This document shows, piece after piece, positions 1 through 64,000 of a stretch of DNA of 64,000 bases. A program made the translations under genes and the position numbers. Source of the DNA: Natronococcus sp. A-GB7 (GTDB taxonomy: Archaea > Halobacteriota > Halobacteria > Halobacteriales > Natrialbaceae); NCBI RefSeq assembly GCF_029688865.1, contig NZ_JARUKV010000012.1:62001-126000 (forward strand), in the 5' to 3' direction. The notes under the pieces are model-generated. The model did not search any database. It saw nothing but the letters and a program-made list of their open reading frames with translations, and was not told the origin of the DNA. The stretch's first letter is position 1, and the number at the start of each line of letters is the position of its first letter.

Positions 1-1774
1 CTATCGATGTCGTCGAGGGGTAGGCTCCAGTTCGGTCGAACACGGTCTGGTAAGGATGATCGGTATGGAGCTGTTGGTCCGGACGGATATCGGACCCTGC
101 GGGTGAGCCGGTCATCTCGCCGATCGTATCCACCGCCGCGAGTTCGGACTGATCGTAGGCCAACCGCTCGTGCTGGTCGGAGAACACCGGATTGTCGGGG
201 TTGCTTTCGGCAGCGAGCATCATCGCCCCCGGATACAGCAGGACGATTACCAGGAGGAGAGCCACGACGGGTGCGGGCGAGAGGTTCCGACTGAGGGTCC
301 GCAGTCCGATCGCACCGACGATCGCCATCAATGCATAGAGGAAGGCGAACCACCGCGTCGGCACGAAGTTTTGAATTCCGAACATCGGAAGCCCGAGGAC
401 GAACACGAGCATGATTCCGCTACCGAGCACCAGGGTAAACACCGATTGCTCGGCCCGTCGACGGTGAACGATGTAGAGACTTCCCACGAGCATGAGACCG
501 AACAGCACGAGAAAGCCGAGTTCGTTGACGTAGGGGACGATCTGATCGAGCACCGTCGTTCCCGTGTCGGGAACTGCCGCCTCTTCGTCACCCGTTGCGC
601 CCGGCGATGCGAGTTCGAGGAAGCCGGCACTTTCCTCGAGCGTTTCACCGAACCAGCCGAGGACCGTTCCTAGGAACGAGTCGTCGCGATACGGTGTCAG
701 AGACCAGACGAAAATCGCGAGGCCGAAATTGAACACGAGAAGGCCGATCAGGTTGACCGGTTTCTTGGTCCGGAAGACGCTCGTATCGAGTCTGGTAAGC
801 CCCAGCGGGCCGGTCATAAAGAGGATCTGAGCCAGGAACGCGGCGCCGAGGAGAACCAGTACGATAAACGTCGATATCTGGTGTGTCAGGATAACCGCGA
901 CCGAGAGGAAAACCAGGAACGCGAAGTCGCGGCTCGTGTACTCGATACGCATTACGCGGATCAGGGCGTACACGATCGCGAGGAAAAAGACGAGCCCCAT
1001 GCTGGTCGGGATGAGATGAACTCCCCACATAACGGTGTAGCTGGCGACCGAGAATACCGCGGTCGCAAGCGTCGCCCACCGCGCGGGAACCAGAAGGTTG
1101 GCTGCGGCGTAAACGGTCAGAATCGAAAGCGGCATCGCGATCCCTATCGAGAGGTACAGTCCCATCCGCAACGAGACGTCGTAGACGAGCGAGGAGGCGA
1201 CGACGTACAGGTGGAAGAACGGTGACCCGAAGTGTTTGTCGTAGGAGATCGCTCCGAGCGACTGCTCCGCGTAGATCGCCTGGGAAAGCTCCGTCATGTG
1301 GGTCCAGACGTCGATCCCGATGTACCCCGGCGTCGCGTACAGCGCGGTAAACCGGAAGACGAACGCGAACAACACGAGCTGGAACAGCAGGATTCCGCGG
1401 TGGAAGTCACGGTCGCTCGTGAACAGTATCTGTCCGAACAGTAACGTCCCGACGGCGCTCGAGATCACGAAAAACAGCGGCGTCCGGGCGCCCTGTAGAA
1501 TCGTCACGAGGATCATAACTGCCATTCCGACCGTGACGATACTCGGGAGTGCCATCGCCGCCGGCGTCGACAGCGTCGGCAGCGTCCGCTCGTTTTCGTT
1601 CTGGTGGACCGCGAGAAGATACAGCGCACAGCCAAGGCCGACGACGATCGGAATCGTGTTGATGTATATTTGGGAAGCGACAAACCGCAGCGGGAACAGC
1701 AACAGCGCGGCGATCAGGCCGACAATCGCCGCCGTCGTGTCGAGCCGCAGTGGTCGCACGTTCGACAGCGACAT
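1..1774 (-). CDS. Polytopic membrane protein of glycan cluster, GT-C-like (3' end outside window)
   Basis: Reading leftwards from the ATG at 1774 the frame stays open to base 1, so the C-terminus is missing. An in-frame ATG at 1786 is an alternative start that would overlap the previous gene. About 590 residues are visible. Many hydrophobic helices fill the first two thirds. An early extracytoplasmic loop carries the acidic motif GIDVWTH, which resembles the acidic loop-1 motif of GT-C fold glycosyltransferases. The gene starts one base after the glycosyltransferase gene, so the two are almost certainly cotranscribed. A role in assembling or transferring a surface glycan is inferred from fold and neighbours; the exact reaction cannot be read. 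A flippase or polymerase is an alternative. Confidence 0.8.
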   Translation of the reverse strand, partial: MSLSNVRPLRLDTTAAIVGLIAALLLFPLRFVASQIYINTIPIVVGLGCALYLLAVHQNENERTLPTLSTPAAMALPSIVTVGMAVMILVTILQGARTPLFFVISSAVGTLLFGQILFTSDRDFHRGILLFQLVLFAFVFRFTALYATPGYIGIDVWTHMTELSQAIYAEQSLGAISYDKHFGSPFFHLYVVASSLVYDVSLRMGLYLSIGIAMPLSILTVYAAANLLVPARWATLATAVFSVASYTVMWGVHLIPTSMGLVFFLAIVYALIRVMRIEYTSRDFAFLVFLSVAVILTHQISTFIVLVLLGAAFLAQILFMTGPLGLTRLDTSVFRTKKPVNLIGLLVFNFGLAIFVWSLTPYRDDSFLGTVLGWFGETLEESAGFLELASPGATGDEEAAVPDTGTTVLDQIVPYVNELGFLVLFGLMLVGSLYIVHRRRAEQSVFTLVLGSGIMLVFVLGLPMFGIQNFVPTRWFAFLYALMAIVGAIGLRTLSRNLSPAPVVALLLVIVLLYPGAMMLAAESNPDNPVFSDQHERLAYDQSELAAVDTIGEMTGSPAGSDIRPDQQLHTDHPYQTVFDRTGAYPSTTSI

Positions 1775-1775
1775 T

Positions 1776-2765
1776 CTAGATCCCATGATACGTTTCCTCC
1801 CTATCGTCCGTTCGTTCGAGGGATAACTCCGTCGCATCGCGTCCCCGATCCTCGAGGACGTCCCGATAACACTGGAGGAGTTTGTCTCCCATCGACTCGA
1901 GGCTCAGTCCGTCGATGGCCTCGCGGGCGTTCGACCGTCCGGAGCCGGCGAGGACCGAGTCGAGTCCCGCCGCGAGCTCGCGGTCGTCGTCGCTGACGAC
2001 GCAGTTCTCGAGGCCGCCGATCGTCTCGTCGACGAAGCCGACGTCGGTCGAGACGACGGGGACGTTACAGGCGGCGGCTTCCTTGACCGCCATCGGCCCG
2101 GCCTCCCGCTTCGAGGTCACGAGAAGCAGGTCGCTCGCGTTCATGTAGTACGGCATCTCCTCGTAGGGAACGCCGTCGACCGTCCGAACCTCGAGATCCG
2201 CGTCGGCGCGGTCGGCGATGCGTTCGGCCCGCGGATAGTCCTTCTCGCTTCTATCCGGGTCGTACGGGAACAGTGCGATTCGTGCGTCTTCGTCCCAGCC
2301 GACGCGGTCGCGAGCTTCCTCGCGGAGGATCGGTCTGAACAGTTCCGTATCGATGCCGAACGGAATCTCGACGTGGTCGACGTCGAGTTCGCGTGACATC
2401 GCCGGGCTCGGAACGATCGTCGCGTCGGCAAATCGGGCGCCGTACCGGCTGATCGTCTCGAGCCAGCCCATGTCACTCATCAGGTCGGTACCCCAGAGGC
2501 TCAACACTACCGGACGCGTCGGCTGGGCGAGTGCAAACGGCGCGACGAGACCGTAGTGTCCGTGAACGATGTCGTAGTCGTCCGCCCAGATGTGTGAGAG
2601 CACCTTCGGATGAAACCGAAGGTAGTCGATCGGCGTTCGAGGAGATTCGGCCGTGTAATCGCCCGGAACGCCGACGACGGTACAGTCGATCCCCCGGTTT
2701 TCGAGGACCGAGATCTGCTGTTCGAAGAACGAACGCGTGGTGGTGATGAGGTGGAGTACGTGCAT
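1776..2765 (-). CDS. Glycosyltransferase family 4
   Basis: A 329-residue GT-B fold enzyme that should transfer a sugar from a nucleotide-sugar donor to a glycan or lipid-linked acceptor at the cytoplasmic face. The N-terminal half starts MHVLHLI and holds an HGHYG stretch near residue 69 and a WGTDL stretch. The C-terminal half has the family EX7E motif (KREAGPMAVKEAAA), which binds the donor, followed by VPVVSTDVGFVDE. It begins six bases after the DUF354 gene and ends one base before the membrane protein gene, which indicates one transcription unit. Its length is slightly short for family 4 but both Rossmann halves are present. Donor and acceptor are unknown. Confidence 0.88.
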   Translation of the reverse strand: MHVLHLITTTRSFFEQQISVLENRGIDCTVVGVPGDYTAESPRTPIDYLRFHPKVLSHIWADDYDIVHGHYGLVAPFALAQPTRPVVLSLWGTDLMSDMGWLETISRYGARFADATIVPSPAMSRELDVDHVEIPFGIDTELFRPILREEARDRVGWDEDARIALFPYDPDRSEKDYPRAERIADRADADLEVRTVDGVPYEEMPYYMNASDLLLVTSKREAGPMAVKEAAACNVPVVSTDVGFVDETIGGLENCVVSDDDRELAAGLDSVLAGSGRSNAREAIDGLSLESMGDKLLQCYRDVLEDRGRDATELSLERTDDREETYHGI

Positions 2766-2771
2766 GTCGTG

Positions 2772-3839
2772 TCAGTCGGCGTTGGCGGCGACCGTCGATC
2801 GGTCCGAGTCGGTCGTCAGGACGGTTTCGAGTTCCCGGACGATGACGTCGGTGACGTCGACGCGGTCGGCGAGCAACCGGTCCCGTCGGCGCCGCCAGGT
2901 CTCCTCGTCGCGGTTTTCGATGATCGACACCGCTTTTTCGAGCGAGCGGGCGTGACGATCCTCGTCGTTGAAATTGAACACGAGTCCGTACTCGTCCTCG
3001 AGCTCTTGCATGTAACCCAGCGAGAGGGAATTCACGTAGACCGCGGGCGTCCCGAGTATCGCGGCCTCGGCGGCCATCGTTGCGCCCTCGCCGACGAAAC
3101 AGTCCGCGTACGCGAGCAGGTCGTGGATCTGATCCGGCGATGTCGTCATCCGGTTGGATTCGAGTTCGTCGGGAAGTGGAACCTCCGAGGTGATCAACAC
3201 CGTCGCGCCGGCCTCTTCGAGCCGTTCGACGGCCTCTATCGGATCGTTGAACCCACCCTGTCCCATATCGTGCGAGGAGTCCCAGCTACTCAACCGCATC
3301 ACGACGAACGTGTCGTCCGGCTCCAGTCCGGCTTCCTCGAGAACGGCCGGATCGGGGTCGAATCGGTCGGGGTGGAGGTAGGCGAGTTCGTGGTAGCCGG
3401 GGTACTCGACCTTTTTCGACCCGATATCGCCGTCGTAACACTCCGGCGTACAGACGATATCGGCGAACGGGTACGCGAGCATCTTGATGAGCGTCGCGTG
3501 TTCGGTGTCGTAGAAGACGACGCTTTTCGCGCCGACGAGTTTCGCGACGTGGGTCGCAGCGGGGCCGCCGATAGCCGTAATAACGTCCGGTTTGATCTTC
3601 CGCGCTCGGGCCAGCAGTCGCGCCTCGTAGGTCGCCTGTACCCTCGCGAGCGAGAACAGGGAGTCGGACTCGCCGGCCAGGATCTCGTGGTCGATGTCGT
3701 ACGATTCGAGCAGATCCCTGACAACTTCGTTTTCCCGCGCGAAGACGTAGACGTCGTTCCCGTCCGCCTCGAGTTCCGCGATAGCGTGTTTGAAAAAGTG
3801 GACGTGGGCCGGGTGTTGGATCGTTACGATGACGCGCAT
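2772..3839 (-). CDS. DUF354 family protein, GT-B-like
   Basis: A 355-residue protein matching the archaeal DUF354 family, related in fold to UDP-GlcNAc 2-epimerases and GT-B glycosyltransferases. The start MRVIVTIQHPAHVHFFKH is typical. Later come AIGGPAATHVAKLVGAKSV and, in the C-terminal half, CFVGEGATMAAEAAILGTPA, a nucleotide-sugar binding signature of GT-B proteins. It lies between a nucleotide-sugar dehydrogenase and a glycosyltransferase gene on the same strand. Family members occur in archaeal surface-polysaccharide clusters. A catalytic role in sugar activation or transfer is inferred; no biochemical activity can be assigned from sequence alone. Confidence 0.85.
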   Translation of the reverse strand: MRVIVTIQHPAHVHFFKHAIAELEADGNDVYVFARENEVVRDLLESYDIDHEILAGESDSLFSLARVQATYEARLLARARKIKPDVITAIGGPAATHVAKLVGAKSVVFYDTEHATLIKMLAYPFADIVCTPECYDGDIGSKKVEYPGYHELAYLHPDRFDPDPAVLEEAGLEPDDTFVVMRLSSWDSSHDMGQGGFNDPIEAVERLEEAGATVLITSEVPLPDELESNRMTTSPDQIHDLLAYADCFVGEGATMAAEAAILGTPAVYVNSLSLGYMQELEDEYGLVFNFNDEDRHARSLEKAVSIIENRDEETWRRRRDRLLADRVDVTDVIVRELETVLTTDSDRSTVAANAD

Positions 3840-3985
3840 CTATCGACTCACCCTACCCGTATCGGCTCCCGTAGTGTCGACCCCCGTCGCTGTCGAGAGG
3901 GCCGTGACCTTCGTATCGAGTGCGAACGCTGACGCCGGCGAGTTCCTCGGTAGCGTCCCGCCTCGGATCGTATGACCGCGATACA

Positions 3986-5359
3986 TTATATTCTCCTGTA
4001 GCTGAAGCCCCGGTCGGTTGCATCGTCGGCGTCGAACGCCCCGGGAATATCGATCAGCGCAGGGGAATCGTTGAGCGCCGTCGCCATCGCCCCGAGATCG
4101 AGTTCGTCGAACTCGGCGTGGGGAGTCGCCATGAGAACGCCGTCGAAGCCCGCAAACGAGAGCGAGTCCTGTACGTCGATTCCGAACGACCGTTCGACGG
4201 CGTCGTCGTCCGCGTGGGGATCGTAGCCGACGACGTCGACGTCGAACTGCTGGAGCCGATCGATCACGTTCGTGATCTTCGAACTCCGGATGTCGCCCAC
4301 ATCCGGCTTGTACGATAGTCCGAGCACGAGTATCCGACTCTCACAGAGGGTCTTGTGTCCGTCGTTGAGTGCCTTGATCGTGAGATCGGAGATGTGATCC
4401 GGCATCGACTCGTTGACGTTCCGGCTCGCGAGAATCAGTTCCGGATCGGCGCCGGCCTGTTTCGCCCGGTGGGCGAAGAAGTACGGGTCGACCGGAATGC
4501 AGTGGCCGCCGACCAGTCCGGGCTGGTAGTCGTGGAAGTTCCACTTCGTCCCCGCGGCCTCGAGCACGTCGTGCGTGTCGATCCCCATCTTCTCGAGGGC
4601 CATCGAGAGCTCGTTCATCAGCGCGATGTTGATGTCGCGCTGAACGTTTTCGATAACTTTGCACGCCTCCGCGACCTCGATCGACGGCGCTCGGTGAACG
4701 CCTGCGTCGACGACGGACTCGTACAGCGTCGCGACGTCCTCGAGAACGGCCTCGTTTTGTCCACCGACGACCTTGACGACGCTGTCGAGCGAGTGGTCGC
4801 CGTCGCCGGGCGTCGCCCGTTCCGGAGAGTACGCGAGGTAGAAGTCCTCGCCGGCCTCCAGTCCGGATGCGTCCTCGATAGCGGGCGCGAACTCCTCGCG
4901 CGTGACCCCTGGATACACCGTCGACTCGAGGATTACCGTCGTTCCGCGCGTCAGATGTGCACCGACGGTCTCGGCGGCGCTCTCGATAAACGCGAGGTTC
5001 GGCCGTTCGTCTTCGACCGGCGTCGGGACCGTGACGAGCACGTAGTCGGCGTCGCGCACCGCAGCCGAGTCGGTGGTGTAGCTGATGTCACCGTCGAGAA
5101 TTGCTTCGTCCGAGAGATCTCCGGTCGTATCGACCCCGTTTTGCAGTGTCTCGACCTTCGAGTCGTCGACGTCGAAACCGACGACACGGTAGTCTGCCTG
5201 TGCGAATCCGACCGCAAGCGGGAGTCCGACGTAGCCGAGTCCGACGACGCAGACTGTAGCCTCTCGAGGACTGCCCTCCGTCGACCGGGTGAGTCCGTCC
5301 GGCTGATCGCTCTCTGGTCCGTCAGTTCGTCTCTCGGTGTCGCTGAGTGGTGGGGTCAT
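3986..5359 (-). CDS. Nucleotide-sugar 6-dehydrogenase (UDP-hexosamine/UDP-glucose type)
   Basis: A 457-residue NAD-dependent dehydrogenase that oxidises the C6 hydroxyl of a UDP-sugar to a uronic acid. The N-terminal Rossmann motif is CVVGLGYVGLPLAVGFAQ. The central domain carries the catalytic cysteine in GGHCIPVDPYFFAHRAKQAG, and the C-terminal UDP-binding domain includes LGLSYKPDVGDIRSSK. The GGHCIPVDPYF form is commonest in the WecC/TviB group acting on UDP-N-acetylhexosamines, so UDP-ManNAc or UDP-GlcNAc is a likelier substrate than UDP-glucose, but this is not certain. It is first in the leftward glycan cluster, 146 bases before the DUF354 gene. GlmS, which starts hexosamine supply, lies 1.5 kb away. 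Confidence 0.92.
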   Translation of the reverse strand: MTPPLSDTERRTDGPESDQPDGLTRSTEGSPREATVCVVGLGYVGLPLAVGFAQADYRVVGFDVDDSKVETLQNGVDTTGDLSDEAILDGDISYTTDSAAVRDADYVLVTVPTPVEDERPNLAFIESAAETVGAHLTRGTTVILESTVYPGVTREEFAPAIEDASGLEAGEDFYLAYSPERATPGDGDHSLDSVVKVVGGQNEAVLEDVATLYESVVDAGVHRAPSIEVAEACKVIENVQRDINIALMNELSMALEKMGIDTHDVLEAAGTKWNFHDYQPGLVGGHCIPVDPYFFAHRAKQAGADPELILASRNVNESMPDHISDLTIKALNDGHKTLCESRILVLGLSYKPDVGDIRSSKITNVIDRLQQFDVDVVGYDPHADDDAVERSFGIDVQDSLSFAGFDGVLMATPHAEFDELDLGAMATALNDSPALIDIPGAFDADDATDRGFSYRRI

Positions 5360-5473
5360 GGTGGTGTGTCACGTGCCCGACGCCGTCGCCGACGCGCGTC
5401 GGAGTCCTGTGTGCCAGACGCCCTCGAGACGGCTGGCACGCCTCACCCGAATACAGACAATCTCATCGGTTTA

Positions 5474-5481
5474 CTATATAG
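5474..5481 (-). promoter_or_regulatory. Candidate TATA element for the glycan cluster
   Basis: An AT-only core (TATA) lies in the otherwise G+C-rich gap upstream of the leftward dehydrogenase gene, about 115 bases before its ATG. It is centred in a short dyad (ATCGG ... CCGAT), which could be an operator. No transcript start is known, so the assignment is weak. Confidence 0.3.
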
Positions 5482-5701
5482 CCGATAAACTGCCTCGTCA
5501 TGCGTCGTTCGGATTCGTCAACAGTGTAGCTCCCTCTCAACCCTGACTCAGCCTTGGTTTCGCTTCTCAGACCCTGTCATCTTATTTCGCTGTTAAGCAA
5601 ATCTGTTTGACCGCATAATGAAGTTGGATGTCATATTGTGTGCTAATACGGCCGATGTGAATATGTTCTCTCACGGTCGGTCACACCCGAATCTAGCAAC
5701 C

Positions 5702-6352
5702 ATGGAGCCCAGAACGATCGATACCGTATCCGAATCCGTCTCCAGCGACGTACTGGTCACCGTCGGCGAGGTACACGCAGCCGCGTTACTCTCGTCGCCC
5801 GACGGCGCAATAGTCCGGTCAGCGGTGGCATCTCTCGCTGCCAGCATCAGTGTCTCTCATACCGTCCAGTTTCTCGGCGGGACGCCCGTCTGGGAGCTCG
5901 CACTGGTCGGCGCTGCAGTGGTGATCATCGGCGTACTCATCGGGGCCCGCCTCCTCGAGGCGCTCTCGAACCGCGATGTCACGCTCGACCCGGTAGCGTT
6001 GATATCATCCGACGACGACGACCCGGACGACGAACCGGCGGCCGAAGAGCCGACCCACACGTACGAAACGTACATTTCGCCGGACACACCTGATGAACTT
6101 CTGAGCGACAGAGGGCAGATCATCCGGATACTCGTCGAGAACGACGGCCGGACGTACCAGTATCGGATCGTCGAGGAAACCGGCTGGTCGAAGTCCAAGG
6201 TTAGTCGCCTGCTCTCGGAGATGCACGACCGAGGGGAAATCGGCAAGGTCTCGGTCGGTCGCGAGAACGCGATCGTTCTCGCTGACCACGGGCCCGAGGG
6301 ATCCCCGGAGGCCGACGACCAATCGGTAACGGTTACGAAGTCTCCGCAGTAG
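5702..6352 (+). CDS. Membrane-anchored winged-helix protein (putative regulator)
   Basis: The frame opens at 5618, but the ATG at 5702 (MEPRTIDT) gives a clean 216-residue protein; the upstream 28 residues look untranslated. Residues about 65-85 form one transmembrane helix (WELALVGAAVVIIGVLIGA). An acidic linker follows, then a C-terminal winged helix (DRGQIIRILVENDGRTYQYR, then GWSKSKVSRLLSEM as recognition helix). This layout is common in haloarchaeal membrane-tethered HTH proteins whose function is mostly unknown. It is divergent from the glycan cluster and upstream of glmS, so control of surface-glycan genes is possible but unproven. Confidence 0.8.
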   Translation: MEPRTIDTVSESVSSDVLVTVGEVHAAALLSSPDGAIVRSAVASLAASISVSHTVQFLGGTPVWELALVGAAVVIIGVLIGARLLEALSNRDVTLDPVALISSDDDDPDDEPAAEEPTHTYETYISPDTPDELLSDRGQIIRILVENDGRTYQYRIVEETGWSKSKVSRLLSEMHDRGEIGKVSVGRENAIVLADHGPEGSPEADDQSVTVTKSPQ

Positions 6353-6880
6353 CCGACGGAGTCAACGTCGCTGGGTATCTTCTCTCGCATCTCAGTAAAT
6401 ATATCGACGGATCCCCGTTTTTGGCCGCTGTCTTCCGTACTAGCGGACTCCTGATACGCTTGCGGATCGGGCACGCTGGCGCTCTTAGTGGTCGAATAAG
6501 GACGCGTCGTGTCTCTGCAACAGAGTGCAGCCGTTCGACCGATACTATCGTTCGTGCGGTTGTGGTTAGTCTGCTTCCGTTCTTCGAACTGCCGAACGCG
6601 ATCCATCGTGCGCTCGCCCTACACGATAAGGTAATATTACTGACGACACGTGAAGAAATAGTGGAACGGGACGTCCGTTAGTGGTTATCCGATCCATAGT
6701 AATGGGCTATGTCGGCAACGTATCGGGTAACGCCGGGTCGATGTGCAGGGACAGAAGGCCCGGGAGGATTAGATCTATGACACGTTACAGGACTGCACGC
6801 CGTAGCGGCGTACCGAACCGACGTTCGACCGATCCGGCCGGCTCTGTTTGTGGCTCTTCCTCGGTTTCCGGAACCGACCA
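6353..6880. other. Intergenic stretch without a convincing gene
   Basis: About 540 bases separate the winged-helix gene from glmS. The short open frames here are arginine- and serine-rich and lack the acidic composition of the neighbours. I see no tRNA, terminator-like dyad or repeat. It may be the regulatory and leader region of glmS. Confidence 0.5.
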
Positions 6881-6886
6881 GGAGGT
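6881..6886 (+). promoter_or_regulatory. Ribosome binding site of glmS
   Basis: GGAGGT lies nine bases before the ATG at 6896. It settles the glmS start: the upstream in-frame start at 6848 would add 16 residues before the cysteine that must become the N-terminal nucleophile. Confidence 0.75.
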
Positions 6887-6895
6887 ACTCGGATA

Positions 6896-8701
6896 ATGTG
6901 TGGTATCATCGCGCGAATCGGATCCGACGATGCCGCCGATACGCTGCTGACGGGACTCGAGAACCTCGAGTACCGCGGCTACGACTCGGCGGGGATCGCC
7001 GTCCAAAACGGTTCGGGCGTGAAGGTCCACAAGACCTCCGGCGAGGTCTCGGACCTCAAATCGAAACTGAACTACCTGCCGACCGGCAACGTCGGCATCG
7101 GCCACACCCGCTGGAGTACTCACGGTCCGCCGACCGAGGAAAACGCACACCCCCACACCGACTCCGCCGGTGACGTCGCCGTCGTCCACAACGGCGTTAT
7201 CGACAACTACGCGGAGCTTCGGACGGAACTGGCGGAGAAGGGACACGTCTTCCAGAGCGAGACGGACACCGAGGTCATCCCGCACCTGATCAACGAGTAC
7301 CGACAGGAGCTGCCGACCGAGGCCGCAGTGCGCAAGGCAGTCGAGACGCTCGAGGGAAGCTACGCGATCGCGGCGATCGTCGAGGACGAGGACCGCGTCT
7401 ACGCGGCGCGAAAGGGGTCCCCGCTGGTTCTGGGACTCGGCACCGACGACTGGTTCCTCGCCAGCGACGTTCCGGCCTTCCTCGATTACACCGACGAGGT
7501 CATCTACCTCGAAGACGGCGACGTCGTCGTTCTCGAGCCCGAATCCTATGAGATTACCGACCTCGAGGGCGAGCCGGTTCACCGCGAAACCGACACCGTC
7601 GACTGGGATCCCGAGGACGCGGGCAAGGGCGAGTTCGACCACTACATGAAAAAGGAGATCCACGGCCAACCGACCTCGCTCGCGAACACGATCGAGGGCC
7701 GCGTCGAGGACGGCGAAGTCGACCTCGAGTCGCTGCCAGCTGGCTCCTTTGAAAACGTCGAGGAGGTCCAGTTCGTCGCCTGTGGGACTTCGTACCACGC
7801 AGCGCTGTACGGCGCCCAGCTGCTGAAGGCGTCGGGTATCCGCGCGGAAGTGATCCGTGCGAGCGAGTACGACTCCGCCTCGGGCCCCGTCGACGAGGAA
7901 ACCCTGACGATCGCGGTCACGCAAAGTGGCGAAACCGCCGACACGCTGCAGGCGATCCGCAAAGCGGCCGACCGCGGTGCGCGAACGCTGGCGGTTACGA
8001 ACGTCGTCGGCTCGACGATCGCCCGCGAGACCGACGACGCGATGTACATCCGTGCTGGCCCCGAGGTCGGCGTCGCCGCGACGAAGACGTTCTCCTCGCA
8101 GGCGGTCTCGCTCGCGCTGGTCAGCCAGCGTCTCGCGGCCGACGTCCCCCACGCCGATCAGGTCGACGACGTCGACGTCATGCTCGAGAGCCTCGAGGAC
8201 CTCCCAGGACAGGTCGAGGAGATCCTCGAGACCACCGACGCCGAACGACTGGCAAAGCAGTATATCGACAGTGACGCCTTCTTCTTCATCGGCAACGGGC
8301 TCGGCCACCCCGTTGCGCTCGAGGGCGCCCTGAAGTTCAAGGAGATCACCTACGAGCACGCCGAAGGGTTCGCCTCCGGCCAGCTCAAACATGGCCCGCT
8401 GGCGCTCGTCACGGAACGGACGCCGGTCTTTGCGGTCTGTACTGGCGGTGATGACGGGAAAACGAAGACGAACGCGATCGAGGCACAGACTCGAGGTGCG
8501 TCGATCGTCGCCGTCTCGCCGGACGACCATCCCGTCGTCGACGCGGCCGAAGTCCACCTCTCGGTTCCGGACACACACCCCGTCTGGGCCGGGCTGCTCG
8601 CGAACGTCCAACTGCAGCTGGTTTCGTACTACGCTGCGGATCTACTCGACCGACCGATCGACAAGCCGCGCAACCTGGCAAAGAGCGTCACAGTCGAGTA
8701 A
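6896..8701 (+). CDS. glmS: Glutamine-fructose-6-phosphate aminotransferase (isomerizing)
   Basis: A 601-residue cytoplasmic enzyme that makes glucosamine-6-phosphate from fructose-6-phosphate and glutamine, the entry step to UDP-GlcNAc and other amino sugars. Cys2 in MCGIIARIG is the glutaminase nucleophile after Met removal. The class II glutaminase domain (about 1-220) has GIGHTRWSTHG and HNGVIDNY. Two SIS isomerase domains follow, with CGTSYHAALYGAQ, TQSGETADT and GLGHPVALEGALKFKEITYE. The C-terminus DRPIDKPRNLAKSVTVE is the family's conserved tail. Length is normal. Its location near the nucleotide-sugar dehydrogenase and glycosyltransferases suggests it feeds the glycan cluster. Confidence 0.97.
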   Translation: MCGIIARIGSDDAADTLLTGLENLEYRGYDSAGIAVQNGSGVKVHKTSGEVSDLKSKLNYLPTGNVGIGHTRWSTHGPPTEENAHPHTDSAGDVAVVHNGVIDNYAELRTELAEKGHVFQSETDTEVIPHLINEYRQELPTEAAVRKAVETLEGSYAIAAIVEDEDRVYAARKGSPLVLGLGTDDWFLASDVPAFLDYTDEVIYLEDGDVVVLEPESYEITDLEGEPVHRETDTVDWDPEDAGKGEFDHYMKKEIHGQPTSLANTIEGRVEDGEVDLESLPAGSFENVEEVQFVACGTSYHAALYGAQLLKASGIRAEVIRASEYDSASGPVDEETLTIAVTQSGETADTLQAIRKAADRGARTLAVTNVVGSTIARETDDAMYIRAGPEVGVAATKTFSSQAVSLALVSQRLAADVPHADQVDDVDVMLESLEDLPGQVEEILETTDAERLAKQYIDSDAFFFIGNGLGHPVALEGALKFKEITYEHAEGFASGQLKHGPLALVTERTPVFAVCTGGDDGKTKTNAIEAQTRGASIVAVSPDDHPVVDAAEVHLSVPDTHPVWAGLLANVQLQLVSYYAADLLDRPIDKPRNLAKSVTVE

Positions 8702-9408
8702 GACGCGTTCCGATCAATCCTCCCGCAGTCCCTCGATACGAGCTTTTTTCGCGCTGCGTTTTTCGGACGCCGAGAGCGATTCCCGACCTTCGATGGTGGT
8801 TCGGCAGCGAGCCGATCGCACTGTCGCCTCGCTCTCGTGAGTCGTCGGATCGATTCGAGTCAACCCCGCTTCTGGGTGGCGTCCAATCCGATTCGCCGAC
8901 GGTTGCACTCGGGCCGTTTTTTGCCGCGAGATTTCCGCGGCTGACTCGAGAGCGTACGGAGTCGGTGTTTTAAAACGGCCCATACGAGCGCCGCTCTCGA
9001 GACGTTCCCCGTCTCGAGGCATAGAGGCGCTACGGATCGCGAGCGGTTCGATGCCGACCCAGCGACAACGATTGCCTATTCCGAAGACGAGCCGTGTCTC
9101 GGTCGGGACGGTTGCCACAGCCGTTTCGGCGAGTACTGTCGGGGATCCCTCCGGCAGCGATGACCGTCGGTGGTTGTTCGTTCCCGTTCGACCGTCGCGA
9201 AGCCCACGATCGACCGTCGGTGTTCCCTGCTCGAGTTCGGTCCTGATTCCGGATCCGCCCGCTACGATTCCCTTGCAGCGTGTCCGTCTACGCGGTGATC
9301 GCGTTCGGAACGGTAACCGTCTCGAGGGAGACACAGAAACGAACGTCAGGTTCGAATCACTCCTGGACGACCTTCGGCTGCAAAAAGGAAGCGCGCTACG
9401 CTACCGCG
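8702..9408. other. Long intergenic region, possible decayed gene
   Basis: About 700 bases between glmS and the poly-Asp protein gene. A minus-strand frame at 8714-9334 (206 codons) is open, and its last 20 codons (ending SAKKARIEGLRED) look more protein-like, but the remainder is arginine-, threonine- and proline-rich with mixed third positions, unlike neighbouring genes. I regard it as non-coding or a decayed gene. A GGTTCGAATC stretch near 9350 resembles a tRNA T-loop but has no matching stem. Confidence 0.4.
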
Positions 9409-10056
9409 CTACTCGAACCAGTTGCCGTCGTCATCATCGTCGTCGTCATCGTCATCGTCGTCATCATCGTCGTCGTCATCATCGTCATCGTCATCATCGT
9501 CATCGTCGGCATCGTCCTCATCATCGTCAGCATCGTCATCGTCGGCCGCATCATCGTCGGCATCGTCATCATCACCGAACACGTCGTCGTCAGCCGGGAC
9601 GTCGTCTGCACCGGCGTCGTCGTCAGCCGGGACGTCGTCTGCTCCGTCGTCATCAGCCGGGACGTCATCGCCTCCGGCATCGTCGGCCGCGTCATCGTCG
9701 GCTCCGTCGTCGTCAGCCGGGGTGTCGTCGCCTCCAGCATCGTCGGCACCGTCGTCAGCCGGGGCGTCGTCCGCATCGCCTTCACCGCCGTCCCCGTCGT
9801 CATCGCTTTCGTCTACGTCGTCACCGCCTTCGTCTTCGGTGTCAGCCTCGTCGCTCTCACCCTCGTCGCTCGGTTCGTCCGGTTCCGTTTCTCCCTCGAT
9901 TTCGTCGTCGTCCACTCCGGTGATCGCGTCGTCGATCCCCGATCCGCTCGCGGCAAGCGCGATTCCGGCGACGAGAAACCCGATCCCGGCAACGATCAGC
10001 AGGAGCTGGGCGCCGGTCGAGACCGACCGCGCGTTCTGTGGACCCGAGTGACTCAT
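9409..10056 (-). CDS. Single-helix membrane protein with poly-aspartate tail
   Basis: From the preferred ATG at 10056 (MSHSGPQN; an upstream in-frame start at 10098 exists) the protein has 215 residues. One hydrophobic helix spans about residues 15-38 (GAQLLLIVAGIGFLVAGIAL). Everything after it is Asp, Glu, Gly and Ala, with repeated PADD units and a final run of 27 Asp before GNWFE. The tail must be strongly anionic and probably disordered. Its side of the membrane is unclear; an outward tail could bind cations or water. I recognise no family. Codon use in the tail is nearly all GAC/GAT, so slippage-driven length variation is likely. Confidence 0.7.
   Translation of the reverse strand: MSHSGPQNARSVSTGAQLLLIVAGIGFLVAGIALAASGSGIDDAITGVDDDEIEGETEPDEPSDEGESDEADTEDEGGDDVDESDDDGDGGEGDADDAPADDGADDAGGDDTPADDDGADDDAADDAGGDDVPADDDGADDVPADDDAGADDVPADDDVFGDDDDADDDAADDDDADDDEDDADDDDDDDDDDDDDDDDDDDDDDDDDDDGNWFE
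9427..9507. repeat. Trinucleotide (GTC/ATC) tract encoding 27 Asp
   Basis: Twenty-seven consecutive plus-strand triplets are either GTC or ATC, the reverse complements of the Asp codons GAC and GAT. Mixed use of the two codons means it is not a pure microsatellite, which suggests selection at protein level as well as repeat expansion. Confidence 0.9.
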
Positions 10057-10158
10057 ACTACCGGTGTGCGCTGTGCCGTACGTTTTCTCTCCCGACACGT
10101 TCCTCGTGACCGACGAACTGGTGTCTCATAACGCCGTTGATCGCGACTGGCGTGGTTC

Positions 10159-10179
10159 GACCGGCCAATCCGGCCGGTC
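10159..10179. repeat. Perfect 8-bp inverted repeat upstream of the orc1/cdc6 gene
   Basis: GACCGGCC and GGCCGGTC flank the 5-base loop AATCC, in the 417-base non-coding gap between the poly-Asp gene and the Orc1/Cdc6 gene. It is flanked by two copies of AACGCCGTT. It could be an operator, a terminator-like hairpin or part of an origin. It does not match the haloarchaeal origin recognition boxes known to me, and I found none elsewhere in the gap. Confidence 0.5.
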
Positions 10180-10473
10180 AACGCCGTTCGCTCCGCGTCG
10201 TAGCCGTCGGCCTCGAGAGGAAGATCCGGTCGGCGCTCGCCCTGATCTCGTGTGTGCCACGACGAGATAGCTGGTCCCATTGGTGGCTACTTGCGGTGTA
10301 TGACGTTTCATTATACGGCCGTTAAACGAACCTCGATGTTTCGACCCAGCGTCAGCATCAAAAACGCGAGAGGAGGAAGTAAGCAGCCGAATACGCGTAT
10401 TCGCGACGGGACGTTCCGGACGCGGAGCCTGCCTCGCAAACAACTAAGTAACTACGACAGCGTGGTGAAAGTA

Positions 10474-11604
10474 ATGGCAGACGACCCCGAGGAGGGGATG
10501 TTGTCGTGGGACGAGTCCGTGTTCAGAGACGAGCACGTCTTCGAGATCGACTACGTTCCCGAGACGTTCAAACACCGCGACACGCAGACGCAGAACCTCA
10601 CGTACGCGCTGCGACCGGCGGTTCGCGGTTCCCGCCCGCTGAACGTCATGGTTCGGGGACCGCCCGGAACGGGAAAGACGACGGCGGTCCAGAAGCTGTT
10701 CGACGAGGTCGGAACACAGACCAGCGACGTACGAACGATCCGCGTCAACTGTCAGGTCAACTCGACGCGGTACTCGGTGTTCTCGCGGCTGTTCGAGGGG
10801 ACCTTCGACTACGAACCGCCGTCGTCTGGAATCTCGTTCAAGAAACTGTTCGGCCAGATTGCCGACAAACTCGTCGAGGACGACCGCGTGCTGGTCGTCG
10901 CGCTCGACGACGTCAACTACCTCTTTTACGAGAACGAGGCCTCTGACACGCTGTACTCGCTGCTTCGTGCTCACGAGGAGTACCCCGGTGCGAAGATTGG
11001 CGTCATCGTCGTCTCCTCCGATCCGACCCTCGAGGTCATCGACGAACTCGACTCGCGGGTTCAGAGCGTGTTTCGGCCCGAAGAGGTCTACTTCCCGGTG
11101 TACGACCAGCCCGAAATAGTCGACATCCTCGACGAGCGGGTCCGAAAGGGGTTTCGCGACGGCGTCATCTCGCGGAGTACCGTCGAGCACGTCGCCGATC
11201 GGACGGCCGAGAGCGGCGACCTCCGAGTCGGCATCGACCTCCTGCGCCGCGCGGGACTCAACGCCGAAATGCGTGGGAGCCGAACCGTCGAGATGGCCGA
11301 CGTCGAAGCGGCCTACGAGAAGTCGAAGTACATCAACCTCTCCCGGAGTCTCTCCGGGCTGTCGGACACCGAACGGGCGCTGCTCGAGGTCATCGCCACC
11401 AACGACGGCGGACAGGCCGGCGAGGTGTACGAGACCTTCCACGAGGAGACGGGACTGGGGTACACGAGGTACTCCGAAATCGTCAACAAGCTCGATCAGC
11501 TCGGGCTGATCGACGCCGACTACGCCGACATCGAGGGTCGGGGCCGATCGCGTTCGCTGTCGCTGTCCTACGACAAGGAGGCCGTCCTCGATCGCCTCGA
11601 GTGA
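10474..11604 (+). CDS. Orc1/Cdc6 family replication initiator AAA+ ATPase
   Basis: The ATG at 10474 (MADDPEEGML) is preferred; the open frame extends 74 codons upstream but looks non-coding. The 376-residue protein has Walker A GPPGTGKTT (62-70), Walker B VLVVALDDVN (139-148), AAA+ lid helices and a C-terminal winged helix (about 300-376) for DNA binding. Haloarchaea carry several paralogues, some next to origins and some dispersed. This one is shorter than many Orc1 proteins. No clear origin recognition box is visible beside it, so it may be a non-origin paralogue acting in trans or a regulator. Confidence 0.9.
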   Translation: MADDPEEGMLSWDESVFRDEHVFEIDYVPETFKHRDTQTQNLTYALRPAVRGSRPLNVMVRGPPGTGKTTAVQKLFDEVGTQTSDVRTIRVNCQVNSTRYSVFSRLFEGTFDYEPPSSGISFKKLFGQIADKLVEDDRVLVVALDDVNYLFYENEASDTLYSLLRAHEEYPGAKIGVIVVSSDPTLEVIDELDSRVQSVFRPEEVYFPVYDQPEIVDILDERVRKGFRDGVISRSTVEHVADRTAESGDLRVGIDLLRRAGLNAEMRGSRTVEMADVEAAYEKSKYINLSRSLSGLSDTERALLEVIATNDGGQAGEVYETFHEETGLGYTRYSEIVNKLDQLGLIDADYADIEGRGRSRSLSLSYDKEAVLDRLE

Positions 11605-11659
11605 GCTGTAACTCACGGCAAACGCAGTGTCGCCCGGGTTGTCCTTGAGCTATTGGACG

Positions 11660-11830
11660 ACGGCTGAGCGACGCCAGTTGATGACCAACGCACAGCCCTT
11701 CGAGGCGTTTGGCACCTCCGTCGACGCACAGCTTTCCGTGGAAATCCTCCTTGGAGTTCCCGAGAAACGCAAGCTCCCGTCATCGTCGACCGGTTTGAAC
11801 ACTACAGGTCGGGAGCTGTTCGGCAGGAGC
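11660..11830 (+). pseudogene. Possible fragment of a transposase C-terminal tail
   Basis: In the plus frame, residues reading FEAFGTSVDAQLSVE and then PEKRKLPSSSTG resemble, from memory, the variable tails after the last catalytic motif in some haloarchaeal IS proteins. There is no catalytic domain, zinc ribbon or terminal repeat nearby. This could equally be chance. A minus frame of 61 codons overlaps it and is no more convincing. Confidence 0.2.
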
Positions 11831-11872
11831 GACACTGGCCGACGTCGCGGATCGAGCCACGAGAGCGGCGGT

Positions 11873-12142
11873 TCAGGCCTGATCGATCCCTTCGCGGTAC
11901 TCCTCGGCGGTCTCGAGGGCGCTTTCGAGGTGTGCTTCCGTATCTCCCTCGGCGCGCTCGCTGAGCTGTCGCACTCCGTTCAGATGTTCGTCCATGAGCG
12001 CGTGGTCCGGTTCGTGGTCGCTGACCGTGTAATCCTCGAACGCATCGACGTGCTCGCGGATGTCCTCGCGGAGGCCGTCGTCGTCCGCCGTCTCGGCCGC
12101 CTTCTCGAGCTCGTCGCGAACCTGCGTCAGTTCCTGAGCCAT
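11873..12142 (-). CDS. Small acidic helical protein (haloarchaeal conserved family)
   Basis: The start MAQELTQVRDELEKA at 12142 is preferred over 12169. The 89-residue protein is strongly acidic and almost entirely alpha-helical with heptad-like spacing (QVRDELEKAAETADDDGLRE). It lacks a signal peptide or membrane helix. It resembles small conserved haloarchaeal proteins of unknown function (DUF7553-like, from memory). It stands alone between Orc1/Cdc6 and the DUF4397 gene, reading leftwards. Confidence 0.75.
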   Translation of the reverse strand: MAQELTQVRDELEKAAETADDDGLREDIREHVDAFEDYTVSDHEPDHALMDEHLNGVRQLSERAEGDTEAHLESALETAEEYREGIDQA

Positions 12143-12367
12143 ACCCGAACCCACGATGGTCCGACTCATAACGGTTGGCCAGACATCAGCCCCGGTATCA
12201 AGGGCGGGTCGTCGTCTCCCGATTCGGACGGGAGGCTACAGACTGTGTATACGTCAGCTTCTCTCCGTAGGGTGCCCGTACACGATCGTTGCCGACGATA
12301 ACCTCGAAAGTATCTCGAGTACTGACTAACGGCTTTTTGCCGTCCCGCTTCCCGGTCACGGTTGCAA

Positions 12368-13531
12368 ATGTCCGTATCACGACGCACGACGTTAAAAGCG
12401 ATAGCTGTAGCAGGTGGACTGGGTGCTACCAGCGGTACCGTCTTCGCGAAAGGCGAACACGAGGACGACGAGCGACCGGCCGACGACGCAGCCGACGAAC
12501 CGGCCGCCGTCTCCGCCGCGGTCCGCGTGGCTCACTTCTCTCCCGACGCGCCGAACGTCGATATCCTCGTCGACGACGAACAGGTGCTCGCGGACGTTCC
12601 CTACGGCGCCGTCTCGCCGTACCTGGAGCTCGAGCCCGGAACCTACACCGTCGCGATCACGGCGGCCGGCGATCCCGAGGCCGTCGTTTTCGAGGACGAG
12701 GTCGAGGTCGCCGAGGGGTTCGCCACGATCGCGGCGATCGGCGAACTCGAGGCCGAGACGTTCCGGCCGGAGATCCTGGTCGACGCCGAGCCCCTGCCGG
12801 AGGGCGCCGGGGCCGACGCGGCGTTCGTTCGCGTGGCACACTTCTCGCCCGACGCGCCCGCCGTCGACATCTACGCCGACGAAGAGCCGCTGGTCGAGGG
12901 TGTCGAGTTCGAGGACGTCTCGGAGTACCTCGCCGTTCCCGCCGGCGCGTACACGCTCTCCGTCCGTCCGGCAGGCGAGGACGAGGAGGTAGCGTCGTTC
13001 GACGTCGAACTCGAAGCCGAGTCGATCACGACGGGGTACGCGATCGGCTACCTCGAGCCACCCGAGGAGTTCGCCGACCGCGAGTTCACGGTCGAACTCG
13101 TCGTCGACGGACCGGCGGCTGATGCGGAGGAGGAAGCGCCGGAAGCCGACCACGAGGACGAGGACCCGAAGGACGAGGACGACGAGAAAGACGTCGACGA
13201 GAAGGACGAGAAAGACGCTGACGAAAAGGACGACGACAAAGACGTCGACGAGAAGGACGAGAAGGACGAGAAGGACGTTGACGAGAAAGACGTTGACGAG
13301 AAAGACGTTGACGAGAAAGACGTTGACGAGAAGGGTAAAGACAAGATCGGTGACGACGCGGCCAAGGAAAAGGAGCCGGCCGACGGCAAGAACGGCGTCG
13401 ACGAGAAGGAGGCCGCAAACGGAAAAGACGCGGCCGACGGTAAGCACGCGGGCAACGGCAAGGACAAGGGTCCAACCGACGGCAAGGATGCGGCTAACGG
13501 AAAGAAGGCGGCGCCGGACCACCAGTGCTAG
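12368..13531 (+). CDS. Tat-exported DUF4397 protein with Asp/Lys repeat tail
   Basis: From the ATG at 12368 (a TTG two codons earlier is possible) the protein has 387 residues. The N-terminus SRRTTLKAIAVAGGLGAT is a twin-arginine export signal. Two DUF4397 beta-sandwich repeats follow, each opening with VRVAHFSPDAP (about residues 54 and 158). From about residue 255 the protein becomes low-complexity: DEKD and DEKDVDEK units, then KDAADGK and NGKD units, ending PDHQC. The tail is charged and balanced between Asp and Lys, unlike most haloarchaeal tails. It is probably at the cell surface. The function of DUF4397 is unknown; adhesion or cell-wall binding is a guess. Confidence 0.88.
   Translation: MSVSRRTTLKAIAVAGGLGATSGTVFAKGEHEDDERPADDAADEPAAVSAAVRVAHFSPDAPNVDILVDDEQVLADVPYGAVSPYLELEPGTYTVAITAAGDPEAVVFEDEVEVAEGFATIAAIGELEAETFRPEILVDAEPLPEGAGADAAFVRVAHFSPDAPAVDIYADEEPLVEGVEFEDVSEYLAVPAGAYTLSVRPAGEDEEVASFDVELEAESITTGYAIGYLEPPEEFADREFTVELVVDGPAADAEEEAPEADHEDEDPKDEDDEKDVDEKDEKDADEKDDDKDVDEKDEKDEKDVDEKDVDEKDVDEKDVDEKGKDKIGDDAAKEKEPADGKNGVDEKEAANGKDAADGKHAGNGKDKGPTDGKDAANGKKAAPDHQC
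13274..13333 (+). repeat. Four tandem 15-bp repeats in the DUF4397 gene
   Basis: The unit GACGTTGACGAGAAA occurs four times head to tail (the last ends AAG), encoding DVDEK repeats. The codons are identical between units, which points to recent expansion by slippage or unequal recombination rather than selection at each codon. Confidence 0.9.
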
Positions 13532-13611
13532 CTGACCGGTAGAAGAAGGGGCCGACCGCCGGTTCCGAGTCGAGCGATCCGACCCGTTCCGTTCTTTTCG
13601 ACTCAGTCCTC

Positions 13612-14829
13612 TCAGCCGTAGGCGACGACGTGACTGTGTCCGGTTCCGACGAACAGTTCGCCGTCGACCGGCGCGAGCGCCGCTGCGCTGGCGACCTGGA
13701 CGCTGTCTCCCTGGAGATCACGCTCCCATCGGCGCTCGCCGCCCGTCGGATCGATCGCGACGAGATCGGCGTCGTCGGCGTCACCGCCGACGAGAAGCGT
13801 CTCTCCCGCGGCGGCCAGGGTCGGTCGCTCCCACTCGGTCTCGAGCTCCCAATGGATCGTCCCCTCGCGGTCGACCGCCGCCAGTGTGCTTGGTTCGGCG
13901 GGAGCGTCGTCCCGGTCGCCACGTCCGACGTGAAAGATCGCCCGGTCGTCGACGATCACCGGCGAGGTGACGCGGGCGTCCGAGAACTCGCGTTCCCACT
14001 CGAGCTCGCCGTCGTCGATCCGATGGGCCTGCAGTCGCGCGAAGTCGTCGTCGAACGACCAGAAGCGAGCACCAGTGAGGACTCGATCCTCCCAGACGAC
14101 GGGGAACGTTCCGTACCCCCCGCCCGACGCTTCCCAGCGTGGCTCCGGCTCCCTGTCGTCGAATCGCACCGATTCAGTGGGGGACTCGTACGCGGTGAGT
14201 CCCGCGTTCCCCCGCAGCAGTCGTCCGTCCTCGATCGCGCTCGCGCCGTACCCCGAGAGGTGCCAGCGTTCGTCGCCGTCCTCGGCGTCGTAGGCGGTGA
14301 GGCGACTTTCGTCTCCGCGATACAGCGTCTCGCCGTCGAAGAGGAGCCAGACTCCGTGGATCGTCGACCCGCTCGCTCCGGCGGTCTCCCAGGTCCGCTC
14401 GCCGGTTTCGCGATCGTAGGCGGCGACGTGCCCGTCGTCTGCCGTTGTGTACACCGTTTCGTCGCCGAGCGCGAGCGCGGCGACGTCGGCGTCCTCGTCC
14501 TCCCACCGAACGCCCCCGTCGTCCCGTTCGAGCGCGACGAGGCTCCGGCTCGTCTCCGCCTCGCTGCCCGCGACGACGACGTCCTCGCCGACGACGAGTC
14601 CGTCGACGTCCCGACCCGGCGAATCGAGTTCCACTCGCCAGCGCTCCTCGGGTTCGTTGGGGACGGTCGCGTCGGCGTTGTGACCCGTGTTCTGCGGGTC
14701 GTACCGCGAGAGCCGCCAGCTGTCCGAATCGGTCTCGAGGTCCGCAAAGGAGTGTGTCGAGAGACAGCCCGCGACGGCGGCCAGTCCGGCCGAAGCCCCC
14801 GTCGCGAGCACGGCGCGTCTGGATAGCAT
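13612..14829 (-). CDS. PQQ-like beta-propeller lipoprotein
   Basis: The frame is open far upstream, but the ATG at 14829 ([13 protein letters not shown]) fits a Tat signal plus lipobox (LAAVAGC) for a membrane-anchored lipoprotein of 405 residues. The rest is a beta-propeller with recurrent PQQ-type blades such as [35 protein letters not shown] (several shorter variants follow). Such proteins act as scaffolds, as with BamB, or as quinoprotein-like domains; no PQQ-binding catalytic set is evident. The gene converges with the DUF4397 gene and diverges from uvrB, so it is probably transcribed alone. Confidence 0.87.
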
Positions 14830-14946
14830 ATCACCGCCTCTACACGTTATCGGTATAGCCTTTCGGGTCCCCCCGGATCGCTCGAGGCTCGCGGGCGCCC
14901 GCGCGCTGCATGCGAGCGCGTCAAGTGTCTCGAGTCCCTGATCCAG

Positions 14947-17004
14947 ATGATGAGTGACTCTCGAGGTCCCCTCCAGCCGGACCGTCCCGAGGCCGCCCAG
15001 CCGTTCGAGGTGGACGCGCCGTTCGACCCTGCGGGCGACCAGCCCGAGGCGATCCAGGAGCTCGCCGAGGGGTTCCGGACGGGCGCGGACAAGCAGACCC
15101 TGCTGGGCGTGACGGGATCGGGCAAGACCAACACCGTCTCGTGGACGATCGAGGAGATCCAGAAGCCGACCCTCGTGATCGCCCACAACAAGACGCTCGC
15201 GGCGCAGCTCTACGAGGAGTTCCGGAGCCTCTTTCCGAACAACGCCGTCGAGTACTTCGTCTCTTACTACGACTACTACCAGCCCGAGGCCTACGTCGAG
15301 CAGACCGACACGTACATCGACAAGGACGCCTCGATCAACGACGAAATCGACCGCCTGCGCCACTCGGCGACGCGCTCGTTGCTGACGCGCGAGGACGTCA
15401 TCGTCGTCGCTTCCGTCTCTGCTATCTACGGCCTCGGTGACCCGCGCAACTACATCGACATGTCGATGCGACTCGAGGTCGGCGAGGAGACCGGCCGCGA
15501 CGAGCTGCTGGCGCGGCTCGTCGACCTGAACTACGAGCGCAACGACGTCGACTTCACGCAGGGGACGTTTCGAGTGCGGGGCGACACGATCGAGATCTAC
15601 CCGATGTACGGTCGCTACGCCGTTCGCGTGGAGCTGTGGGGCGACGAGATCGACCGCATGGTGAAGGTCGACCCCCTCGAGGGCGAGACCCAGGGTGAAC
15701 AGCAGGCCGTCCTCGTCCACCCGGCAGAACACTACTCCATCCCGGAGACGAAACTCGAGCGGGCGATGGACGAGATCCGCGACGACCTCGACAGCCGGAT
15801 CTCGTACTTCGAGCGACAGGGCGACATGCTCGCCGCCCAGCGCATCGAGGAGCGAACGACGTTCGACCTCGAGATGATGCAGGAGACGGGCTACTGTTCG
15901 GGCATCGAGAACTACTCGCTCTATCTCTCGGATCGCGAGTCCGGTGAGGCCCCCTACACCTTACTCGACTACTTCCCCGACGACTTCCTGACGGTGGTCG
16001 ACGAGTCCCACGTAACCCTCCCCCAGGTCCGGGGCCAGTACGCCGGCGACAAGTCCCGGAAGGACTCGCTGGTCGAGAACGGCTTCCGGCTGCCGACGGC
16101 GTACGACAACCGCCCGCTCACGTTCGAGGAGTTCGATGAGAAGACCGACCAGACCCTCTACGTGAGCGCGACGCCGGGCGACTACGAGCGCGAGCACTCC
16201 GATCGGATCGTCGAACAGATCGTTCGGCCGACCCACCTCGTCGACCCGGAGATCGAGGTCTCACCCGCCAGCGGCCAGGTCGACGACCTGATGGACCGTA
16301 TCGACGAGCGCATCGAACGCGACGAGCGCACCCTCGTGACGACGCTCACGAAGCGGATGGCCGAGGACCTCACGGAGTACCTCGAGGAATCGGGCGTCGA
16401 CGTCGCCTACATGCACGACGAGACCGACACCTTGGAGCGCCACGAGATCATTCGCTCCCTTCGGCTGGGGGAGATCGACGTGCTCGTCGGGATCAACCTC
16501 CTGCGGGAGGGACTGGACATCCCCGAGGTCTCGCTCGTGGGCATCCTCGACGCCGACCAGGAGGGGTTCCTGCGCTCGGAGACGACGCTCGTCCAGACGA
16601 TGGGCCGGGCCGCCCGAAACGTCAACGGCGAGGTCGTCCTCTACGCCGACGACCCGTCGAACGCAATGGAGTCGGCGATCGAGGAGACCCGACGGCGTCG
16701 CGAGATCCAACAGGAGTACAACGAGAAACACGGTCTCGAGCCGACGACGATCGACAAGGCGGTCGGCGAGACGAACCTGCCCGGGAGCAAGACGGACACG
16801 ACCGAGGTGTCGGGTCGCGAACTCGAGGACGACGACGAGGCCGCCCGCTACATCGCGGAGCTCGAGGATCGGATGGAAGAGGCGGCAGGAAACCTCGAGT
16901 TCGAACTCGCGGCCGACATCCGAGATCGAATCCGTGAGGTACGCGAGGAGTTCGCCCTCGAGACCGACGACGAGGGAATCGCGCCGCCGGCCGAGGAGTT
17001 CTGA
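14947..17004 (+). CDS. uvrB: Excinuclease ABC subunit B
   Basis: A 685-residue DEAD-like ATPase of nucleotide excision repair that receives damage from UvrA and recruits UvrC for incision. Walker A is GVTGSGKT (about residue 55). The beta-hairpin region [20 protein letters not shown] holds the conserved tyrosines. DESHVTLPQ is the helicase DExH-like motif and [17 protein letters not shown] is motif VI. The C-terminal UVR domain ([20 protein letters not shown] region) binds UvrC. Two ATG codons in tandem (14947 and 14950) can start it. UvrC is encoded 3 kb away on the other strand; uvrA is not in the window. Confidence 0.97.
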
Positions 17005-17065
17005 ACGCGACCGGTGTTGCGGACCGGAACGGGCTCACAGCGAGCCCGCGTGGCAGCCCGCGGCT

Positions 17066-18442
17066 TCAATCGTGGGTGCCCGACTCGCGATCGGCGTGCT
17101 CGGCGCGTTCGGGGTGGGCGTCGTGTTCGCCGTGATCGCCCCGAAGGTGTTCGATCGCGTGGAGTTCGACGACCGGGACGACCTTCGCGACGCCCAGGAA
17201 GAAGAGAACGACCATCCCGATCGTTCCCGTGATCGAGGCGAACTCGATCAGACTGGGGAAGTACGTTCCCGGGGTCGCTCCGTAGATCTCGAAGCTGGGG
17301 TGGAAAAAGCCCTCGACGACGAACAGCACCTTCTCGATCAGCGTCGCGAACAGCACGAGCAGGGCCGCGGCGATGGCTCGTCCCTTGGAGAACAGCGCAG
17401 GCCGGATCGACTGCGCGAAGATGTACGCGAGGACGGCGAAGACCAGCCCCATCGACAGGAGGTAGATCGGGTGGGCCAGCCTCGCGGTCGCCGCGACGTC
17501 CAAGTCGATCGGCGGCTTGAACAGTCCGGTGACGTTCTGCTGGAGCTGCAGCCAGAGAAAGAGCAGACAGAAGAAGCCGAGCCACAGCAGGAGTCCGCGG
17601 AAGACGTCGTCGGTAATGATGTGGTCCCAGTCGTAGGCCCGGCGGAACGCAAAGGAGAGCAGAATCACGCCGCTGATCGCCGACGTCAGCGCGATAGTGA
17701 GAAACTGCGGCCCCTGCACGCTGCCGAACCAGACCGGGTACGTCGGCAACACTGCGAACAGCCACGGGATCACGCCCCCGTGGAGCAACAGCGGCGCCAT
17801 GATGATGATCGCGAGCGCGAGCCACCAGACCATTCGCTGGACGATCTCGTCCTCCCGTTCGCTGTAGCCGATCGTCAACCCCTTGTAGACCGGTTCGAAG
17901 TGGTTCGGTAGCTGATCGCGAAGCCGGGTGACGTCGTATCTGAGCGTGAGTCCGAGATACGTCGCCGTCAGCACGAAGTACGCCGTGATGACGGTCACGT
18001 CCCACACCAGCGGCGACGCGTGGACGGTGATGTGGTAGTGACCGAGCACGCTCGTCACCATTCGGTCGGGACGACCCATGTGGACGAGAATAAAGAAGCC
18101 CGCTGCGGAGAGCCCCGCAATCGTCAGGAGCTCGGCCAGCCGAGCGACCGGCATGTACCGGTCCATCCCCAGCAGTCGAACGGCCGCCGAGAGGATGATC
18201 CCGCCGTGAGCGATGCCGACCCACCAGATGAAGGCGCCGATGTAGACGCCCCAGGTGACCCCGCCTCCCGTTCCCCAGTCCGAAAGCCCGGTAACGATCA
18301 GTCCCTCGGCGAGCTGGTAGCCCCAGCCGATCAGAAAGGCGAGCAGCGCCAGACCGGCGACGCCGAACAGGAGGAAGTACGTCGTCGTCGTGTTCTTGAT
18401 CGGGCGAAGGATGTCCGCTTCGGTGGGCGCTTTCGTGCTCAT
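17066..18442 (-). CDS. NrfD/PsrC family integral membrane subunit
   Basis: A 458-residue protein with about ten transmembrane helices, matching the NrfD/PsrC family of quinone-interacting membrane anchors of molybdopterin oxidoreductases. Visible landmarks are WGVYIGAFIWWVGIAHGG near the N-terminus and RLAHPIYLLSMGLVFAVL late. The C-terminus is His- and Asp-rich (LRGDHGEHDAHPERAEHAD). NrfD genes usually adjoin genes for a 4Fe-4S subunit and a catalytic subunit; neither is here. It converges on uvrB and lies upstream of a GNAT gene, so it appears orphaned. It may pair with subunits encoded elsewhere. Confidence 0.9.
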   Translation of the reverse strand: MSTKAPTEADILRPIKNTTTTYFLLFGVAGLALLAFLIGWGYQLAEGLIVTGLSDWGTGGGVTWGVYIGAFIWWVGIAHGGIILSAAVRLLGMDRYMPVARLAELLTIAGLSAAGFFILVHMGRPDRMVTSVLGHYHITVHASPLVWDVTVITAYFVLTATYLGLTLRYDVTRLRDQLPNHFEPVYKGLTIGYSEREDEIVQRMVWWLALAIIIMAPLLLHGGVIPWLFAVLPTYPVWFGSVQGPQFLTIALTSAISGVILLSFAFRRAYDWDHIITDDVFRGLLLWLGFFCLLFLWLQLQQNVTGLFKPPIDLDVAATARLAHPIYLLSMGLVFAVLAYIFAQSIRPALFSKGRAIAAALLVLFATLIEKVLFVVEGFFHPSFEIYGATPGTYFPSLIEFASITGTIGMVVLFFLGVAKVVPVVELHAIEHLRGDHGEHDAHPERAEHADRESGTHD

Positions 18443-18531
18443 TGTGCGAACTCTTCACACCCCCACGCCGACCGGCTACTTCCATCCGTCCGGTGAGAAT
18501 GCAAGCCCCCTTTTAAGCGAATCAGGCGGCG

Positions 18532-19014
18532 CTACAGCTCGAGCGTGTACACCACCTCCTGACGCATCTCACCACCGATCTCGACCTCGCCCTCGCCGGT
18601 CCGCTCGAAGCCGAGCTCCTCGTAGAACGCCCGACCCCCCTCGTTCGAGGCGAGATCGATCGCTCGCATCCGGCTCATGTTGAAGTCCTCCAGATCCTCG
18701 CGGAGTCGGTCGTGGAGCGCCGTTCCGACTCCCTCGCGCTGGTGGTCAGGGTGGACGTACATCCGCAGGACGTCGCCCTCCTCGCCCTGCACGACGCCAT
18801 GAGCGAACCCGGCGATCTCGCCGTCGGCCTCAGCGACGAGCACCGCTGTTCCGGGCTCCGAGAGCGCTCGTTCGAGCTCCTCGTCGCCGTACCAGTCGTC
18901 GATCGTCTCGTCGATAACGTCGCTCGAGAGCTCGTCGTAGGTGTCGTGCCAGGTCTCGCGGGCGAGTTCGCGAAGCGATTCGCGGTCGTCGGCCGTCGCC
19001 GGTCTGATATCCAT
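18532..19014 (-). CDS. GNAT family N-acetyltransferase
   Basis: The ATG at 19014 (MDIRPATADDRESL) is the standard family start; the frame is open upstream but not protein-like. The 160-residue enzyme has the acetyl-CoA binding motif A in VLRMYVHPDHQREGVGTALHDRL and motif B in DLASNEGGRAFYEELGFERTG. It transfers an acetyl group to an amine, but the acceptor (protein N-terminus, small molecule or antibiotic-like compound) cannot be deduced. It reads leftwards and lies upstream of the NrfD gene with a gap of about 90 bases, so cotranscription is possible. Confidence 0.9.
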   Translation of the reverse strand: MDIRPATADDRESLRELARETWHDTYDELSSDVIDETIDDWYGDEELERALSEPGTAVLVAEADGEIAGFAHGVVQGEEGDVLRMYVHPDHQREGVGTALHDRLREDLEDFNMSRMRAIDLASNEGGRAFYEELGFERTGEGEVEIGGEMRQEVVYTLEL

Positions 19015-19081
19015 GCCGCGCGCTACGATAGCGAGGACCAAAGGTGTACTCGCAACTCGAGTTGTACCGGTGCAATCCCGG

Positions 19082-19405
19082 TTACGTTTCGACGTCGAAC
19101 CCGTGTTCGCGAAGGAGTTCGGGCGCTCGGTCGCGGTGGTCGCCCTGGAGCTCGATCCGTCCCTCGTCGACGGTGCCGCCGGTTCCAACCGACGATTTGA
19201 GGTCGGAGGCGATCGACTTGATCTCGGCGTCCGGCAGGTCGAACCCCTCGACGATCGTTACCGGTTTTCCGTACCGTCGTTTCTCCATTCGGATCGACAG
19301 CAGCTGTTCGGCTGCCTCGAGGTCGCCGTGGCTGTCGAGTTCGTCCAGCAGGTCGTCGATCGAGTCGTCGTTTGACACGTAGTTCCAATCGGGCCCGGAG
19401 CGCAA
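19082..19405 (-). CDS. SUI1/eIF1-like translation factor
   Basis: A 107-residue protein whose C-terminal two thirds is the SUI1 fold: EKRRYGKPVTIVEGFD, then DLKSSVGTGGTVDEGRIELQ, then LLREHGFDVE. SUI1 proteins bind the small ribosomal subunit near the P site and enforce start-codon selection. The N-terminal part (NDDSIDDLLDELDSHG) lacks the zinc-binding cysteines seen in the standard haloarchaeal SUI1 of about 97 residues, so this looks like a second paralogue. A GTG start within the first ten codons is possible. It reads leftwards, upstream of the GNAT gene. Confidence 0.87.
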   Translation of the reverse strand: MRSGPDWNYVSNDDSIDDLLDELDSHGDLEAAEQLLSIRMEKRRYGKPVTIVEGFDLPDAEIKSIASDLKSSVGTGGTVDEGRIELQGDHRDRAPELLREHGFDVET

Positions 19406-19511
19406 AACCCTGTCCCCCGATCGGCCCGACCACCGGTCGTCGGGATCGACATCCTCGCTGTCCGACGCTCGAGGCCCGACGGTTCATACGGACGGAACAC
19501 GACTCTCCACC

Positions 19512-20021
19512 GTGCTCCGTCGCGCCCGCGAACTCGGACCGCCGATGTTGGTACCGCTCGCCTGGACGTTCGTCGTCGCAGCGCACCTCGGCGTCGTCGC
19601 CGTTCGGACGCTGTTCATCGCACACGTCGTCATGAGCACGCTGCTGGCCCTGTTCGCCGTGACCGGTCGGTCGGACATGCGTCACGGAACGCTGCTCGTC
19701 TGGTGGCGTCTCATCGTCGTCGGCCTGCTCGTGACGCTGTGTGGAACGGCGGGATTCCTGCTCGAGCCCGTCGCAGACCCCCTCCAGGCGATCGCGCTGT
19801 TCGGCTGGATGGCTCTCCCGGCCGTCGGCTTCATCGATACCGGTCGTCGCGTCCCGAACGGCGCGTGGATCTACCTCGGCGGCGCGGCGGCCTGCGGTCT
19901 GGGCGCGGTCGCGTACGCGATCGGCGTCACCGCGGCCACCGATCCGATCGCGGTCGCGGGGCTCGTCGCGGTCGGCCTCGGACAGACCGCCGGGATCCTC
20001 GACGCCGCGATACGCTACTGA
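19512..20021 (+). CDS. Small polytopic membrane protein, unknown
   Basis: A 169-residue protein with about five hydrophobic helices, starting at a GTG (MLRRARELGPPMLVPLAW). Helices include LVPLAWTFVVAAHLGVVAV, LLVWWRLIVVGLLVTLCG and IAVAGLVAVGLGQTAGI. The short loops are charged. No motif suggests a transporter or enzyme and I recognise no family. It ends five bases before the convergent uvrC stop. Codon use fits the backbone, so this is a resident gene rather than an import. Confidence 0.7.
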   Translation: MLRRARELGPPMLVPLAWTFVVAAHLGVVAVRTLFIAHVVMSTLLALFAVTGRSDMRHGTLLVWWRLIVVGLLVTLCGTAGFLLEPVADPLQAIALFGWMALPAVGFIDTGRRVPNGAWIYLGGAAACGLGAVAYAIGVTAATDPIAVAGLVAVGLGQTAGILDAAIRY

Positions 20022-20025
20022 CGAC

Positions 20026-21786
20026 CTACAGTCGTGATTTGATCGTCTCTGCCGTCTTCTCGCCGACTCCGGAGACGCTCTGGAGGTCCTCCGAACTCGC
20101 TTCGCGAACGTTCTCGACGCTGCCGAACCGACCGAGCAGTCGCTTGCGCGTCTCGGGGCCGATTCCGGGCACGTCGTCGAGCACCGTCGAGACGTCGTCG
20201 CGGATCGTCTGATGGTACTGGACCGCAAAGCGGTGAGCCTCGTCCCGAACCCGCTGGAGGAGGTGGAGGTGTGGCGCGTCGTCCGGCCACGACAGACTCC
20301 GGTCGGGCGTCACCACGCGCTCCTCGGCCTTCGCGAGCGCCACGGCGGGCACGTCCCAGCCGACGTCCTCGAGCGCCTCGCGGGCTGCCTCGAGCTGGCC
20401 CTCGCCGCCGTCGATCAACAGCAGGTCGGGGTCGGGTCGGTCGTCTCGGCCCTCGACGGCCCGGCGGGCGCGCCACTCGAGTAACGCCTTCATGTTCGCG
20501 TAGTCGTCGTTCTCGTCAGTGAGTTTCTTCCGGCGGTAGTCGGCCTTCTCGGCGTTGCCGTCGACGAAGGTGACGTCGCTTCCCACCGCGAACTTCCCCT
20601 GGGCGTGACTCACGTCGAACCCCTCGACCCGCCCGGCCGACTCGATCTCGAGGGCGTCGGCGAGCATGGCACACTCGTCGCGTCCGCCGACGTTTCGTCG
20701 GGCGTTCTTGAGCGCGAGGTCGACGAGCTTCGCTTCGCGGCCCGCACCCGGAACCCGAACCGAGACCCCCTCGGCCTCGAGCCAGGCTGCGACCTCGTTG
20801 TCGCCGTGGCGTTCGGGGAGCAGGAGGGCGTCGGGGAGGTCCCGTTCGGCGTAGTACTGGACGAGGAAGGCCGCGAGAACGGCGGGGACGCCTCCGGAGT
20901 CGGCAGCGATCCCGTCGCCGGGTTCGGCGCCGGGCGCCTCCATCGTGTGTCGGTCCCGGTCGACGAGTTTGCCGTTCTCGGCCCGCAGGCGGGCGACCGT
21001 CGCGTCCCCGCCCTCGATCGCCACGCCGAGGACGTCGACCGCGCGCTCGTCGTCGGCCGACTGGACGGCCTCGCCGCCCTCGCCGTGGAACGCCTCGACG
21101 GTTTCGAGGCGGTCCCGCAGGTTCGCCGCGCGCTCGAAGTTCTGGTCCTGGGCGGCGGCCTCCATCTCCCGGCGCAGCGGGTCCGCGAGGATTCCGGTTT
21201 CGCCCTCGAGGAACCGTTCGACGGCGGTGACGTCCTCGTCGTAGCTCTCGAGATCGATCTCGCGGGTGCAGGGGGCGGTACAGAGCCCCATCTCGTAGTC
21301 GAGACACGGTCGATCCCGCCCGGAGTACTTGTGGTCCGAACACCCCCTGACCCCGTAGGTCTCCCGCAGGGCCTTGACGACGGTCTCGACCTGGCGTTTG
21401 TTGGTGTAGGGGCCGAAGACGGTCGCCGACTCGTTGGGGTCGCGCGTGATCTCGATCCGCGGCGCCTCGTGGTCCGTAAGCTGGACCATCGGGTAGGATT
21501 TGTCGTCCTTGAGTCGGACGTTGTACCGGGGCTGGTGGCGCTTGATGAGGTTCGCCTCGAGCAGCAGGGCCTGGGTCTCGGTGTCGGTGACGGCGATCTC
21601 GATCCCGTCTGCGCGGTCGACCATCCGTCGAATGCGGGCGCTCCGCGGGTCGGCGTAGGAGCGAACCCGGCTTCGGAGATCGACCGCCTTCCCGACGTAC
21701 AGCGTCGTCCCGTCGGCCCGGAACTGGTAGACGCCCGGCTCCCGCGGCAACGACGTCGCGCGCTCGCGAACCCCCTCGGCGTTCAT
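20026..21786 (-). CDS. uvrC: Excinuclease ABC subunit C
   Basis: A 586-residue dual nuclease that makes the 3' and 5' incisions around a lesion marked by UvrB. The N-terminal GIY-YIG nuclease domain is visible as [25 protein letters not shown] Cys cluster follows ([22 protein letters not shown] region), then a UVR motif near residue 210, the RNase H-like second nuclease domain ([29 protein letters not shown]) and tandem helix-hairpin-helix DNA-binding motifs at the C-terminus ([17 protein letters not shown] and [12 protein letters not shown]). Length is normal for the family. It works with uvrB about 3 kb away. Confidence 0.97.
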
Positions 21787-21936
21787 CGGCGGGCCTAGGT
21801 CGGCGAGGGGTTTCAGCCTGACTCCTCGCGGTCGACGGACGGCGGGCTCGTCGCTCGGTCCGACTCGGAGTCGGCTCGAGCCGACCGCCGAAACGGACGC
21901 GGTACTTTCTCGGTGGTGGACCGTCCACGTCAGGGT

Positions 21937-22194
21937 ATGAGCGAGGAGATCCGCTGCTGGCTGGTCGAGCGCGAGTACGACGACAAGGGGCTGGTAACGC
22001 TGACGTACGCGACGCCCGACGGCGAGTCGATCTACCGCCGGGAGCTGGCTGCGTCGGCCGCGTCAGGGGTGACGGCCGCGAAGGGACTCACGCCCGACCA
22101 GCTCGAGGCCGTCGCGGACGAGGAGACCCGCGACCGGTACGCGACGGAGGCCGATCGAACCGCGTCGAACTACGATCCCGACGAGCCGATCTGA
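21937..22194 (+). CDS. Small conserved haloarchaeal protein, unknown
   Basis: The ATG at 21937 ([19 protein letters not shown]) gives 85 residues; the upstream start at 21913 adds eight unlikely residues. The N-terminal half looks like a beta hairpin ([20 protein letters not shown]) and the second half is helical and acidic, ending DPDEPI. There is no signal, helix or metal motif. It lies between the uvrC start (divergent) and an ABC exporter operon. The composition is typical of haloarchaeal cytoplasmic proteins. No function can be given. Confidence 0.75.
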
Positions 22195-22281
22195 TTCGGC
22201 ATTTTTCACGGATCCGGAAGGGAATATTACGCCGAGTGGCAATCCTTATCGGGAAACGGTGTCTTCACTCGGCCACCAACC

Positions 22282-23202
22282 ATGCCCGCTATCACGGTCG
22301 ACGGGCTGACCAAAACGTACGGTCAGACCCTCGCACTCGACGATCTCTCCTTCGAGGTCGAGGAGGGTGAGGTGTTCGGCTTCCTCGGCCCGAACGGGGC
22401 CGGCAAGTCGACGACGATCAACGTCCTCCTGGATTTCGTCCGCCCGACGGCGGGACGAGTCGAGGTGCTCGGGCTCGACGCACAGACCCACAGCCGCGAG
22501 ATCCGCTCGCGGACCGGGGTCCTCCCCGAGGGGTACCGAACCTACGAGCGACTCACCGCCCGGCAACACCTCGAGTTCGCGATGGACTCGAAGGGCGTCG
22601 ACGACGACCCCGAACGGTTGCTCGAGCGGGTCGATCTCGCCGACGCGATCGACAAGAAGGCCGGCGGCTACTCGAAGGGGATGGCCCAGCGGCTCATGCT
22701 CGCGATGGCGCTCGTCGGCGATCCCGAGCTCCTCATCCTGGACGAACCCTCGACCGGGCTCGATCCAAACGGTGCTCGAGAGATGCGCGAGATCGTCCGC
22801 CAGGAGAGCGAACGGGGCGCGACGGTCTTCTTCTCGAGTCATATCATGGAGCAGGTCGAGGCCGTCTGTGACCGCGTCGGCATCCTCCGCGAGGGCGAGA
22901 TGGTCGCCGTCGACTCCGTCGCGGGCCTGCGGGAGTCGGTCAGCGACGGGACGGTGTTGCGTGTCACGGTCGACCGGCTCGACGACGATGCCGTCGAGGC
23001 GGTCCGCTCGCTGCCCGACGTCTCCGAAGCGACCGTCGAGAGCGAGGCGCCGCCGACGCTCGCGGTCCGGGTCGACGGCTCGAAGACGGACGTGCTCTCC
23101 GAGCTCGAGAATCAGGGCCTCGAGGTCCGTGACTTCTCGACCTCCGAGGCGTCGCTCGAGGAGGTCTTCCAGTCCTATACGACGGAGGTGGGTGCCCGAT
23201 GA
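22282..23202 (+). CDS. ABC-2 type transporter ATP-binding protein
   Basis: A 306-residue ATPase that powers the permease encoded next. Walker A is GPNGAGKSTT (36-45), the signature is YSKGMAQRL, and Walker B is ELLILDEPSTGLDPNG, followed by the switch histidine in FFSSHIMEQVE. The C-terminal 80 residues form the extra domain common to exporters of the NatA/CcmA type. The stop overlaps the permease start by four bases (ATGA), a sign of translational coupling. The substrate is unknown; drug, sodium or lipid export are typical of relatives. Confidence 0.94.
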   Translation: MPAITVDGLTKTYGQTLALDDLSFEVEEGEVFGFLGPNGAGKSTTINVLLDFVRPTAGRVEVLGLDAQTHSREIRSRTGVLPEGYRTYERLTARQHLEFAMDSKGVDDDPERLLERVDLADAIDKKAGGYSKGMAQRLMLAMALVGDPELLILDEPSTGLDPNGAREMREIVRQESERGATVFFSSHIMEQVEAVCDRVGILREGEMVAVDSVAGLRESVSDGTVLRVTVDRLDDDAVEAVRSLPDVSEATVESEAPPTLAVRVDGSKTDVLSELENQGLEVRDFSTSEASLEEVFQSYTTEVGAR

Positions 23203-24176
23203 GTACCGAGTCCGAGACGGAAACCGGAACGGCCGACCGCGGAACGACGGCGCCCTCGAGTTCGATCACCCTCGAGAGCGTCCGTGCCGTCGCGAAGAAG
23301 GACTTCCAGGACTCGGTCCGCTCGTGGCTGTTCTGGGGACTGAGTCTCTTCTTCTTCACGCTGCTGGTCGCGACGACGGGCGTCGTCTCCTACTTCGGCG
23401 AGGATCTCGCCGCACAGGGAGCGACGACGGACGTACTCGTCGGCTTCGTCAGCGAGATCACGCGGCTGATCATCCCGCTGATCGCGCTCGTGTTGGGATG
23501 GAAGGCTATCGCCGGCGAGCGCGAGTCCGGTAGCATCAAGATCTTGCTCTCCCTGCCACACTCCCGGAAGGACGTCCTGCTGGGCAAGCTACTGGGGCGC
23601 TCGGCCGTGCTATCGCTGTCGCTGACCCTCGGGTTCGTCCTCGCGGCCGTCGTCGTCGCCGTTCTGCTCGGCGGGTTCGACGTCGGTGACTACATCGGCC
23701 TGCTCGCGGTTTCGATCGTCTACGGGATCGCGTACACGAGTATCGCTGTCTCCCTGTCCTCGCTGACCCGGTCGACGACGGTCGCCGGTGCGGCGATGTT
23801 CGGCGTCTTCATCCTCTTTTACGTGGTCTGGAACGCGCTGACGTCGGTCGCGTCGCTGCTGGCCGATCGGGGGATTCCGTTCTTCGACACGATTAGCTAC
23901 ACGACCGAGGTTCAGGGCCAGGAGGTCGAACTCGAGCGGCTCCCCGACTGGGTGTACTTCGTCGTGAACCTCGATCCCGGGGAGGCCTACGGCCGAACGC
24001 TGACACTGGTCACGGACACCGACATGATCGAGCTCCAGGCTCAGCTCAACGAGGAGATGTTCGGCGGCGAACTCCCCTTCTTCCTGCAGGACTGGTTCGC
24101 GCTCCTGATCCTGGTGTTCTGGATCGTCGTTCCGATCGCCGTCGCACTCTACCGGTTCGACCGAGTCGACCTCTGA
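23199..24176 (+). CDS. ABC-2 type transporter permease
   Basis: A 325-residue membrane partner of the ATPase, overlapping it by four bases. A Ser/Thr-rich N-terminus precedes the coupling helix AVAKKDFQDSVRSWLFWGLS. About six transmembrane helices follow, with a large extracytoplasmic loop (FDTISYTTEVQGQEVELERL). The GERESGSIKILLSLPHSRKDV stretch is typical of NosY-like ABC-2 permeases. The truncated permease at 43232-43672 shares this C-terminal layout (FWIV-P-A---YRF), which shows how much that gene has lost. Confidence 0.92.
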   Translation: MSTESETETGTADRGTTAPSSSITLESVRAVAKKDFQDSVRSWLFWGLSLFFFTLLVATTGVVSYFGEDLAAQGATTDVLVGFVSEITRLIIPLIALVLGWKAIAGERESGSIKILLSLPHSRKDVLLGKLLGRSAVLSLSLTLGFVLAAVVVAVLLGGFDVGDYIGLLAVSIVYGIAYTSIAVSLSSLTRSTTVAGAAMFGVFILFYVVWNALTSVASLLADRGIPFFDTISYTTEVQGQEVELERLPDWVYFVVNLDPGEAYGRTLTLVTDTDMIELQAQLNEEMFGGELPFFLQDWFALLILVFWIVVPIAVALYRFDRVDL

Positions 24177-24271
24177 GCGAGCACGATCTCGTCTCCGAAG
24201 CATTCGTTTTCGAGACTTTCTCGCCGTCGTGACGGGATACTTAGGGTTCCGTCCCCAGTACTCGTGATCGA

Positions 24272-25270
24272 ATGACCGACTGTATCTTCTACGGCGGCAA
24301 GGGCGGCGTCGGCAAGACGACCTGCGCGGCCGCGACGGCGACTCGGTTGGCTGACGGTGGACGGAAGACGCTCGTCGTCTCGACGGATCCCGCACACTCG
24401 CTGTCGGACTCCCTCGAGGCCGACCTCGGCCCCGAGCCCCGCAAACTCGAGCGAGGACCCGAACCCGCCCTCGAGACCGACTCCGACGGCGAGGCCGAAC
24501 TCGAGGAGAGCGCCGACCTCTGGGCCGCCGAGATCGACCCCGAGACGCGCCAGGAGCGCTACGAGGAGCTCGCGCGGGCGCTCGCCGCCGACCTGCGCAG
24601 CGCGGGCATTCGGCTCGACGACGACGAGGTCGAGCGGATCTTCGCCGCGGGGACGCCGGCGGGGGGCGACGAGATCGCCGCGCTCGACCTTCTAGTGGAG
24701 TACGTCGACTCGGGCGACTGGGACGTCGTCGTCTTCGACACCGCGCCGACGGGCCACACGCTGCGGCTGTTCGACACGCCTGCGGTGGCGGGCCCGTTTC
24801 TCGAGACGCTCGGCTCGCTGCGCGGGCAGGCCAGACGGATCGGGACCGCGGCCCGCTCGGCGGTGCTGGGCCCGATGTCGATGTTCGGGGGCGGCGACGA
24901 CGGGGCCGACCTCGAGGCGTTCCGGGAGCGCCTCGAGCGTGCTCAGGAGCTGCTGCTCGACACCGAACGGACGGAGTTCCGGGTCGTCCTCACGCCCGAG
25001 GGGATGGCCATCGCCGAATCCGAGCGCCTCGTCGAGAAACTTCGGGAGGCGGGGGTTCGGGTCGATCGTCTCGTCGTGAACCGCGTCTTCGAGGATCCCG
25101 AGGACGACTGTTCGCGCTGTCGGTCGCGCTACGAGCGACACACCGAGCGCGTGGCCGAGATCCGCGAGACGTTCCCCGAGCTCGAGGTCGTGACGCTCCC
25201 GGAGCGGGAGGGCGAGGTGCAGGGGCTCGAGGCGGTGCGGTCGATCGCCGACCGGCTACCCGAGGAGTAG
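24272..25270 (+). CDS. ArsA/Get3 family ATPase
   Basis: A 332-residue deviant-Walker-A ATPase, GGKGGVGKTT at residues 8-17. Switch I is STDPAHSLSDSL, switch II lies around VVFDTAPTGHTLRLFDTP. The late CSRC pair resembles the zinc-coordinating CxxC of Get3 and could mediate dimerisation. Get3 homologues deliver tail-anchored membrane proteins; ArsA drives arsenite export. No arsB or arsenic regulator is adjacent, so a Get3-like or general chaperone role is more likely, but this is inference. It is transcribed alone, about 100 bases after the ABC permease gene. Confidence 0.9.
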   Translation: MTDCIFYGGKGGVGKTTCAAATATRLADGGRKTLVVSTDPAHSLSDSLEADLGPEPRKLERGPEPALETDSDGEAELEESADLWAAEIDPETRQERYEELARALAADLRSAGIRLDDDEVERIFAAGTPAGGDEIAALDLLVEYVDSGDWDVVVFDTAPTGHTLRLFDTPAVAGPFLETLGSLRGQARRIGTAARSAVLGPMSMFGGGDDGADLEAFRERLERAQELLLDTERTEFRVVLTPEGMAIAESERLVEKLREAGVRVDRLVVNRVFEDPEDDCSRCRSRYERHTERVAEIRETFPELEVVTLPEREGEVQGLEAVRSIADRLPEE

Positions 25271-25553
25271 GCGAAGAACCCTGTCACCGTCTTCTCCCCC
25301 TGACCTCGAGTCGCAGTATGCGTCTGGCCGACGGGAACAGATGATCCCGCTCGCACGAACACACGGGTTTCCACGTCCTCCCCAGTCGATTCGCTTCGGT
25401 CGCTACGCTCCGCGCTCATCAACTAGCAGAGCGTGCTCTGTCGAGTCGTTCGCTCGTGTCACTCACGAAGACCTCGCGCGGCTTCGTCCCGCCATTCACT
25501 GCCGTTCATCGCGAGACGGCACGCGCCACCGCCGATGTGTCCTCCAGTTTCGA

Positions 25554-27719
<2,166 letters not shown>

Positions 27720-27770
27720 TTAACGTTACTGACGTCGTTCGCAGAGCGCACTCGAGGGAGGCGAGTCCGG

Positions 27771-28154
27771 CTACTTCCAGGGGTTGTCGACGAGGTCGCG
27801 TCGAGCCCTCGAGCCGACGGCAACCCGACAGTCAGCCCGCGGAAGAGCGATACACAACAGGACGTACCCCGCCTCACGGTGGCGTGGTTTCAACGCTCGC
27901 GGTTCGCGGCGGTACTCGAATGCGTCCGCGACACCTGCCGATCCGTCGGTCGCGTCGCCATCTCCATCGTCTCCCGCTTCGTCGACCTCGAGCAGGCGTC
28001 CCGCGCAGGTTCCACAGGCCCCGGTTCGACAGCCGAAGGGAACCGTCCGCTCGGTCCGCTCGCTCGCCTCGAGGACCGTCTCGTTGGCCCGGACCGCGAC
28101 GGTCCGGCTGGAGCCGTCGGGTTGTTCGACGGTGACCGCGTACGTTTCGGTCAC
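27771..28154 (-). CDS. Plant-type [2Fe-2S] ferredoxin, copy downstream of methanethiol oxidase
   Basis: The start is a GTG at 28154 that overlaps the stop of the SBP56 gene by four bases (GTGA), so translation is coupled. In the 127-residue product the cluster ligands are Cys42, Cys47, Cys50 (CRTGACGTC) and Cys101 (VLLC), the CX4CX2C...C pattern of plant-type ferredoxins. An acidic insert (about 57-75) separates them, as in halophilic ferredoxins. It ends LVDNPWK, similar to the DSPWG end of the paralogue at 29604. The electron partner is probably the neighbouring oxidase pathway, but that is inference. Confidence 0.9.
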   Translation of the reverse strand: MTETYAVTVEQPDGSSRTVAVRANETVLEASERTERTVPFGCRTGACGTCAGRLLEVDEAGDDGDGDATDGSAGVADAFEYRREPRALKPRHREAGYVLLCIALPRADCRVAVGSRARRDLVDNPWK

Positions 28155-29554
28155 TGCCAGACGTCGCTGGTGCAGTCGCCGTCGGGCCAGCGGATCTCGT
28201 GGGCGCGGGCCGGCCCCTTCGGACAGTCGCCCCAGTCGACGAGGAAGTCCTCGTCGAGCTCGAGGGTGCCGTTCCGGGGGTCGACGTCGGCCTTCAGCAT
28301 CACCGACCCCTTTTCGGCCTCCTCGGGGTAGAACTGGTCGTCCCACGTCGAGAACAGCGAGGTCGTCCAGTACAGGCGCTCGCCGTCGAGGCTGAGCTGG
28401 ATCATCTGCGTGCCGGCCGCCAGTTCGCGACCCTGTACTTCCTGGACGTCGCCGAAGGTGCCCCCGACCGAGAGCGAGTCGGCCCGTCGCGGGTTCGCGG
28501 GGTCGGAGATGTCGTACATCCACAGCTCGCCGTGGAGCCAGTTCGAGCCGAACAGGTAGCGGTCGTCCATCGAGATCAGGATGTCCGTCGTCAGCGGCGG
28601 GACGGGCATCTCCCAGTCCTCGTGCTCGCGGGCCTCGAAGTCGATCGCCTTCTCGGCGCGGTACTCGCCGGCCTCGGTGTCGTACCAGAAGTGGAAGATG
28701 TTCGACGACAGCGCCGCCCCGACGAAGCCGTGGGTCGACTCGGGCGTATGGAGAAAGCGGACCTCCAAGGGAATCTGGCCTTCCTCGCCGAGATCGATCG
28801 TCTGCTCGACGGTCCCGTTCTCCCAGTCCCAGAAGTGCAGCCGTCGGCCGTACTTCCCGTCCTCGACGTCCTCGAGGTCGAACCCCGGGTAGTACGTCTC
28901 CGGCGCGGCCCACTCCGTCGAGACCATCACGTTCTGGCGGGGCTGGTACCAGTAGTCGTAGTTCATCTCGATCTCGCCCGGCGGCTCCCAGCGGCCTTCG
29001 ATCTCGAAGTCGTCGTTCAGTTCGAGAAAGCCCCCCGGGAGCTCGCCGTCGGCGTCGCCGAGCATGCTGATGATGATCTTCCCGTCGGGGACACAGTGAA
29101 CGGTGTGGGGCGCCGAGAGGTCGTACTCGAAGACCTCCTCGGGCTCGATTACCTCGACCAGCTCGGGGTTGCGCCGGTCCTTCGTGTCGACGACGTGAAT
29201 GCGCGAGGAGCGCTGGCCCGGAACGATCAGGTGTCGGCGCTCGAGGCCCTCGACGTGACACGACGACGAGCAGGCGTTCCACCCGAAGTGGTGGAGCTCG
29301 TCGCCCTTTTCGGGCATCTCGAGGCGGTCGACGATCTCGCAGTAGGTCTCGGAGTCGGGATCGAGGTCGACGACGGCGACGAAGTCGGGTTCGTCGATAT
29401 CGGTCCCGGTGTAGAGGCTCATCACGTAGGCGAGCTCCTCGCGCTCACCCTCCTCGAGGGCCGCCTGGGGGGTCGCGTACCCCGGTCCCTCGTGGCCGTG
29501 ATGCTCGTGGTCGTGACTCGGTTCGGCGTCGGTAGGGGTGTCAGCATCACTCAT
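28151..29554 (-). CDS. Methanethiol oxidase / selenium-binding protein SBP56
   Basis: The ATG at 29554 (MSDADTPTDAEPSHDHEHHG) gives 467 residues; a long upstream frame is not coding. The protein matches the SBP56 family, a beta-propeller that in characterised relatives oxidises methanethiol to formaldehyde, hydrogen sulfide and hydrogen peroxide with copper. The conserved NACSSSCH motif (near residue 102), the HFWDWENG and the EVRFLHTPESTHGFVG segments are present. The N-terminus is His-rich (HDHEHHGHEG), which may bind metal. It sits between two ferredoxin genes on the same strand. Confidence 0.93.
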   Translation of the reverse strand: MSDADTPTDAEPSHDHEHHGHEGPGYATPQAALEEGEREELAYVMSLYTGTDIDEPDFVAVVDLDPDSETYCEIVDRLEMPEKGDELHHFGWNACSSSCHVEGLERRHLIVPGQRSSRIHVVDTKDRRNPELVEVIEPEEVFEYDLSAPHTVHCVPDGKIIISMLGDADGELPGGFLELNDDFEIEGRWEPPGEIEMNYDYWYQPRQNVMVSTEWAAPETYYPGFDLEDVEDGKYGRRLHFWDWENGTVEQTIDLGEEGQIPLEVRFLHTPESTHGFVGAALSSNIFHFWYDTEAGEYRAEKAIDFEAREHEDWEMPVPPLTTDILISMDDRYLFGSNWLHGELWMYDISDPANPRRADSLSVGGTFGDVQEVQGRELAAGTQMIQLSLDGERLYWTTSLFSTWDDQFYPEEAEKGSVMLKADVDPRNGTLELDEDFLVDWGDCPKGPARAHEIRWPDGDCTSDVWQ

Positions 29555-29603
29555 GGCCGGACGTACCACGAACGTGGGCATAAAGCTGCCCACGACCGGG
29601 GGA

Positions 29604-29969
29604 CTATCCCCAGGGACTGTCGCCGAGCTGGCTGCGAACCATCGGACCGACCTCGATGCAACAGTCGGCCCGAGGGTGGGCGATACACAGCAGCGCGTAG
29701 CCGTCGGCTCGATCGGACTCCTCGAGCGCCCGTGGCGGGCGCCGGTAGTCGACGGCGCTCGCGGCGTCGGGCGACTCGTCGCTCTCGTCCCGACTTCCAT
29801 CGACGGAGCGCACCCGCCCCACGCAGGCCGTGCAGGTTCCCTTCCGACAGTCGTACGGAAGCCGGATCCCCTCGCGCAGGGCCGCCTCGAGGACCGTCTC
29901 CTGTGGATCGACTGCTACTGTTTCGCTCCGGCCGTCTGGCCACTCGAGCGTGACGTCGTGGCCGCTCAT
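29604..29969 (-). CDS. Plant-type [2Fe-2S] ferredoxin, copy upstream of methanethiol oxidase
   Basis: The ATG at 29969 (MSGHDVTLEWPDGRSE) gives 121 residues. Ligands are Cys41, Cys46, Cys49 (CRKGTCTAC) and Cys95 (ALLC). It is a paralogue of the gene at 27771: both share the LLCIA-PRADC block and the -PW- C-terminus, yet differ elsewhere. It is first in the leftward ferredoxin-SBP56-ferredoxin set, 49 bases before the SBP56 start. The promoter would lie in the short gap shared with the divergent rio1 gene. Confidence 0.9.
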   Translation of the reverse strand: MSGHDVTLEWPDGRSETVAVDPQETVLEAALREGIRLPYDCRKGTCTACVGRVRSVDGSRDESDESPDAASAVDYRRPPRALEESDRADGYALLCIAHPRADCCIEVGPMVRSQLGDSPWG

Positions 29970-30155
29970 CGCTTGCCTCTCGTCGGTCGACGTTCGCCTG
30001 GGCGGTCCATGGAGGACGGTATGCCCCGCGAGCGGAAAAACGTAGAGCCGTCCCGACCGGCCGTTCGACGCGGTCGGTTCGAGGTTGGAATCGGGTTCGG
30101 CGGCGGTCCGCCGATACCCAGTCTTTACCCGCACCGACTCCGTAGACGCCGACAG

Positions 30156-31025
30156 ATGGAACAGGGATCGGAGTACGGGCTGGTCGACCTCGAGGAGGTC
30201 GACACGCCAGGGGACGAGTGGGAGGAGATCGACGTCTCGGACACCGAGGCCGATCGGATCGCCCGCAAGCGCGACCGGAAGTTCGAGCAGTTCGAGGAGC
30301 GGATCAAGGACGCCGACCAGTTCAAGGTCGAGCAGTCGGTGTTCGACGACGCGACGCTGGCGGCGCTGTACAAGCTCGTTCAGGACGGGTACGTCGAGGC
30401 GTTCGGGGGACCGCTGTCGACCGGCAAGGAGGCGAACGTCTACCACGCCCTGGGCGACGACCGCGAGGTCGCCGTCAAGGTCTACCGCATCAACGCCTCG
30501 AACTTCCGCCAGATGCGAGATTACCTCGAGGGCGACCCGCGCTTCGAGGGACTGGGCGGCAAAAAGAAGGACGTCGTGCTCGCCTGGACGAAAAAGGAGC
30601 TGGCGAACCTCAGGCGGGCGAAGAAAGCGGGTGTTCGTGTGCCGGAGCCGATCGCGACCGAGCGGAACGTCCTCGTGATGGAGTACATCGGCAACGGGGA
30701 CGGGCGCGCGAAGCGACTCGGCGAAGTCCACATCGAGAACCCCGAGACCGCCTACGGAGTCATGCGCGAGTACATGCGCCGGCTCTACTCGGCGGGGATC
30801 GTCCACGGCGACCTGAGCGAGTACAACGTCGTCTTCCACGAAGGCCAGCTCGTTGTCATCGACCTCGGCCAGGCCGTCACCGTTCACCATCCCAACAGCC
30901 GGAACTTCCTCGAGCGCGACTGCGAGAACGTCGCGAACTTCTTCTCTCGGCAGGGCGTCGAGACCGATCCCGACGAGCTGCTCGAGTTCGTCACCAATCC
31001 GGAACCGGATCCGTCTCGAGACTGA
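30156..31025 (+). CDS. rio1: RIO1-type serine/threonine protein kinase
   Basis: The ATG at 30156 (MEQGSEYGLVDLEEVD) gives 289 residues, the normal length; the frame upstream is a shadow. The RIO1 flexible nucleotide loop is STGKEANVYHAL, the lysine is in VAVKVYRI, the catalytic loop is HGDLSEYNVV, and the metal-binding segment is VIDLGQAV. RIO kinases act in late small-subunit maturation. The KH-domain protein encoded 3 kb downstream is homologous to Pno1/Dim2, a partner in the same process, and the pair is often near each other in archaea. Confidence 0.95.
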   Translation: MEQGSEYGLVDLEEVDTPGDEWEEIDVSDTEADRIARKRDRKFEQFEERIKDADQFKVEQSVFDDATLAALYKLVQDGYVEAFGGPLSTGKEANVYHALGDDREVAVKVYRINASNFRQMRDYLEGDPRFEGLGGKKKDVVLAWTKKELANLRRAKKAGVRVPEPIATERNVLVMEYIGNGDGRAKRLGEVHIENPETAYGVMREYMRRLYSAGIVHGDLSEYNVVFHEGQLVVIDLGQAVTVHHPNSRNFLERDCENVANFFSRQGVETDPDELLEFVTNPEPDPSRD

Positions 31026-31090
31026 CCGCTCGCACCGACCACGTTACCGGTCCCCGAACGTCTTAGTTACTCGGCGGCGGTTCTTCACGT

Positions 31091-31609
31091 ATGATCATCG
31101 GGATCGTCTCCGACACCCACGACAACGTCGCGGCGGCCGAGCGCGCAGCCGAAATTTTCGAAGAGGAGGGCGTCGAGGTCGTCATCCACTGCGGCGACTT
31201 CGTCGCCCCGCCCCTGCTCTCGGCGTTCGAGGGACTCGAGCTTCACGGCGTTCTCGGGAACAACGACGGCGAAATCTCGGGCCTCGAGGCGACGTTCGAC
31301 GCCCTCGGCGAGGGAAGCGAACTCCACGGACGGTTCGCCACGCTCGAGTTCGACGGGCTCTCCTTTGGGGTGCTTCACGGGGAGTCGAAGGCGGAGGTCG
31401 AAGCACTCGCTGCAGCCGAGACGTACGACTTCGTCTGCTACGGTCACCACCACCGGCGTGAGCACACCGAATCGGGCCGTACGACGCTGCTCAATCCCGG
31501 GGCGCAGTTCCCGACCGTCGACGACGAACACCGGACGGTTGCGATCGTCGACACGCTCTCGGAGTCGGTGCGGTTCCGCTCGGTCGCCGGGTCGTCCGAC
31601 GACCGGTAA
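31091..31609 (+). CDS. YfcE/MJ0936-family metallophosphoesterase
   Basis: A 172-residue calcineurin-like phosphodiesterase with the full metal-binding set: SDTHDN at residues 7-12, HCGDF, GNNDGE, LHGES and GHHHRRE. Relatives such as MJ0936 hydrolyse phosphodiester bonds of nucleotides or model substrates; the cellular substrate is not known. It starts 65 bases after rio1 on the same strand and could share its transcript. Confidence 0.93.
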   Translation: MIIGIVSDTHDNVAAAERAAEIFEEEGVEVVIHCGDFVAPPLLSAFEGLELHGVLGNNDGEISGLEATFDALGEGSELHGRFATLEFDGLSFGVLHGESKAEVEALAAAETYDFVCYGHHHRREHTESGRTTLLNPGAQFPTVDDEHRTVAIVDTLSESVRFRSVAGSSDDR

Positions 31610-31657
31610 CTGGCGGGAGTCACGGGCTATTTATCGGTGGTGACCGTTAGCACCGGT

Positions 31658-32185
31658 ATGAGCAGAGACCGGCGCAAGCGGACACCCGGCCGGCGGACCC
31701 GTCCCGCCTACACGCAAAAGCGTCAGTCGTGGTACGGGTACGGAACGATCGCCAATCTGGAGAAGAGCCGGTTCGGCTGTTTCCTCCACGACCTGACGTC
31801 GATCTTCGGCGAGGTGTCGATTATCGGACTTCCGGTACTGCTGCTCGTCGGGATGACCGACTCGACGGCGAGCTACGGGGTGACGGCGGCCGCGATCGTC
31901 GCCTGGCTGACCATGGTGCTGGTCGGCGCCCTCGTTCGTGGCGGATGGGTTCGGCCGCTTGGAACGGAGACCCTCGGCTGGCTCACGTTCTCGCCGGCGC
32001 TGATCGCCCTTCGGTTCGTCCACTACAACACCGCCCTCGCCGTCGCGTCCTACGGCGGCGTCGCGGTTGCAGTCGCCGTCGGGGTCCCGGCGCTGTCGGT
32101 CGCCGTGGCGATCGTCGTCGGGGTGGGTTCGATGCTCGCGCTTCCGGCGATCGGGGAGTCGATCGCCCGCTCTCGCCGACCGTAA
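31658..32185 (+). CDS. Membrane protein with basic N-terminus, unknown
   Basis: The ATG at 31658 (MSRDRRKRTPGRRTRP) gives 175 residues. The first 25 are unusually basic for a haloarchaeal protein (R, K) and are followed by a soluble stretch (YGYGTIANLEKSRFGCFLHD) and five hydrophobic helices such as VSIIGLPVLLLVGM and LAVASYGGVAVAVAVGVP. The basic start should face the cytoplasm and may touch nucleic acid or phospholipid. I recognise no family. It may be cotranscribed with the phosphoesterase gene about 50 bases upstream. Confidence 0.72.
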   Translation: MSRDRRKRTPGRRTRPAYTQKRQSWYGYGTIANLEKSRFGCFLHDLTSIFGEVSIIGLPVLLLVGMTDSTASYGVTAAAIVAWLTMVLVGALVRGGWVRPLGTETLGWLTFSPALIALRFVHYNTALAVASYGGVAVAVAVGVPALSVAVAIVVGVGSMLALPAIGESIARSRRP

Positions 32186-32208
32186 CCTCCCGCCGGGTCG
32201 CGACTTCT

Positions 32209-32970
32209 TCACATGAACATCCGATCCATCGGCAACTGGCGTTCCTCAGAGCTCCCTCTCTCCGACTCGAGCGTCTCGATGCGGTCGGCGAGCTCGCCGT
32301 AGTAGCGGTTCATCGACTCCGATCGCTCGCGGAGCTGTCGGTCGTCGACCTCGAGCCCGTACCCCTCGCGGAGGAACTCCAGGAATCGAACGGCGGCCTC
32401 GAAGTCCGGTCCAGGCGGGTGGATCGGCGTGACGAGCGTCCCGAGTGGCGGCAGTTCGCCGTCCAGACTCCGGCTCGTGAACTCGGCCGGAACGCCGTCG
32501 AAGACGCCGCCGCGAAGCGGTTCGAGCTCGGTTTCCTCGAGCCGTCGCTCCCGGAACTCGGGCGTCGCGACGAAGAAGACCGCGTGTTCGTCGGGTCCGT
32601 GGGGGAACGGAACGCCGTGGAGGAGGGCGATCTCCTCGAGTTCGCTCGAGGCGACGAGATTCTCCACGGCGTCCGCGAACGCGGCGGCGGCCCACACCGG
32701 AACGACGACCTCGCTGACGAGCACGCAGACGTCGTGATCGGCCGCCGCGTAGAGGCGTATCGGCCGCCTGGGCGTTCCGTCCTCGAAGGGGGTAACCGTC
32801 GGCAGGTTCCGGGATCGGACGTGTCCTACCTGCTCGAACTCGAGTTGGGTGAGCAGGTGGTCCGTCGCGGTGAGTCCCGCGAGCCCGAAGTTCGAGAGGC
32901 CGACGAGGAGCGTTCCCTCGAGCGTGCGATCGTCCGGGACAGATACTTCGTACCGTGGGTCGCTTGCCAT
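32209..32970 (-). CDS. PAC2 family protein (proteasome-assembly-chaperone-like)
   Basis: A 253-residue protein of the archaeal PAC2 family. The start TLLVGLSNFGLAGLTATDHL and the later VCVLVSEVVVP segment give the family fold (related to purine nucleoside phosphorylase folds). A GxPFPHGPDEHAVFF stretch follows. The C-terminus is a helical coil (RSESMNRYYGELADRIETLE). Homologues of eukaryotic PAC2 help proteasome assembly; archaeal PbaA/PbaB are related, but a function for this subgroup is unproven. It diverges from the KH gene. Confidence 0.85.
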   Translation of the reverse strand: MASDPRYEVSVPDDRTLEGTLLVGLSNFGLAGLTATDHLLTQLEFEQVGHVRSRNLPTVTPFEDGTPRRPIRLYAAADHDVCVLVSEVVVPVWAAAAFADAVENLVASSELEEIALLHGVPFPHGPDEHAVFFVATPEFRERRLEETELEPLRGGVFDGVPAEFTSRSLDGELPPLGTLVTPIHPPGPDFEAAVRFLEFLREGYGLEVDDRQLRERSESMNRYYGELADRIETLESERGSSEERQLPMDRMFM

Positions 32971-33060
32971 AGGGTACCAGACGTCGAGAGACCGTATAGA
33001 TCGTTTTGTTGCCGGGATCGGACCAAGACCTTAACCTCGCTGAGCGAATACTGGAGGGCA

Positions 33061-33617
33061 TGAAACACGTGAAGATTCCGCAGGACCGCATCGGTGTCCT
33101 CATCGGTGAGGGCGGCGAGACGATGCGCGAGATCGAGGCGGCGGCGGAGGTCCGTCTGGACATCGACTCGGAGAACGGTTCCGTCGCCGTCGAGACCGTC
33201 GGCGATCCCGTTCGCGGCCTCAAGGGGCCCGAGATCGTTCGCGCGATCGGTCGCGGCTTTCCGCCAGAGGAGGCGTTGCAGCTGCTCGAGGACGACATGA
33301 TGCAACTCGACATCGTCGACATCGACGCCGCCGCACGCAACAAAAACGACATGAAACGCAAGAAGGGCCGGCTCATCGGTGAGGACGGCCGCACCCGCGA
33401 GCTTATGGAGGAGCTGTCGGGAGCCGACGTCGTCATCTACGGCTCGACGCTCGGCGCGATCGGGACTCCCCCGGAGGTCGACGCCGTCCGTACCGCCGCC
33501 GAGATGCTGCTCGACGGTGCCCCCCACGGAACGGTGTACTCGTTCCTCGAGGAGCGCCACAACGAGATGAAACACCAGGGGATGCAGTACCACCGCTACC
33601 CCGGTAGCGAATCCTGA
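33061..33617 (+). CDS. Pno1/Dim2-like KH-domain RNA-binding protein
   Basis: The ATG at 33061 (MKHVKIPQDRIGVLIGEGGE) gives 185 residues. Two KH domains are visible: the first has the GxxG loop in LIGEGGETMREIE, the second in RLIGEDGRTRELMEELSGADVVIYG. This is the archaeal counterpart of Pno1/Dim2, which binds 16S rRNA 3' end precursor during small-subunit maturation and cooperates with RIO1. The upstream gap (33618-33744 is downstream; 32971-33060 upstream) is shared with the divergent PAC2 gene. Length matches the family. Confidence 0.93.
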
Positions 33618-33744
33618 TCGCTCGCGTTTCGGCCGAAACGTGTTTTCGTCGCGCTCGTTGCATATAAATAGTGGAACGAGCGCCAGTACCGAATCCCCGT
33701 ACTGAACCGTTGTGTGAGGGGTTGTGTCATCCTATAGCGAAGCT

Positions 33745-33752
33745 TTTATATA
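33745..33752 (+). promoter_or_regulatory. TATA box of the thermosome gene
   Basis: TTTATATA lies 28 bases before the ATG at 33780 within an AT-rich stretch. The expected transcript start falls just before the ATG, so the message is probably nearly leaderless. Thermosome genes are heat-inducible in haloarchaea, and this strong TATA fits that. Confidence 0.7.
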
Positions 33753-33779
33753 GAATAGCAATCAATCCATCAGGTGACT

Positions 33780-35456
33780 ATGGCACAACAGCAGATGGGC
33801 AACCAGCCCCTTATCGTACTCTCGGAGGACAGCCAGCGAACGTCCGGCAAGGACGCCCAGTCGATGAACGTCCAGGCCGGCAAGGCCGTCGCCGAGTCGG
33901 TACGGACCACACTCGGTCCGAAAGGGATGGACAAGATGCTCGTCGACTCCTCGGGCAACGTCATCGTCACGAACGACGGCGTGACGCTGCTCTCGGAGAT
34001 GGAGATCGACCACCCGGCGGCCGACATGATCGTCGAAGTCGCCGAGACCCAGGAGGACGAGGTCGGTGACGGAACGACGAGCGCCGTCGTCGTCGCCGGC
34101 GAACTCCTCACCCAGGCCGAGGATCTCCTCGACCAGGATATCCACGCCACCACCCTCGCCCAGGGGTACCGCCAGGCCGCCGAGGAGGCCACGGAGGCCC
34201 TCGAAGAGATTGCCATCGACGTCGACGAGGACGACGAGGAAATCCTCCACCAGATCGCCGCGACGGCGATGACCGGCAAGGGCGCCGAGAGTGCCCGCGA
34301 CCTGCTCGCCGAGCTCGTCGTCAGCGCCGTCCAGTCCGTCGCGGACGACGACGAGGTCGACACGGACAACATCAAAGTCGAGAAGGTCGTCGGCGGCTCG
34401 ATCGAGAACTCCGAGCTCGTCGAGGGCGTCATCGTCGACAAGGAGCGCGTCTCCGAGAACATGCCGTACTTCGCCGAGGACGCCAATGTCGCGATCGTCG
34501 ACGGCGACCTCGAGATCAAGGAGACCGAGATCGACGCCGAGGTCAACGTCACCGACCCCGACCAGCTCGAGCAGTTCTTAGAGCAGGAGGAGGCCCAGCT
34601 CCAGGAGATGGCCCAGAAGGTCGCCGACGCCGGCGCCGACGTCGTCTTCGTCGACGGCGGCATCGACGACATGGCCCAGCACTACCTGGCCCAGGAGGGC
34701 ATCATCGCCGTCCGTCGCGTCAAGTCCAGCGACCAGAGTCAGCTGGCCCGCGCAACCGGCGCGACGCCCGTTACCAGCGTCGACGACCTCACCGAGGACG
34801 ACCTCGGCTTCGCCGGCAGCGTCGCCCAGAAGGAGATCGCGGGTGACCAGCGTATCTTCGTCGAGGACGTCGACGACGCCAAGGCCGTCACCCTCATCCT
34901 CCGCGGCGGCACCGAGCACGTCATCGACGAGGTCGACCGCGCCATCGAGGACTCCCTCGGTGTGGTGCGAACGACCCTCGAGGACGGCAAAGTCCTCGCC
35001 GGCGGCGGTGCCCCCGAGGTCGAGCTCTCGCTCGCTCTGCGGGACTACGCTGACTCCGTCGGCGGGCGCGAGCAGCTGGCCGTCGAGGCGTTCGCGGACG
35101 CCCTCGAGGTCATCCCGCGCACGCTGGCCGAGAACGCCGGCCTCGACCCCATCGACTCGCTGGTCGAGCTGCGCGCGGCCCACGACGGCGGTAACGAGGC
35201 CGCCGGACTGGACGCGTTCACCGGCGACACCATCGACATGGGCGAGGAAGGCGTCTACGAGCCGCTTCGTGTGAAGACCCAGGCGATCGAGTCGGCCACC
35301 GAGGCCGCCGTCATGCTGCTGCGCATCGACGACGTCATCGCCGCGGGCGACCTCGCGGTCGCCGACGACGACGACGACGAGGAGATGCCGCCGGGCGGCG
35401 GCGGTATGGGTGGCGGCATGGGCGGCATGGGTGGCGGTATGGGCGGCATGATGTAG
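33780..35456 (+). CDS. Thermosome subunit (group II chaperonin)
   Basis: A 558-residue subunit of the two-ring archaeal chaperonin, which folds proteins in an ATP cycle. The start at ATG 33780 ([20 protein letters not shown]) follows a GTG at 33774. ATP-binding motifs are [14 protein letters not shown] and [15 protein letters not shown]; the late [17 protein letters not shown] is also conserved. The apical and intermediate domains are full length. The C-terminal tail is a Gly-Met repeat ([15 protein letters not shown]) that projects into the chamber. Other subunit genes are expected elsewhere, as haloarchaeal thermosomes are usually mixed. Confidence 0.97.
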
Positions 35457-35458
35457 GC

Positions 35459-35492
35459 GAGGTTCGGAACGAGCGAAGCGAGTGAGAACCTC
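35459..35492 (+). terminator. Stem-loop after the thermosome gene
   Basis: GAGGTTC (35459-35465) pairs with GAACCTC (35486-35492) directly after the stop codon. The loop contains GAGCGAAGCGAG, a motif often seen in haloarchaeal intergenic repeats. No T-run follows, so a role in message stability is as likely as termination. Confidence 0.45.
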
Positions 35493-35685
35493 GTAAAAGC
35501 GAGCGGGGAGCACGCGACCCGCGAGATCACGCTCGGCCCGCTCGGCTACCCACCCGTCCGATCACGTATCGCATTCGATCGATTCGTCGGCCCACACGTC
35601 GATTTCTTTCGCCGCTCGTCCCGATAGCGGTCGGTGTGCTCGACAGTTAGCACCACTTAAGTACTAGCCCGCAATATTCGCCGAT

Positions 35686-36678
35686 ATGCAGACACTTCTC
35701 CTGGACAGCGACGACGTCGACGAGCACGCGCGGATGGCCGACGTAATCGGTGCGGTCGAGGACGCCTTCGGGGCCTACGAGCGCGGCGACGCCCAGATGC
35801 CCGCCAAGTCCTACATCGATCTCCCGCAGTACAACGGCGACTTCCGGTCGATGCCCGCCTACCTCGACGCGGGCGAGTGGGACGCCGCGGGCGTCAAGTG
35901 GGTCAACGTCCATCCCGACAACCCGACGGATCACGATCTGCCGACCGTGCTCGGGACGATGATCTACTCCGACCCGGAGACCGCCTCCCCGCTGGCGATC
36001 ATGGACGGCACCGCGCTGACGATGAAACGCACGGGTGCCGCAGCGGCCGTCGCGACCGACTACCTCGCCATCGAGGACGCCACGTCGATGGGGGTCGTCG
36101 GTGCGGGCGTTCAGTCCTACACCCAGCTCGAGGCGATCAGCGAGATCCGTCCGATCGAGGAGGTCGTCGTCAGCGACCTCGACGACGACCGCGTCCAGCG
36201 GTTCATCGACGCCTACGACGACGAGTTCGACGTCCGCGCGGGCTCGATCTCCGAGGCGGGTCACTGTGACGTCCTCTCGACGGTGACGCCGGTCAGAGAC
36301 CCAGTCGTCGGCCTCGAGGACGTTGGCGAACACACCCACGTCAACGCGATCGGCGCCGACGCCGAGGGGAAACACGAGCTGAGCGACGAGCTACTGCTCG
36401 AGTCGACGGTCGTCATCGACGACCACAAGCAGTGTACCCACTCCGGCGAGGTCAACGTCCCCTACAACGAGGGGACGCTCACGGACGAGGACATCTACGG
36501 CGAGATCGGCGAACTCGTCGTCGGCGAGAAGGCGGCCCGCGAGGACGACACCGGCGTTACCGTCTTCGACTCGACCGGACTCGCGATCCAGGACGTCGCG
36601 GCGGCCCGCGTCGTCTACGAGGACGCCCGGGAGCACGGGGCCGGTTTCGACTTCGGACTGATTCACACCGACCGGTAG
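35686..36678 (+). CDS. Ornithine cyclodeaminase / mu-crystallin family (alanine dehydrogenase type)
   Basis: A 330-residue NAD(P)-dependent enzyme. The substrate-binding N-terminal domain has AGVKWVNVHPDNP and the catalytic-lysine segment MKRTGAAAAVATDYLA. The Rossmann motif is MGVVGAGVQSYTQLEAI. HVNAIGADAEGKHEL and VFDSTGLAIQDVAAA complete the family pattern. Characterised archaeal relatives (Archaeoglobus) are alanine dehydrogenases; others are ornithine cyclodeaminases or reduce cyclic imines, so the substrate is open. The gene stands alone, followed by a convergent transporter. Confidence 0.92.
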   Translation: MQTLLLDSDDVDEHARMADVIGAVEDAFGAYERGDAQMPAKSYIDLPQYNGDFRSMPAYLDAGEWDAAGVKWVNVHPDNPTDHDLPTVLGTMIYSDPETASPLAIMDGTALTMKRTGAAAAVATDYLAIEDATSMGVVGAGVQSYTQLEAISEIRPIEEVVVSDLDDDRVQRFIDAYDDEFDVRAGSISEAGHCDVLSTVTPVRDPVVGLEDVGEHTHVNAIGADAEGKHELSDELLLESTVVIDDHKQCTHSGEVNVPYNEGTLTDEDIYGEIGELVVGEKAAREDDTGVTVFDSTGLAIQDVAAARVVYEDAREHGAGFDFGLIHTDR

Positions 36679-36727
36679 TCGTCTCGGTCGTCGATCGAAC
36701 GCTTCTTCCTCGAATCGCAGCGACCGA

Positions 36728-38164
36728 CTAGTCGTCGCTCCCGACGGCGTCGGGGTGCTCGTCCGGTCCGACGAGGGTCTTCTCGCGCAGGTCGGCCTCG
36801 ATCTCCTCGAGCGAGCGCCCCTTCGTCTCGGGAACGAGCTTGTAGCAGAAGACCAGCGCGGCCAGACAGCAGGCGCCGAAGAGCCAGAACGTGCTGGCCT
36901 GGCCGACGGCGTCGACCAGCCCGAGGAAGGTAAGCGAGACCAGCAGGTTCGCCCCCCAGTTGACGACCGTCGCGGCGCCCATCGCGGTACCCCGGATCTG
37001 GGTGGGGTAGATCTCGGAGATCAACAGCCAGAAGACGGGGCCGAGCCCGATCGCGAAGAAGGCGACGTACAGCATCAGGCCGATCGTCGCGAGCCAGCCG
37101 ACGACTCCCGAGAGCCCGGGCAGGAAGAAGGCGAGCCCGAGGAGACCGAGCATGACGGTCATCCCGACGAGCCCCGTGAGCAACAACGGTCGCCGACCGG
37201 TCCGGTCGATCAGGAGCACGGCGACGAGCGTCATCACGACGTTGACGACACCGATCCCGACCGTCGCCAGGATCGAGGCGGTATCCTGGAACCCGGTGGA
37301 CTCGAGGATCACCGGGGCGTAGTACATCACGACGTTGATTCCGGTCACCTGCTGGAAGGCGGCCAGCCCGACCCCGACGACGAGCATCGGCCGAACCCAC
37401 GGCTTGAACAGGTCGCCGACGGTGCCGGACTCGGTCTTGACCGTCTCCTTGATCTCGCGGAGCTCCGCGGCGACTCGACTCTCCGTGCGCGTCCGAGAGA
37501 GCACGTCGCGGGCGTCGTCGACCCGCCCCTGTTCGTACAGCCAGCGGGGGCTCTCGGGCATAAACAGCATCCCGACGAACAGGACGACGGCAGGGATCAT
37601 GCCGAGACCCAGCATCCAGCGCCAGTCACCGCCGCCCGAAAAGGCGTAGTTCACGAGGTAGGCGATGAGGATACCGCTCGTAATCGTCAGCTGATTGAGC
37701 GAGACCAGCGAGCCGCGGATCTTCGGCGGCGCGAGCTCGGAGATGTAGAGGGGGCCGACCACGGACGCGAAACCGATCCCGACGCCGTTGATCAGTCGGC
37801 CGAAGATCAACACCTCGACGTTCGGGGCGATCGCCATGATGAGCGAGCCGACGAAGAAGATCACGGCGCCGACGAGGATGAGTCGGCGCCGTCCGAGTCG
37901 GTCGGCGAGTCGACCGCCGAACGCGGCGCCGACGATCGCACCGCCCATCGCGCCGCTGACGATGAGCCCCTCGACGAACGAGGCGCTCATTGGGTAGCCA
38001 AACAGCGCGGTCAGATCGAAGCTGTTCTGGATGTACAGCATCGCGCCGGCGATGACGCCGGTGTCGAAGCCGAACAACAGTCCGTTGAGCGCCGCCAGCG
38101 CGGCGACGACGTAGACGAAGGAGTTTCGTCCGGTCCCCTCTGGAGTCGCGTCTTTCGTTGCCAT
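36728..38164 (-). CDS. MFS sugar porter
   Basis: A 478-residue major facilitator with twelve helices. Sugar-porter signatures are GGRLADRLGRRRLILVG between helices 2 and 3, PESPRWLYEQGR after helix 6, DRTGRRPLLLTG between helices 8 and 9, and PETKGRSLEEIE after helix 12. QQVTGINVVMYYAP in helix 7 is typical of hexose carriers. It should import a monosaccharide or polyol by proton or sodium symport. No catabolic gene is adjacent, so the substrate is not indicated. It is divergent from no near gene and likely monocistronic. Confidence 0.95.
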   Translation of the reverse strand: MATKDATPEGTGRNSFVYVVAALAALNGLLFGFDTGVIAGAMLYIQNSFDLTALFGYPMSASFVEGLIVSGAMGGAIVGAAFGGRLADRLGRRRLILVGAVIFFVGSLIMAIAPNVEVLIFGRLINGVGIGFASVVGPLYISELAPPKIRGSLVSLNQLTITSGILIAYLVNYAFSGGGDWRWMLGLGMIPAVVLFVGMLFMPESPRWLYEQGRVDDARDVLSRTRTESRVAAELREIKETVKTESGTVGDLFKPWVRPMLVVGVGLAAFQQVTGINVVMYYAPVILESTGFQDTASILATVGIGVVNVVMTLVAVLLIDRTGRRPLLLTGLVGMTVMLGLLGLAFFLPGLSGVVGWLATIGLMLYVAFFAIGLGPVFWLLISEIYPTQIRGTAMGAATVVNWGANLLVSLTFLGLVDAVGQASTFWLFGACCLAALVFCYKLVPETKGRSLEEIEADLREKTLVGPDEHPDAVGSDD

Positions 38165-38296
38165 GCGGTTAGAACTCGAGCGTTCTTTCTAACCCGAGTA
38201 AACTAACCTGTCGCTTTCGGATAACCTACATGAACGATAAAAGAATATAACGAACGAGTATCGACACCGGATCTCCCCTTCGCCTGAAACCCGTTT

Positions 38297-39067
38297 TTAC
38301 TCTCGGTCCGGAAGCCGACGTGGGATCGACCCCCGAATCGGAAGCCGATCGCAGTAGTGAACGACCGGGTCGCCGGTCGGCGACGGCAGCCCGTTCGCCG
38401 CGAACATCGTGTTTTCGCGGATCGTGGCCTCGGCCGGCTGGAGCGGCCACGGATCGTGAGCGATCTCTCCTCCCATCACGCCGTCACCCGACGGGGCGTA
38501 GAACCGTCGGCGCTCGGTAAGCCAGTAGGCGAGCGAATCGGTTTCGGGAACGGAGACATCTCCGGTAGGACGGTACGACGCCACGAATCGGGCTGGATCA
38601 CCCGCCCTCGACCGGCGTCGCTCGCTCGAGAACTCGATTCGGTCGCCGTCGTCCTCGAGGGACATCCGGGCGGTGTAGACCGGAAGCCGAGTCGCTCGAC
38701 CGATCGGTTCGCCGACCGCTGGGTTGTCGACGTCGACGCTGAAGAAGTAGAGCGCGGGGTCGCCGCGGTGTTCGACGTACGTCCGAACGTTGAGTTCGGT
38801 GATATCGAGCCTCGCGATAGAGGGGGTTCCCCGCAGTCCCGCGTCGGCGAGCACGAACGGTAATACGCTGAGCCAGGCCCGCCCGTCTCGAGTCTCGAGT
38901 TCGAGCTGATCGGGAACGTGGGGCCGAAGCACCTCGGGGTCGATCGGCCAGTGGGCGAACAGCCCCTTCCGCCACGTCATCGCGGCGACGTACGGCGCCC
39001 TCGGGCTCGAGACACCGGCAACCGGCCATCGGGCGGGATCCGTCCGCTCTCGTCCGTCGTTTCTCAT
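38297..39067 (-). CDS. DUF2071 (YqjF-like) protein
   Basis: A 256-residue protein matching DUF2071. Early TWRKGLFAHWPIDPEVLRPH and DGRAWLSVLPF, then ITELNVRTYVEHRGDPALYFFSVD and a late LTERRRFYA are family hallmarks. DUF2071 has an acetoacetate-decarboxylase-like fold, but no activity is known. Arginine-rich N-terminal residues up to about 20 may not be translated. It reads leftwards and ends 132 bases before the sugar porter gene begins. Confidence 0.88.
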   Translation of the reverse strand: MRNDGRERTDPARWPVAGVSSPRAPYVAAMTWRKGLFAHWPIDPEVLRPHVPDQLELETRDGRAWLSVLPFVLADAGLRGTPSIARLDITELNVRTYVEHRGDPALYFFSVDVDNPAVGEPIGRATRLPVYTARMSLEDDGDRIEFSSERRRSRAGDPARFVASYRPTGDVSVPETDSLAYWLTERRRFYAPSGDGVMGGEIAHDPWPLQPAEATIRENTMFAANGLPSPTGDPVVHYCDRLPIRGSIPRRLPDRE

Positions 39068-39143
39068 TCGGTGTCTCCACTACCCACAGGCGCGGGAATA
39101 AAAGAACAGCCTGCCCGTTCCACGCTCGTCGACGAGGTCGCCG

Positions 39144-41810
39144 TCAGTTCTCGGATCCGTCCTCGATCTCGATCGCCGGCCGACCGGGCTCGGCGTTCTT
39201 CAGCACGCTCTCGTCGACGGCCTCGGCGCGGCGAACGGTGACCGGGGCCTCGAACTCGCGCTCGAGCAGCCACGCGGCCGCCTCGAGGGCCTCGCGTTCC
39301 GCGTCGGGCCCGAGAGTCGTCGACAGCGCCTCGCGCTCGGCCTGCAGGTCCTGGCCGTAGTCGGCCGCGGCGTCGCCCTGCTCGCGGATGTGGGACTCCT
39401 GCATCAGTTCGCCGATCAGGTTCGGCGCATCGCTCTCGACCGCGATCTCTAAGGCGTCGTACTTCCAGTCGGGTGCGACGACGACGTCGATCGCCTGCGG
39501 ATCTTCGATGCCGGCGACGTCGACGATGTCGCGGACGTCCTCGCGGGTGTTCTCGACCAGCTGTCGGCGTTTCCGGACGTGATCGCGGTCGATCTCGGCG
39601 GTCGGCCACTCGGCCTCGGCGGCGAACCCGTCGTAGCCGAGCTCGTCGTACAGCTCCTCGGCGATGTGGGGCGCGACGGGCGCCAGCAGCCGGACGACCG
39701 CCGACAGCCCTCGCTCGTAGGTGTCGGCGTGTGGCTCGGCGTACTCCGCGTACTGTCTGAGCGTCCGAACCAGGTCCTGGACCTCTCGCAGCGCTCGGTT
39801 GAACGTCAGCTCGTCGTACTTTTCGGTCGCGATGGCGACCGTCGCGTCGATCTCGCCGTCGACGTAGCTCGCGACCGCGTCGTCGTCGCCGTCGGGATCG
39901 TCGTACTCCTCGACCATCCCCTGCAGGCGCGTCAGGAAGGCGTACGTCGAGCGCACGCCCTCCTCGCTCCAGTCGAAGTCCCGCTCGGGCTGGGCGGCCT
40001 GCATCATGAAGAGGCGGGCGGTGTCGGCGCCGTACTCCTCGACGATCCGCTGGGGCGAGACGACGTTCCCCTTCGACTTGGACATCTTCTCGCCCTCGAG
40101 CTGGACCATCCCCTGGGCGAGCAGGTTCGTGAACGGCTCGCGGTGCTCGAGGCCTTCGTGGTCGGCCAGCACCTTCGTGAAGAACCTCGAGTACAGCAGG
40201 TGCATCACGGCGTGTTCGATCCCGCCGACGTACTGGTCGACGGGCATCCAGTCGTTGGCCTGCTCGAGGTCGAAGGGGGCCTCGTCGAGCTCCGGCGAGA
40301 CGTACCGCAGGAAGTACCACGAGGAGTCGACGAAGGTGTCCATCGTGTCGGTCTCGCGGGTGGCGGCCCCGCCACACTCCGGACAGGTCGTCTCCTTCCA
40401 CTCCTCGGCCTCGTCCAGCGGGTTGCCGGTCGTGTTGATGAACTCCGGCAGTTCGACCGGCAGCTCCTCCTCGGAGAGGACGACCGATCCACAGCCGTCG
40501 TGGCAGTGGACGACCGGGATCGGCGTCCCCCAGTAGCGCTGGCGGGAGATCCCCCAGTCACGGAGCTGGTACTGAGTGGTCCACTCGGCGGTGTCGATAT
40601 CGTCGGTCAGCCGTTCGCGGGCGACGCCGCTCTCGAGGCCGGAGTACTCACCGGAGTTGACCAACACACCGTCCTCGGTGTAGGCTTCCTCACTGACGTC
40701 GGGTGCCTCGGGGACGGTCTCGCTGTCCCAGTCGTCCGGCTCGGGGGCGATGACGGGAACGATCTCCTCGTCCATCTTCGTCGCGAAGGCGTGGTCGCGT
40801 TCGTCGTGGCCCGGGACGGCCATCAGCGCGCCCGTCCCGACGTCCGAGAGGACGAAGTCGGCGACGTACACCGGGATCTCCTCGCCAGTGACGGGGTTCG
40901 TGGCGGTCAGGTCGGTCTCGACGCCGTTTGGCTCGTCACCCTCGGGGTCGGCCTCCTCCTCGACGAAGTGGTGAACGTCCTCGTCGGTCTCGGCCACCTG
41001 CTCGCTGATCGGGTGGTCCGGCGCGAGCGCGAAGAACGTCGCGCCGTGGATGGTGTCGACGCGGGTCGTGAACGCCGTCACCGAGCCGTGGCCCTCTATC
41101 GAGAACTCGAGTTCGGTCCCCTCCTGGCGCCCGATCCAGTTGCGCTGCATCTGGCGCACCGAGTTGGGCCACCCCTCCAGCTCGTCGATGTCCTCGAGCA
41201 GTTCATCGGCGTACTCGGTGATCTTCAGGAACCACTGCTCGAGTTCGCGCTCCTCGACCGGCGTATCGCAGCGCCAGCAGAGTTCGGCCTCGCCCTCGAC
41301 CTGCTCGTCGGCCAGGACGGTCTCGCACTCGGGACACCAGTTGACCTCGGCGTCGCGTCGGTCGACCAGCCCCTCCTCGTGGAACCGAGCGAAGAGCCAC
41401 TGGTTCCACTTGTAGTAGTCAGGGGTGCAGGTGGCGATCTCGCGCTCCCAGTCGTAGCCAAAGCCCATCGACTCCATCTGGCCGCGCATCGTCTCGATGC
41501 AGTCGAACGTCCAGTCCCGCGGGTTGGTGTCGCGCTCCTTGGCCGCGTTTTCGGCGGGGAGGCCGAACGCATCCCACCCCATCGGGTGGAGCACGTCGTC
41601 GCCCTGCAGCCGTCGGAACCGGGCGTAGGCGTCCGTGATCGTGTAATTGCGAACGTGGCCCATGTGGAGCTTCCCCGACGGGTACGGGTACATCCCGAGG
41701 ACGTACGTCGGATCCTCGACGTCGTCGGGCGTTCGGTAGACGTCCGCCTCGTCCCACGCCTCCTGCCAGCGTCGTTCGACCGCCGCGTGGTCGTATCCCG
41801 CGTCGCTCAT
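39144..41810 (-). CDS. leuS: Leucyl-tRNA synthetase (bacterial type)
   Basis: An 888-residue class I synthetase that charges tRNA-Leu. The HIGH motif appears as KLHMGHVRNY near residue 50, and KMSKS as EKMSKSKGNVVSPQ. The CP1 editing domain is present (residues about 230-420, with ALMAVPGHDERD and the TTRVDTIHGATF stretch). Two Cys pairs (CPECETV...CWRC and CPECGG) bind zinc. The overall layout is the bacterial form, which haloarchaea carry instead of the archaeal one. It is followed leftwards by DUF2071. No truncation is seen. Confidence 0.96.
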   Translation of the reverse strand: MSDAGYDHAAVERRWQEAWDEADVYRTPDDVEDPTYVLGMYPYPSGKLHMGHVRNYTITDAYARFRRLQGDDVLHPMGWDAFGLPAENAAKERDTNPRDWTFDCIETMRGQMESMGFGYDWEREIATCTPDYYKWNQWLFARFHEEGLVDRRDAEVNWCPECETVLADEQVEGEAELCWRCDTPVEERELEQWFLKITEYADELLEDIDELEGWPNSVRQMQRNWIGRQEGTELEFSIEGHGSVTAFTTRVDTIHGATFFALAPDHPISEQVAETDEDVHHFVEEEADPEGDEPNGVETDLTATNPVTGEEIPVYVADFVLSDVGTGALMAVPGHDERDHAFATKMDEEIVPVIAPEPDDWDSETVPEAPDVSEEAYTEDGVLVNSGEYSGLESGVARERLTDDIDTAEWTTQYQLRDWGISRQRYWGTPIPVVHCHDGCGSVVLSEEELPVELPEFINTTGNPLDEAEEWKETTCPECGGAATRETDTMDTFVDSSWYFLRYVSPELDEAPFDLEQANDWMPVDQYVGGIEHAVMHLLYSRFFTKVLADHEGLEHREPFTNLLAQGMVQLEGEKMSKSKGNVVSPQRIVEEYGADTARLFMMQAAQPERDFDWSEEGVRSTYAFLTRLQGMVEEYDDPDGDDDAVASYVDGEIDATVAIATEKYDELTFNRALREVQDLVRTLRQYAEYAEPHADTYERGLSAVVRLLAPVAPHIAEELYDELGYDGFAAEAEWPTAEIDRDHVRKRRQLVENTREDVRDIVDVAGIEDPQAIDVVVAPDWKYDALEIAVESDAPNLIGELMQESHIREQGDAAADYGQDLQAEREALSTTLGPDAEREALEAAAWLLEREFEAPVTVRRAEAVDESVLKNAEPGRPAIEIEDGSEN

Positions 41811-41959
41811 CTGTTTATATACGTGTGGTAGCGTCGTCGTCGTATAACTTTCTATACAGTCTCTGGACCCTCATCCGGACTGGCGGGTCGAAAAACGGTG
41901 TTCGCGGTTGGTCGGCTCGGTTGCTCGAGACGTCCGAGAACGGAACGCCTCGGGGGCGA

Positions 41960-42379
41960 CTACTCGATGTCGATCGCTCTCGAGTCGTCGCCGCCTTCGA
42001 CCTTCGGCAGTCGAACGGTCAGGACGCCGTTCTCGAAGCTTGCCGATACCGACTCCTCCTCGACCGGGTCCGGAAGCCGGATCCGACGGTTGACCGACGT
42101 TCGGGTTCGTTCGCGTCGGATATACCGCTCGGAGGCGTGCTCGAGTTCGTCGGCCCGATCAGCCTCGAGGCGAAGCGTTCCCTCGGCGAGGGTGAGCTCG
42201 ATGTCGTCGGTGTCGTAGCCGGGCAGGTCGGCCGTGACGACGTACTCCTCGGCTCTGTCGGCGACGTCGACCGGCACCGAACCCGGCACCTGAAGCCCGC
42301 CGCTGCCCATCCCGCCTTCGACCTGCTTGCTGACGCGGTCGAGCATCTCCTCGATCTCCTCGAAGGGGTTTCGTCGCAT
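41960..42379 (-). CDS. Hsp20/alpha-crystallin small heat-shock protein
   Basis: The ATG at 42379 (MRRNPFEEIEEMLDRVSK) gives 139 residues. The alpha-crystallin domain runs from about residue 40 (DRAEEYVVTADLPGYDTDDI) to the conserved FENGVLTVRLPK, which is the A-x-x-x-n-G-v-L signature of the family. It binds unfolding proteins as an oligomer. A TATA-like element lies 26-33 bases upstream, giving a nearly leaderless message. The Gly/Met-rich short N-terminal arm (GGMGSGGLQVPG) is usual for the haloarchaeal members. Confidence 0.94.
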   Translation of the reverse strand: MRRNPFEEIEEMLDRVSKQVEGGMGSGGLQVPGSVPVDVADRAEEYVVTADLPGYDTDDIELTLAEGTLRLEADRADELEHASERYIRRERTRTSVNRRIRLPDPVEEESVSASFENGVLTVRLPKVEGGDDSRAIDIE

Positions 42380-42404
42380 ACCTCGGCGTAGGTGCTCGAC
42401 GGGG

Positions 42405-42412
42405 ATAAATTC
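42405..42412 (-). promoter_or_regulatory. TATA-like element of the hsp20 gene
   Basis: GAATTTAT on the minus strand lies 26-33 bases before the hsp20 ATG, the distance expected of a haloarchaeal promoter for a leaderless or short-leader message. Confidence 0.55.
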
Positions 42413-42722
42413 TGCTCGGAACGGAGTTCGAAAAGGACCACGCGAACAGGTGGCTCGGCTCCTCCGTTTTCCTTGCTCCGATCTCGAGGAGGCGTGGTCC
42501 GTATCGTCGTGCTCGGCTCTCGACACGCGATACGCCGTCTGGCTGATCACCGGACTTGCTATCGTCCCGCGACGTCAGTGCGTTCTACGTCCGAGCAGAT
42601 AAATACTGTGCTTGGTATACTCACGCATTCGGCGCGTCGGTTCGCCGAGAATCGTCGTGTCCTCTCGAGACAGCTACAGCGGCGGCTCTCGAGGCCACGG
42701 TAGAACAGCACGGGAGGAACGG
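42413..42722. other. Intergenic region between hsp20 and peroxiredoxin
   Basis: About 310 bases without a gene. All frames are short or lack protein-like composition. The section 42597-42630 is relatively AT-rich. I see no repeat or RNA gene. Confidence 0.5.
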
Positions 42723-43178
42723 CTACTCCGGGAGCGTCACGCGTCCGTCCTCGAGCGCGTCGAGCAGCACCTGTCGGGCGTGGCCGTCCGGGTCGACGTC
42801 CTCGTAGGCGGCTTTGACCTTGCCGTCGCCAATGAAAAACGTCGTCCGCGCGGTCGCGCCGTTTCGAACCTCCACGTCGAACGCCTCGGCGAGTTCGGCG
42901 TCGGGATCCGCCAGCAGGTCGAACTCGAGTCCCTCCGACTCGCAAAACGACTGATGGGAGTCGACGTCGTCCGTCGAGACGCCGTAGACGTCGACGCCCG
43001 CCTCGTGGTAGGTCTCGAGTTCGCGCTGGAACTGGGTCGCCTCGGTCGTACAGCCCGGCGTCTCGTCTCGCGGGTAGAAGTAGAGAACCGTCGGACGGTC
43101 GAACTCGAGGACGACCTCTTCGCCGTCCTGGTTGCGCGCGGTGACGGTCGGTGCGTCGTCGCCTGCGGTGAGTGCCAT
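42723..43178 (-). CDS. bcp: Peroxiredoxin, Bcp/PrxQ type
   Basis: A 151-residue thiol peroxidase. The peroxidatic cysteine is in the PRDETPGCTTEATQFQ motif (Cys about 47), preceded by VLYFYP, and there is an SSCES-like region replaced here by FCESEGLEFDLL, where the Cys about 79 may resolve. It reduces peroxides with thioredoxin-like donors. The gene reads leftwards and lies 53 bases downstream of the truncated ABC permease, on the same strand. Confidence 0.94.
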   Translation of the reverse strand: MALTAGDDAPTVTARNQDGEEVVLEFDRPTVLYFYPRDETPGCTTEATQFQRELETYHEAGVDVYGVSTDDVDSHQSFCESEGLEFDLLADPDAELAEAFDVEVRNGATARTTFFIGDGKVKAAYEDVDPDGHARQVLLDALEDGRVTLPE

Positions 43179-43231
43179 ACCCGCAGTACGGTGGGAGGGT
43201 GAAAAACGATTTGGACACCGACTCGCGAACG

Positions 43232-43672
43232 CTACGAGAGGTCGGCGTCGCGAAAGCGGAGGTAGCCGACCGCAAGCGGGAGGACGATCCAGAACAGCAG
43301 TACCGCGGCCAGGAACAGCGGTTCGTGGACGAGTGCCTCGGTCGTGCCGGACGGTGTCTGTTCGGTCTGTGTCGCACTGACTCCTTCCTCCGTCGCGGTG
43401 ATGGCGATCTGACTCGCCTCGGGAAGGAACACGTCTCCGCTCGTACTCATTGCCGTGAGGGGGTTGAGGTGGTCGACGACGGCGATCCAGGTCGGCGGGT
43501 CGGCGCCCGGAAGGCTTCGAGTAACCGCGTAGTAGAGCCCGTCGACGACGTACGACCAGAGGACGGTCGCGAGGAGGTACCCGCCGAGAGCGACGCTGAT
43601 CGCTCTGGTCCTGGTCTCGGTGACGGCCGAAATCCCGACCGCGATCGAGACGGTTGCCGCCGAAAGGGGGAA
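43232..43672 (-). pseudogene. ABC-2 permease, 5'-truncated at the CRISPR array
   Basis: The frame ends DRRFRDADLS-like (YLRFRDADLS) at 43232 and reads as the C-terminal part of an ABC-2 permease: AATVSIAVGISAVTETRTRA, GGYLLATVLWSYVVDGLYYA, DHLNPLTAM and LLFWIVLPLAVGYLRF. Upstream, the frame runs straight into the degenerate terminal CRISPR repeat at 43673 and then through repeats. The N-terminal half (coupling helix and first helices), seen in the intact relative at 23199, is absent, and no ATPase gene is adjacent. It is therefore a remnant, cut when the island formed. Confidence 0.8.
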
Positions 43673-44303
43673 CTCTTCAACAATACAGGGTTCATCAGGA
43701 ACTACGATCACGAGGCCCACGCTTCGCTGTATGACCGACCTTCGACCCCATAAGGGTTCATCAGGAACTCTCGGGGATCTGGGAGTCACGGCGCTGGTAC
43801 TCAAACCTTCGACCCCACAAGGGTTCATCAGGAACTGTGGGAACCCGGTTTCTGGCTTCTCGTCGAGAATCCTTCGACCCCACAAGGGTTCATCAGGAAC
43901 ATCTACCTGAACCCGGAGTGAAATGGACGTGTGCACCTTCGACCCCACAAGGGTTCATCAGGAACCCAGTCGACGTTTTCGTATGGGTTGTTCAGTATCT
44001 CCCTTCGACCCCACAAGGGTTCATCAGGAACATCTTCCTACGTTTCTTTGAGGGTAACCCGTAGCCCCCTTCGACCCCACAAGGGTTCATCAGGAACACG
44101 TAGGCAAATGGCCCGTGAGTTGGTTGATTCGGACCTTCGACCCCATAAGGGTTCATCAGGAACAGGGATGTAATGACCTTACATCTTGGTGTTACGGAAC
44201 CTTCGACCCCACAAGGGTTCATCAGGAACCCTCACCAATTGGTTCCGATACGTTTGAAATCCACACACCGGGCCCTTCGACCCCACAAGGGTTCATCAGG
44301 AAC
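43673..44303 (-). CRISPR. CRISPR array, 9 full repeats plus one degenerate repeat, no cas genes in window
   Basis: Full 30-bp repeats start at 43739, 43806, 43871, 43936, 44002, 44068, 44134, 44200 and 44274. A degenerate copy, sharing only the GGGTTCATCAGGAAC half, ends at 43702. On the minus strand the repeat begins GTTCCTGATGAACCC and ends GGGGTCGAAGG, matching the haloarchaeal type I-B pattern (GTTTCAGA-GAACCCTTGTGGG-T-GAAGC). Copies at 43739 and 44134 carry one change (CATAAGG for CACAAGG). Spacers are 36, 37, 35, 35, 36, 36, 36, 36 and 44 bases. The degenerate end at low coordinates and the repeat sense place the leader on the right. Confidence 0.95.
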
Positions 44304-44466
44304 CATTGCAAAAACCGAGTTGTTAGCGCCTACAATACCGTTACTCGAACTACCTCTATCGTCGACCGCTAATACCCGATTTCACCCGGGGGGTCGACAT
44401 AACTGTCTGATGTCTGGCTTTGTATTGGGCTTTAACGTATGGAAACGTTTCTTTTTCCGTTTTCGC
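44304..44466 (-). promoter_or_regulatory. Probable CRISPR leader
   Basis: The non-coding segment right of the last intact repeat is on the upstream side if the array is transcribed leftwards. It contains a purine-rich tract (minus strand GAAAACGGAAAAAGAAACG) followed by TTAAAGCCC, a possible BRE/TATA pair. There is no open frame of note. The assignment rests on orientation and position, not on a known leader match. Confidence 0.45.
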
Positions 44467-44486
44467 GGGTAGTTGGAGAACTACCC
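44467..44486. repeat. Perfect 8-bp hairpin beside the leader
   Basis: GGGTAGTT and AACTACCC flank GGAG. It could be a subterminal palindrome of an IS200/IS605-type end, or a structural element of the leader or of an RNA. Confidence 0.7.
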
Positions 44487-44912
44487 TTAGTATACGGTGG
44501 GGTGCCTGCTCTTGGCGTGACGGGTTCCTTCCCGCATGGAATAGGCCATGCATCTATGGATTATAATTTCCGGGACCTCGTCGGACGAACGTCCTGTGCC
44601 CCAACCACTGTTGGTGTAGTACTGCCTCGAGCCGGGCGCTGTCTATGCGCCGCTTTTCGCCTATCTCGGCGGAGTCCCGCGGGCGAAAGGTCCACGCCCA
44701 TGCATCCAAGCCAGGGACGCCCGAGCCGAGCTTATCGGCGGGCAGGCTCGTACCGAGTAGCATCGACTCGATACGCGCGGCGAAGTGCCGCGTTGCGGAA
44801 ACTGAGATATACCCAACTCCGCTTACTCATCGGTTTAGCAACAAACCACAAATAACTATTGGTGTCGAGTACAATTAGTGATATATCAGACAGTCGCCGG
44901 TGACACAGACCA
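44487..44912. other. Hairpin-rich non-coding block upstream of tnpB
   Basis: No convincing gene; a minus frame at 44554-44763 (69 codons) lacks haloarchaeal composition. The block 44590-44800 holds consecutive short dyads: GGACGAACGTCC, GGCGC-7-GCGCC, GGGCG-9-CGCCC, GCCGA-5-TCGGC nested in GCCC/GGGC, and GCGGC-5-GCCGC. This density suggests a folded RNA or IS end. I could not match it to RNase P RNA, SRP RNA or tRNA. AT-rich sequence (44830-44890) precedes tnpB and probably holds its promoter. Confidence 0.5.
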
Positions 44913-46082
44913 ATGAGTGAATCAAATCAAGCCGATCTCGAGGAGTTCACTGCCGGAACGACGACTGAGACGGTCGTCCAGACAGTCGTCCTCGATCTCG
45001 AGACGAGCCAGCAGAAGACCGAGCGCGTTCGGGCTGGCGTTGAGGAGTTTCAGGCGATGGCGGGGTACATGGCCGATATGATGCCCTCAATTCCAGAATG
45101 GGAGTGGAGTCCACAGAACAACACACTCTATCAGATGGTGACGCGAGAGTTCGAGGATCGAACAGTCAAGGCTACGACTGCCAGAGAGGCAGCACAGCAT
45201 GTTGCCGAATCCTTCTCGTCCTGGCGTAGTCGCGGGAAAGACGGTAATCGACCGCAGTTCGGTGGGGGAAGCTATCTTGTTCTCTCACATCAGGATTTCG
45301 AGTTGGTCGAAAACGAACGAGGATATGGGCTGAAGGCGAGTTTCATTCCCTACAAACCAGTATGGTTTCATATCGAGCCAAACGGCTATCAACGGGATTA
45401 TCTCGAGCGAATTTTCGAGGACGATGCCGACACTGGTTCGTGTGAACTCCACGTCGAACCGGACGGATCGGTTCGTGCCCATCTGGTGGTCAAGTGGGAC
45501 GTCGAGGTCTACGAGCCAGCTGACGTGACGACGACCGTCGGTGTCGATATCGGTGAAAACGTGATCTACGCCGCAGCCGTGGTCGACGGGGACGACGTCG
45601 AGGACGTCGTAGTCGAACCGGGACGAGAGTTTCGCCACTACCGAGAGCGACTTGAGGACAAGCGAGAGCGACTGATGGAACAGGGTGATCTTCGCGGGGT
45701 ACGGCAGACTCGAGGTGAGCGCGAGCGGTACACCGAGCACGTTCTCAATACGGCATCTCGAGAGATCGTCGATCTTGCGAGTGAGCATGCGCCGTCTACG
45801 ATCGCGCTCGAGGAGCTAACCGGGTATCGTGAGACAGTTGCTGATCCAATTCACGACTGGCCGTACGCTAAGTTGCAGGAGATGATCGCGTACAAGGCGA
45901 AAGCTACAGGTGTTCCTATAGAAATGGTTGATCCCGAAAATACCAGTATTACCTGTCGAAAGTGTGGACAAACGAATCGTGAGTATCGTAATGGGACGGA
46001 GTTTTCTTGTTCACGTTGTGGATATGAAATTCATGCTGATGTGAACGCAGCCATCAACATCGCTCAAGTGGAGAAAACATAG
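44913..46082 (+). CDS. tnpB: IS200/IS605-type TnpB, RNA-guided nuclease family
   Basis: A 389-residue protein with an intact RuvC-like site: Asp212 (TVGVDIGENV), Glu300 (IALEELTGYRE) and Asp376 (HADVNAAINIA). A Cys4 zinc ribbon sits between the last two (Cys348, Cys351, Cys366, Cys369). TnpB proteins are guided by an RNA from the element's end and cut DNA at a short motif; they aid retention of the element. No TnpA (Y1 transposase) gene is near, so it is a stand-alone IS1341-type element or a domesticated copy. The end of the gene becomes AT-rich. The N-terminal 60 residues are longer and more acidic than typical. Confidence 0.93.
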   Translation: MSESNQADLEEFTAGTTTETVVQTVVLDLETSQQKTERVRAGVEEFQAMAGYMADMMPSIPEWEWSPQNNTLYQMVTREFEDRTVKATTAREAAQHVAESFSSWRSRGKDGNRPQFGGGSYLVLSHQDFELVENERGYGLKASFIPYKPVWFHIEPNGYQRDYLERIFEDDADTGSCELHVEPDGSVRAHLVVKWDVEVYEPADVTTTVGVDIGENVIYAAAVVDGDDVEDVVVEPGREFRHYRERLEDKRERLMEQGDLRGVRQTRGERERYTEHVLNTASREIVDLASEHAPSTIALEELTGYRETVADPIHDWPYAKLQEMIAYKAKATGVPIEMVDPENTSITCRKCGQTNREYRNGTEFSCSRCGYEIHADVNAAINIAQVEKT

Positions 46083-46236
46083 TTCGTTCTTGTCCTACTT
46101 ATTGATAGAAATGATAGGTCTATCTTTACGCTTAAGTATAGTATGAGGGATTCTAGAGAGATTTATTGTTGAGTGCGAATATATTGCCTCTAATGGCCTC
46201 TATCCTCACTTTTCACTTTCACCTTGGTGCCGGCAA

Positions 46237-46244
46237 TTTAAATA
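46237..46244 (+). promoter_or_regulatory. TATA box of the two-gene unit
   Basis: TTTAAATA lies 28 bases before the ATG at 46273, so the message should have almost no leader. The surrounding 190-base gap after tnpB has no gene. Confidence 0.6.
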
Positions 46245-46272
46245 TGATTGCTCTCCACTGATAGGTTAGAGT

Positions 46273-47196
46273 ATGACAGGAAAGATTTGGGGCCTTGATC
46301 TCCGAATTTGGGATGTAAAACGGGGCAGCGCAATGTGGGCAAGTGCGGCAAAAAGGGATGTAATAATCGACTTGGGTGCGAGCAATTTTTCACCCATTGA
46401 GCATTTAGAAAGACAGTCTACTGTATCATCCCTTGATTATATGATCATAACTCATCCACATAAGGACCATATACGAGATATTGTCCAATATGAGAAATCC
46501 GATTTTCAAGTTCCTCTCCTATGTCAAAATGAGGCAACAGACCCACTGCTGGAGGAGCGAATTGAAGAAGAAGACGACGAATCTTATCTTAACATCGCAA
46601 ACACATACAGAGAGTTTGTGAGTCGATTTGACCAGCCAGCTGTTGAAGACCCCTCATCTGAGGACTGGGCACAAGGAACAATGTTTTCGAACTATCATCT
46701 CGACAGTGATGATGTTTCTGGCAGTATTTTCGATCGATTAAACAACTTAAGTATTATTACTGTTATTGAGCGCTATGGATTTAAACTTGTAACAGCGGGA
46801 GATATTCTTGAAGATGGGATCAATACTGCGATGAAAGACACCGAAATTATGAATGCAATCGAAGACGCAAATATTCTAGTCGCTCCACACCACGGGAGGA
46901 AAAGCAGCTATGTTAGTGAATTCGTTGACCATATTAATCCAGAAATAGTGCTTATTTCAGATAAGTCTGATGACGGTAATAATGCGGGTGGCTACTATAC
47001 AAAACCAAATGGAGTTACTGTACTTGATGAACCAGACAACGAGACTTCCGAGCGTAATGTCCTCACTACGCGCAAAGATGGCAGACTTCGTGTTCGTGCA
47101 AACCACGAAGATGATTGGCAGGTGTCATTCCACGATCAATTTGCCAATAAAAAGGCCAAGGGGAAAATGGCCAAAAGAAACTACACCCGGTTTTGA
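46273..47196 (+). CDS. Metallo-beta-lactamase-fold hydrolase, ComEC-like domain
   Basis: A 307-residue soluble protein with the MBL metal motif HPHKDH at residues 61-66, preceded by SLDYMIITHP. The later NLSIITVIERYGFKLVTAGDI (157-177, quoted in part) and APHHGRKSSY (204-213) match the order seen in the MBL domain of ComEC/Rec2 and in stand-alone relatives. It should bind two metals and hydrolyse a phosphodiester, probably nucleic acid or nucleotide. There is no membrane helix or signal. It is AT-rich (22 of 60 bases G+C in line 46801-46860) and its codons differ from the backbone. The stop is 14 bases before the next gene's ATG. Confidence 0.85.
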   Translation: MTGKIWGLDLRIWDVKRGSAMWASAAKRDVIIDLGASNFSPIEHLERQSTVSSLDYMIITHPHKDHIRDIVQYEKSDFQVPLLCQNEATDPLLEERIEEEDDESYLNIANTYREFVSRFDQPAVEDPSSEDWAQGTMFSNYHLDSDDVSGSIFDRLNNLSIITVIERYGFKLVTAGDILEDGINTAMKDTEIMNAIEDANILVAPHHGRKSSYVSEFVDHINPEIVLISDKSDDGNNAGGYYTKPNGVTVLDEPDNETSERNVLTTRKDGRLRVRANHEDDWQVSFHDQFANKKAKGKMAKRNYTRF

Positions 47197-47210
47197 GAGC
47201 TATAGGATTA

Positions 47211-47924
47211 ATGGCAATTGAGAGGCCTCTACAGGTTCTTAACCTGTATGACGTTCTTACCGATTTGATACCTGGTGCTGCCTTTTTACTATTTATAGCT
47301 ATTTTATTTCCTGTAGAAACTCTCCCCATCTTCGAAGCATCTGGAGCAATGATACTCATCACGGTAATTGGATCGTTGATTCTTGGTCATATGATCCAAT
47401 GGGTTAGAGGGTGGGAGTGTCTTTGGAAACAGCCAGATGTGTTCCAACATACAATGCGACAAATACGACTGGAATCTGACCTTTCGGCCCCGAGAAGGGA
47501 CAATAATCCAAACAACACGGAAAATTCACTCCCGATGAGTACAGTACGATATCAGTTCTTAACCCTCGTTGATGAGATATTTGAACTTGATAATACTGTG
47601 TCAGACACTGAACGCTATCAGATCGTACTTAGTTTCCTCGAAACACGACCACCAGTCCGTGCACTTCGTTTTCAATCGCTTTATTCATTTTATCGAAGTA
47701 TGGTTGTGACTTCATGGGCTATCTTGACAATCGGTGTGGTTGCAATTGGATCCTTTCTGCTAGGATGGATTCCTACTCGTCCCCTTCCTGTGCTAATCTC
47801 GGTAGTTCTACTTGGATTAATTCTTGCCGTAGTAACCCGGGAACGCCGTGATAGATTCGAGAAAACGTTTGTAGGCTATGCTATTCGTGAATTCTATTCT
47901 GAGCAAAAGATCAACGAGAACTAA
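47211..47924 (+). CDS. Four-helix membrane protein paired with the MBL hydrolase
   Basis: From the ATG at 47211 (a TTG at 47193 overlaps the previous stop) the protein has 237 residues. Two helices lie near the N-terminus (about 17-33 and 46-62), a soluble acidic-basic segment of about 100 residues follows, and two helices lie at about 164-186 and 192-209. A basic tail ends it. The start NLYDVLTDLIPGAAFLL has the (Y)D...(I/L)PG pattern I associate with small membrane proteins in accessory islands. No known domain is evident. It is AT-rich like its partner and clearly in the same transcript. A pore-forming or membrane-anchoring role is inference. Confidence 0.8.
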   Translation: MAIERPLQVLNLYDVLTDLIPGAAFLLFIAILFPVETLPIFEASGAMILITVIGSLILGHMIQWVRGWECLWKQPDVFQHTMRQIRLESDLSAPRRDNNPNNTENSLPMSTVRYQFLTLVDEIFELDNTVSDTERYQIVLSFLETRPPVRALRFQSLYSFYRSMVVTSWAILTIGVVAIGSFLLGWIPTRPLPVLISVVLLGLILAVVTRERRDRFEKTFVGYAIREFYSEQKINEN

Positions 47925-47952
47925 CTAAACTACGAATCTCGGATTATATTGC

Positions 47953-48771
47953 TTACTCGACGACGTGCTCGAGATCGTACGAGCCGAGCCGTCGCACCCA
48001 TCCCTTCTCGGCTAGCTCCTCGATGTCCTCGAGCGCCTCGATCGTCCGGGACTCGTACAGCCCCGCCTCGACGTCGATGTGGAAGACGTAGTCGCCGAGT
48101 CGCTGCCCGCTGGGACGGGATTCGACCCGCGAGAGGTTGATGTCCCGCTCGGCGAAGGGCTCGAGCAACTCGAGCAACAGTCCGGGGTAGTTCGCGTTCG
48201 GGTAGACGACGAACGTCGATTTTCCGCCGCCCGTCGAGCGCTCGTCGGCGGGCGCGAGCGCGAAAAACCGCGTCGCGTTCGAGTCCTGGTCCTGGATGTC
48301 CTCGGCGAGCACCTCGAGTCCGTTCTCGATGTCGGCGTTCGCGGGGTGGCCGATCCCCGCGATCGAAGCGTCGTCGCGGGCGAACTCGACGCCCTGAGCA
48401 GTGCTGGCGACGGCCTCGAGGGTGGCGTCGGGATACTCGCGCTCGAGGTAGGAGCGACACTGTGCGAGCGCCTGGGAGTGGCTGGCGATCGTGTCGAACT
48501 CCGGCCCCTGGGCGAGCAGCGCGTGGCGGATCGGCGTGACGATCTCGCGGACGATCGCGACGTCGTACTCCGCGACGGCGTCGAGGCTCTCCGTGACGCT
48601 GCCCTCGATGCTGTTCTCGATGGGGACGATACCGCGGTCGTACTCGCCGGTCGCGACGGCTTCGACGATCGAGGTGACCGACTGTCGGAACCCGATCTCG
48701 TCGTCGTCGGCGATCGCGCTCGCTGCCCGGTGCGAGTAGGTCCCTTCGGGACCGAGCGTGACTGTACGCAT
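47953..48771 (-). CDS. pheA: Prephenate dehydratase
   Basis: The ATG at 48771 (MRTVTLGPEGTYSHRAAS) gives 272 residues; the frame upstream is not coding. It converts prephenate to phenylpyruvate in phenylalanine synthesis. GIVPIENSIEGSVTESLD and the substrate-binding ATRFFALA (after DSN) are conserved, and a C-terminal ACT domain (KSTFVVYPNANYPGLLLELL, ESRPSGQRLGDYVFHIDVE) gives feedback control by phenylalanine. No chorismate mutase domain is fused. It marks the right border of the accessory island. Confidence 0.95.
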   Translation of the reverse strand: MRTVTLGPEGTYSHRAASAIADDDEIGFRQSVTSIVEAVATGEYDRGIVPIENSIEGSVTESLDAVAEYDVAIVREIVTPIRHALLAQGPEFDTIASHSQALAQCRSYLEREYPDATLEAVASTAQGVEFARDDASIAGIGHPANADIENGLEVLAEDIQDQDSNATRFFALAPADERSTGGGKSTFVVYPNANYPGLLLELLEPFAERDINLSRVESRPSGQRLGDYVFHIDVEAGLYESRTIEALEDIEELAEKGWVRRLGSYDLEHVVE

Positions 48772-48933
48772 TGGCTCAGTCTTTGCCGGACCGCGCCAAA
48801 AGCGCGTCGGAGCGGACGCGTTCGGTCCGGCCGACGCTCGGCTCGAGGACGGATCCGGAACCCGGGTCGCGACCGAACGCTCGAGTGGCGGTTCGGGACG
48901 GCGTCCTCGGCAAAACAATCGGTTCTCGGACGG

Positions 48934-49242
48934 CTACTCTTCGAGGTGGTCGATTCCCTTCTTGGCGACGTTTGCTTCCGTTATCTCGTCGGGCATCCAG
49001 TCGGGTTTGTCGTCGGGAGCGGTCTCCTCCCAGGCCCAGCCGTCGTAGATGTGGACCTTGTCGGTGCCTTTCTCCCGGAGCCGGAGCTCGACGCGGTCGG
49101 CCGCGTCCTCGCTCGAGCCGGGCTCGAGTCGGCGGGCCGCCTTGAGTGCCGCCTGGCGCGGCGTGTTTCCCGAGAAGACGCTCGTCTCGTCGCCGCCCGA
49201 TTCTCGCAGCGCGAAGTTTCGCTTTCCGTCCTCACGTACCAT
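48934..49242 (-). CDS. MC1-type archaeal chromosomal protein
   Basis: The start MVREDGKRNFALRESG at 49242 is set by a good ribosome binding site. The 102-residue product matches the MC1 family of non-histone DNA-benders: KRNFALRESGGDETSVFSGNTPRQAALKAARRL, then ELRLREKGTDKVHIYDGW (each quoted in part). MC1 bends DNA and preferentially binds distorted sites. The protein is more acidic than methanogen MC1, as expected in halophiles. Cotranscription with pheA is possible (162-base gap), but not obvious. Confidence 0.92.
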   Translation of the reverse strand: MVREDGKRNFALRESGGDETSVFSGNTPRQAALKAARRLEPGSSEDAADRVELRLREKGTDKVHIYDGWAWEETAPDDKPDWMPDEITEANVAKKGIDHLEE

Positions 49243-49250
49243 AGTTTTAG

Positions 49251-49255
49251 CCTCC
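49251..49255 (-). promoter_or_regulatory. Ribosome binding site of the MC1 gene
   Basis: GGAGG on the minus strand lies eight bases before the ATG at 49242. It excludes the in-frame ATG at 49257, inside which the site would fall, as the main start. Confidence 0.65.
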
Positions 49256-49440
49256 ATGTCAGTTCTGCACACGATCAGACATAAAGATATCCCCCAAAAT
49301 CGACGGACTGCGCCACTATGTTTAAATGATCCTGTCGGATCGGTCCGGTCACTGCTCCACCCGGATCTGTGCTACGTCGCGGTTGCACGGGGAGATTCGG
49401 ATCCGAGGCGAGATCATTCGCTGTGTCGTAGAAAACACTT

Positions 49441-49448
49441 AAGTATAT
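49441..49448 (+). promoter_or_regulatory. TATA box of the AbrB-like gene
   Basis: AAGTATAT lies 31 bases before the ATG at 49480, consistent with a leaderless or short-leader transcript. Confidence 0.5.
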
Positions 49449-49479
49449 CCTACGGCGAAGTGCGACCTAGAATCCCGCG

Positions 49480-49677
49480 ATGGTCCGGAAAAAGAAGCTG
49501 AGTCCAAGCGGTGCGAAAGACGAAGACGGCAACTATCACAACGTCCATCTAAACCTCCACGAGGACGAACTCGCAGTCGCGGGTATGGATATCGGCGACG
49601 AAGTTTTCGTTCGCGTCCGGGACGGGAAGATCATCATCCAGAAGGCTAACGAAGAAGAGGTAGAGCACGAGTTCTAA
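49480..49677 (+). CDS. AbrB/SpoVT-like small protein
   Basis: A 65-residue protein. The N-terminal basic patch (MVRKKKLSPSGA) precedes a beta-strand arrangement, and DIGDEVFVRVRDGKIIIQKA is the swapped-hairpin DNA-binding motif of AbrB/MazE-type domains. It probably dimerises and binds DNA as a regulator. No toxin gene is adjacent, so an antitoxin role is not supported. The gene stands alone and uses a short-leader promoter. Confidence 0.75.
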   Translation: MVRKKKLSPSGAKDEDGNYHNVHLNLHEDELAVAGMDIGDEVFVRVRDGKIIIQKANEEEVEHEF

Positions 49678-49887
49678 CCGACCACTACATCGTTCCGTTC
49701 CCGTTGTACTGCTGTTTCGGTTCGAGATTTTCTCTCGAGTATCTCCCCTGGAAGGATCAGCGACGGTAGCCGGCCGACAGCTACGAAGCCCGGTCCGCTC
49801 ATAGAACGATCCTTTCGAGGGGTTAACTTAACCGAACTGACAAACCCTTAGTTCAGGATCGTTGTCTACCTAAAGATACGTGTAGCA

Positions 49888-49900
49888 GAGAGACTCTCTC
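49888..49900. repeat. Inverted repeat upstream of the carboxypeptidase promoter
   Basis: GAGAG-ACT-CTCTC lies about ten bases upstream of the TATA box at 49910. Its position suits an operator for an activator or repressor. Confidence 0.4.
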
Positions 49901-49909
49901 TTCCCTGAG

Positions 49910-49917
49910 TTTATATA
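49910..49917 (+). promoter_or_regulatory. TATA box of the M14 carboxypeptidase gene
   Basis: TTTATATA lies 50 bases before the ATG at 49967. A GGAGG ribosome binding site at 49941-49945 lies in the predicted leader, unlike the leaderless genes nearby. Confidence 0.6.
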
Positions 49918-49966
49918 CCCAGCATCATTGTTGATATTCTGGAGGATAGCCCCTCATAGAACTCAA

Positions 49967-52807
49967 ATGACTTGGAATCTACTCGCTGCTGACTCGGACG
50001 AAACCGACGATCGCCTTTCGGCCGCTCGCTTCGATGAGGCGGATATCGACCGCCGAACGTTCCTCTCGCTCTCCGCGGCGACGGGTGCGGCACTCGCAGT
50101 ACCCGGAACTGCAGCGGCCGACGTAACCGGGGAACCGATGACCGACGAGTACGCCTTCGTCGTCAACCACACGCCCGAAGCGTACGAGGCCGCGACCCTC
50201 ATCGAGTTCGCCGATCAGGACGGTCTCACGGCTTTCGCGGACGCGTACGAGGACGAAACCGAGGACGAAGATCTCGAGCGCGCGCCGAAAGCGGTCACGC
50301 GGGACTCGCCTTCGCCTGCCGCCCACGCACACCTCACGGCCGACGAAGTCGAGGACGTTCTCGAGTTCGACGGAATCGAGCGCATGGATTTCTCTCCGGG
50401 CGCGAACCCCTGGTGGAAACTCGAGGCGCCCTACGAGGAGGGGGTTTTCCCGCCCGTTGAAGAGGCCCGGGAGTACCTCGCCTACGAGGAGACCACACAG
50501 GCACTCGAGTACCTCGAAACGACCGCTTCGGACCGGATTTCCGTCGAAACGGTCGGCCAGTCGCCGGGATGGGAGAACCGATTTACCGGCGAGGAGTCCG
50601 ACCCTCGCGACATCTACGTCGCCGAAGTGACGAACGACGTTCACGACGAGTCGTCGTTCGCGGCCAAGGAGAAAGTCGTCTATTCGCTGAATATCCACGG
50701 CGACGAACGTGCGGGAACCGAGGCCGGCTGTCGGCTGCTCGAGGAGATCGCGTTCGGCGAGGCCGAGGCGTTCGAGCCGCTGCTGGACGATGTCGTCCTG
50801 TTGTTCCTGTTTACCAATCCCGACGGCTGGGTCTCGCGCAAGCCCCAGACCCATATCCCGTGGGTCGAAGAGCACGACACTAACTTCCAGCGCGGAAACG
50901 CGAGCCAGTTCAACGAGCAGCCGGTCGACACGAATCGTCAGTATCCAACGATCGGGTGGACCGACCCCAACTTCCGGCCGGCAGAGCCCGACGGTGCGCC
51001 CGAGGAGTTCCACGACCTCGTTCCCGACTCGCTGGCGATCGTCGACCACTTCCGGGGGTACGATAACGTGGAGTTCCTCTGTGACTACCACGGGATGTAC
51101 ACCGCCGACCACATGGTGTTCAATCTCGAGACGAACGCGCCGTTCGATCACGACGGGACCCACGATCTCGACGAGGTCAACATCCGGATCGGCGAGGGAA
51201 TGCACGATTTCTGGGGTGATATCGGTGCCATCGCCGACGACATCGAGACCGCCAGCCAGGAGATGTACGATGAGTCGTTCGTTCCGGACGGAGACAGCTA
51301 CGAGGGGCTGTTCGACTGGGGAACGATCTACGACTCGTTGTCCTACCAGATCACCGGCGGCTTCCTCTGTTGGGCCGGTCAACCCGAGGCGTTCGGTGGC
51401 CTCGGCGCGATCACGGTCGCTCCAGAAGTAATTCTCTCGAACCACTCCGAGGACGCACAGAAGGAGTGGAAACCGTACTGGACTCGCCACTACGAGGAGG
51501 CTTACCGCATCTCGATGCGCGAGTACGCCGAGATGGCGGCCCAGACGACCACTGCGACCATCGCCACGGGAGACCAGGATACGGCCTACGTTACGACGGA
51601 CGCGCTGACGCGGTCCTCGGCCGATCTGCCACACACGGATACCGGTTCCGGCACAGATCCGTCCGGCGACGGCCACGGCTCCGGGGCCCGCCGGAGCCAC
51701 GACGTCGTCCAGCCCGGTCCCGGCGGAAGTACGCGAATCACGGCCGAAGCCACCGACGCCTCGCAGTCGATCTTCATCCACCTCGAGGGCGTCGGAAACG
51801 CGACCGAGGGAGTCGTCAGACTGCTCAACCCTGCGGGGAAGGTCGTCCGCGAAATCGACCTCGAAGCGAAGGCGGATCCGAACGACTCGACGGTCCGAAA
51901 GCACGACTACGAGGATATCTGTATCCGCCACCCCGAGACGGGTCAGTGGGACGTCGAGATCGAAAGCGACGCAGAGATCAGTGCCAGTCTGACGACCGTC
52001 GACGCCGAGAACGGGATCCCCGATCCCGAGGAAGTACTGGGGTACGAACAGCGCGAGTACCTTGTCAATCCGATGCAGTTCTTCGCCGATCTCGAGCCGT
52101 ACCTCGAGGACGGCGACATGGACGGCCTGCGCGTTCACGACGTTCGTATCGGACGACTGCTCCGGGGCAACTCCGGCCAGCGCCACTATGATAAGCTCGT
52201 CGTCTCGCACGACGACGGGATCGACGACCCGCAGTACGTAGAGGCGATCGAGGCGTTCGTCGAGGCCGGCGGCGACCTCGTGCTCACGGACGCGGGCGTG
52301 AACCTCCTCGGAGCGCTCGAGGTCGGCAACGCCGCGTCGATCGCAGCCGACGACGTCCGCAACGTCGAGATGCAGTTCGCGAACCTCGAGGACCGAGCGT
52401 TCGACCACCCGCTACTCGCCGGGATTCGGCCGCGCCAGCAGGAGATCTGGAAGGGGTCCCAGCTAGGATATACGACCGACGTCGACCAGCCCGCGACGAC
52501 CGTCGATCCGGACGCGTTCGCCGACGCCGGCGGTTCGGTCGCCGGGACGTTCGCGGAGTACGAAGACGGAAGCGAGGAGCCCACCGGGACCGGCGTCGGT
52601 GCCGGAATCCTCTCGGCGGACGGGGCCGAAATCGCCGTCGTCGGATCGGTCCTCCCCCCGGCCCAGCAGACGGAACTCCACCCGTTCGGGATGGCAGATT
52701 ACGCTGTCTCCTTTATGGGTCACACGCTGCTGTGTAACGCACTTGGCTTCGAGCAGTGCCGATACGCCGAGGGAGAGCTCACGAGGACCTACGGCGAGAT
52801 CAGATAG
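49967..52807 (+). CDS. Tat-exported M14 zinc carboxypeptidase with large C-terminal region
   Basis: The ATG at 49967 gives 946 residues. The Tat signal is DRRTFLSLSAATGAALA (28-44). The M14 domain covers about 160-540: the zinc motif is H244-G-D-E247, followed by NPDGW and the third ligand His375 (LCDYHGMY). After a low-complexity linker (HTDTGSGTDPSGDGHGSG), a jelly-roll-like domain spans about 575-690, and the end (about 720-940) resembles a ThuA/GATase-like domain (FVEAGGDLVLTDAGVN). It should trim peptides or cell-wall material outside the cell. The upstream promoter, operator-like dyad and ribosome binding site suggest regulated expression. Confidence 0.9.
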   Translation: MTWNLLAADSDETDDRLSAARFDEADIDRRTFLSLSAATGAALAVPGTAAADVTGEPMTDEYAFVVNHTPEAYEAATLIEFADQDGLTAFADAYEDETEDEDLERAPKAVTRDSPSPAAHAHLTADEVEDVLEFDGIERMDFSPGANPWWKLEAPYEEGVFPPVEEAREYLAYEETTQALEYLETTASDRISVETVGQSPGWENRFTGEESDPRDIYVAEVTNDVHDESSFAAKEKVVYSLNIHGDERAGTEAGCRLLEEIAFGEAEAFEPLLDDVVLLFLFTNPDGWVSRKPQTHIPWVEEHDTNFQRGNASQFNEQPVDTNRQYPTIGWTDPNFRPAEPDGAPEEFHDLVPDSLAIVDHFRGYDNVEFLCDYHGMYTADHMVFNLETNAPFDHDGTHDLDEVNIRIGEGMHDFWGDIGAIADDIETASQEMYDESFVPDGDSYEGLFDWGTIYDSLSYQITGGFLCWAGQPEAFGGLGAITVAPEVILSNHSEDAQKEWKPYWTRHYEEAYRISMREYAEMAAQTTTATIATGDQDTAYVTTDALTRSSADLPHTDTGSGTDPSGDGHGSGARRSHDVVQPGPGGSTRITAEATDASQSIFIHLEGVGNATEGVVRLLNPAGKVVREIDLEAKADPNDSTVRKHDYEDICIRHPETGQWDVEIESDAEISASLTTVDAENGIPDPEEVLGYEQREYLVNPMQFFADLEPYLEDGDMDGLRVHDVRIGRLLRGNSGQRHYDKLVVSHDDGIDDPQYVEAIEAFVEAGGDLVLTDAGVNLLGALEVGNAASIAADDVRNVEMQFANLEDRAFDHPLLAGIRPRQQEIWKGSQLGYTTDVDQPATTVDPDAFADAGGSVAGTFAEYEDGSEEPTGTGVGAGILSADGAEIAVVGSVLPPAQQTELHPFGMADYAVSFMGHTLLCNALGFEQCRYAEGELTRTYGEIR

Positions 52808-52831
52808 CGTCAGGTCGGGACGACGACGGGG

Positions 52832-54655
52832 CTACCGTAGGGCCTCGAGGTCGAACTCGAACGCCGCGACGGGCACCTCGAGATCGTGTTCGACGATCAC
52901 CTTCGGGTGGATCTCGCCGACGACGCCGACGGGTTCGCCGTCGATGACGACGTCTGCCGCCCGACCCGAAATGAAGCTCGGATGCTCCGTAGCGGGCGTC
53001 TCGAGGGCAACGTCGAAGTCCCGAGCTAACGCCTGGAGGCGAGCCTTGGCGTCCTCGTAGCCGGCCTCGTGATCGGCGAGGACGGCGCCGACGTGACGTC
53101 CCTCGCCGACGCCCGTGTTCTCGGTTTCGTCGAGTTCCGCTGCGAAGCCGACCTCCGAGAGGTGTTGCGGGTACGCGCGGTGGGTGTTGTTCTCGAGGAC
53201 CTGGAGCAACGAGGGCAGCGTCCACGTCCGCAGCATCGTGTAGTCCTCGCTGTAGGGCTCCTTGATCGTCGCGGGCTCGCCCGCGCCGTAGACCTCCTCA
53301 CCCGGTGAAACGCCGAGGCGCTCGTAGTTCTGTTCCTCGTCGATCATGTGGAAGTTGAGCATGTCCTCGAAGCCCAGTCCGACGAGCTGGGTTCGAGCCG
53401 CGCGCTCGAGCCGGGACCGTTCGTGGCGGCCGCCGACGGTACCGACCTCGGGGTAGCGGGGCTCGAGGTCGTTGAACCCGTAGGCCCGTCCGAGGTCGTC
53501 GATGACGTCGAGCGGGTGGAGCACGTCGACGCGGTAGGGTGGGATCGTCACCTCGTAGACGAGGTCGCCCGTCGACGCGGCGTCCTCGGCGTTCGACTCG
53601 TCCGAACCTACCGGGCCGTCCCGTTCCTCGAGTCCGTCTCGGTCCTCCAGAGGCGTGATGGAACTCTCCTCGTTACCCGTCGCTTCGTCCTCGCTTCTCG
53701 CGGCGTCGAGCCCCGAGCGCTCGGCCAGATCGATCACGTCGTCGGGGTCGAGATCGATTCCGAGAAGCGTCTCGATGCGGTCGTGGGCGACCCGCTTCGT
53801 CTTCGTCGAGAGGTCGGGGCGCACCAACTCGCTGTCGGGGTACTCGACTCGGACGTCCTCGAGGGTCGCACCTCGTGCCGCCAGCGCGTAGCAGACGATG
53901 TTGAGCATCTTGTCGATCGTCCACTGATCGGTGCCGGTCATCTCGACGAACAGATCCCGGGAGTCGGTCGAGACCTCCGTCCGCCGGCCGTTGATCACCG
54001 GCGGGAACGAGAACAGTCCGATATCGTCGTAGATCGCCGGGTAGCGCTCGTACTCGCTGACGAGGTCGGCGTACTCGCGGCCCGTCTGGTGCTCCTCGAG
54101 CACCTCCGCGGGCGTCAGCTCGGCGTCGGAATCGAGCGGGACGAACCGGTCCTCGTCGGGCTCGACGCCGACGTATCGGATCGTTGGACTCCCCTCTGTC
54201 GCAGCACTGCCCTTCAACATCGTCAGATCGTGGATCCCGATCGCGCCCTTCGCGCGCTTGCGGCCCATCGTCGCGTGAAGCTTCTCCTGGAGCTGGATGA
54301 GCGAATCCAGACCGTCCTCGTCTAAGTCGACGTCGCGGATCACCGCGCCCGTGACGTACGGTCGCTCGTCGGGGACCGACTCGTCGACCTCGATGGTCCA
54401 GTCAGCCGAGTTGGTCGACGGGACGTGAACCCCTCGAGAATCGCCGTACTGGTACCGCATCGAGCGCGCGACGCCCTCGACCGAGAGCCGATCGAGGCGG
54501 TCGGGCGCGAACTCGAGTTCGAACTCGTCCTCGTCGGTCCAGCCCTCGAACTCGAGGCCCAGTCCGAACAGGTCCTCCTGCAGTTCCTCGTCGCTTTTCT
54601 CCTCGCGGCCGGTCAGCTCGCGCAGTTCGTCGGGGTCGATATCGACGGTTGGCAT
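52832..54655 (-). CDS. pheT: Phenylalanyl-tRNA synthetase beta subunit
   Basis: A 607-residue archaeal-type beta subunit, partner of PheS in the (alpha-beta)2 enzyme. The B3/B4 editing domain region is around GAVIRDVDLDEDGLDSLIQL, B5 lies around VTIPPYRVDVLHPLDVIDD, and the catalytic-like core (about 420-600) has EVGTVGGRHERSRLERAAR and VGEIHPKVIVEHDLEVPVAA. Archaeal PheT is shorter than the bacterial form, as here. The start overlaps the pheS stop by one base (TGATG), so the two are translated together. Confidence 0.95.
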   Translation of the reverse strand: MPTVDIDPDELRELTGREEKSDEELQEDLFGLGLEFEGWTDEDEFELEFAPDRLDRLSVEGVARSMRYQYGDSRGVHVPSTNSADWTIEVDESVPDERPYVTGAVIRDVDLDEDGLDSLIQLQEKLHATMGRKRAKGAIGIHDLTMLKGSAATEGSPTIRYVGVEPDEDRFVPLDSDAELTPAEVLEEHQTGREYADLVSEYERYPAIYDDIGLFSFPPVINGRRTEVSTDSRDLFVEMTGTDQWTIDKMLNIVCYALAARGATLEDVRVEYPDSELVRPDLSTKTKRVAHDRIETLLGIDLDPDDVIDLAERSGLDAARSEDEATGNEESSITPLEDRDGLEERDGPVGSDESNAEDAASTGDLVYEVTIPPYRVDVLHPLDVIDDLGRAYGFNDLEPRYPEVGTVGGRHERSRLERAARTQLVGLGFEDMLNFHMIDEEQNYERLGVSPGEEVYGAGEPATIKEPYSEDYTMLRTWTLPSLLQVLENNTHRAYPQHLSEVGFAAELDETENTGVGEGRHVGAVLADHEAGYEDAKARLQALARDFDVALETPATEHPSFISGRAADVVIDGEPVGVVGEIHPKVIVEHDLEVPVAAFEFDLEALR

Positions 54656-56163
54656 CAGTAGGTCACCTCCGCGTTCCGCAGGAACTCGAGATCGGCCAGC
54701 GTCCCGTGGAGGTCGCGGATATCCTCCGCGCCCGTAGTCAGCATGGCGAGGCGCTCTAAGGCGAGTCCCCAGGCCATAACGTCGCAGTCGACGCCGAGGG
54801 GCTCGAGCATCTCCTCGCGGAAGATGCCCGAATTGCCGATCTCGATCAGTTCGCCCGTCGTGGGGTGGGTCCCGAAGAGCTCGAAGCTCGGTTCGGTGTA
54901 GGGGTTGTAGTGGGGCTTGAACTGGATATCCTCGATGCCGAACTGGGCGTAGAACTCCTCGAAGGTGCCCATCAGATCTCGCACCGAGAGGTCCTCGGCC
55001 ATCACCCAGCCCTCGATCTGGTAGAACTCGAGCAGGTGGGTCGCATCGAGGGTGTCGTTGCGGTAGGCCTTCTCGACGCTGAAGTAGCGGGCGGGCGGCT
55101 CGATCTCGCCGATCTCGGTACCGGAGAGGTACCGCGTGGAGAGCGACGTCGTGTGTCCGCGCAGTGCGAGCGCACGGGCGAAGTCCTCGTCCCAGGGCGA
55201 GTGGTAGCCCTCGCCGTCCTCGCCGACGCCCTCGCGGTGGGCGCGCTCGACGCGCTCGACCAAATCCTCCGGGAGCTCATCGATGTGGGTCGGCTGCTCG
55301 AGGGCGAATCGGTCCCAGTGGGTCCGCGCCGGGTGATCCTGGGGCATGAACAGACAGTCGTTGATCCAGAAGTCCGCGTCGGCGTGGGGGCCGTCCATCT
55401 CCTCGAACCCCATTCCGACGAGGACGTCCTTGACCCGCTCGGACATCTCCCGGAGGACGTGGACGCGCCCGCCCTCGACCGTCTCGGCGTCGGCCTCGAC
55501 GTTGTACTCGGCGAACTCGACGTCTTCCCACTCGCCGCTGGTGAGCAGCTCGGGCGTCACCTGGCCGACCGTCTCGGCGGTCTCGACGCCGGCCATCAGC
55601 TCCGTGACGCCCTGTTCGGTGAGCTCTACCTCGCGAGTCGTCGTCTCGGAGACCTCGACGAGCCCGCGGCGCTCGAGCTGGTCCAAAACGTCGTCCGCCT
55701 CGAGCGTCCCCTCATCGGCGAGCGACTCGAGGGCGTTGCCCTCCGGATCCGCGGCGGGATCGGCGTCGGAGTCGGCCGTGATCTCGCCGCCCTCGATCGA
55801 CCCGTACCCCTTCCGGGCGTAGTTCGAGAGCGCGATGTCGACCTCGGCTCCCTCGAGTCCCGAGGTGCCGATAACCTGCCCCATGGAGACGGGGTCGGCG
55901 TCGGCGCCGGCCTCGAGGGCGGCCTCGTAGAGTCGCACCTCGGGCAGACGGTCCTCGACGTACGTGCGTCCCTCGTCGGTGAGCGAGATCGTTTCATCGA
56001 CGCGTTCCGTGACGGCGACCAGTCCCTGCTCCTCGAGCTCGAAGGCTGCCCCGGTGACGGTTTCGGGCGGGAGGTCGGTCGCCGCGGCGAGGGCGTCGAC
56101 GGGCGTCGCCTCGTCGGCGTTCGCGGCCTCGAGGACCGCGACCTCTGATTCTGGTAGTTGCAT
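54655..56163 (-). CDS. pheS: Phenylalanyl-tRNA synthetase alpha subunit
   Basis: A 502-residue subunit. The N-terminal third has repeated winged-helix segments that bind tRNA (LPPETVTGAAFELEEQGLVA and similar). Class II catalytic motifs follow: motif 2 around LSTRYLSGTE and FSVEKAYRNDTLDATHLLEF, and motif 3 around GLALERLAMLTTGAEDIRD. It forms phenylalanyl-adenylate and charges tRNA-Phe. It is first in the pheS-pheT pair. The 436-base gap upstream probably carries the promoter. Confidence 0.96.
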   Translation of the reverse strand: MQLPESEVAVLEAANADEATPVDALAAATDLPPETVTGAAFELEEQGLVAVTERVDETISLTDEGRTYVEDRLPEVRLYEAALEAGADADPVSMGQVIGTSGLEGAEVDIALSNYARKGYGSIEGGEITADSDADPAADPEGNALESLADEGTLEADDVLDQLERRGLVEVSETTTREVELTEQGVTELMAGVETAETVGQVTPELLTSGEWEDVEFAEYNVEADAETVEGGRVHVLREMSERVKDVLVGMGFEEMDGPHADADFWINDCLFMPQDHPARTHWDRFALEQPTHIDELPEDLVERVERAHREGVGEDGEGYHSPWDEDFARALALRGHTTSLSTRYLSGTEIGEIEPPARYFSVEKAYRNDTLDATHLLEFYQIEGWVMAEDLSVRDLMGTFEEFYAQFGIEDIQFKPHYNPYTEPSFELFGTHPTTGELIEIGNSGIFREEMLEPLGVDCDVMAWGLALERLAMLTTGAEDIRDLHGTLADLEFLRNAEVTY

Positions 56164-56599
56164 TCGCTTGTCTGAATGGCTGTCGGTCGGTCAGTTAGCG
56201 GTTCCGACTCCGTTCGGCGCGCGCTCCTCGATCGGACTACCCGACTCGAGCGTCGCTCGAGGGCACGACGGGACGCGGACGGTTTCGCCGAGGGCGATCG
56301 GTGTGATCGTCCTCGAGTCCACCGGCCCGACGTTAGTCGGCGAAAAAGAAGCCGAACCCCGGAGCCGTAGCTGACTGGCGGACGACACGCCGATCGCGGG
56401 GTTCGGATGCCATGTGCGAACGATTGCAACGGGGGTGCAAAAACGTTACGCGCCCCTCCCTCGTCGTCGCTCGTTCTGCAGATCGTGGTGTTTCAGGTGA
56501 CAGCACTACTCCGAAAGCCCCGAACCCCTTTCACTCCCACCCGGTGGTGGCTCGGTAGGGGTGCCGTTGCGGTGCAAAAGACGGCTCCTGTGGGCTCGG
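56164..56599. other. Intergenic region between pheS and trpS
   Basis: No gene is convincing. Two similar short segments, TGCAACGGGGGTGCAAAAACG near 56426 (quoted in part, GGGGGTGCAAAAACG) and GTTGCGGTGCAAAAGACG near 56568, occur in it. Each lies some distance from a synthetase gene and might be a shared regulatory motif or chance. Confidence 0.35.
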
Positions 56600-58180
56600 T
56601 CAGGCCTTCCGCGGCGACTCGAGTTCGATGTCCGCCGCCTCGAGCAGCTCTTCGACCTCATCGCGTTTCTCCTGGTGTTCCTCGAGGAACTCTTTCATGA
56701 GCTGGGCGGCCTGTTCCTTGCAGTCACCACAGAGCCGTTCGCCGCCGACGCACTCGTCGTACACTCGCTTGGCGAACTCGTCGTCGTCGCCCGCGAGCAG
56801 GTAGGCGTACAGCTCGTAGACGGGACACTCGTCGGCCTTGCCGCCCTTCTCGCGCTGCTCTTCGGCCGTTTCGCGGCCCCCGGTCGTCGCGGATTTGACC
56901 TTGTCGTACCCCGTCTCGGGGTCGTCGAGCAGGGAGATGTGCGAGGCGGGAACCGACGAGGACATCTTGCCGCCCGTCAGCCCGGTCATGAAGCGGTGGT
57001 AGATCGATGACGGCGGGCGGAAGCCGTAACCGCCATTGTCGACCTCGATCTGGCGGGCCAGCTCCTCGGCCTCACTCACCTCGAGTTCGAAGGCGTCGAT
57101 ATGATTCTCGTAGACGCGCTTCTCGCCGTCGATCGCGTCGATGAGTGCGTCGAACGCCTCGTCGGTCGCCCGGCGGTCGAAGAAGCGAGTTCGCGGGCGG
57201 ACGGGTTCCATACCGGCTTCCTCGAGCTTCGTCAGCACCGAGCTCAGGGTGTCGGCGGGGACGTTCAGCTCCTCGAGGGGCGTCTCTTCGATCGCCTCGG
57301 CGACGTGGACACACCGAAGCTGGTCGTCGTCGAACTCTGCCGGGTCGAGCTTCTCGTGAAAGTCGGCGACGAGGTCGCGCTCCTCGGGCTCGAGCTCGAA
57401 GCTCGCGTAGGCCTTCGAGACCTTGAAAAAGCGGGTGCGCTCGGCGAGGTCGCGAGCCAGGCGAACGTGGGGATCCTGGTCGGGACCGACGGGGATGACG
57501 GTCGGTTTGGGCTCCTCGAGCTGGGGGTAGAGGATGTCGGCCATCTGGGTGACGACCGACTGCATGTGCGAGACATCGGTTTCGCCGTCGAAGCCGTAGA
57601 TCGCCTGGAACTCCGAGAAGTTGGCGTCGGCGCCGATCTCGAAGGCCAGGTCCTGGACCTCCCGGTTCGTCGACTGGCGGTACAGCGTCCCTTCCTCGGG
57701 ATCGAACCCGAGTGCGAGCAGGGAGAGCAGGTAGTCCCGGGCGTGCTCGTCGATCTCGTCCCAGCTCATCCCGCGGGCCGAGTTGGCCTCGAGGTCGGCG
57801 ATCAGCCCGTAGGCGTCGGCGCCCTGCTGTTGGTGCCAGATGATCTCGTCGAAGACGAGCTTGTGGCCGATGTGGGGGTCGCCGGTGGGCATAAAGCCCG
57901 AGAGGACCGCGGCATCCTCGCCCTCGCGCAGTGCCTCGGCGACCGGTCGGTAATCGCGGTGGCCGAAGATGACTCCGCGACGCATCAGATAGTGTGGATT
58001 CGGCACCTCCTCGAGGACCTCGTCGAACTCCTCGATGCCGAACTCCTCGAACAGCTTCCGGTAGTCGGAGACAGCCGAGGAACCCCACGGATCCAGCGCG
58101 ACGTCGTCGGCTCCGGCTGCCCCACCGTCCGCGAGCGGTTCTCCTGACTCGGACTCCTCGACTGGCTCGTCTCCGGTCAT
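56600..58180 (-). CDS. trpS: Tryptophanyl-tRNA synthetase
   Basis: The ATG at 58180 (MTGDEPVEESESGEPLADGG) gives 526 residues; the open frame beyond is not coding. The HIGH motif appears as DPHIGHKLVF, and KMSKS as GGKMSSSVP. It charges tRNA-Trp. An acidic N-terminal extension of about 40 residues and a Cys pair late (CVGGERLCGDC) are common in haloarchaeal members. An insertion AEALREGEDAAVLSGFMPTG precedes the active site and is normal in the archaeal type. Confidence 0.96.
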   Translation of the reverse strand: MTGDEPVEESESGEPLADGGAAGADDVALDPWGSSAVSDYRKLFEEFGIEEFDEVLEEVPNPHYLMRRGVIFGHRDYRPVAEALREGEDAAVLSGFMPTGDPHIGHKLVFDEIIWHQQQGADAYGLIADLEANSARGMSWDEIDEHARDYLLSLLALGFDPEEGTLYRQSTNREVQDLAFEIGADANFSEFQAIYGFDGETDVSHMQSVVTQMADILYPQLEEPKPTVIPVGPDQDPHVRLARDLAERTRFFKVSKAYASFELEPEERDLVADFHEKLDPAEFDDDQLRCVHVAEAIEETPLEELNVPADTLSSVLTKLEEAGMEPVRPRTRFFDRRATDEAFDALIDAIDGEKRVYENHIDAFELEVSEAEELARQIEVDNGGYGFRPPSSIYHRFMTGLTGGKMSSSVPASHISLLDDPETGYDKVKSATTGGRETAEEQREKGGKADECPVYELYAYLLAGDDDEFAKRVYDECVGGERLCGDCKEQAAQLMKEFLEEHQEKRDEVEELLEAADIELESPRKA

Positions 58181-58292
58181 TAGCTGCGTTTTGGCGCGCC
58201 AGCGCGCAAAAGGCTTCGGCTTCGACTTCGCCGCTGGACGTTCGTTCGGACCGTCGGTGACCTCAAGTACGCATGGAGCCGACGGGACGTAG

Positions 58293-58694
58293 ATGGACGT
58301 TCGGATACTCGGAACCGACCGCGAGATCGACGCCTCGCTGATCGACGCCGACGAGGGGACGATCCGCGACCAGCTACGCGAGTACGAGGTCGGCGAGCGC
58401 GAGGCGTTCGGCCTCGATATCGAGTATCCGGACGATTTCACCGGAGCCGTCATGCGATCGATCGCGGCGATTCCGTTCGGCGAAACCTGAACGTACGGCG
58501 ACCTCGCGGTCGACCTCGAGACGGCACCGGTCGCCGTCGGGCAGGCCTGCGGTCGGAACCCGATCCCCGTCGTCGTCCCCTGTCACCGCGTCGTGGGTCA
58601 CGACTCGCTCGGCGGGTACGGCGGCGGCCTGGAGCTGAAGCGGCGCCTGCTCGAGCACGAAGGCGTCGCGATTCCCGAACTCGAGTACCGGTAG
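58293..58694 (+). pseudogene. Methylated-DNA-cysteine methyltransferase, interrupted by in-frame TGA
   Basis: From ATG 58293 the first 65 codons (MDVRILGTDREIDASLID ... IAAIPFGET) stop at TGA 58488-58490, but the same frame continues with [20 protein letters not shown], then [20 protein letters not shown] and [16 protein letters not shown] to TAG 58692-58694. The join FGET-stop-TYGDLA lacks only the Arg usual in PFGETRTYGD; CGA to TGA is one transition. The VPCHRVVG active-site cysteine is intact. It should repair O6-alkylguanine if read through. Most likely a recent nonsense mutation or a sequencing error; recoding is a remote option. Confidence 0.9.
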
Positions 58695-58796
58695 CGCAAA
58701 CTCGAGTCTGAACCGGTCCGTTCGGTCGTGAGGCACCCGCGGTGATCACCGCTCCCGCCAAAAGGACCATTAGTGACAACGACAGTTCAAATTACG

Positions 58797-59258
58797 ATGA
58801 GCTATCGGGATCGTTTCCGTCCACACGTCGTCGGGGACGGACGGAACGGCGGACGTCTCCTGTTGGCAGTAGTTGCCCTCTTGTTGCTCTTCTCCGGTGG
58901 GTTCGTACTCGACGTAGTAGATATCGACCTTTCTCTTGGCTGGATCGCAGTCGCGCTCGGGATCGCTATCACCGCAGGAGCGGTACGGGCGGGTCTCGTC
59001 CCGACGATCGGTGCGCTGTGGCTTTTCGCTCTCTGGTGGTACGTCTTTCCACCACTGGTGGGCTATCTCACCGGAAACTGGGCAACGGGCTCTCGGTACA
59101 CCTACCCTCGGCTGTTGGACTACGGGTATACCTCGGCGTACGACGAATTGGTCGGTGGGATCGAAAGCGGCGTCGGGTTCGGTCTCGCGTTCGCGATCGT
59201 CGTCGGAACGGTCGGATACATCGCTGGAACCGCTATCTCGTGGTATTCAGCACGCTAA
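58797..59258 (+). CDS. Small membrane protein, unknown
   Basis: The ATG at 58797 (MSYRDRFRPHVVGDGRNG) gives 153 residues with four predicted helices: LLLAVVALLLLFSGGFVLDV, LGWIAVALGIAITAGAVRAG, GALWLFALWWYVFPPLVGYL and GFGLAFAIVVGTVGYIAGTA. A loop with YTYPRLLDYGYTSAYDELVG joins the last two. No family is recognised. Codon use fits the backbone. It converges on endA 34 bases downstream. Confidence 0.72.
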   Translation: MSYRDRFRPHVVGDGRNGGRLLLAVVALLLLFSGGFVLDVVDIDLSLGWIAVALGIAITAGAVRAGLVPTIGALWLFALWWYVFPPLVGYLTGNWATGSRYTYPRLLDYGYTSAYDELVGGIESGVGFGLAFAIVVGTVGYIAGTAISWYSAR

Positions 59259-59292
59259 TCGTCTCGCCTGTCGGCAACGGTCGCGGGATTCC

Positions 59293-60330
59293 TCAGGGTG
59301 TCAGCCGCTCGAGCGACCACCACTCGATGCTGTCATCGCCGACCAGGGCGAACACCATCGTCTTGCGGACCCCGTGGGCCAGCCGGACGTCGAGGGCGAT
59401 ATCGCGGGGCTCGAAGACGTGGTCGGCGGGATGGACCCGCACCAGCAGTTCGGAGTGACCGAGATCGTCGACCGAATCGACGTCGGCGTAGGTCCTGAAG
59501 TCCGCACCGAACTTGTAGCCCGTCTTCGGCACGAGCCCGCGTTCGCGTAGCTCGGCGTAGACCCGCAGCCGGCGGTCGAACCGCTCGCCTTCGACCTCAC
59601 GGCCCCGTTCCCGGACGGTCGACGGCTCGAGATCGAGCGCACCCCGCTCGGCGAGGTAGGTCGCCTCGAGCAGCGAACACTGCAGCGTCGGCTCGTCGTA
59701 CTCCCGACCCTCGAGGGGCTGGCCGTAGAACGTCTCCTCGTACAGCTCGAGGGGTGGTTCCCAGACGACAACCCGGTCGGCGAGCAGGTCCGCCTCGCAG
59801 CCCTCGGGAAGCCCGGACGCCGAGGATCCTGCGGGGTCCCGGCGGTTCACCTCGAAGTACGTGATCTCGCTTTCCTCGTCGACGACCGCGAGGACGCCTG
59901 CCTCGAGGTCTCGACCGGCGACGTCGGTCCGCTCGCCCAGCACCCGCAGGGCGTAGGCAATCTCGCCGTCCCCGGGCCCCTTTCCGCGCGGGAAGACGGC
60001 GAACTCGGTCTCTGGGGGATCCTCGACCCACGGCTCCGCTGCGGGCGAGAGGTAAAACCCACGCTCGCGGAGGTCGGCGTAGACCAGAAACCGAACACCG
60101 AAGTCGGGGCCGGGCTCGCGGGCCAGCAACGACCGGAAGTCGAGTCGCTCGTCGCCGTCGACGACGGCCGCGAGGTCGCCTCTGTAGAGCAGGTGAGCCG
60201 CCTCGACGGGTGCGAGGGCGATCTCGTTGCCCTCGAGCGGGTAGCCGTACCCTCGCGAGTCGTGATAGCGCTGGCGGGCGTCGCCGCCGACGCGGACGAC
60301 GCCGTCCTCGAACCGCCCCTCGAGTGACAT
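59293..60330 (-). CDS. endA: tRNA-splicing endonuclease
   Basis: The ATG at 60330 (MSLEGRFEDGVVRVGGDARQ) gives 345 residues, the long two-repeat form of EndA that works as a homodimer. It cuts the bulge-helix-bulge of pre-tRNA and pre-rRNA introns. The catalytic triad is in the second repeat: Tyr in TGYKFGADFRTYADV, His in LGHSELLVRVHP and Lys in GVRKTMVFALV. The first repeat keeps the fold (GVRFLVYADLRERGFYLSP) but not the triad. It is 56 bases before the next gene on the same strand, possibly in one operon. Confidence 0.95.
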   Translation of the reverse strand: MSLEGRFEDGVVRVGGDARQRYHDSRGYGYPLEGNEIALAPVEAAHLLYRGDLAAVVDGDERLDFRSLLAREPGPDFGVRFLVYADLRERGFYLSPAAEPWVEDPPETEFAVFPRGKGPGDGEIAYALRVLGERTDVAGRDLEAGVLAVVDEESEITYFEVNRRDPAGSSASGLPEGCEADLLADRVVVWEPPLELYEETFYGQPLEGREYDEPTLQCSLLEATYLAERGALDLEPSTVRERGREVEGERFDRRLRVYAELRERGLVPKTGYKFGADFRTYADVDSVDDLGHSELLVRVHPADHVFEPRDIALDVRLAHGVRKTMVFALVGDDSIEWWSLERLTP

Positions 60331-60385
60331 ACCCGGCTCTTTGCCGGCGATCACTAAGTGGCTGTGGATCCCCTCCCGTTCCGTC

Positions 60386-61150
60386 TCAGTCGTCGACGCC
60401 GGCCTCGACCCGGTACTCGCCGACTCGCCCGCAGGTCGCGTCGAGACAGCGCGCGCCGGTTCCGGTCTCGAAGGTCGGCAGCCCGCAGCCGCAGTCGCCG
60501 TCGACGACGCCGGCGGGCACCGCGAACCCGGTGTCGCAGTCGGGGTAGTGCTCGCAGCCGGCGATCAGCCCGCCCCGGCGGAGGATCCGAAGGTCGCCGT
60601 CGCAGTTCGGTTCGGGGCAGTCCCACTCGCGGTCGAACGCCTCGCGAACGGCCTCGTCCAGCGACTCGCAGCTCCGGTCGAGACAGACGTCGAACGCGAG
60701 CCCGCGCTCGACGCGCATCCGAGGGAGTCCGCAGTCGCAGCGCTCCTCGCGGATCGTCGCGTCGGAGGGGATCCCGTAGCGGTCCCCGCAGTCGACGCAG
60801 TGGACCCCCGAGGAGCGAACGAGCGCGCCGTCACAGTTCGGACAGGTACCGACGGGCGTTCCCGCCGCGGAGGCCGGGTAGTGGGCGAACCCCTCCTGTT
60901 CGTGGGCGGCGATCCGCAGCGTCTGGGTGTCCTTCTTCGCGACGAGCGTGAAGTCGCCCGCCCGATCGCTCGAGACGCTGTCGGCGCGGGTGAGCCAGGC
61001 GACGGGCTGGTAGCCGTCGATATCGTGGACGAGCACGGTGTTGTCGGGCTTGACAATCGTCGTCACTCGACCGCGGTACTCCGATCGATCGGTGTCCTCC
61101 GCGATGACGGTGCAGTCGCCCGCGAGCACGCGGATGGCGTCGTCGATCAT
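60386..61150 (-). CDS. NucS N-terminal-like domain with four zinc ribbons
   Basis: A 254-residue protein. The first 60 residues (AGDCTVIAEDTDRSEYRGRV, then VLVHDIDGYQPVAWLTRAD) resemble the N-terminal DNA-binding domain of NucS/EndoMS (DUF91). The RecB-like nuclease half is missing. The rest has four Cys4-type ribbons similar to topoisomerase I fingers: CPNCDGALV/CVDC, CDCGLP/CLDRSC, CPEPNCDGD/CEHYPDC, CGCGLPTF/CLDATC. It should bind single-stranded or damaged DNA without cutting it. It is upstream of endA on the same strand. Confidence 0.85.
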   Translation of the reverse strand: MIDDAIRVLAGDCTVIAEDTDRSEYRGRVTTIVKPDNTVLVHDIDGYQPVAWLTRADSVSSDRAGDFTLVAKKDTQTLRIAAHEQEGFAHYPASAAGTPVGTCPNCDGALVRSSGVHCVDCGDRYGIPSDATIREERCDCGLPRMRVERGLAFDVCLDRSCESLDEAVREAFDREWDCPEPNCDGDLRILRRGGLIAGCEHYPDCDTGFAVPAGVVDGDCGCGLPTFETGTGARCLDATCGRVGEYRVEAGVDD

Positions 61151-61243
61151 GGGGTCGTTGGCCGCGTTCCAATACTTAAATTCGCGGCTGGGTTCTCGGC
61201 CACAGCGTTACACCTTTTTTCTCGCTCGCGAATCCACGTCGGT

Positions 61244-61948
61244 ATGGCCGATTCGAACGAAGGGGTCGCCGGATCGGGGGATCCGTCCCGGCTCGAGGAC
61301 GACGTCGTGGCCCTGACACGGGCGCTGCGGGAAGCCGAGGAACCGGACGACGAACTCCGACGGCGAGCGGAGTCGGTCGTGGGAGGGCTGCAGGACCTTT
61401 TCGCAGAAGCCAACGGCGGACACGCCTCGATCGACACCCGGACGGGCGAAACAATCACGCCGCTGGCTCCGGAGCCCGAGCGGATCGAGCTGACAGACGT
61501 CGCCCACGCGCTCTCGAACCTCTGCCGGTTCACGGGTCAGGGGAAGTGTTTCTATAGCGTCGCTCGCCACTCGGTTCACGTCAGCCGCGAGATCGAAGCC
61601 CGCGGCGGAGCGCTCTCGGCACAGCGGTGGGGGCTGCTCCACGACGCCAGCGAGGCCTACCTCTCGGACGTCCCCGCTCCGGTCAAGCGGAGCCTTCCAG
61701 GGTACACGAGCGCCGAGCGTCGGCTCCAGGCGGCCGTCCGGGACGCGGTGGGACTCGAGCTAACGGCCGAGGACGAACGGCTGGTCGACGCCGCGGACGG
61801 CGCGATCGGGCGCTACGAGCTCGCGGTTCACTTTCCGAGCGACCGCCGAGAGAAACCCTCGCTCGAGGTTGCTCCGTCGGATATCGATTCCGACGCCGAC
61901 GCGAAAGCGCTGTTTCTCGAGCGGGCCCGCGAACTCGATCTCGAGTGA
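61244..61948 (+). CDS. HD-domain hydrolase, YfbR-like nucleotidase
   Basis: The ATG at 61244 (MADSNEGVAGSGDPSRLEDD) gives 234 residues; the long frame upstream is a shadow of the zinc-ribbon gene. The HD core starts at ALSNLCRFTGQGKCFYSVARHSVHVSREI (quoted in part: HSVHVSREI). The metal pair is GLLHDASEAYLSDVPAPVKR, then ERLVDAADGAIGRYE gives the last Asp. Relatives such as YfbR hydrolyse 5'-deoxynucleotides. About 40 acidic N-terminal residues precede the domain. It is divergent from the zinc-ribbon gene and convergent with phnE. Confidence 0.9.
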   Translation: MADSNEGVAGSGDPSRLEDDVVALTRALREAEEPDDELRRRAESVVGGLQDLFAEANGGHASIDTRTGETITPLAPEPERIELTDVAHALSNLCRFTGQGKCFYSVARHSVHVSREIEARGGALSAQRWGLLHDASEAYLSDVPAPVKRSLPGYTSAERRLQAAVRDAVGLELTAEDERLVDAADGAIGRYELAVHFPSDRREKPSLEVAPSDIDSDADAKALFLERARELDLE

Positions 61949-61970
61949 GTCGAAAACTGGAGCCGACGGG

Positions 61971-62864
61971 TTACTTGACGGCCGATTCGGCCATCCGCTG
62001 TGGGAAGCCGACGATGAGCGCGATCAGCCCGTCGGCCTCCTCGTCGTCGCGGAGGTAGGATCGGATGCGTTGACTGACCATCTCGACGGCGACGATCAGC
62101 ACGAAGACGACCAGGATTCCGGCCATCATATTGTCGTAAGCGCGCATCCCCTGCTGGACCTCGATGACGACGCCGATGCCGCCGCCGCCGAGCAGTCCGA
62201 GCGTGACGGCCTGACGGACGTTCACCTCGAAGATGTACAGCGTCCAGGCGATAAAGGAGGTCTTGACCTGGCTCAGCATGCCGAAGCTAACCGTCTGGGA
62301 CTTCGAGGCACCGGTCGTCTCCATCGCCTCGATCGGTCCCTCCTTGATCTCCTCGAGTTCGTCGGTAAAGAGGCGGCCGAGATTGCCGATCGTGCTGACG
62401 AAGATCGCGATCGTCGAGGTGATCGCCCCGAGTCCGCTCAGCGGGATGAAGATGAAGAACCACACCAGCGCGGGGATCGCGCGGGAGACGGCCATGATCG
62501 ACCGGAAGATGAAGTTAAACGGGAAGGGAGTCACCCGACCGCTTCCCAGGACGCCGAGTGCGAGCGCGAAGGGGATCCCGAAGACGGTTCCGACGAACCC
62601 CATCGCGAGCGTGATTCCGGCCTCGAGCGGCAGGTTCTCCTCGATGAGGAACTCGAGGTCCGGGACGTAGTTGACGACCTGGTCGGTGAAGTACGGCCAC
62701 TGCTGGTAGAGGTAGCTAAAGGAGAAATCCATCAGCCGTATCGATCCGTAGAGCGCGGCGGCGAACAACACTGCGAGGAGTCCGTACATGATCCACCGGA
62801 CCCGACGGGTCAGCCGGATCTCCTCTAACCGCTGTTCGATGGCAGTATCCGCATCGGTACTCAT
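61971..62864 (-). CDS. phnE: Phosphonate-type ABC transporter permease
   Basis: A 297-residue membrane subunit. About six helices are present, with the EAA-like loop region ALVWFFIFIPLSGLGAITST (cytoplasmic contact to PhnC, EEIKEGPIEAMETTGASKSQ in particular). It is the PhnE type of importer for phosphonates, phosphate or other organic phosphorus. It overlaps the phnC stop by four bases (ATGA), so the order of transcription is phnD-phnC-phnE. No phosphonate lyase genes are in the window; import of phosphite or phosphate is possible instead. Confidence 0.93.
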   Translation of the reverse strand: MSTDADTAIEQRLEEIRLTRRVRWIMYGLLAVLFAAALYGSIRLMDFSFSYLYQQWPYFTDQVVNYVPDLEFLIEENLPLEAGITLAMGFVGTVFGIPFALALGVLGSGRVTPFPFNFIFRSIMAVSRAIPALVWFFIFIPLSGLGAITSTIAIFVSTIGNLGRLFTDELEEIKEGPIEAMETTGASKSQTVSFGMLSQVKTSFIAWTLYIFEVNVRQAVTLGLLGGGGIGVVIEVQQGMRAYDNMMAGILVVFVLIVAVEMVSQRIRSYLRDDEEADGLIALIVGFPQRMAESAVK

Positions 62865-63628
62865 TGGGTTGCCTCCGTTTTGTCGTCACCGGCCGACAGG
62901 AACTCTTCCATGTCGATCCCGCCGTACAGTTCGTCGATGACGTCGAGGGTCAGTTCGTCGCCGTAGCCGTCGAACACCAGTTCCCCGTCCGCGAGTCCGA
63001 TGAATCGCTGCCCGAACTGTCGGGCGAGGTTGACCTGATGAAGACTGATCATCGCGGTCAGACCGCGCTGTTCGGCCGCGGTACGGAGATACCCCATGAC
63101 CGTCTGTGCGCTGCCGGGGTCGAGACTCGCGACCGGTTCGTCGGCGAGCAGGATATCCGAGTCCTGGACGAGCGCTCTCGCGATGCCGACCCGTTGCTGT
63201 TGTCCGCCGCTCATTCGGCTGGCCCGCTGTTCGGCCTCGTCGAGGAGTCCGACCGTCTGAAGCGCTTCGAGCGCTTTCACCTTGTCCTCGCGGTCGTTAA
63301 ACCGAAACACGCTCTCGAGGTAGTCGGCCCGGCTCAACGCGCCGGTGAGCGCGTTGGAGTACGCGCTCATCCCTTCGATGACGTTGTGCTGCTGGAAGAC
63401 CATCGAGACGTCCTGTCGGTGGGACGTGACCGGTTCGTCCTGGACGTACACCGCCCCCTCAGTCGGTACGGTGAGTCCGTTGATACATCTGAGAAGCGTC
63501 GACTTTCCCGACCCGGAGATGCCGAGCACGACGACGAACTCCCCCTCCTCGATCTCGAACGAGACGTCGTCGAGGGCGACCGTCTCCCCGTACCGTTTTG
63601 TGAGATTTTCTACTCGAATAGCGGACAT
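62861..63628 (-). CDS. phnC: Phosphonate-type ABC transporter ATP-binding protein
   Basis: A 255-residue ATPase. Walker A is GISGSGKSTLLRCINGLT, the signature is MSGGQQQRVGIARAL, and Walker B is DILLADEPVASLDPGSA followed by SLHQVNLARQFGQRFIGL. These features place it in the PhnC group. It drives uptake with PhnE and the PhnD-type binding protein. A 37-base gap separates it from phnD. Confidence 0.95.
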   Translation of the reverse strand: MSAIRVENLTKRYGETVALDDVSFEIEEGEFVVVLGISGSGKSTLLRCINGLTVPTEGAVYVQDEPVTSHRQDVSMVFQQHNVIEGMSAYSNALTGALSRADYLESVFRFNDREDKVKALEALQTVGLLDEAEQRASRMSGGQQQRVGIARALVQDSDILLADEPVASLDPGSAQTVMGYLRTAAEQRGLTAMISLHQVNLARQFGQRFIGLADGELVFDGYGDELTLDVIDELYGGIDMEEFLSAGDDKTEATQ

Positions 63629-63665
63629 AGTTAATTTTGGATACGCTCCCTACTGTGTCTGCCCG

Positions 63666-64000
63666 CTACTCGTCCTCAAAGTCTTCGAATTCGAGTCCGA
63701 GTTCGTCGAGGACCTCGTTGACCGGTTCGTAGTCGTCCCTGTCGGCTTCCTCGATGCCCGTAAACCAGAGTTCGTAGTCCTCGCCGACGTCGTCCGGGAT
63801 GAGGTCTTCCTCCTCGGCCGCGAGCAGCGCCTCCTCGATGTCCTCACGGACCGGATCGTCCCACTCGCTGCGGGCCATGATCGGCGCTCGCGGGAGCGGA
63901 TCCGAGACGGCGAGCAACTGCAGTTCCTCCTCGCCGTCCTCGAGGGCCGACCCGGCACCGTCGTACTCCGCGGAGTGCTCGACGAACTCCTCGTACTCGT
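63666..64000 (-). CDS. phnD: Phosphonate-type substrate-binding protein (5' part outside window)
   Basis: The minus frame is open from the right edge to a stop at 63666, so the N-terminus lies beyond base 64000. About 111 C-terminal residues are visible, including LLAVSDPLPRAPIMARSEWD, then EDIEEALLAAEEEDLIPDDV. The late (L)AVSDPLPRAPI segment is typical of PhnD-like periplasmic binding proteins, here probably a lipoprotein. It is first in the phnD-phnC-phnE operon. Ligand specificity cannot be judged from this part. Confidence 0.88.
   Translation of the reverse strand, partial: EYEEFVEHSAEYDGAGSALEDGEEELQLLAVSDPLPRAPIMARSEWDDPVREDIEEALLAAEEEDLIPDDVGEDYELWFTGIEEADRDDYEPVNEVLDELGLEFEDFEDE

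Follow-up and report, generated by a model that had tools for sequence, protein, structure and literature searches.

A metallo-beta-lactamase-fold protein and a Csx27-like membrane protein form a conserved gene pair, with a candidate DNA-damage promoter in haloarchaea

Gene content and layout of the locus

The window analysed here is a stretch of 64,000 nucleotides (G000:C4:62001-126000) from a 4.88-Mb haloarchaeal draft genome. It contains a CRISPR array, a tnpB gene and, after these, two adjacent genes encoding a soluble hydrolase of the metallo-beta-lactamase (MBL) fold and a four-helix membrane protein (Table 1). A sequence-only reading of this DNA had already placed the pair behind the array and the TnpB gene, and the coordinates agree with it.

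Table 1. Features of the locus, in positions of the window.
Feature	Position	Strand	Basis or remark
Strain-specific replacement segment (orphan CRISPR array, tnpB, gene pair)	43668..47949	.	Synteny with congeners
CRISPR array	43673-44303		Nine intact 30-nt repeats and one degenerate repeat at the left end
tnpB	44913-46082		RNA-guided TnpB family NF040570, E 8.6e-40
Longer conserved box around TTTCACTTTCA	46208-46234	+	Comparison of loci
Haloarchaeal UV/DNA-damage motif TTTCACTTTCA (11 bp)	46211..46221	+	Identical to the Boubriak 2008 motif
TATA-like box TTTAAATA	46237..46244	+	Sequence; probable leader of ~8 nt
Soluble ComEC-like MBL hydrolase (PDC-M48B), 307 aa	46273..47196	+	ORF list, PADLOC, model, motifs
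Csx27-like four-helix membrane protein, 237 aa	47211..47924	+	Start by homology; PADLOC/NCBIfam Csx27, model

In the list of open reading frames the membrane protein begins at a TTG codon (47193), with a 4-nt overlap with the MBL gene. Alignments of homologues place the start at the ATG at 47211 instead, which gives a protein of 237 aa and a gap of 14 bases after the MBL gene, the spacing that the sequence-only reading had reported. The MBL frame is present as described there, with HPHKDH at residues 61-66 and the reported APHHG within APHHGR at residues 204-209. Both genes are as AT-rich as was claimed, with 42% G+C against about 65% in the backbone and 54% in tnpB.

The segment that carries these genes is specific to the strain. 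Among the congeners (L157-L165), seven of eight genomes keep both flanks (left up to 43661-43671, right from 47949-47953) around ABC-transporter genes, and in the eighth, G205, the flanks are separated from each other. In the window the segment replaces the ABC-transporter genes, and its left breakpoint is the start of the array, where an ABC permease gene is truncated.

The CRISPR array is an orphan. A search of the whole genome for the Cas7 family found none, and the genome has no second array with the same repeat. A functional tie of the pair to the array or to TnpB was rejected, because the array is an orphan and neither element was seen in the inspected flanks of related loci.

The MBL protein

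The MBL protein is soluble and consists of the MBL domain alone, the fused competence membrane channel and the OB domain being absent. It matches the PADLOC family PDC-M48B (PDLC04675) at E 8.8e-48, with weaker matches to RTasMBL, LmuA and Avs1a, and PDC-M48B is matched by all 88 MBLs scanned. The NCBIfam matches are weak, to ComEC/Rec2 (TIGR00361; E 5.5e-7 across the MBL portion) and to Avs1a.

In terms of structure, the AlphaFold model (pLDDT 88.5) has its best match among solved structures in the beta-lactamase-like domain of ComEC from Moorella (9ic4; Z 24.7, rmsd 3.0 over 245 residues), in agreement with the label "ComEC-like" given in the sequence-only reading. A phosphorylcholine esterase comes second at Z 21, and no other match reaches 16.

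The metal site is complete in the window protein (HxHxDH, GD including D177, and HHGR including H207). Among 88 MBL relatives, N157, G176, H206, H207, G208 and R209 are invariant. The HxHxDH site is complete in 53 of the 88, and the remaining 35 are without the full motif, so that catalysis may be dispensable in parts of the family. One bacterial clade has NADQDH in its place, which suggests that at least part of the family may bind a single metal or act without hydrolysis.

The membrane protein

The Csx27 family is known from type VI-B CRISPR-Cas (reportedly Smargon 2017 and Makarova 2019). The window membrane protein matches Csx27 both in PADLOC (E 1.6e-8) and in NCBIfam (E 2e-6), and 26 of 77 membrane partners in related loci match it as well; the sequence-only reading had assigned the protein to no known family, which has to be corrected. 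Its NCBIfam score of 28 bits misses the curated cut-off of 65, and by profile similarity the protein is a distant relative of Csx27 and not an equivalog. In the flanks examined (44000-50500) the ORFs belong to tnpB and housekeeping genes, and Cas13b was not seen beside the pair.

The match of the window protein to PDC-M48A is marginal (E 0.037), and three PDC-M48A models are matched by 19, 17 and 12 of the 77 partners in related loci. An orphan membrane family was also considered as a reading and rejected on the PADLOC match of the window protein to Csx27 and on those of the partners to Csx27 and PDC-M48A.

Both hydropathy and the AlphaFold model (pLDDT 83.3) give the four helices reported earlier, which in the model span residues 12-32, 44-72, 150-184 and 192-236, with a helical insert at 77-144. 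Sequence and fold searches of the PDB gave no clear match (top Z at most 6.7), so pore formation by this protein would be an analogy. Searches of PHROGs and Pfam were uninformative.

Conservation of the pair

A tblastn search of plasmids found both genes together in four haloarchaeal plasmids. A scan of genome contigs added 79 loci, from Halobacteria, Methanoperedens and Pacearchaeota to Bacteroidota, Proteobacteria and Chloroflexota; it was queried with one conserved peptide and therefore samples close relatives and not the whole family. An MBL reading frame was obtained from 90 of 93 loci.

A membrane partner was defined as an adjacent protein of 130-300 aa with at least two predicted helices. 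Such a partner is present at 77 of the 90 MBL loci, compared with 41 of 976 background ORFs. Over the same 90 loci, 71 partners are direct neighbours of the MBL gene, 75 lie on the same strand and 66 lie within 20 bp; the homologues are therefore not seldom adjacent. Three exceptions (L081, L090 and L103) have the membrane gene past a second MBL gene or past an MBL gene truncated by the contig end.

The distances among MBLs and among membrane proteins are correlated, with a Mantel r of 0.64 over 75 pairs that none of 2000 permutations reached. Furthermore, a profile of the membrane protein was run against 391 genomes of the class, and its ten best matches (E 3.5e-83 or lower) all fall in MBL-positive genomes, one in each of the ten. 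Chance adjacency was rejected on the linkage, the Mantel correlation and this ten-for-ten co-occurrence. The MBL and the small membrane protein are one conserved module, present in archaea and in many bacterial phyla, and the earlier suggestion that the two genes form one system stands in the sense of conserved linkage.

Some haloarchaeal loci have a different arrangement. A plasmid-type variant (L013, L014, L022 and L023) encodes a one-helix protein of 96-98 aa between the MBL and the membrane protein, together with a second, divergent MBL gene (348-353 aa) pointing away from the pair. Another locus of this variant, L168, has an equally large gap between the MBL and membrane-protein genes. 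The Csx27-like proteins of L210, L211, L213 and L215, also haloarchaeal, have a conserved neighbour of 127-137 aa that is not an MBL.

Distribution and neighbouring genes

At class level, 10 of the 391 genomes carry the MBL; within the family it occurs in 4 of 125, and all 8 other congeners lack it. The module loci are often plasmid-borne. No relative of the module was found in phage records, and IMG/VR gave four distant matches only, so the module is not usually carried by viruses.

Among the genes around the MBL loci are those of type I restriction, the Mads components mad2 and mad5, ubiquitin-like E2/ThiF/JAB, GmrSD and Schlafen-type genes, and integrases. For this list, 210 of the 256 ORFs with 220 aa or more were scanned; it records presence without a matched background, hence no enrichment is claimed. 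Defence genes are thus present around the homologues, and across the 90 loci the MBL is not consistently associated with any metabolic pathway; such an association would have spoken against the sequence-only reading. The patchy distribution, the frequent plasmid location and the defence-gene neighbours together look defence-like.

At five loci without a membrane partner (L051, L056, L061, L065 and L067), a gene for a patatin-like phospholipase (E 1e-12 to 3e-20) follows the MBL gene directly, with a gap of less than 25 bases. Two large upstream genes are present as well at L051 and L065. CBASS and similar systems can use either a phospholipase or a membrane protein as their effector, and the patatin swap fits an arrangement of an MBL plus a membrane effector.

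A DNA-damage motif in the promoter

The sequence upstream of the MBL gene, TTTTCACTTTCACCTTGGTGCCGGCAATTTAAATA, contains TTTCACTTTCA, which begins 62 nt before the start codon and lies upstream of the TATA-like box. The position of that box agrees with the short-leader promoter predicted earlier. According to Boubriak et al. 2008 (PMC2556686), the 11-bp TTTCACTTTCA lies 5' of the TATA box in the UV-B-induced genes radA1, top6B, vng17 and vng280 of Halobacterium NRC-1. The same order, motif and then TATA box, is also seen before rpa and before the Halomontanus orthologue.

As for its frequency, TTCACTTTCACY occurs 9 times in this genome, against 2 for the reversed control. The longer form of the motif has 14 occurrences among the matches listed for 21 genomes, and the reversed control has 0. 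Genes behind the motif include topVIB, radA and hef in this genome, and also rpa and mre11 in relatives, names that were assigned by inspecting protein starts and not by family search. Copies of TTCACTTTCACY in the same genome also lie upstream of uncharacterised genes at L112 (G000:C45:206676) and L113 (G000:C54:6239), which are possible new members of the damage regulon.

Considering only the two-gene haloarchaeal loci, the motif is present with at most one mismatch in 7 of 8, at 60-64 nt before the start, and in 1 of 175 other genes of those loci. The two-gene locus without it is Ods02 (L019). Over the loci compared, mean identity is 0.41 in the box columns and 0.27 in the upstream DNA. The motif is absent from the four three-gene plasmid-type loci tested (L013, L014, L022 and L023), and the damage wiring would thus belong to the two-gene type.

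Some Csx27-like proteins are paired with a different MBL, and the motif before that MBL is exact in L208 and has one mismatch in L216; L217 has the CACTTTCAC core only. On the minus strand of the oriented loci L210 (7262-10060) and L213 (7064-9823), a downstream gene encodes a protein of about 920-930 aa (MGARELLARGEYDF...). The damage motif lies upstream of these genes with 0-1 mismatch, and another Csx27-like gene is nearby.

The presence of the motif in the promoter suggests DNA damage or UV as a trigger of the pair.

Interpretation

The combination of an MBL and a Csx27-type protein is already known as a prediction. It is catalogued in PADLOC as the candidate defence module PDC-M48, and the Csx27 family was described by Makarova et al. 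2019 (doi 10.1093/femsle/fnz088), so the novelty that the sequence-only reading had expected does not hold. In the open-access literature we found no experiment on a PDC-M48 pair, and no paper on PDC-M48 or 6A-MBL.

The pair looks like a defence or self-sacrifice system. Our best explanation is that it is a haloarchaeal, DNA-damage-inducible module of the PDC-M48 kind, in which an MBL would control a Csx27-type membrane effector. We hold this with moderate confidence, as every functional step rests on comparison. DNA damage, or an attack on replication, would increase transcription of the pair through the TTTCACTTTCA promoter box. The MBL, a free-standing protein related to the nuclease domain of ComEC, would most likely recognise or process a nucleic acid or nucleotide arising from infection or genome damage. 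The Csx27-like protein, a four-helix protein of the inner membrane, would be the effector and could permeabilise or depolarise the membrane once the MBL releases or activates it. The computations establish the two genes and their families, the conserved linkage, the catalytic motif, the mobility, the exchange of the partner for a patatin phospholipase and the promoter box. From the comparisons we infer an antiviral or abortive-infection role, the attack on the membrane, control by the MBL, its enzyme activity and the induction.

A bolder version is possible, and we offer it tentatively. Here the pair would be a mobile, MBL-controlled membrane effector placed under the haloarchaeal damage regulon, attack on the genome by a virus or by UV would both induce it and trigger membrane killing, and the same MBL switch would drive a phospholipase elsewhere.

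Two readings of the Csx27 family outside CRISPR compete, a DNA channel and a membrane effector. According to PMC7642515 and PMC8209922, Makarova et al. 2019 linked the family to competence, ubiquitin-like and WYL genes and proposed its members as ssDNA channels. The pair could accordingly be a split machine for DNA uptake and degradation, with a Csx27-like ssDNA channel and a ComEC-type MBL nuclease that degrades DNA there. The fold of the MBL, nearest to the ComEC nuclease domain, and the connection with competence genes reported in the literature (see PMC7642515) would suit this, and a damage promoter would suit the import of DNA for repair. The patatin replacements, however, favour an effector: a phospholipase cannot act as a DNA channel, which is our main reason to prefer the membrane-effector reading. 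The module is also patchy and plasmid-borne, unlike competence genes, and we consider DNA uptake rather unlikely.

The membrane-effector reading has further competitors. The frequent plasmid location, the common 4-base overlap of the two genes and the strain-specific segment around the chromosomal copy would all suit an addiction module of the toxin-antitoxin type, where the MBL restrains a membrane toxin and has no specific antiviral role. An MBL of about 300 aa with conserved catalytic residues is nevertheless bigger than the usual antitoxin, defence genes are among the neighbours, and a damage-response promoter would be unusual for a simple addiction module. This explanation is unlikely in our view.

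The roles may also be reversed, with the MBL as the toxic nuclease and the membrane protein as its anchor or as a sensor, for instance of virus entry or membrane damage. The nuclease-like fold and the full metal site of the window MBL agree with this, as does the observation that Csx27 modulates, and does not execute, the activity of Cas13b (PMC8209922). Yet the phospholipase found in the place of the partner points to the partner as effector, and many MBL relatives that keep the partner have lost a motif histidine, making reversed roles very unlikely.

Lastly, ordinary accessory genes of repair or of the envelope, damage-induced, with nucleotides or lipids as substrates and no part in defence, would explain a promoter box shared with rpa, radA, topVIB, hef and mre11 and the phosphorylcholine esterase match, but they are highly improbable for a module missing from about 97% of the haloarchaeal genomes searched and tied to no particular metabolic pathway in the 90 loci.

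The damage-regulon promoter provides a concrete candidate inducer for a candidate defence module of archaea, and the promoter box suggests that defence and DNA repair may be wired together in haloarchaea. If the pair is indeed a membrane effector under the damage regulon, the Csx27 family would supply one class of effectors to an immune system based on the MBL, and archaeal defence would be linked to the repair regulon.

Comparison with known systems

The MBL resembles the nuclease domain of ComEC/Rec2 (9ic4) in its fold and in the NxS, GD and HHG motifs. It differs in being a standalone protein, with no OB or competence membrane domain and with a four-helix partner instead.

As for Csx27 of type VI-B, the membrane protein has the four helices, the length (about 200-240 aa) and HMM similarity over nearly the full length. 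The differences are a partner that is a standalone MBL, no Cas13b seen alongside and a score below the NCBIfam equivalog cut-off.

CBASS effectors include the patatin CapV and transmembrane effectors. The likeness lies in the choice of effector, a phospholipase or a membrane protein, behind a common signalling module. In the present case the shared module is the MBL, and no nucleotide cyclase was found beside the window pair.

With the haloarchaeal UV-B regulon (Boubriak 2008, PMC2556686) the locus shares the 11-bp motif, without mismatch and 5' of a TATA box. Among the motif-bearing genes named in the sections of that paper on which we draw, there is no candidate defence gene.

The last system compared is PDC-M48 itself. 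The window MBL matches M48B, a small membrane protein is adjacent to it, and partners in related loci match M48A. What sets the window pair apart is a membrane protein nearer to Csx27 than to M48A, the MBL-first gene order and the damage-response promoter.
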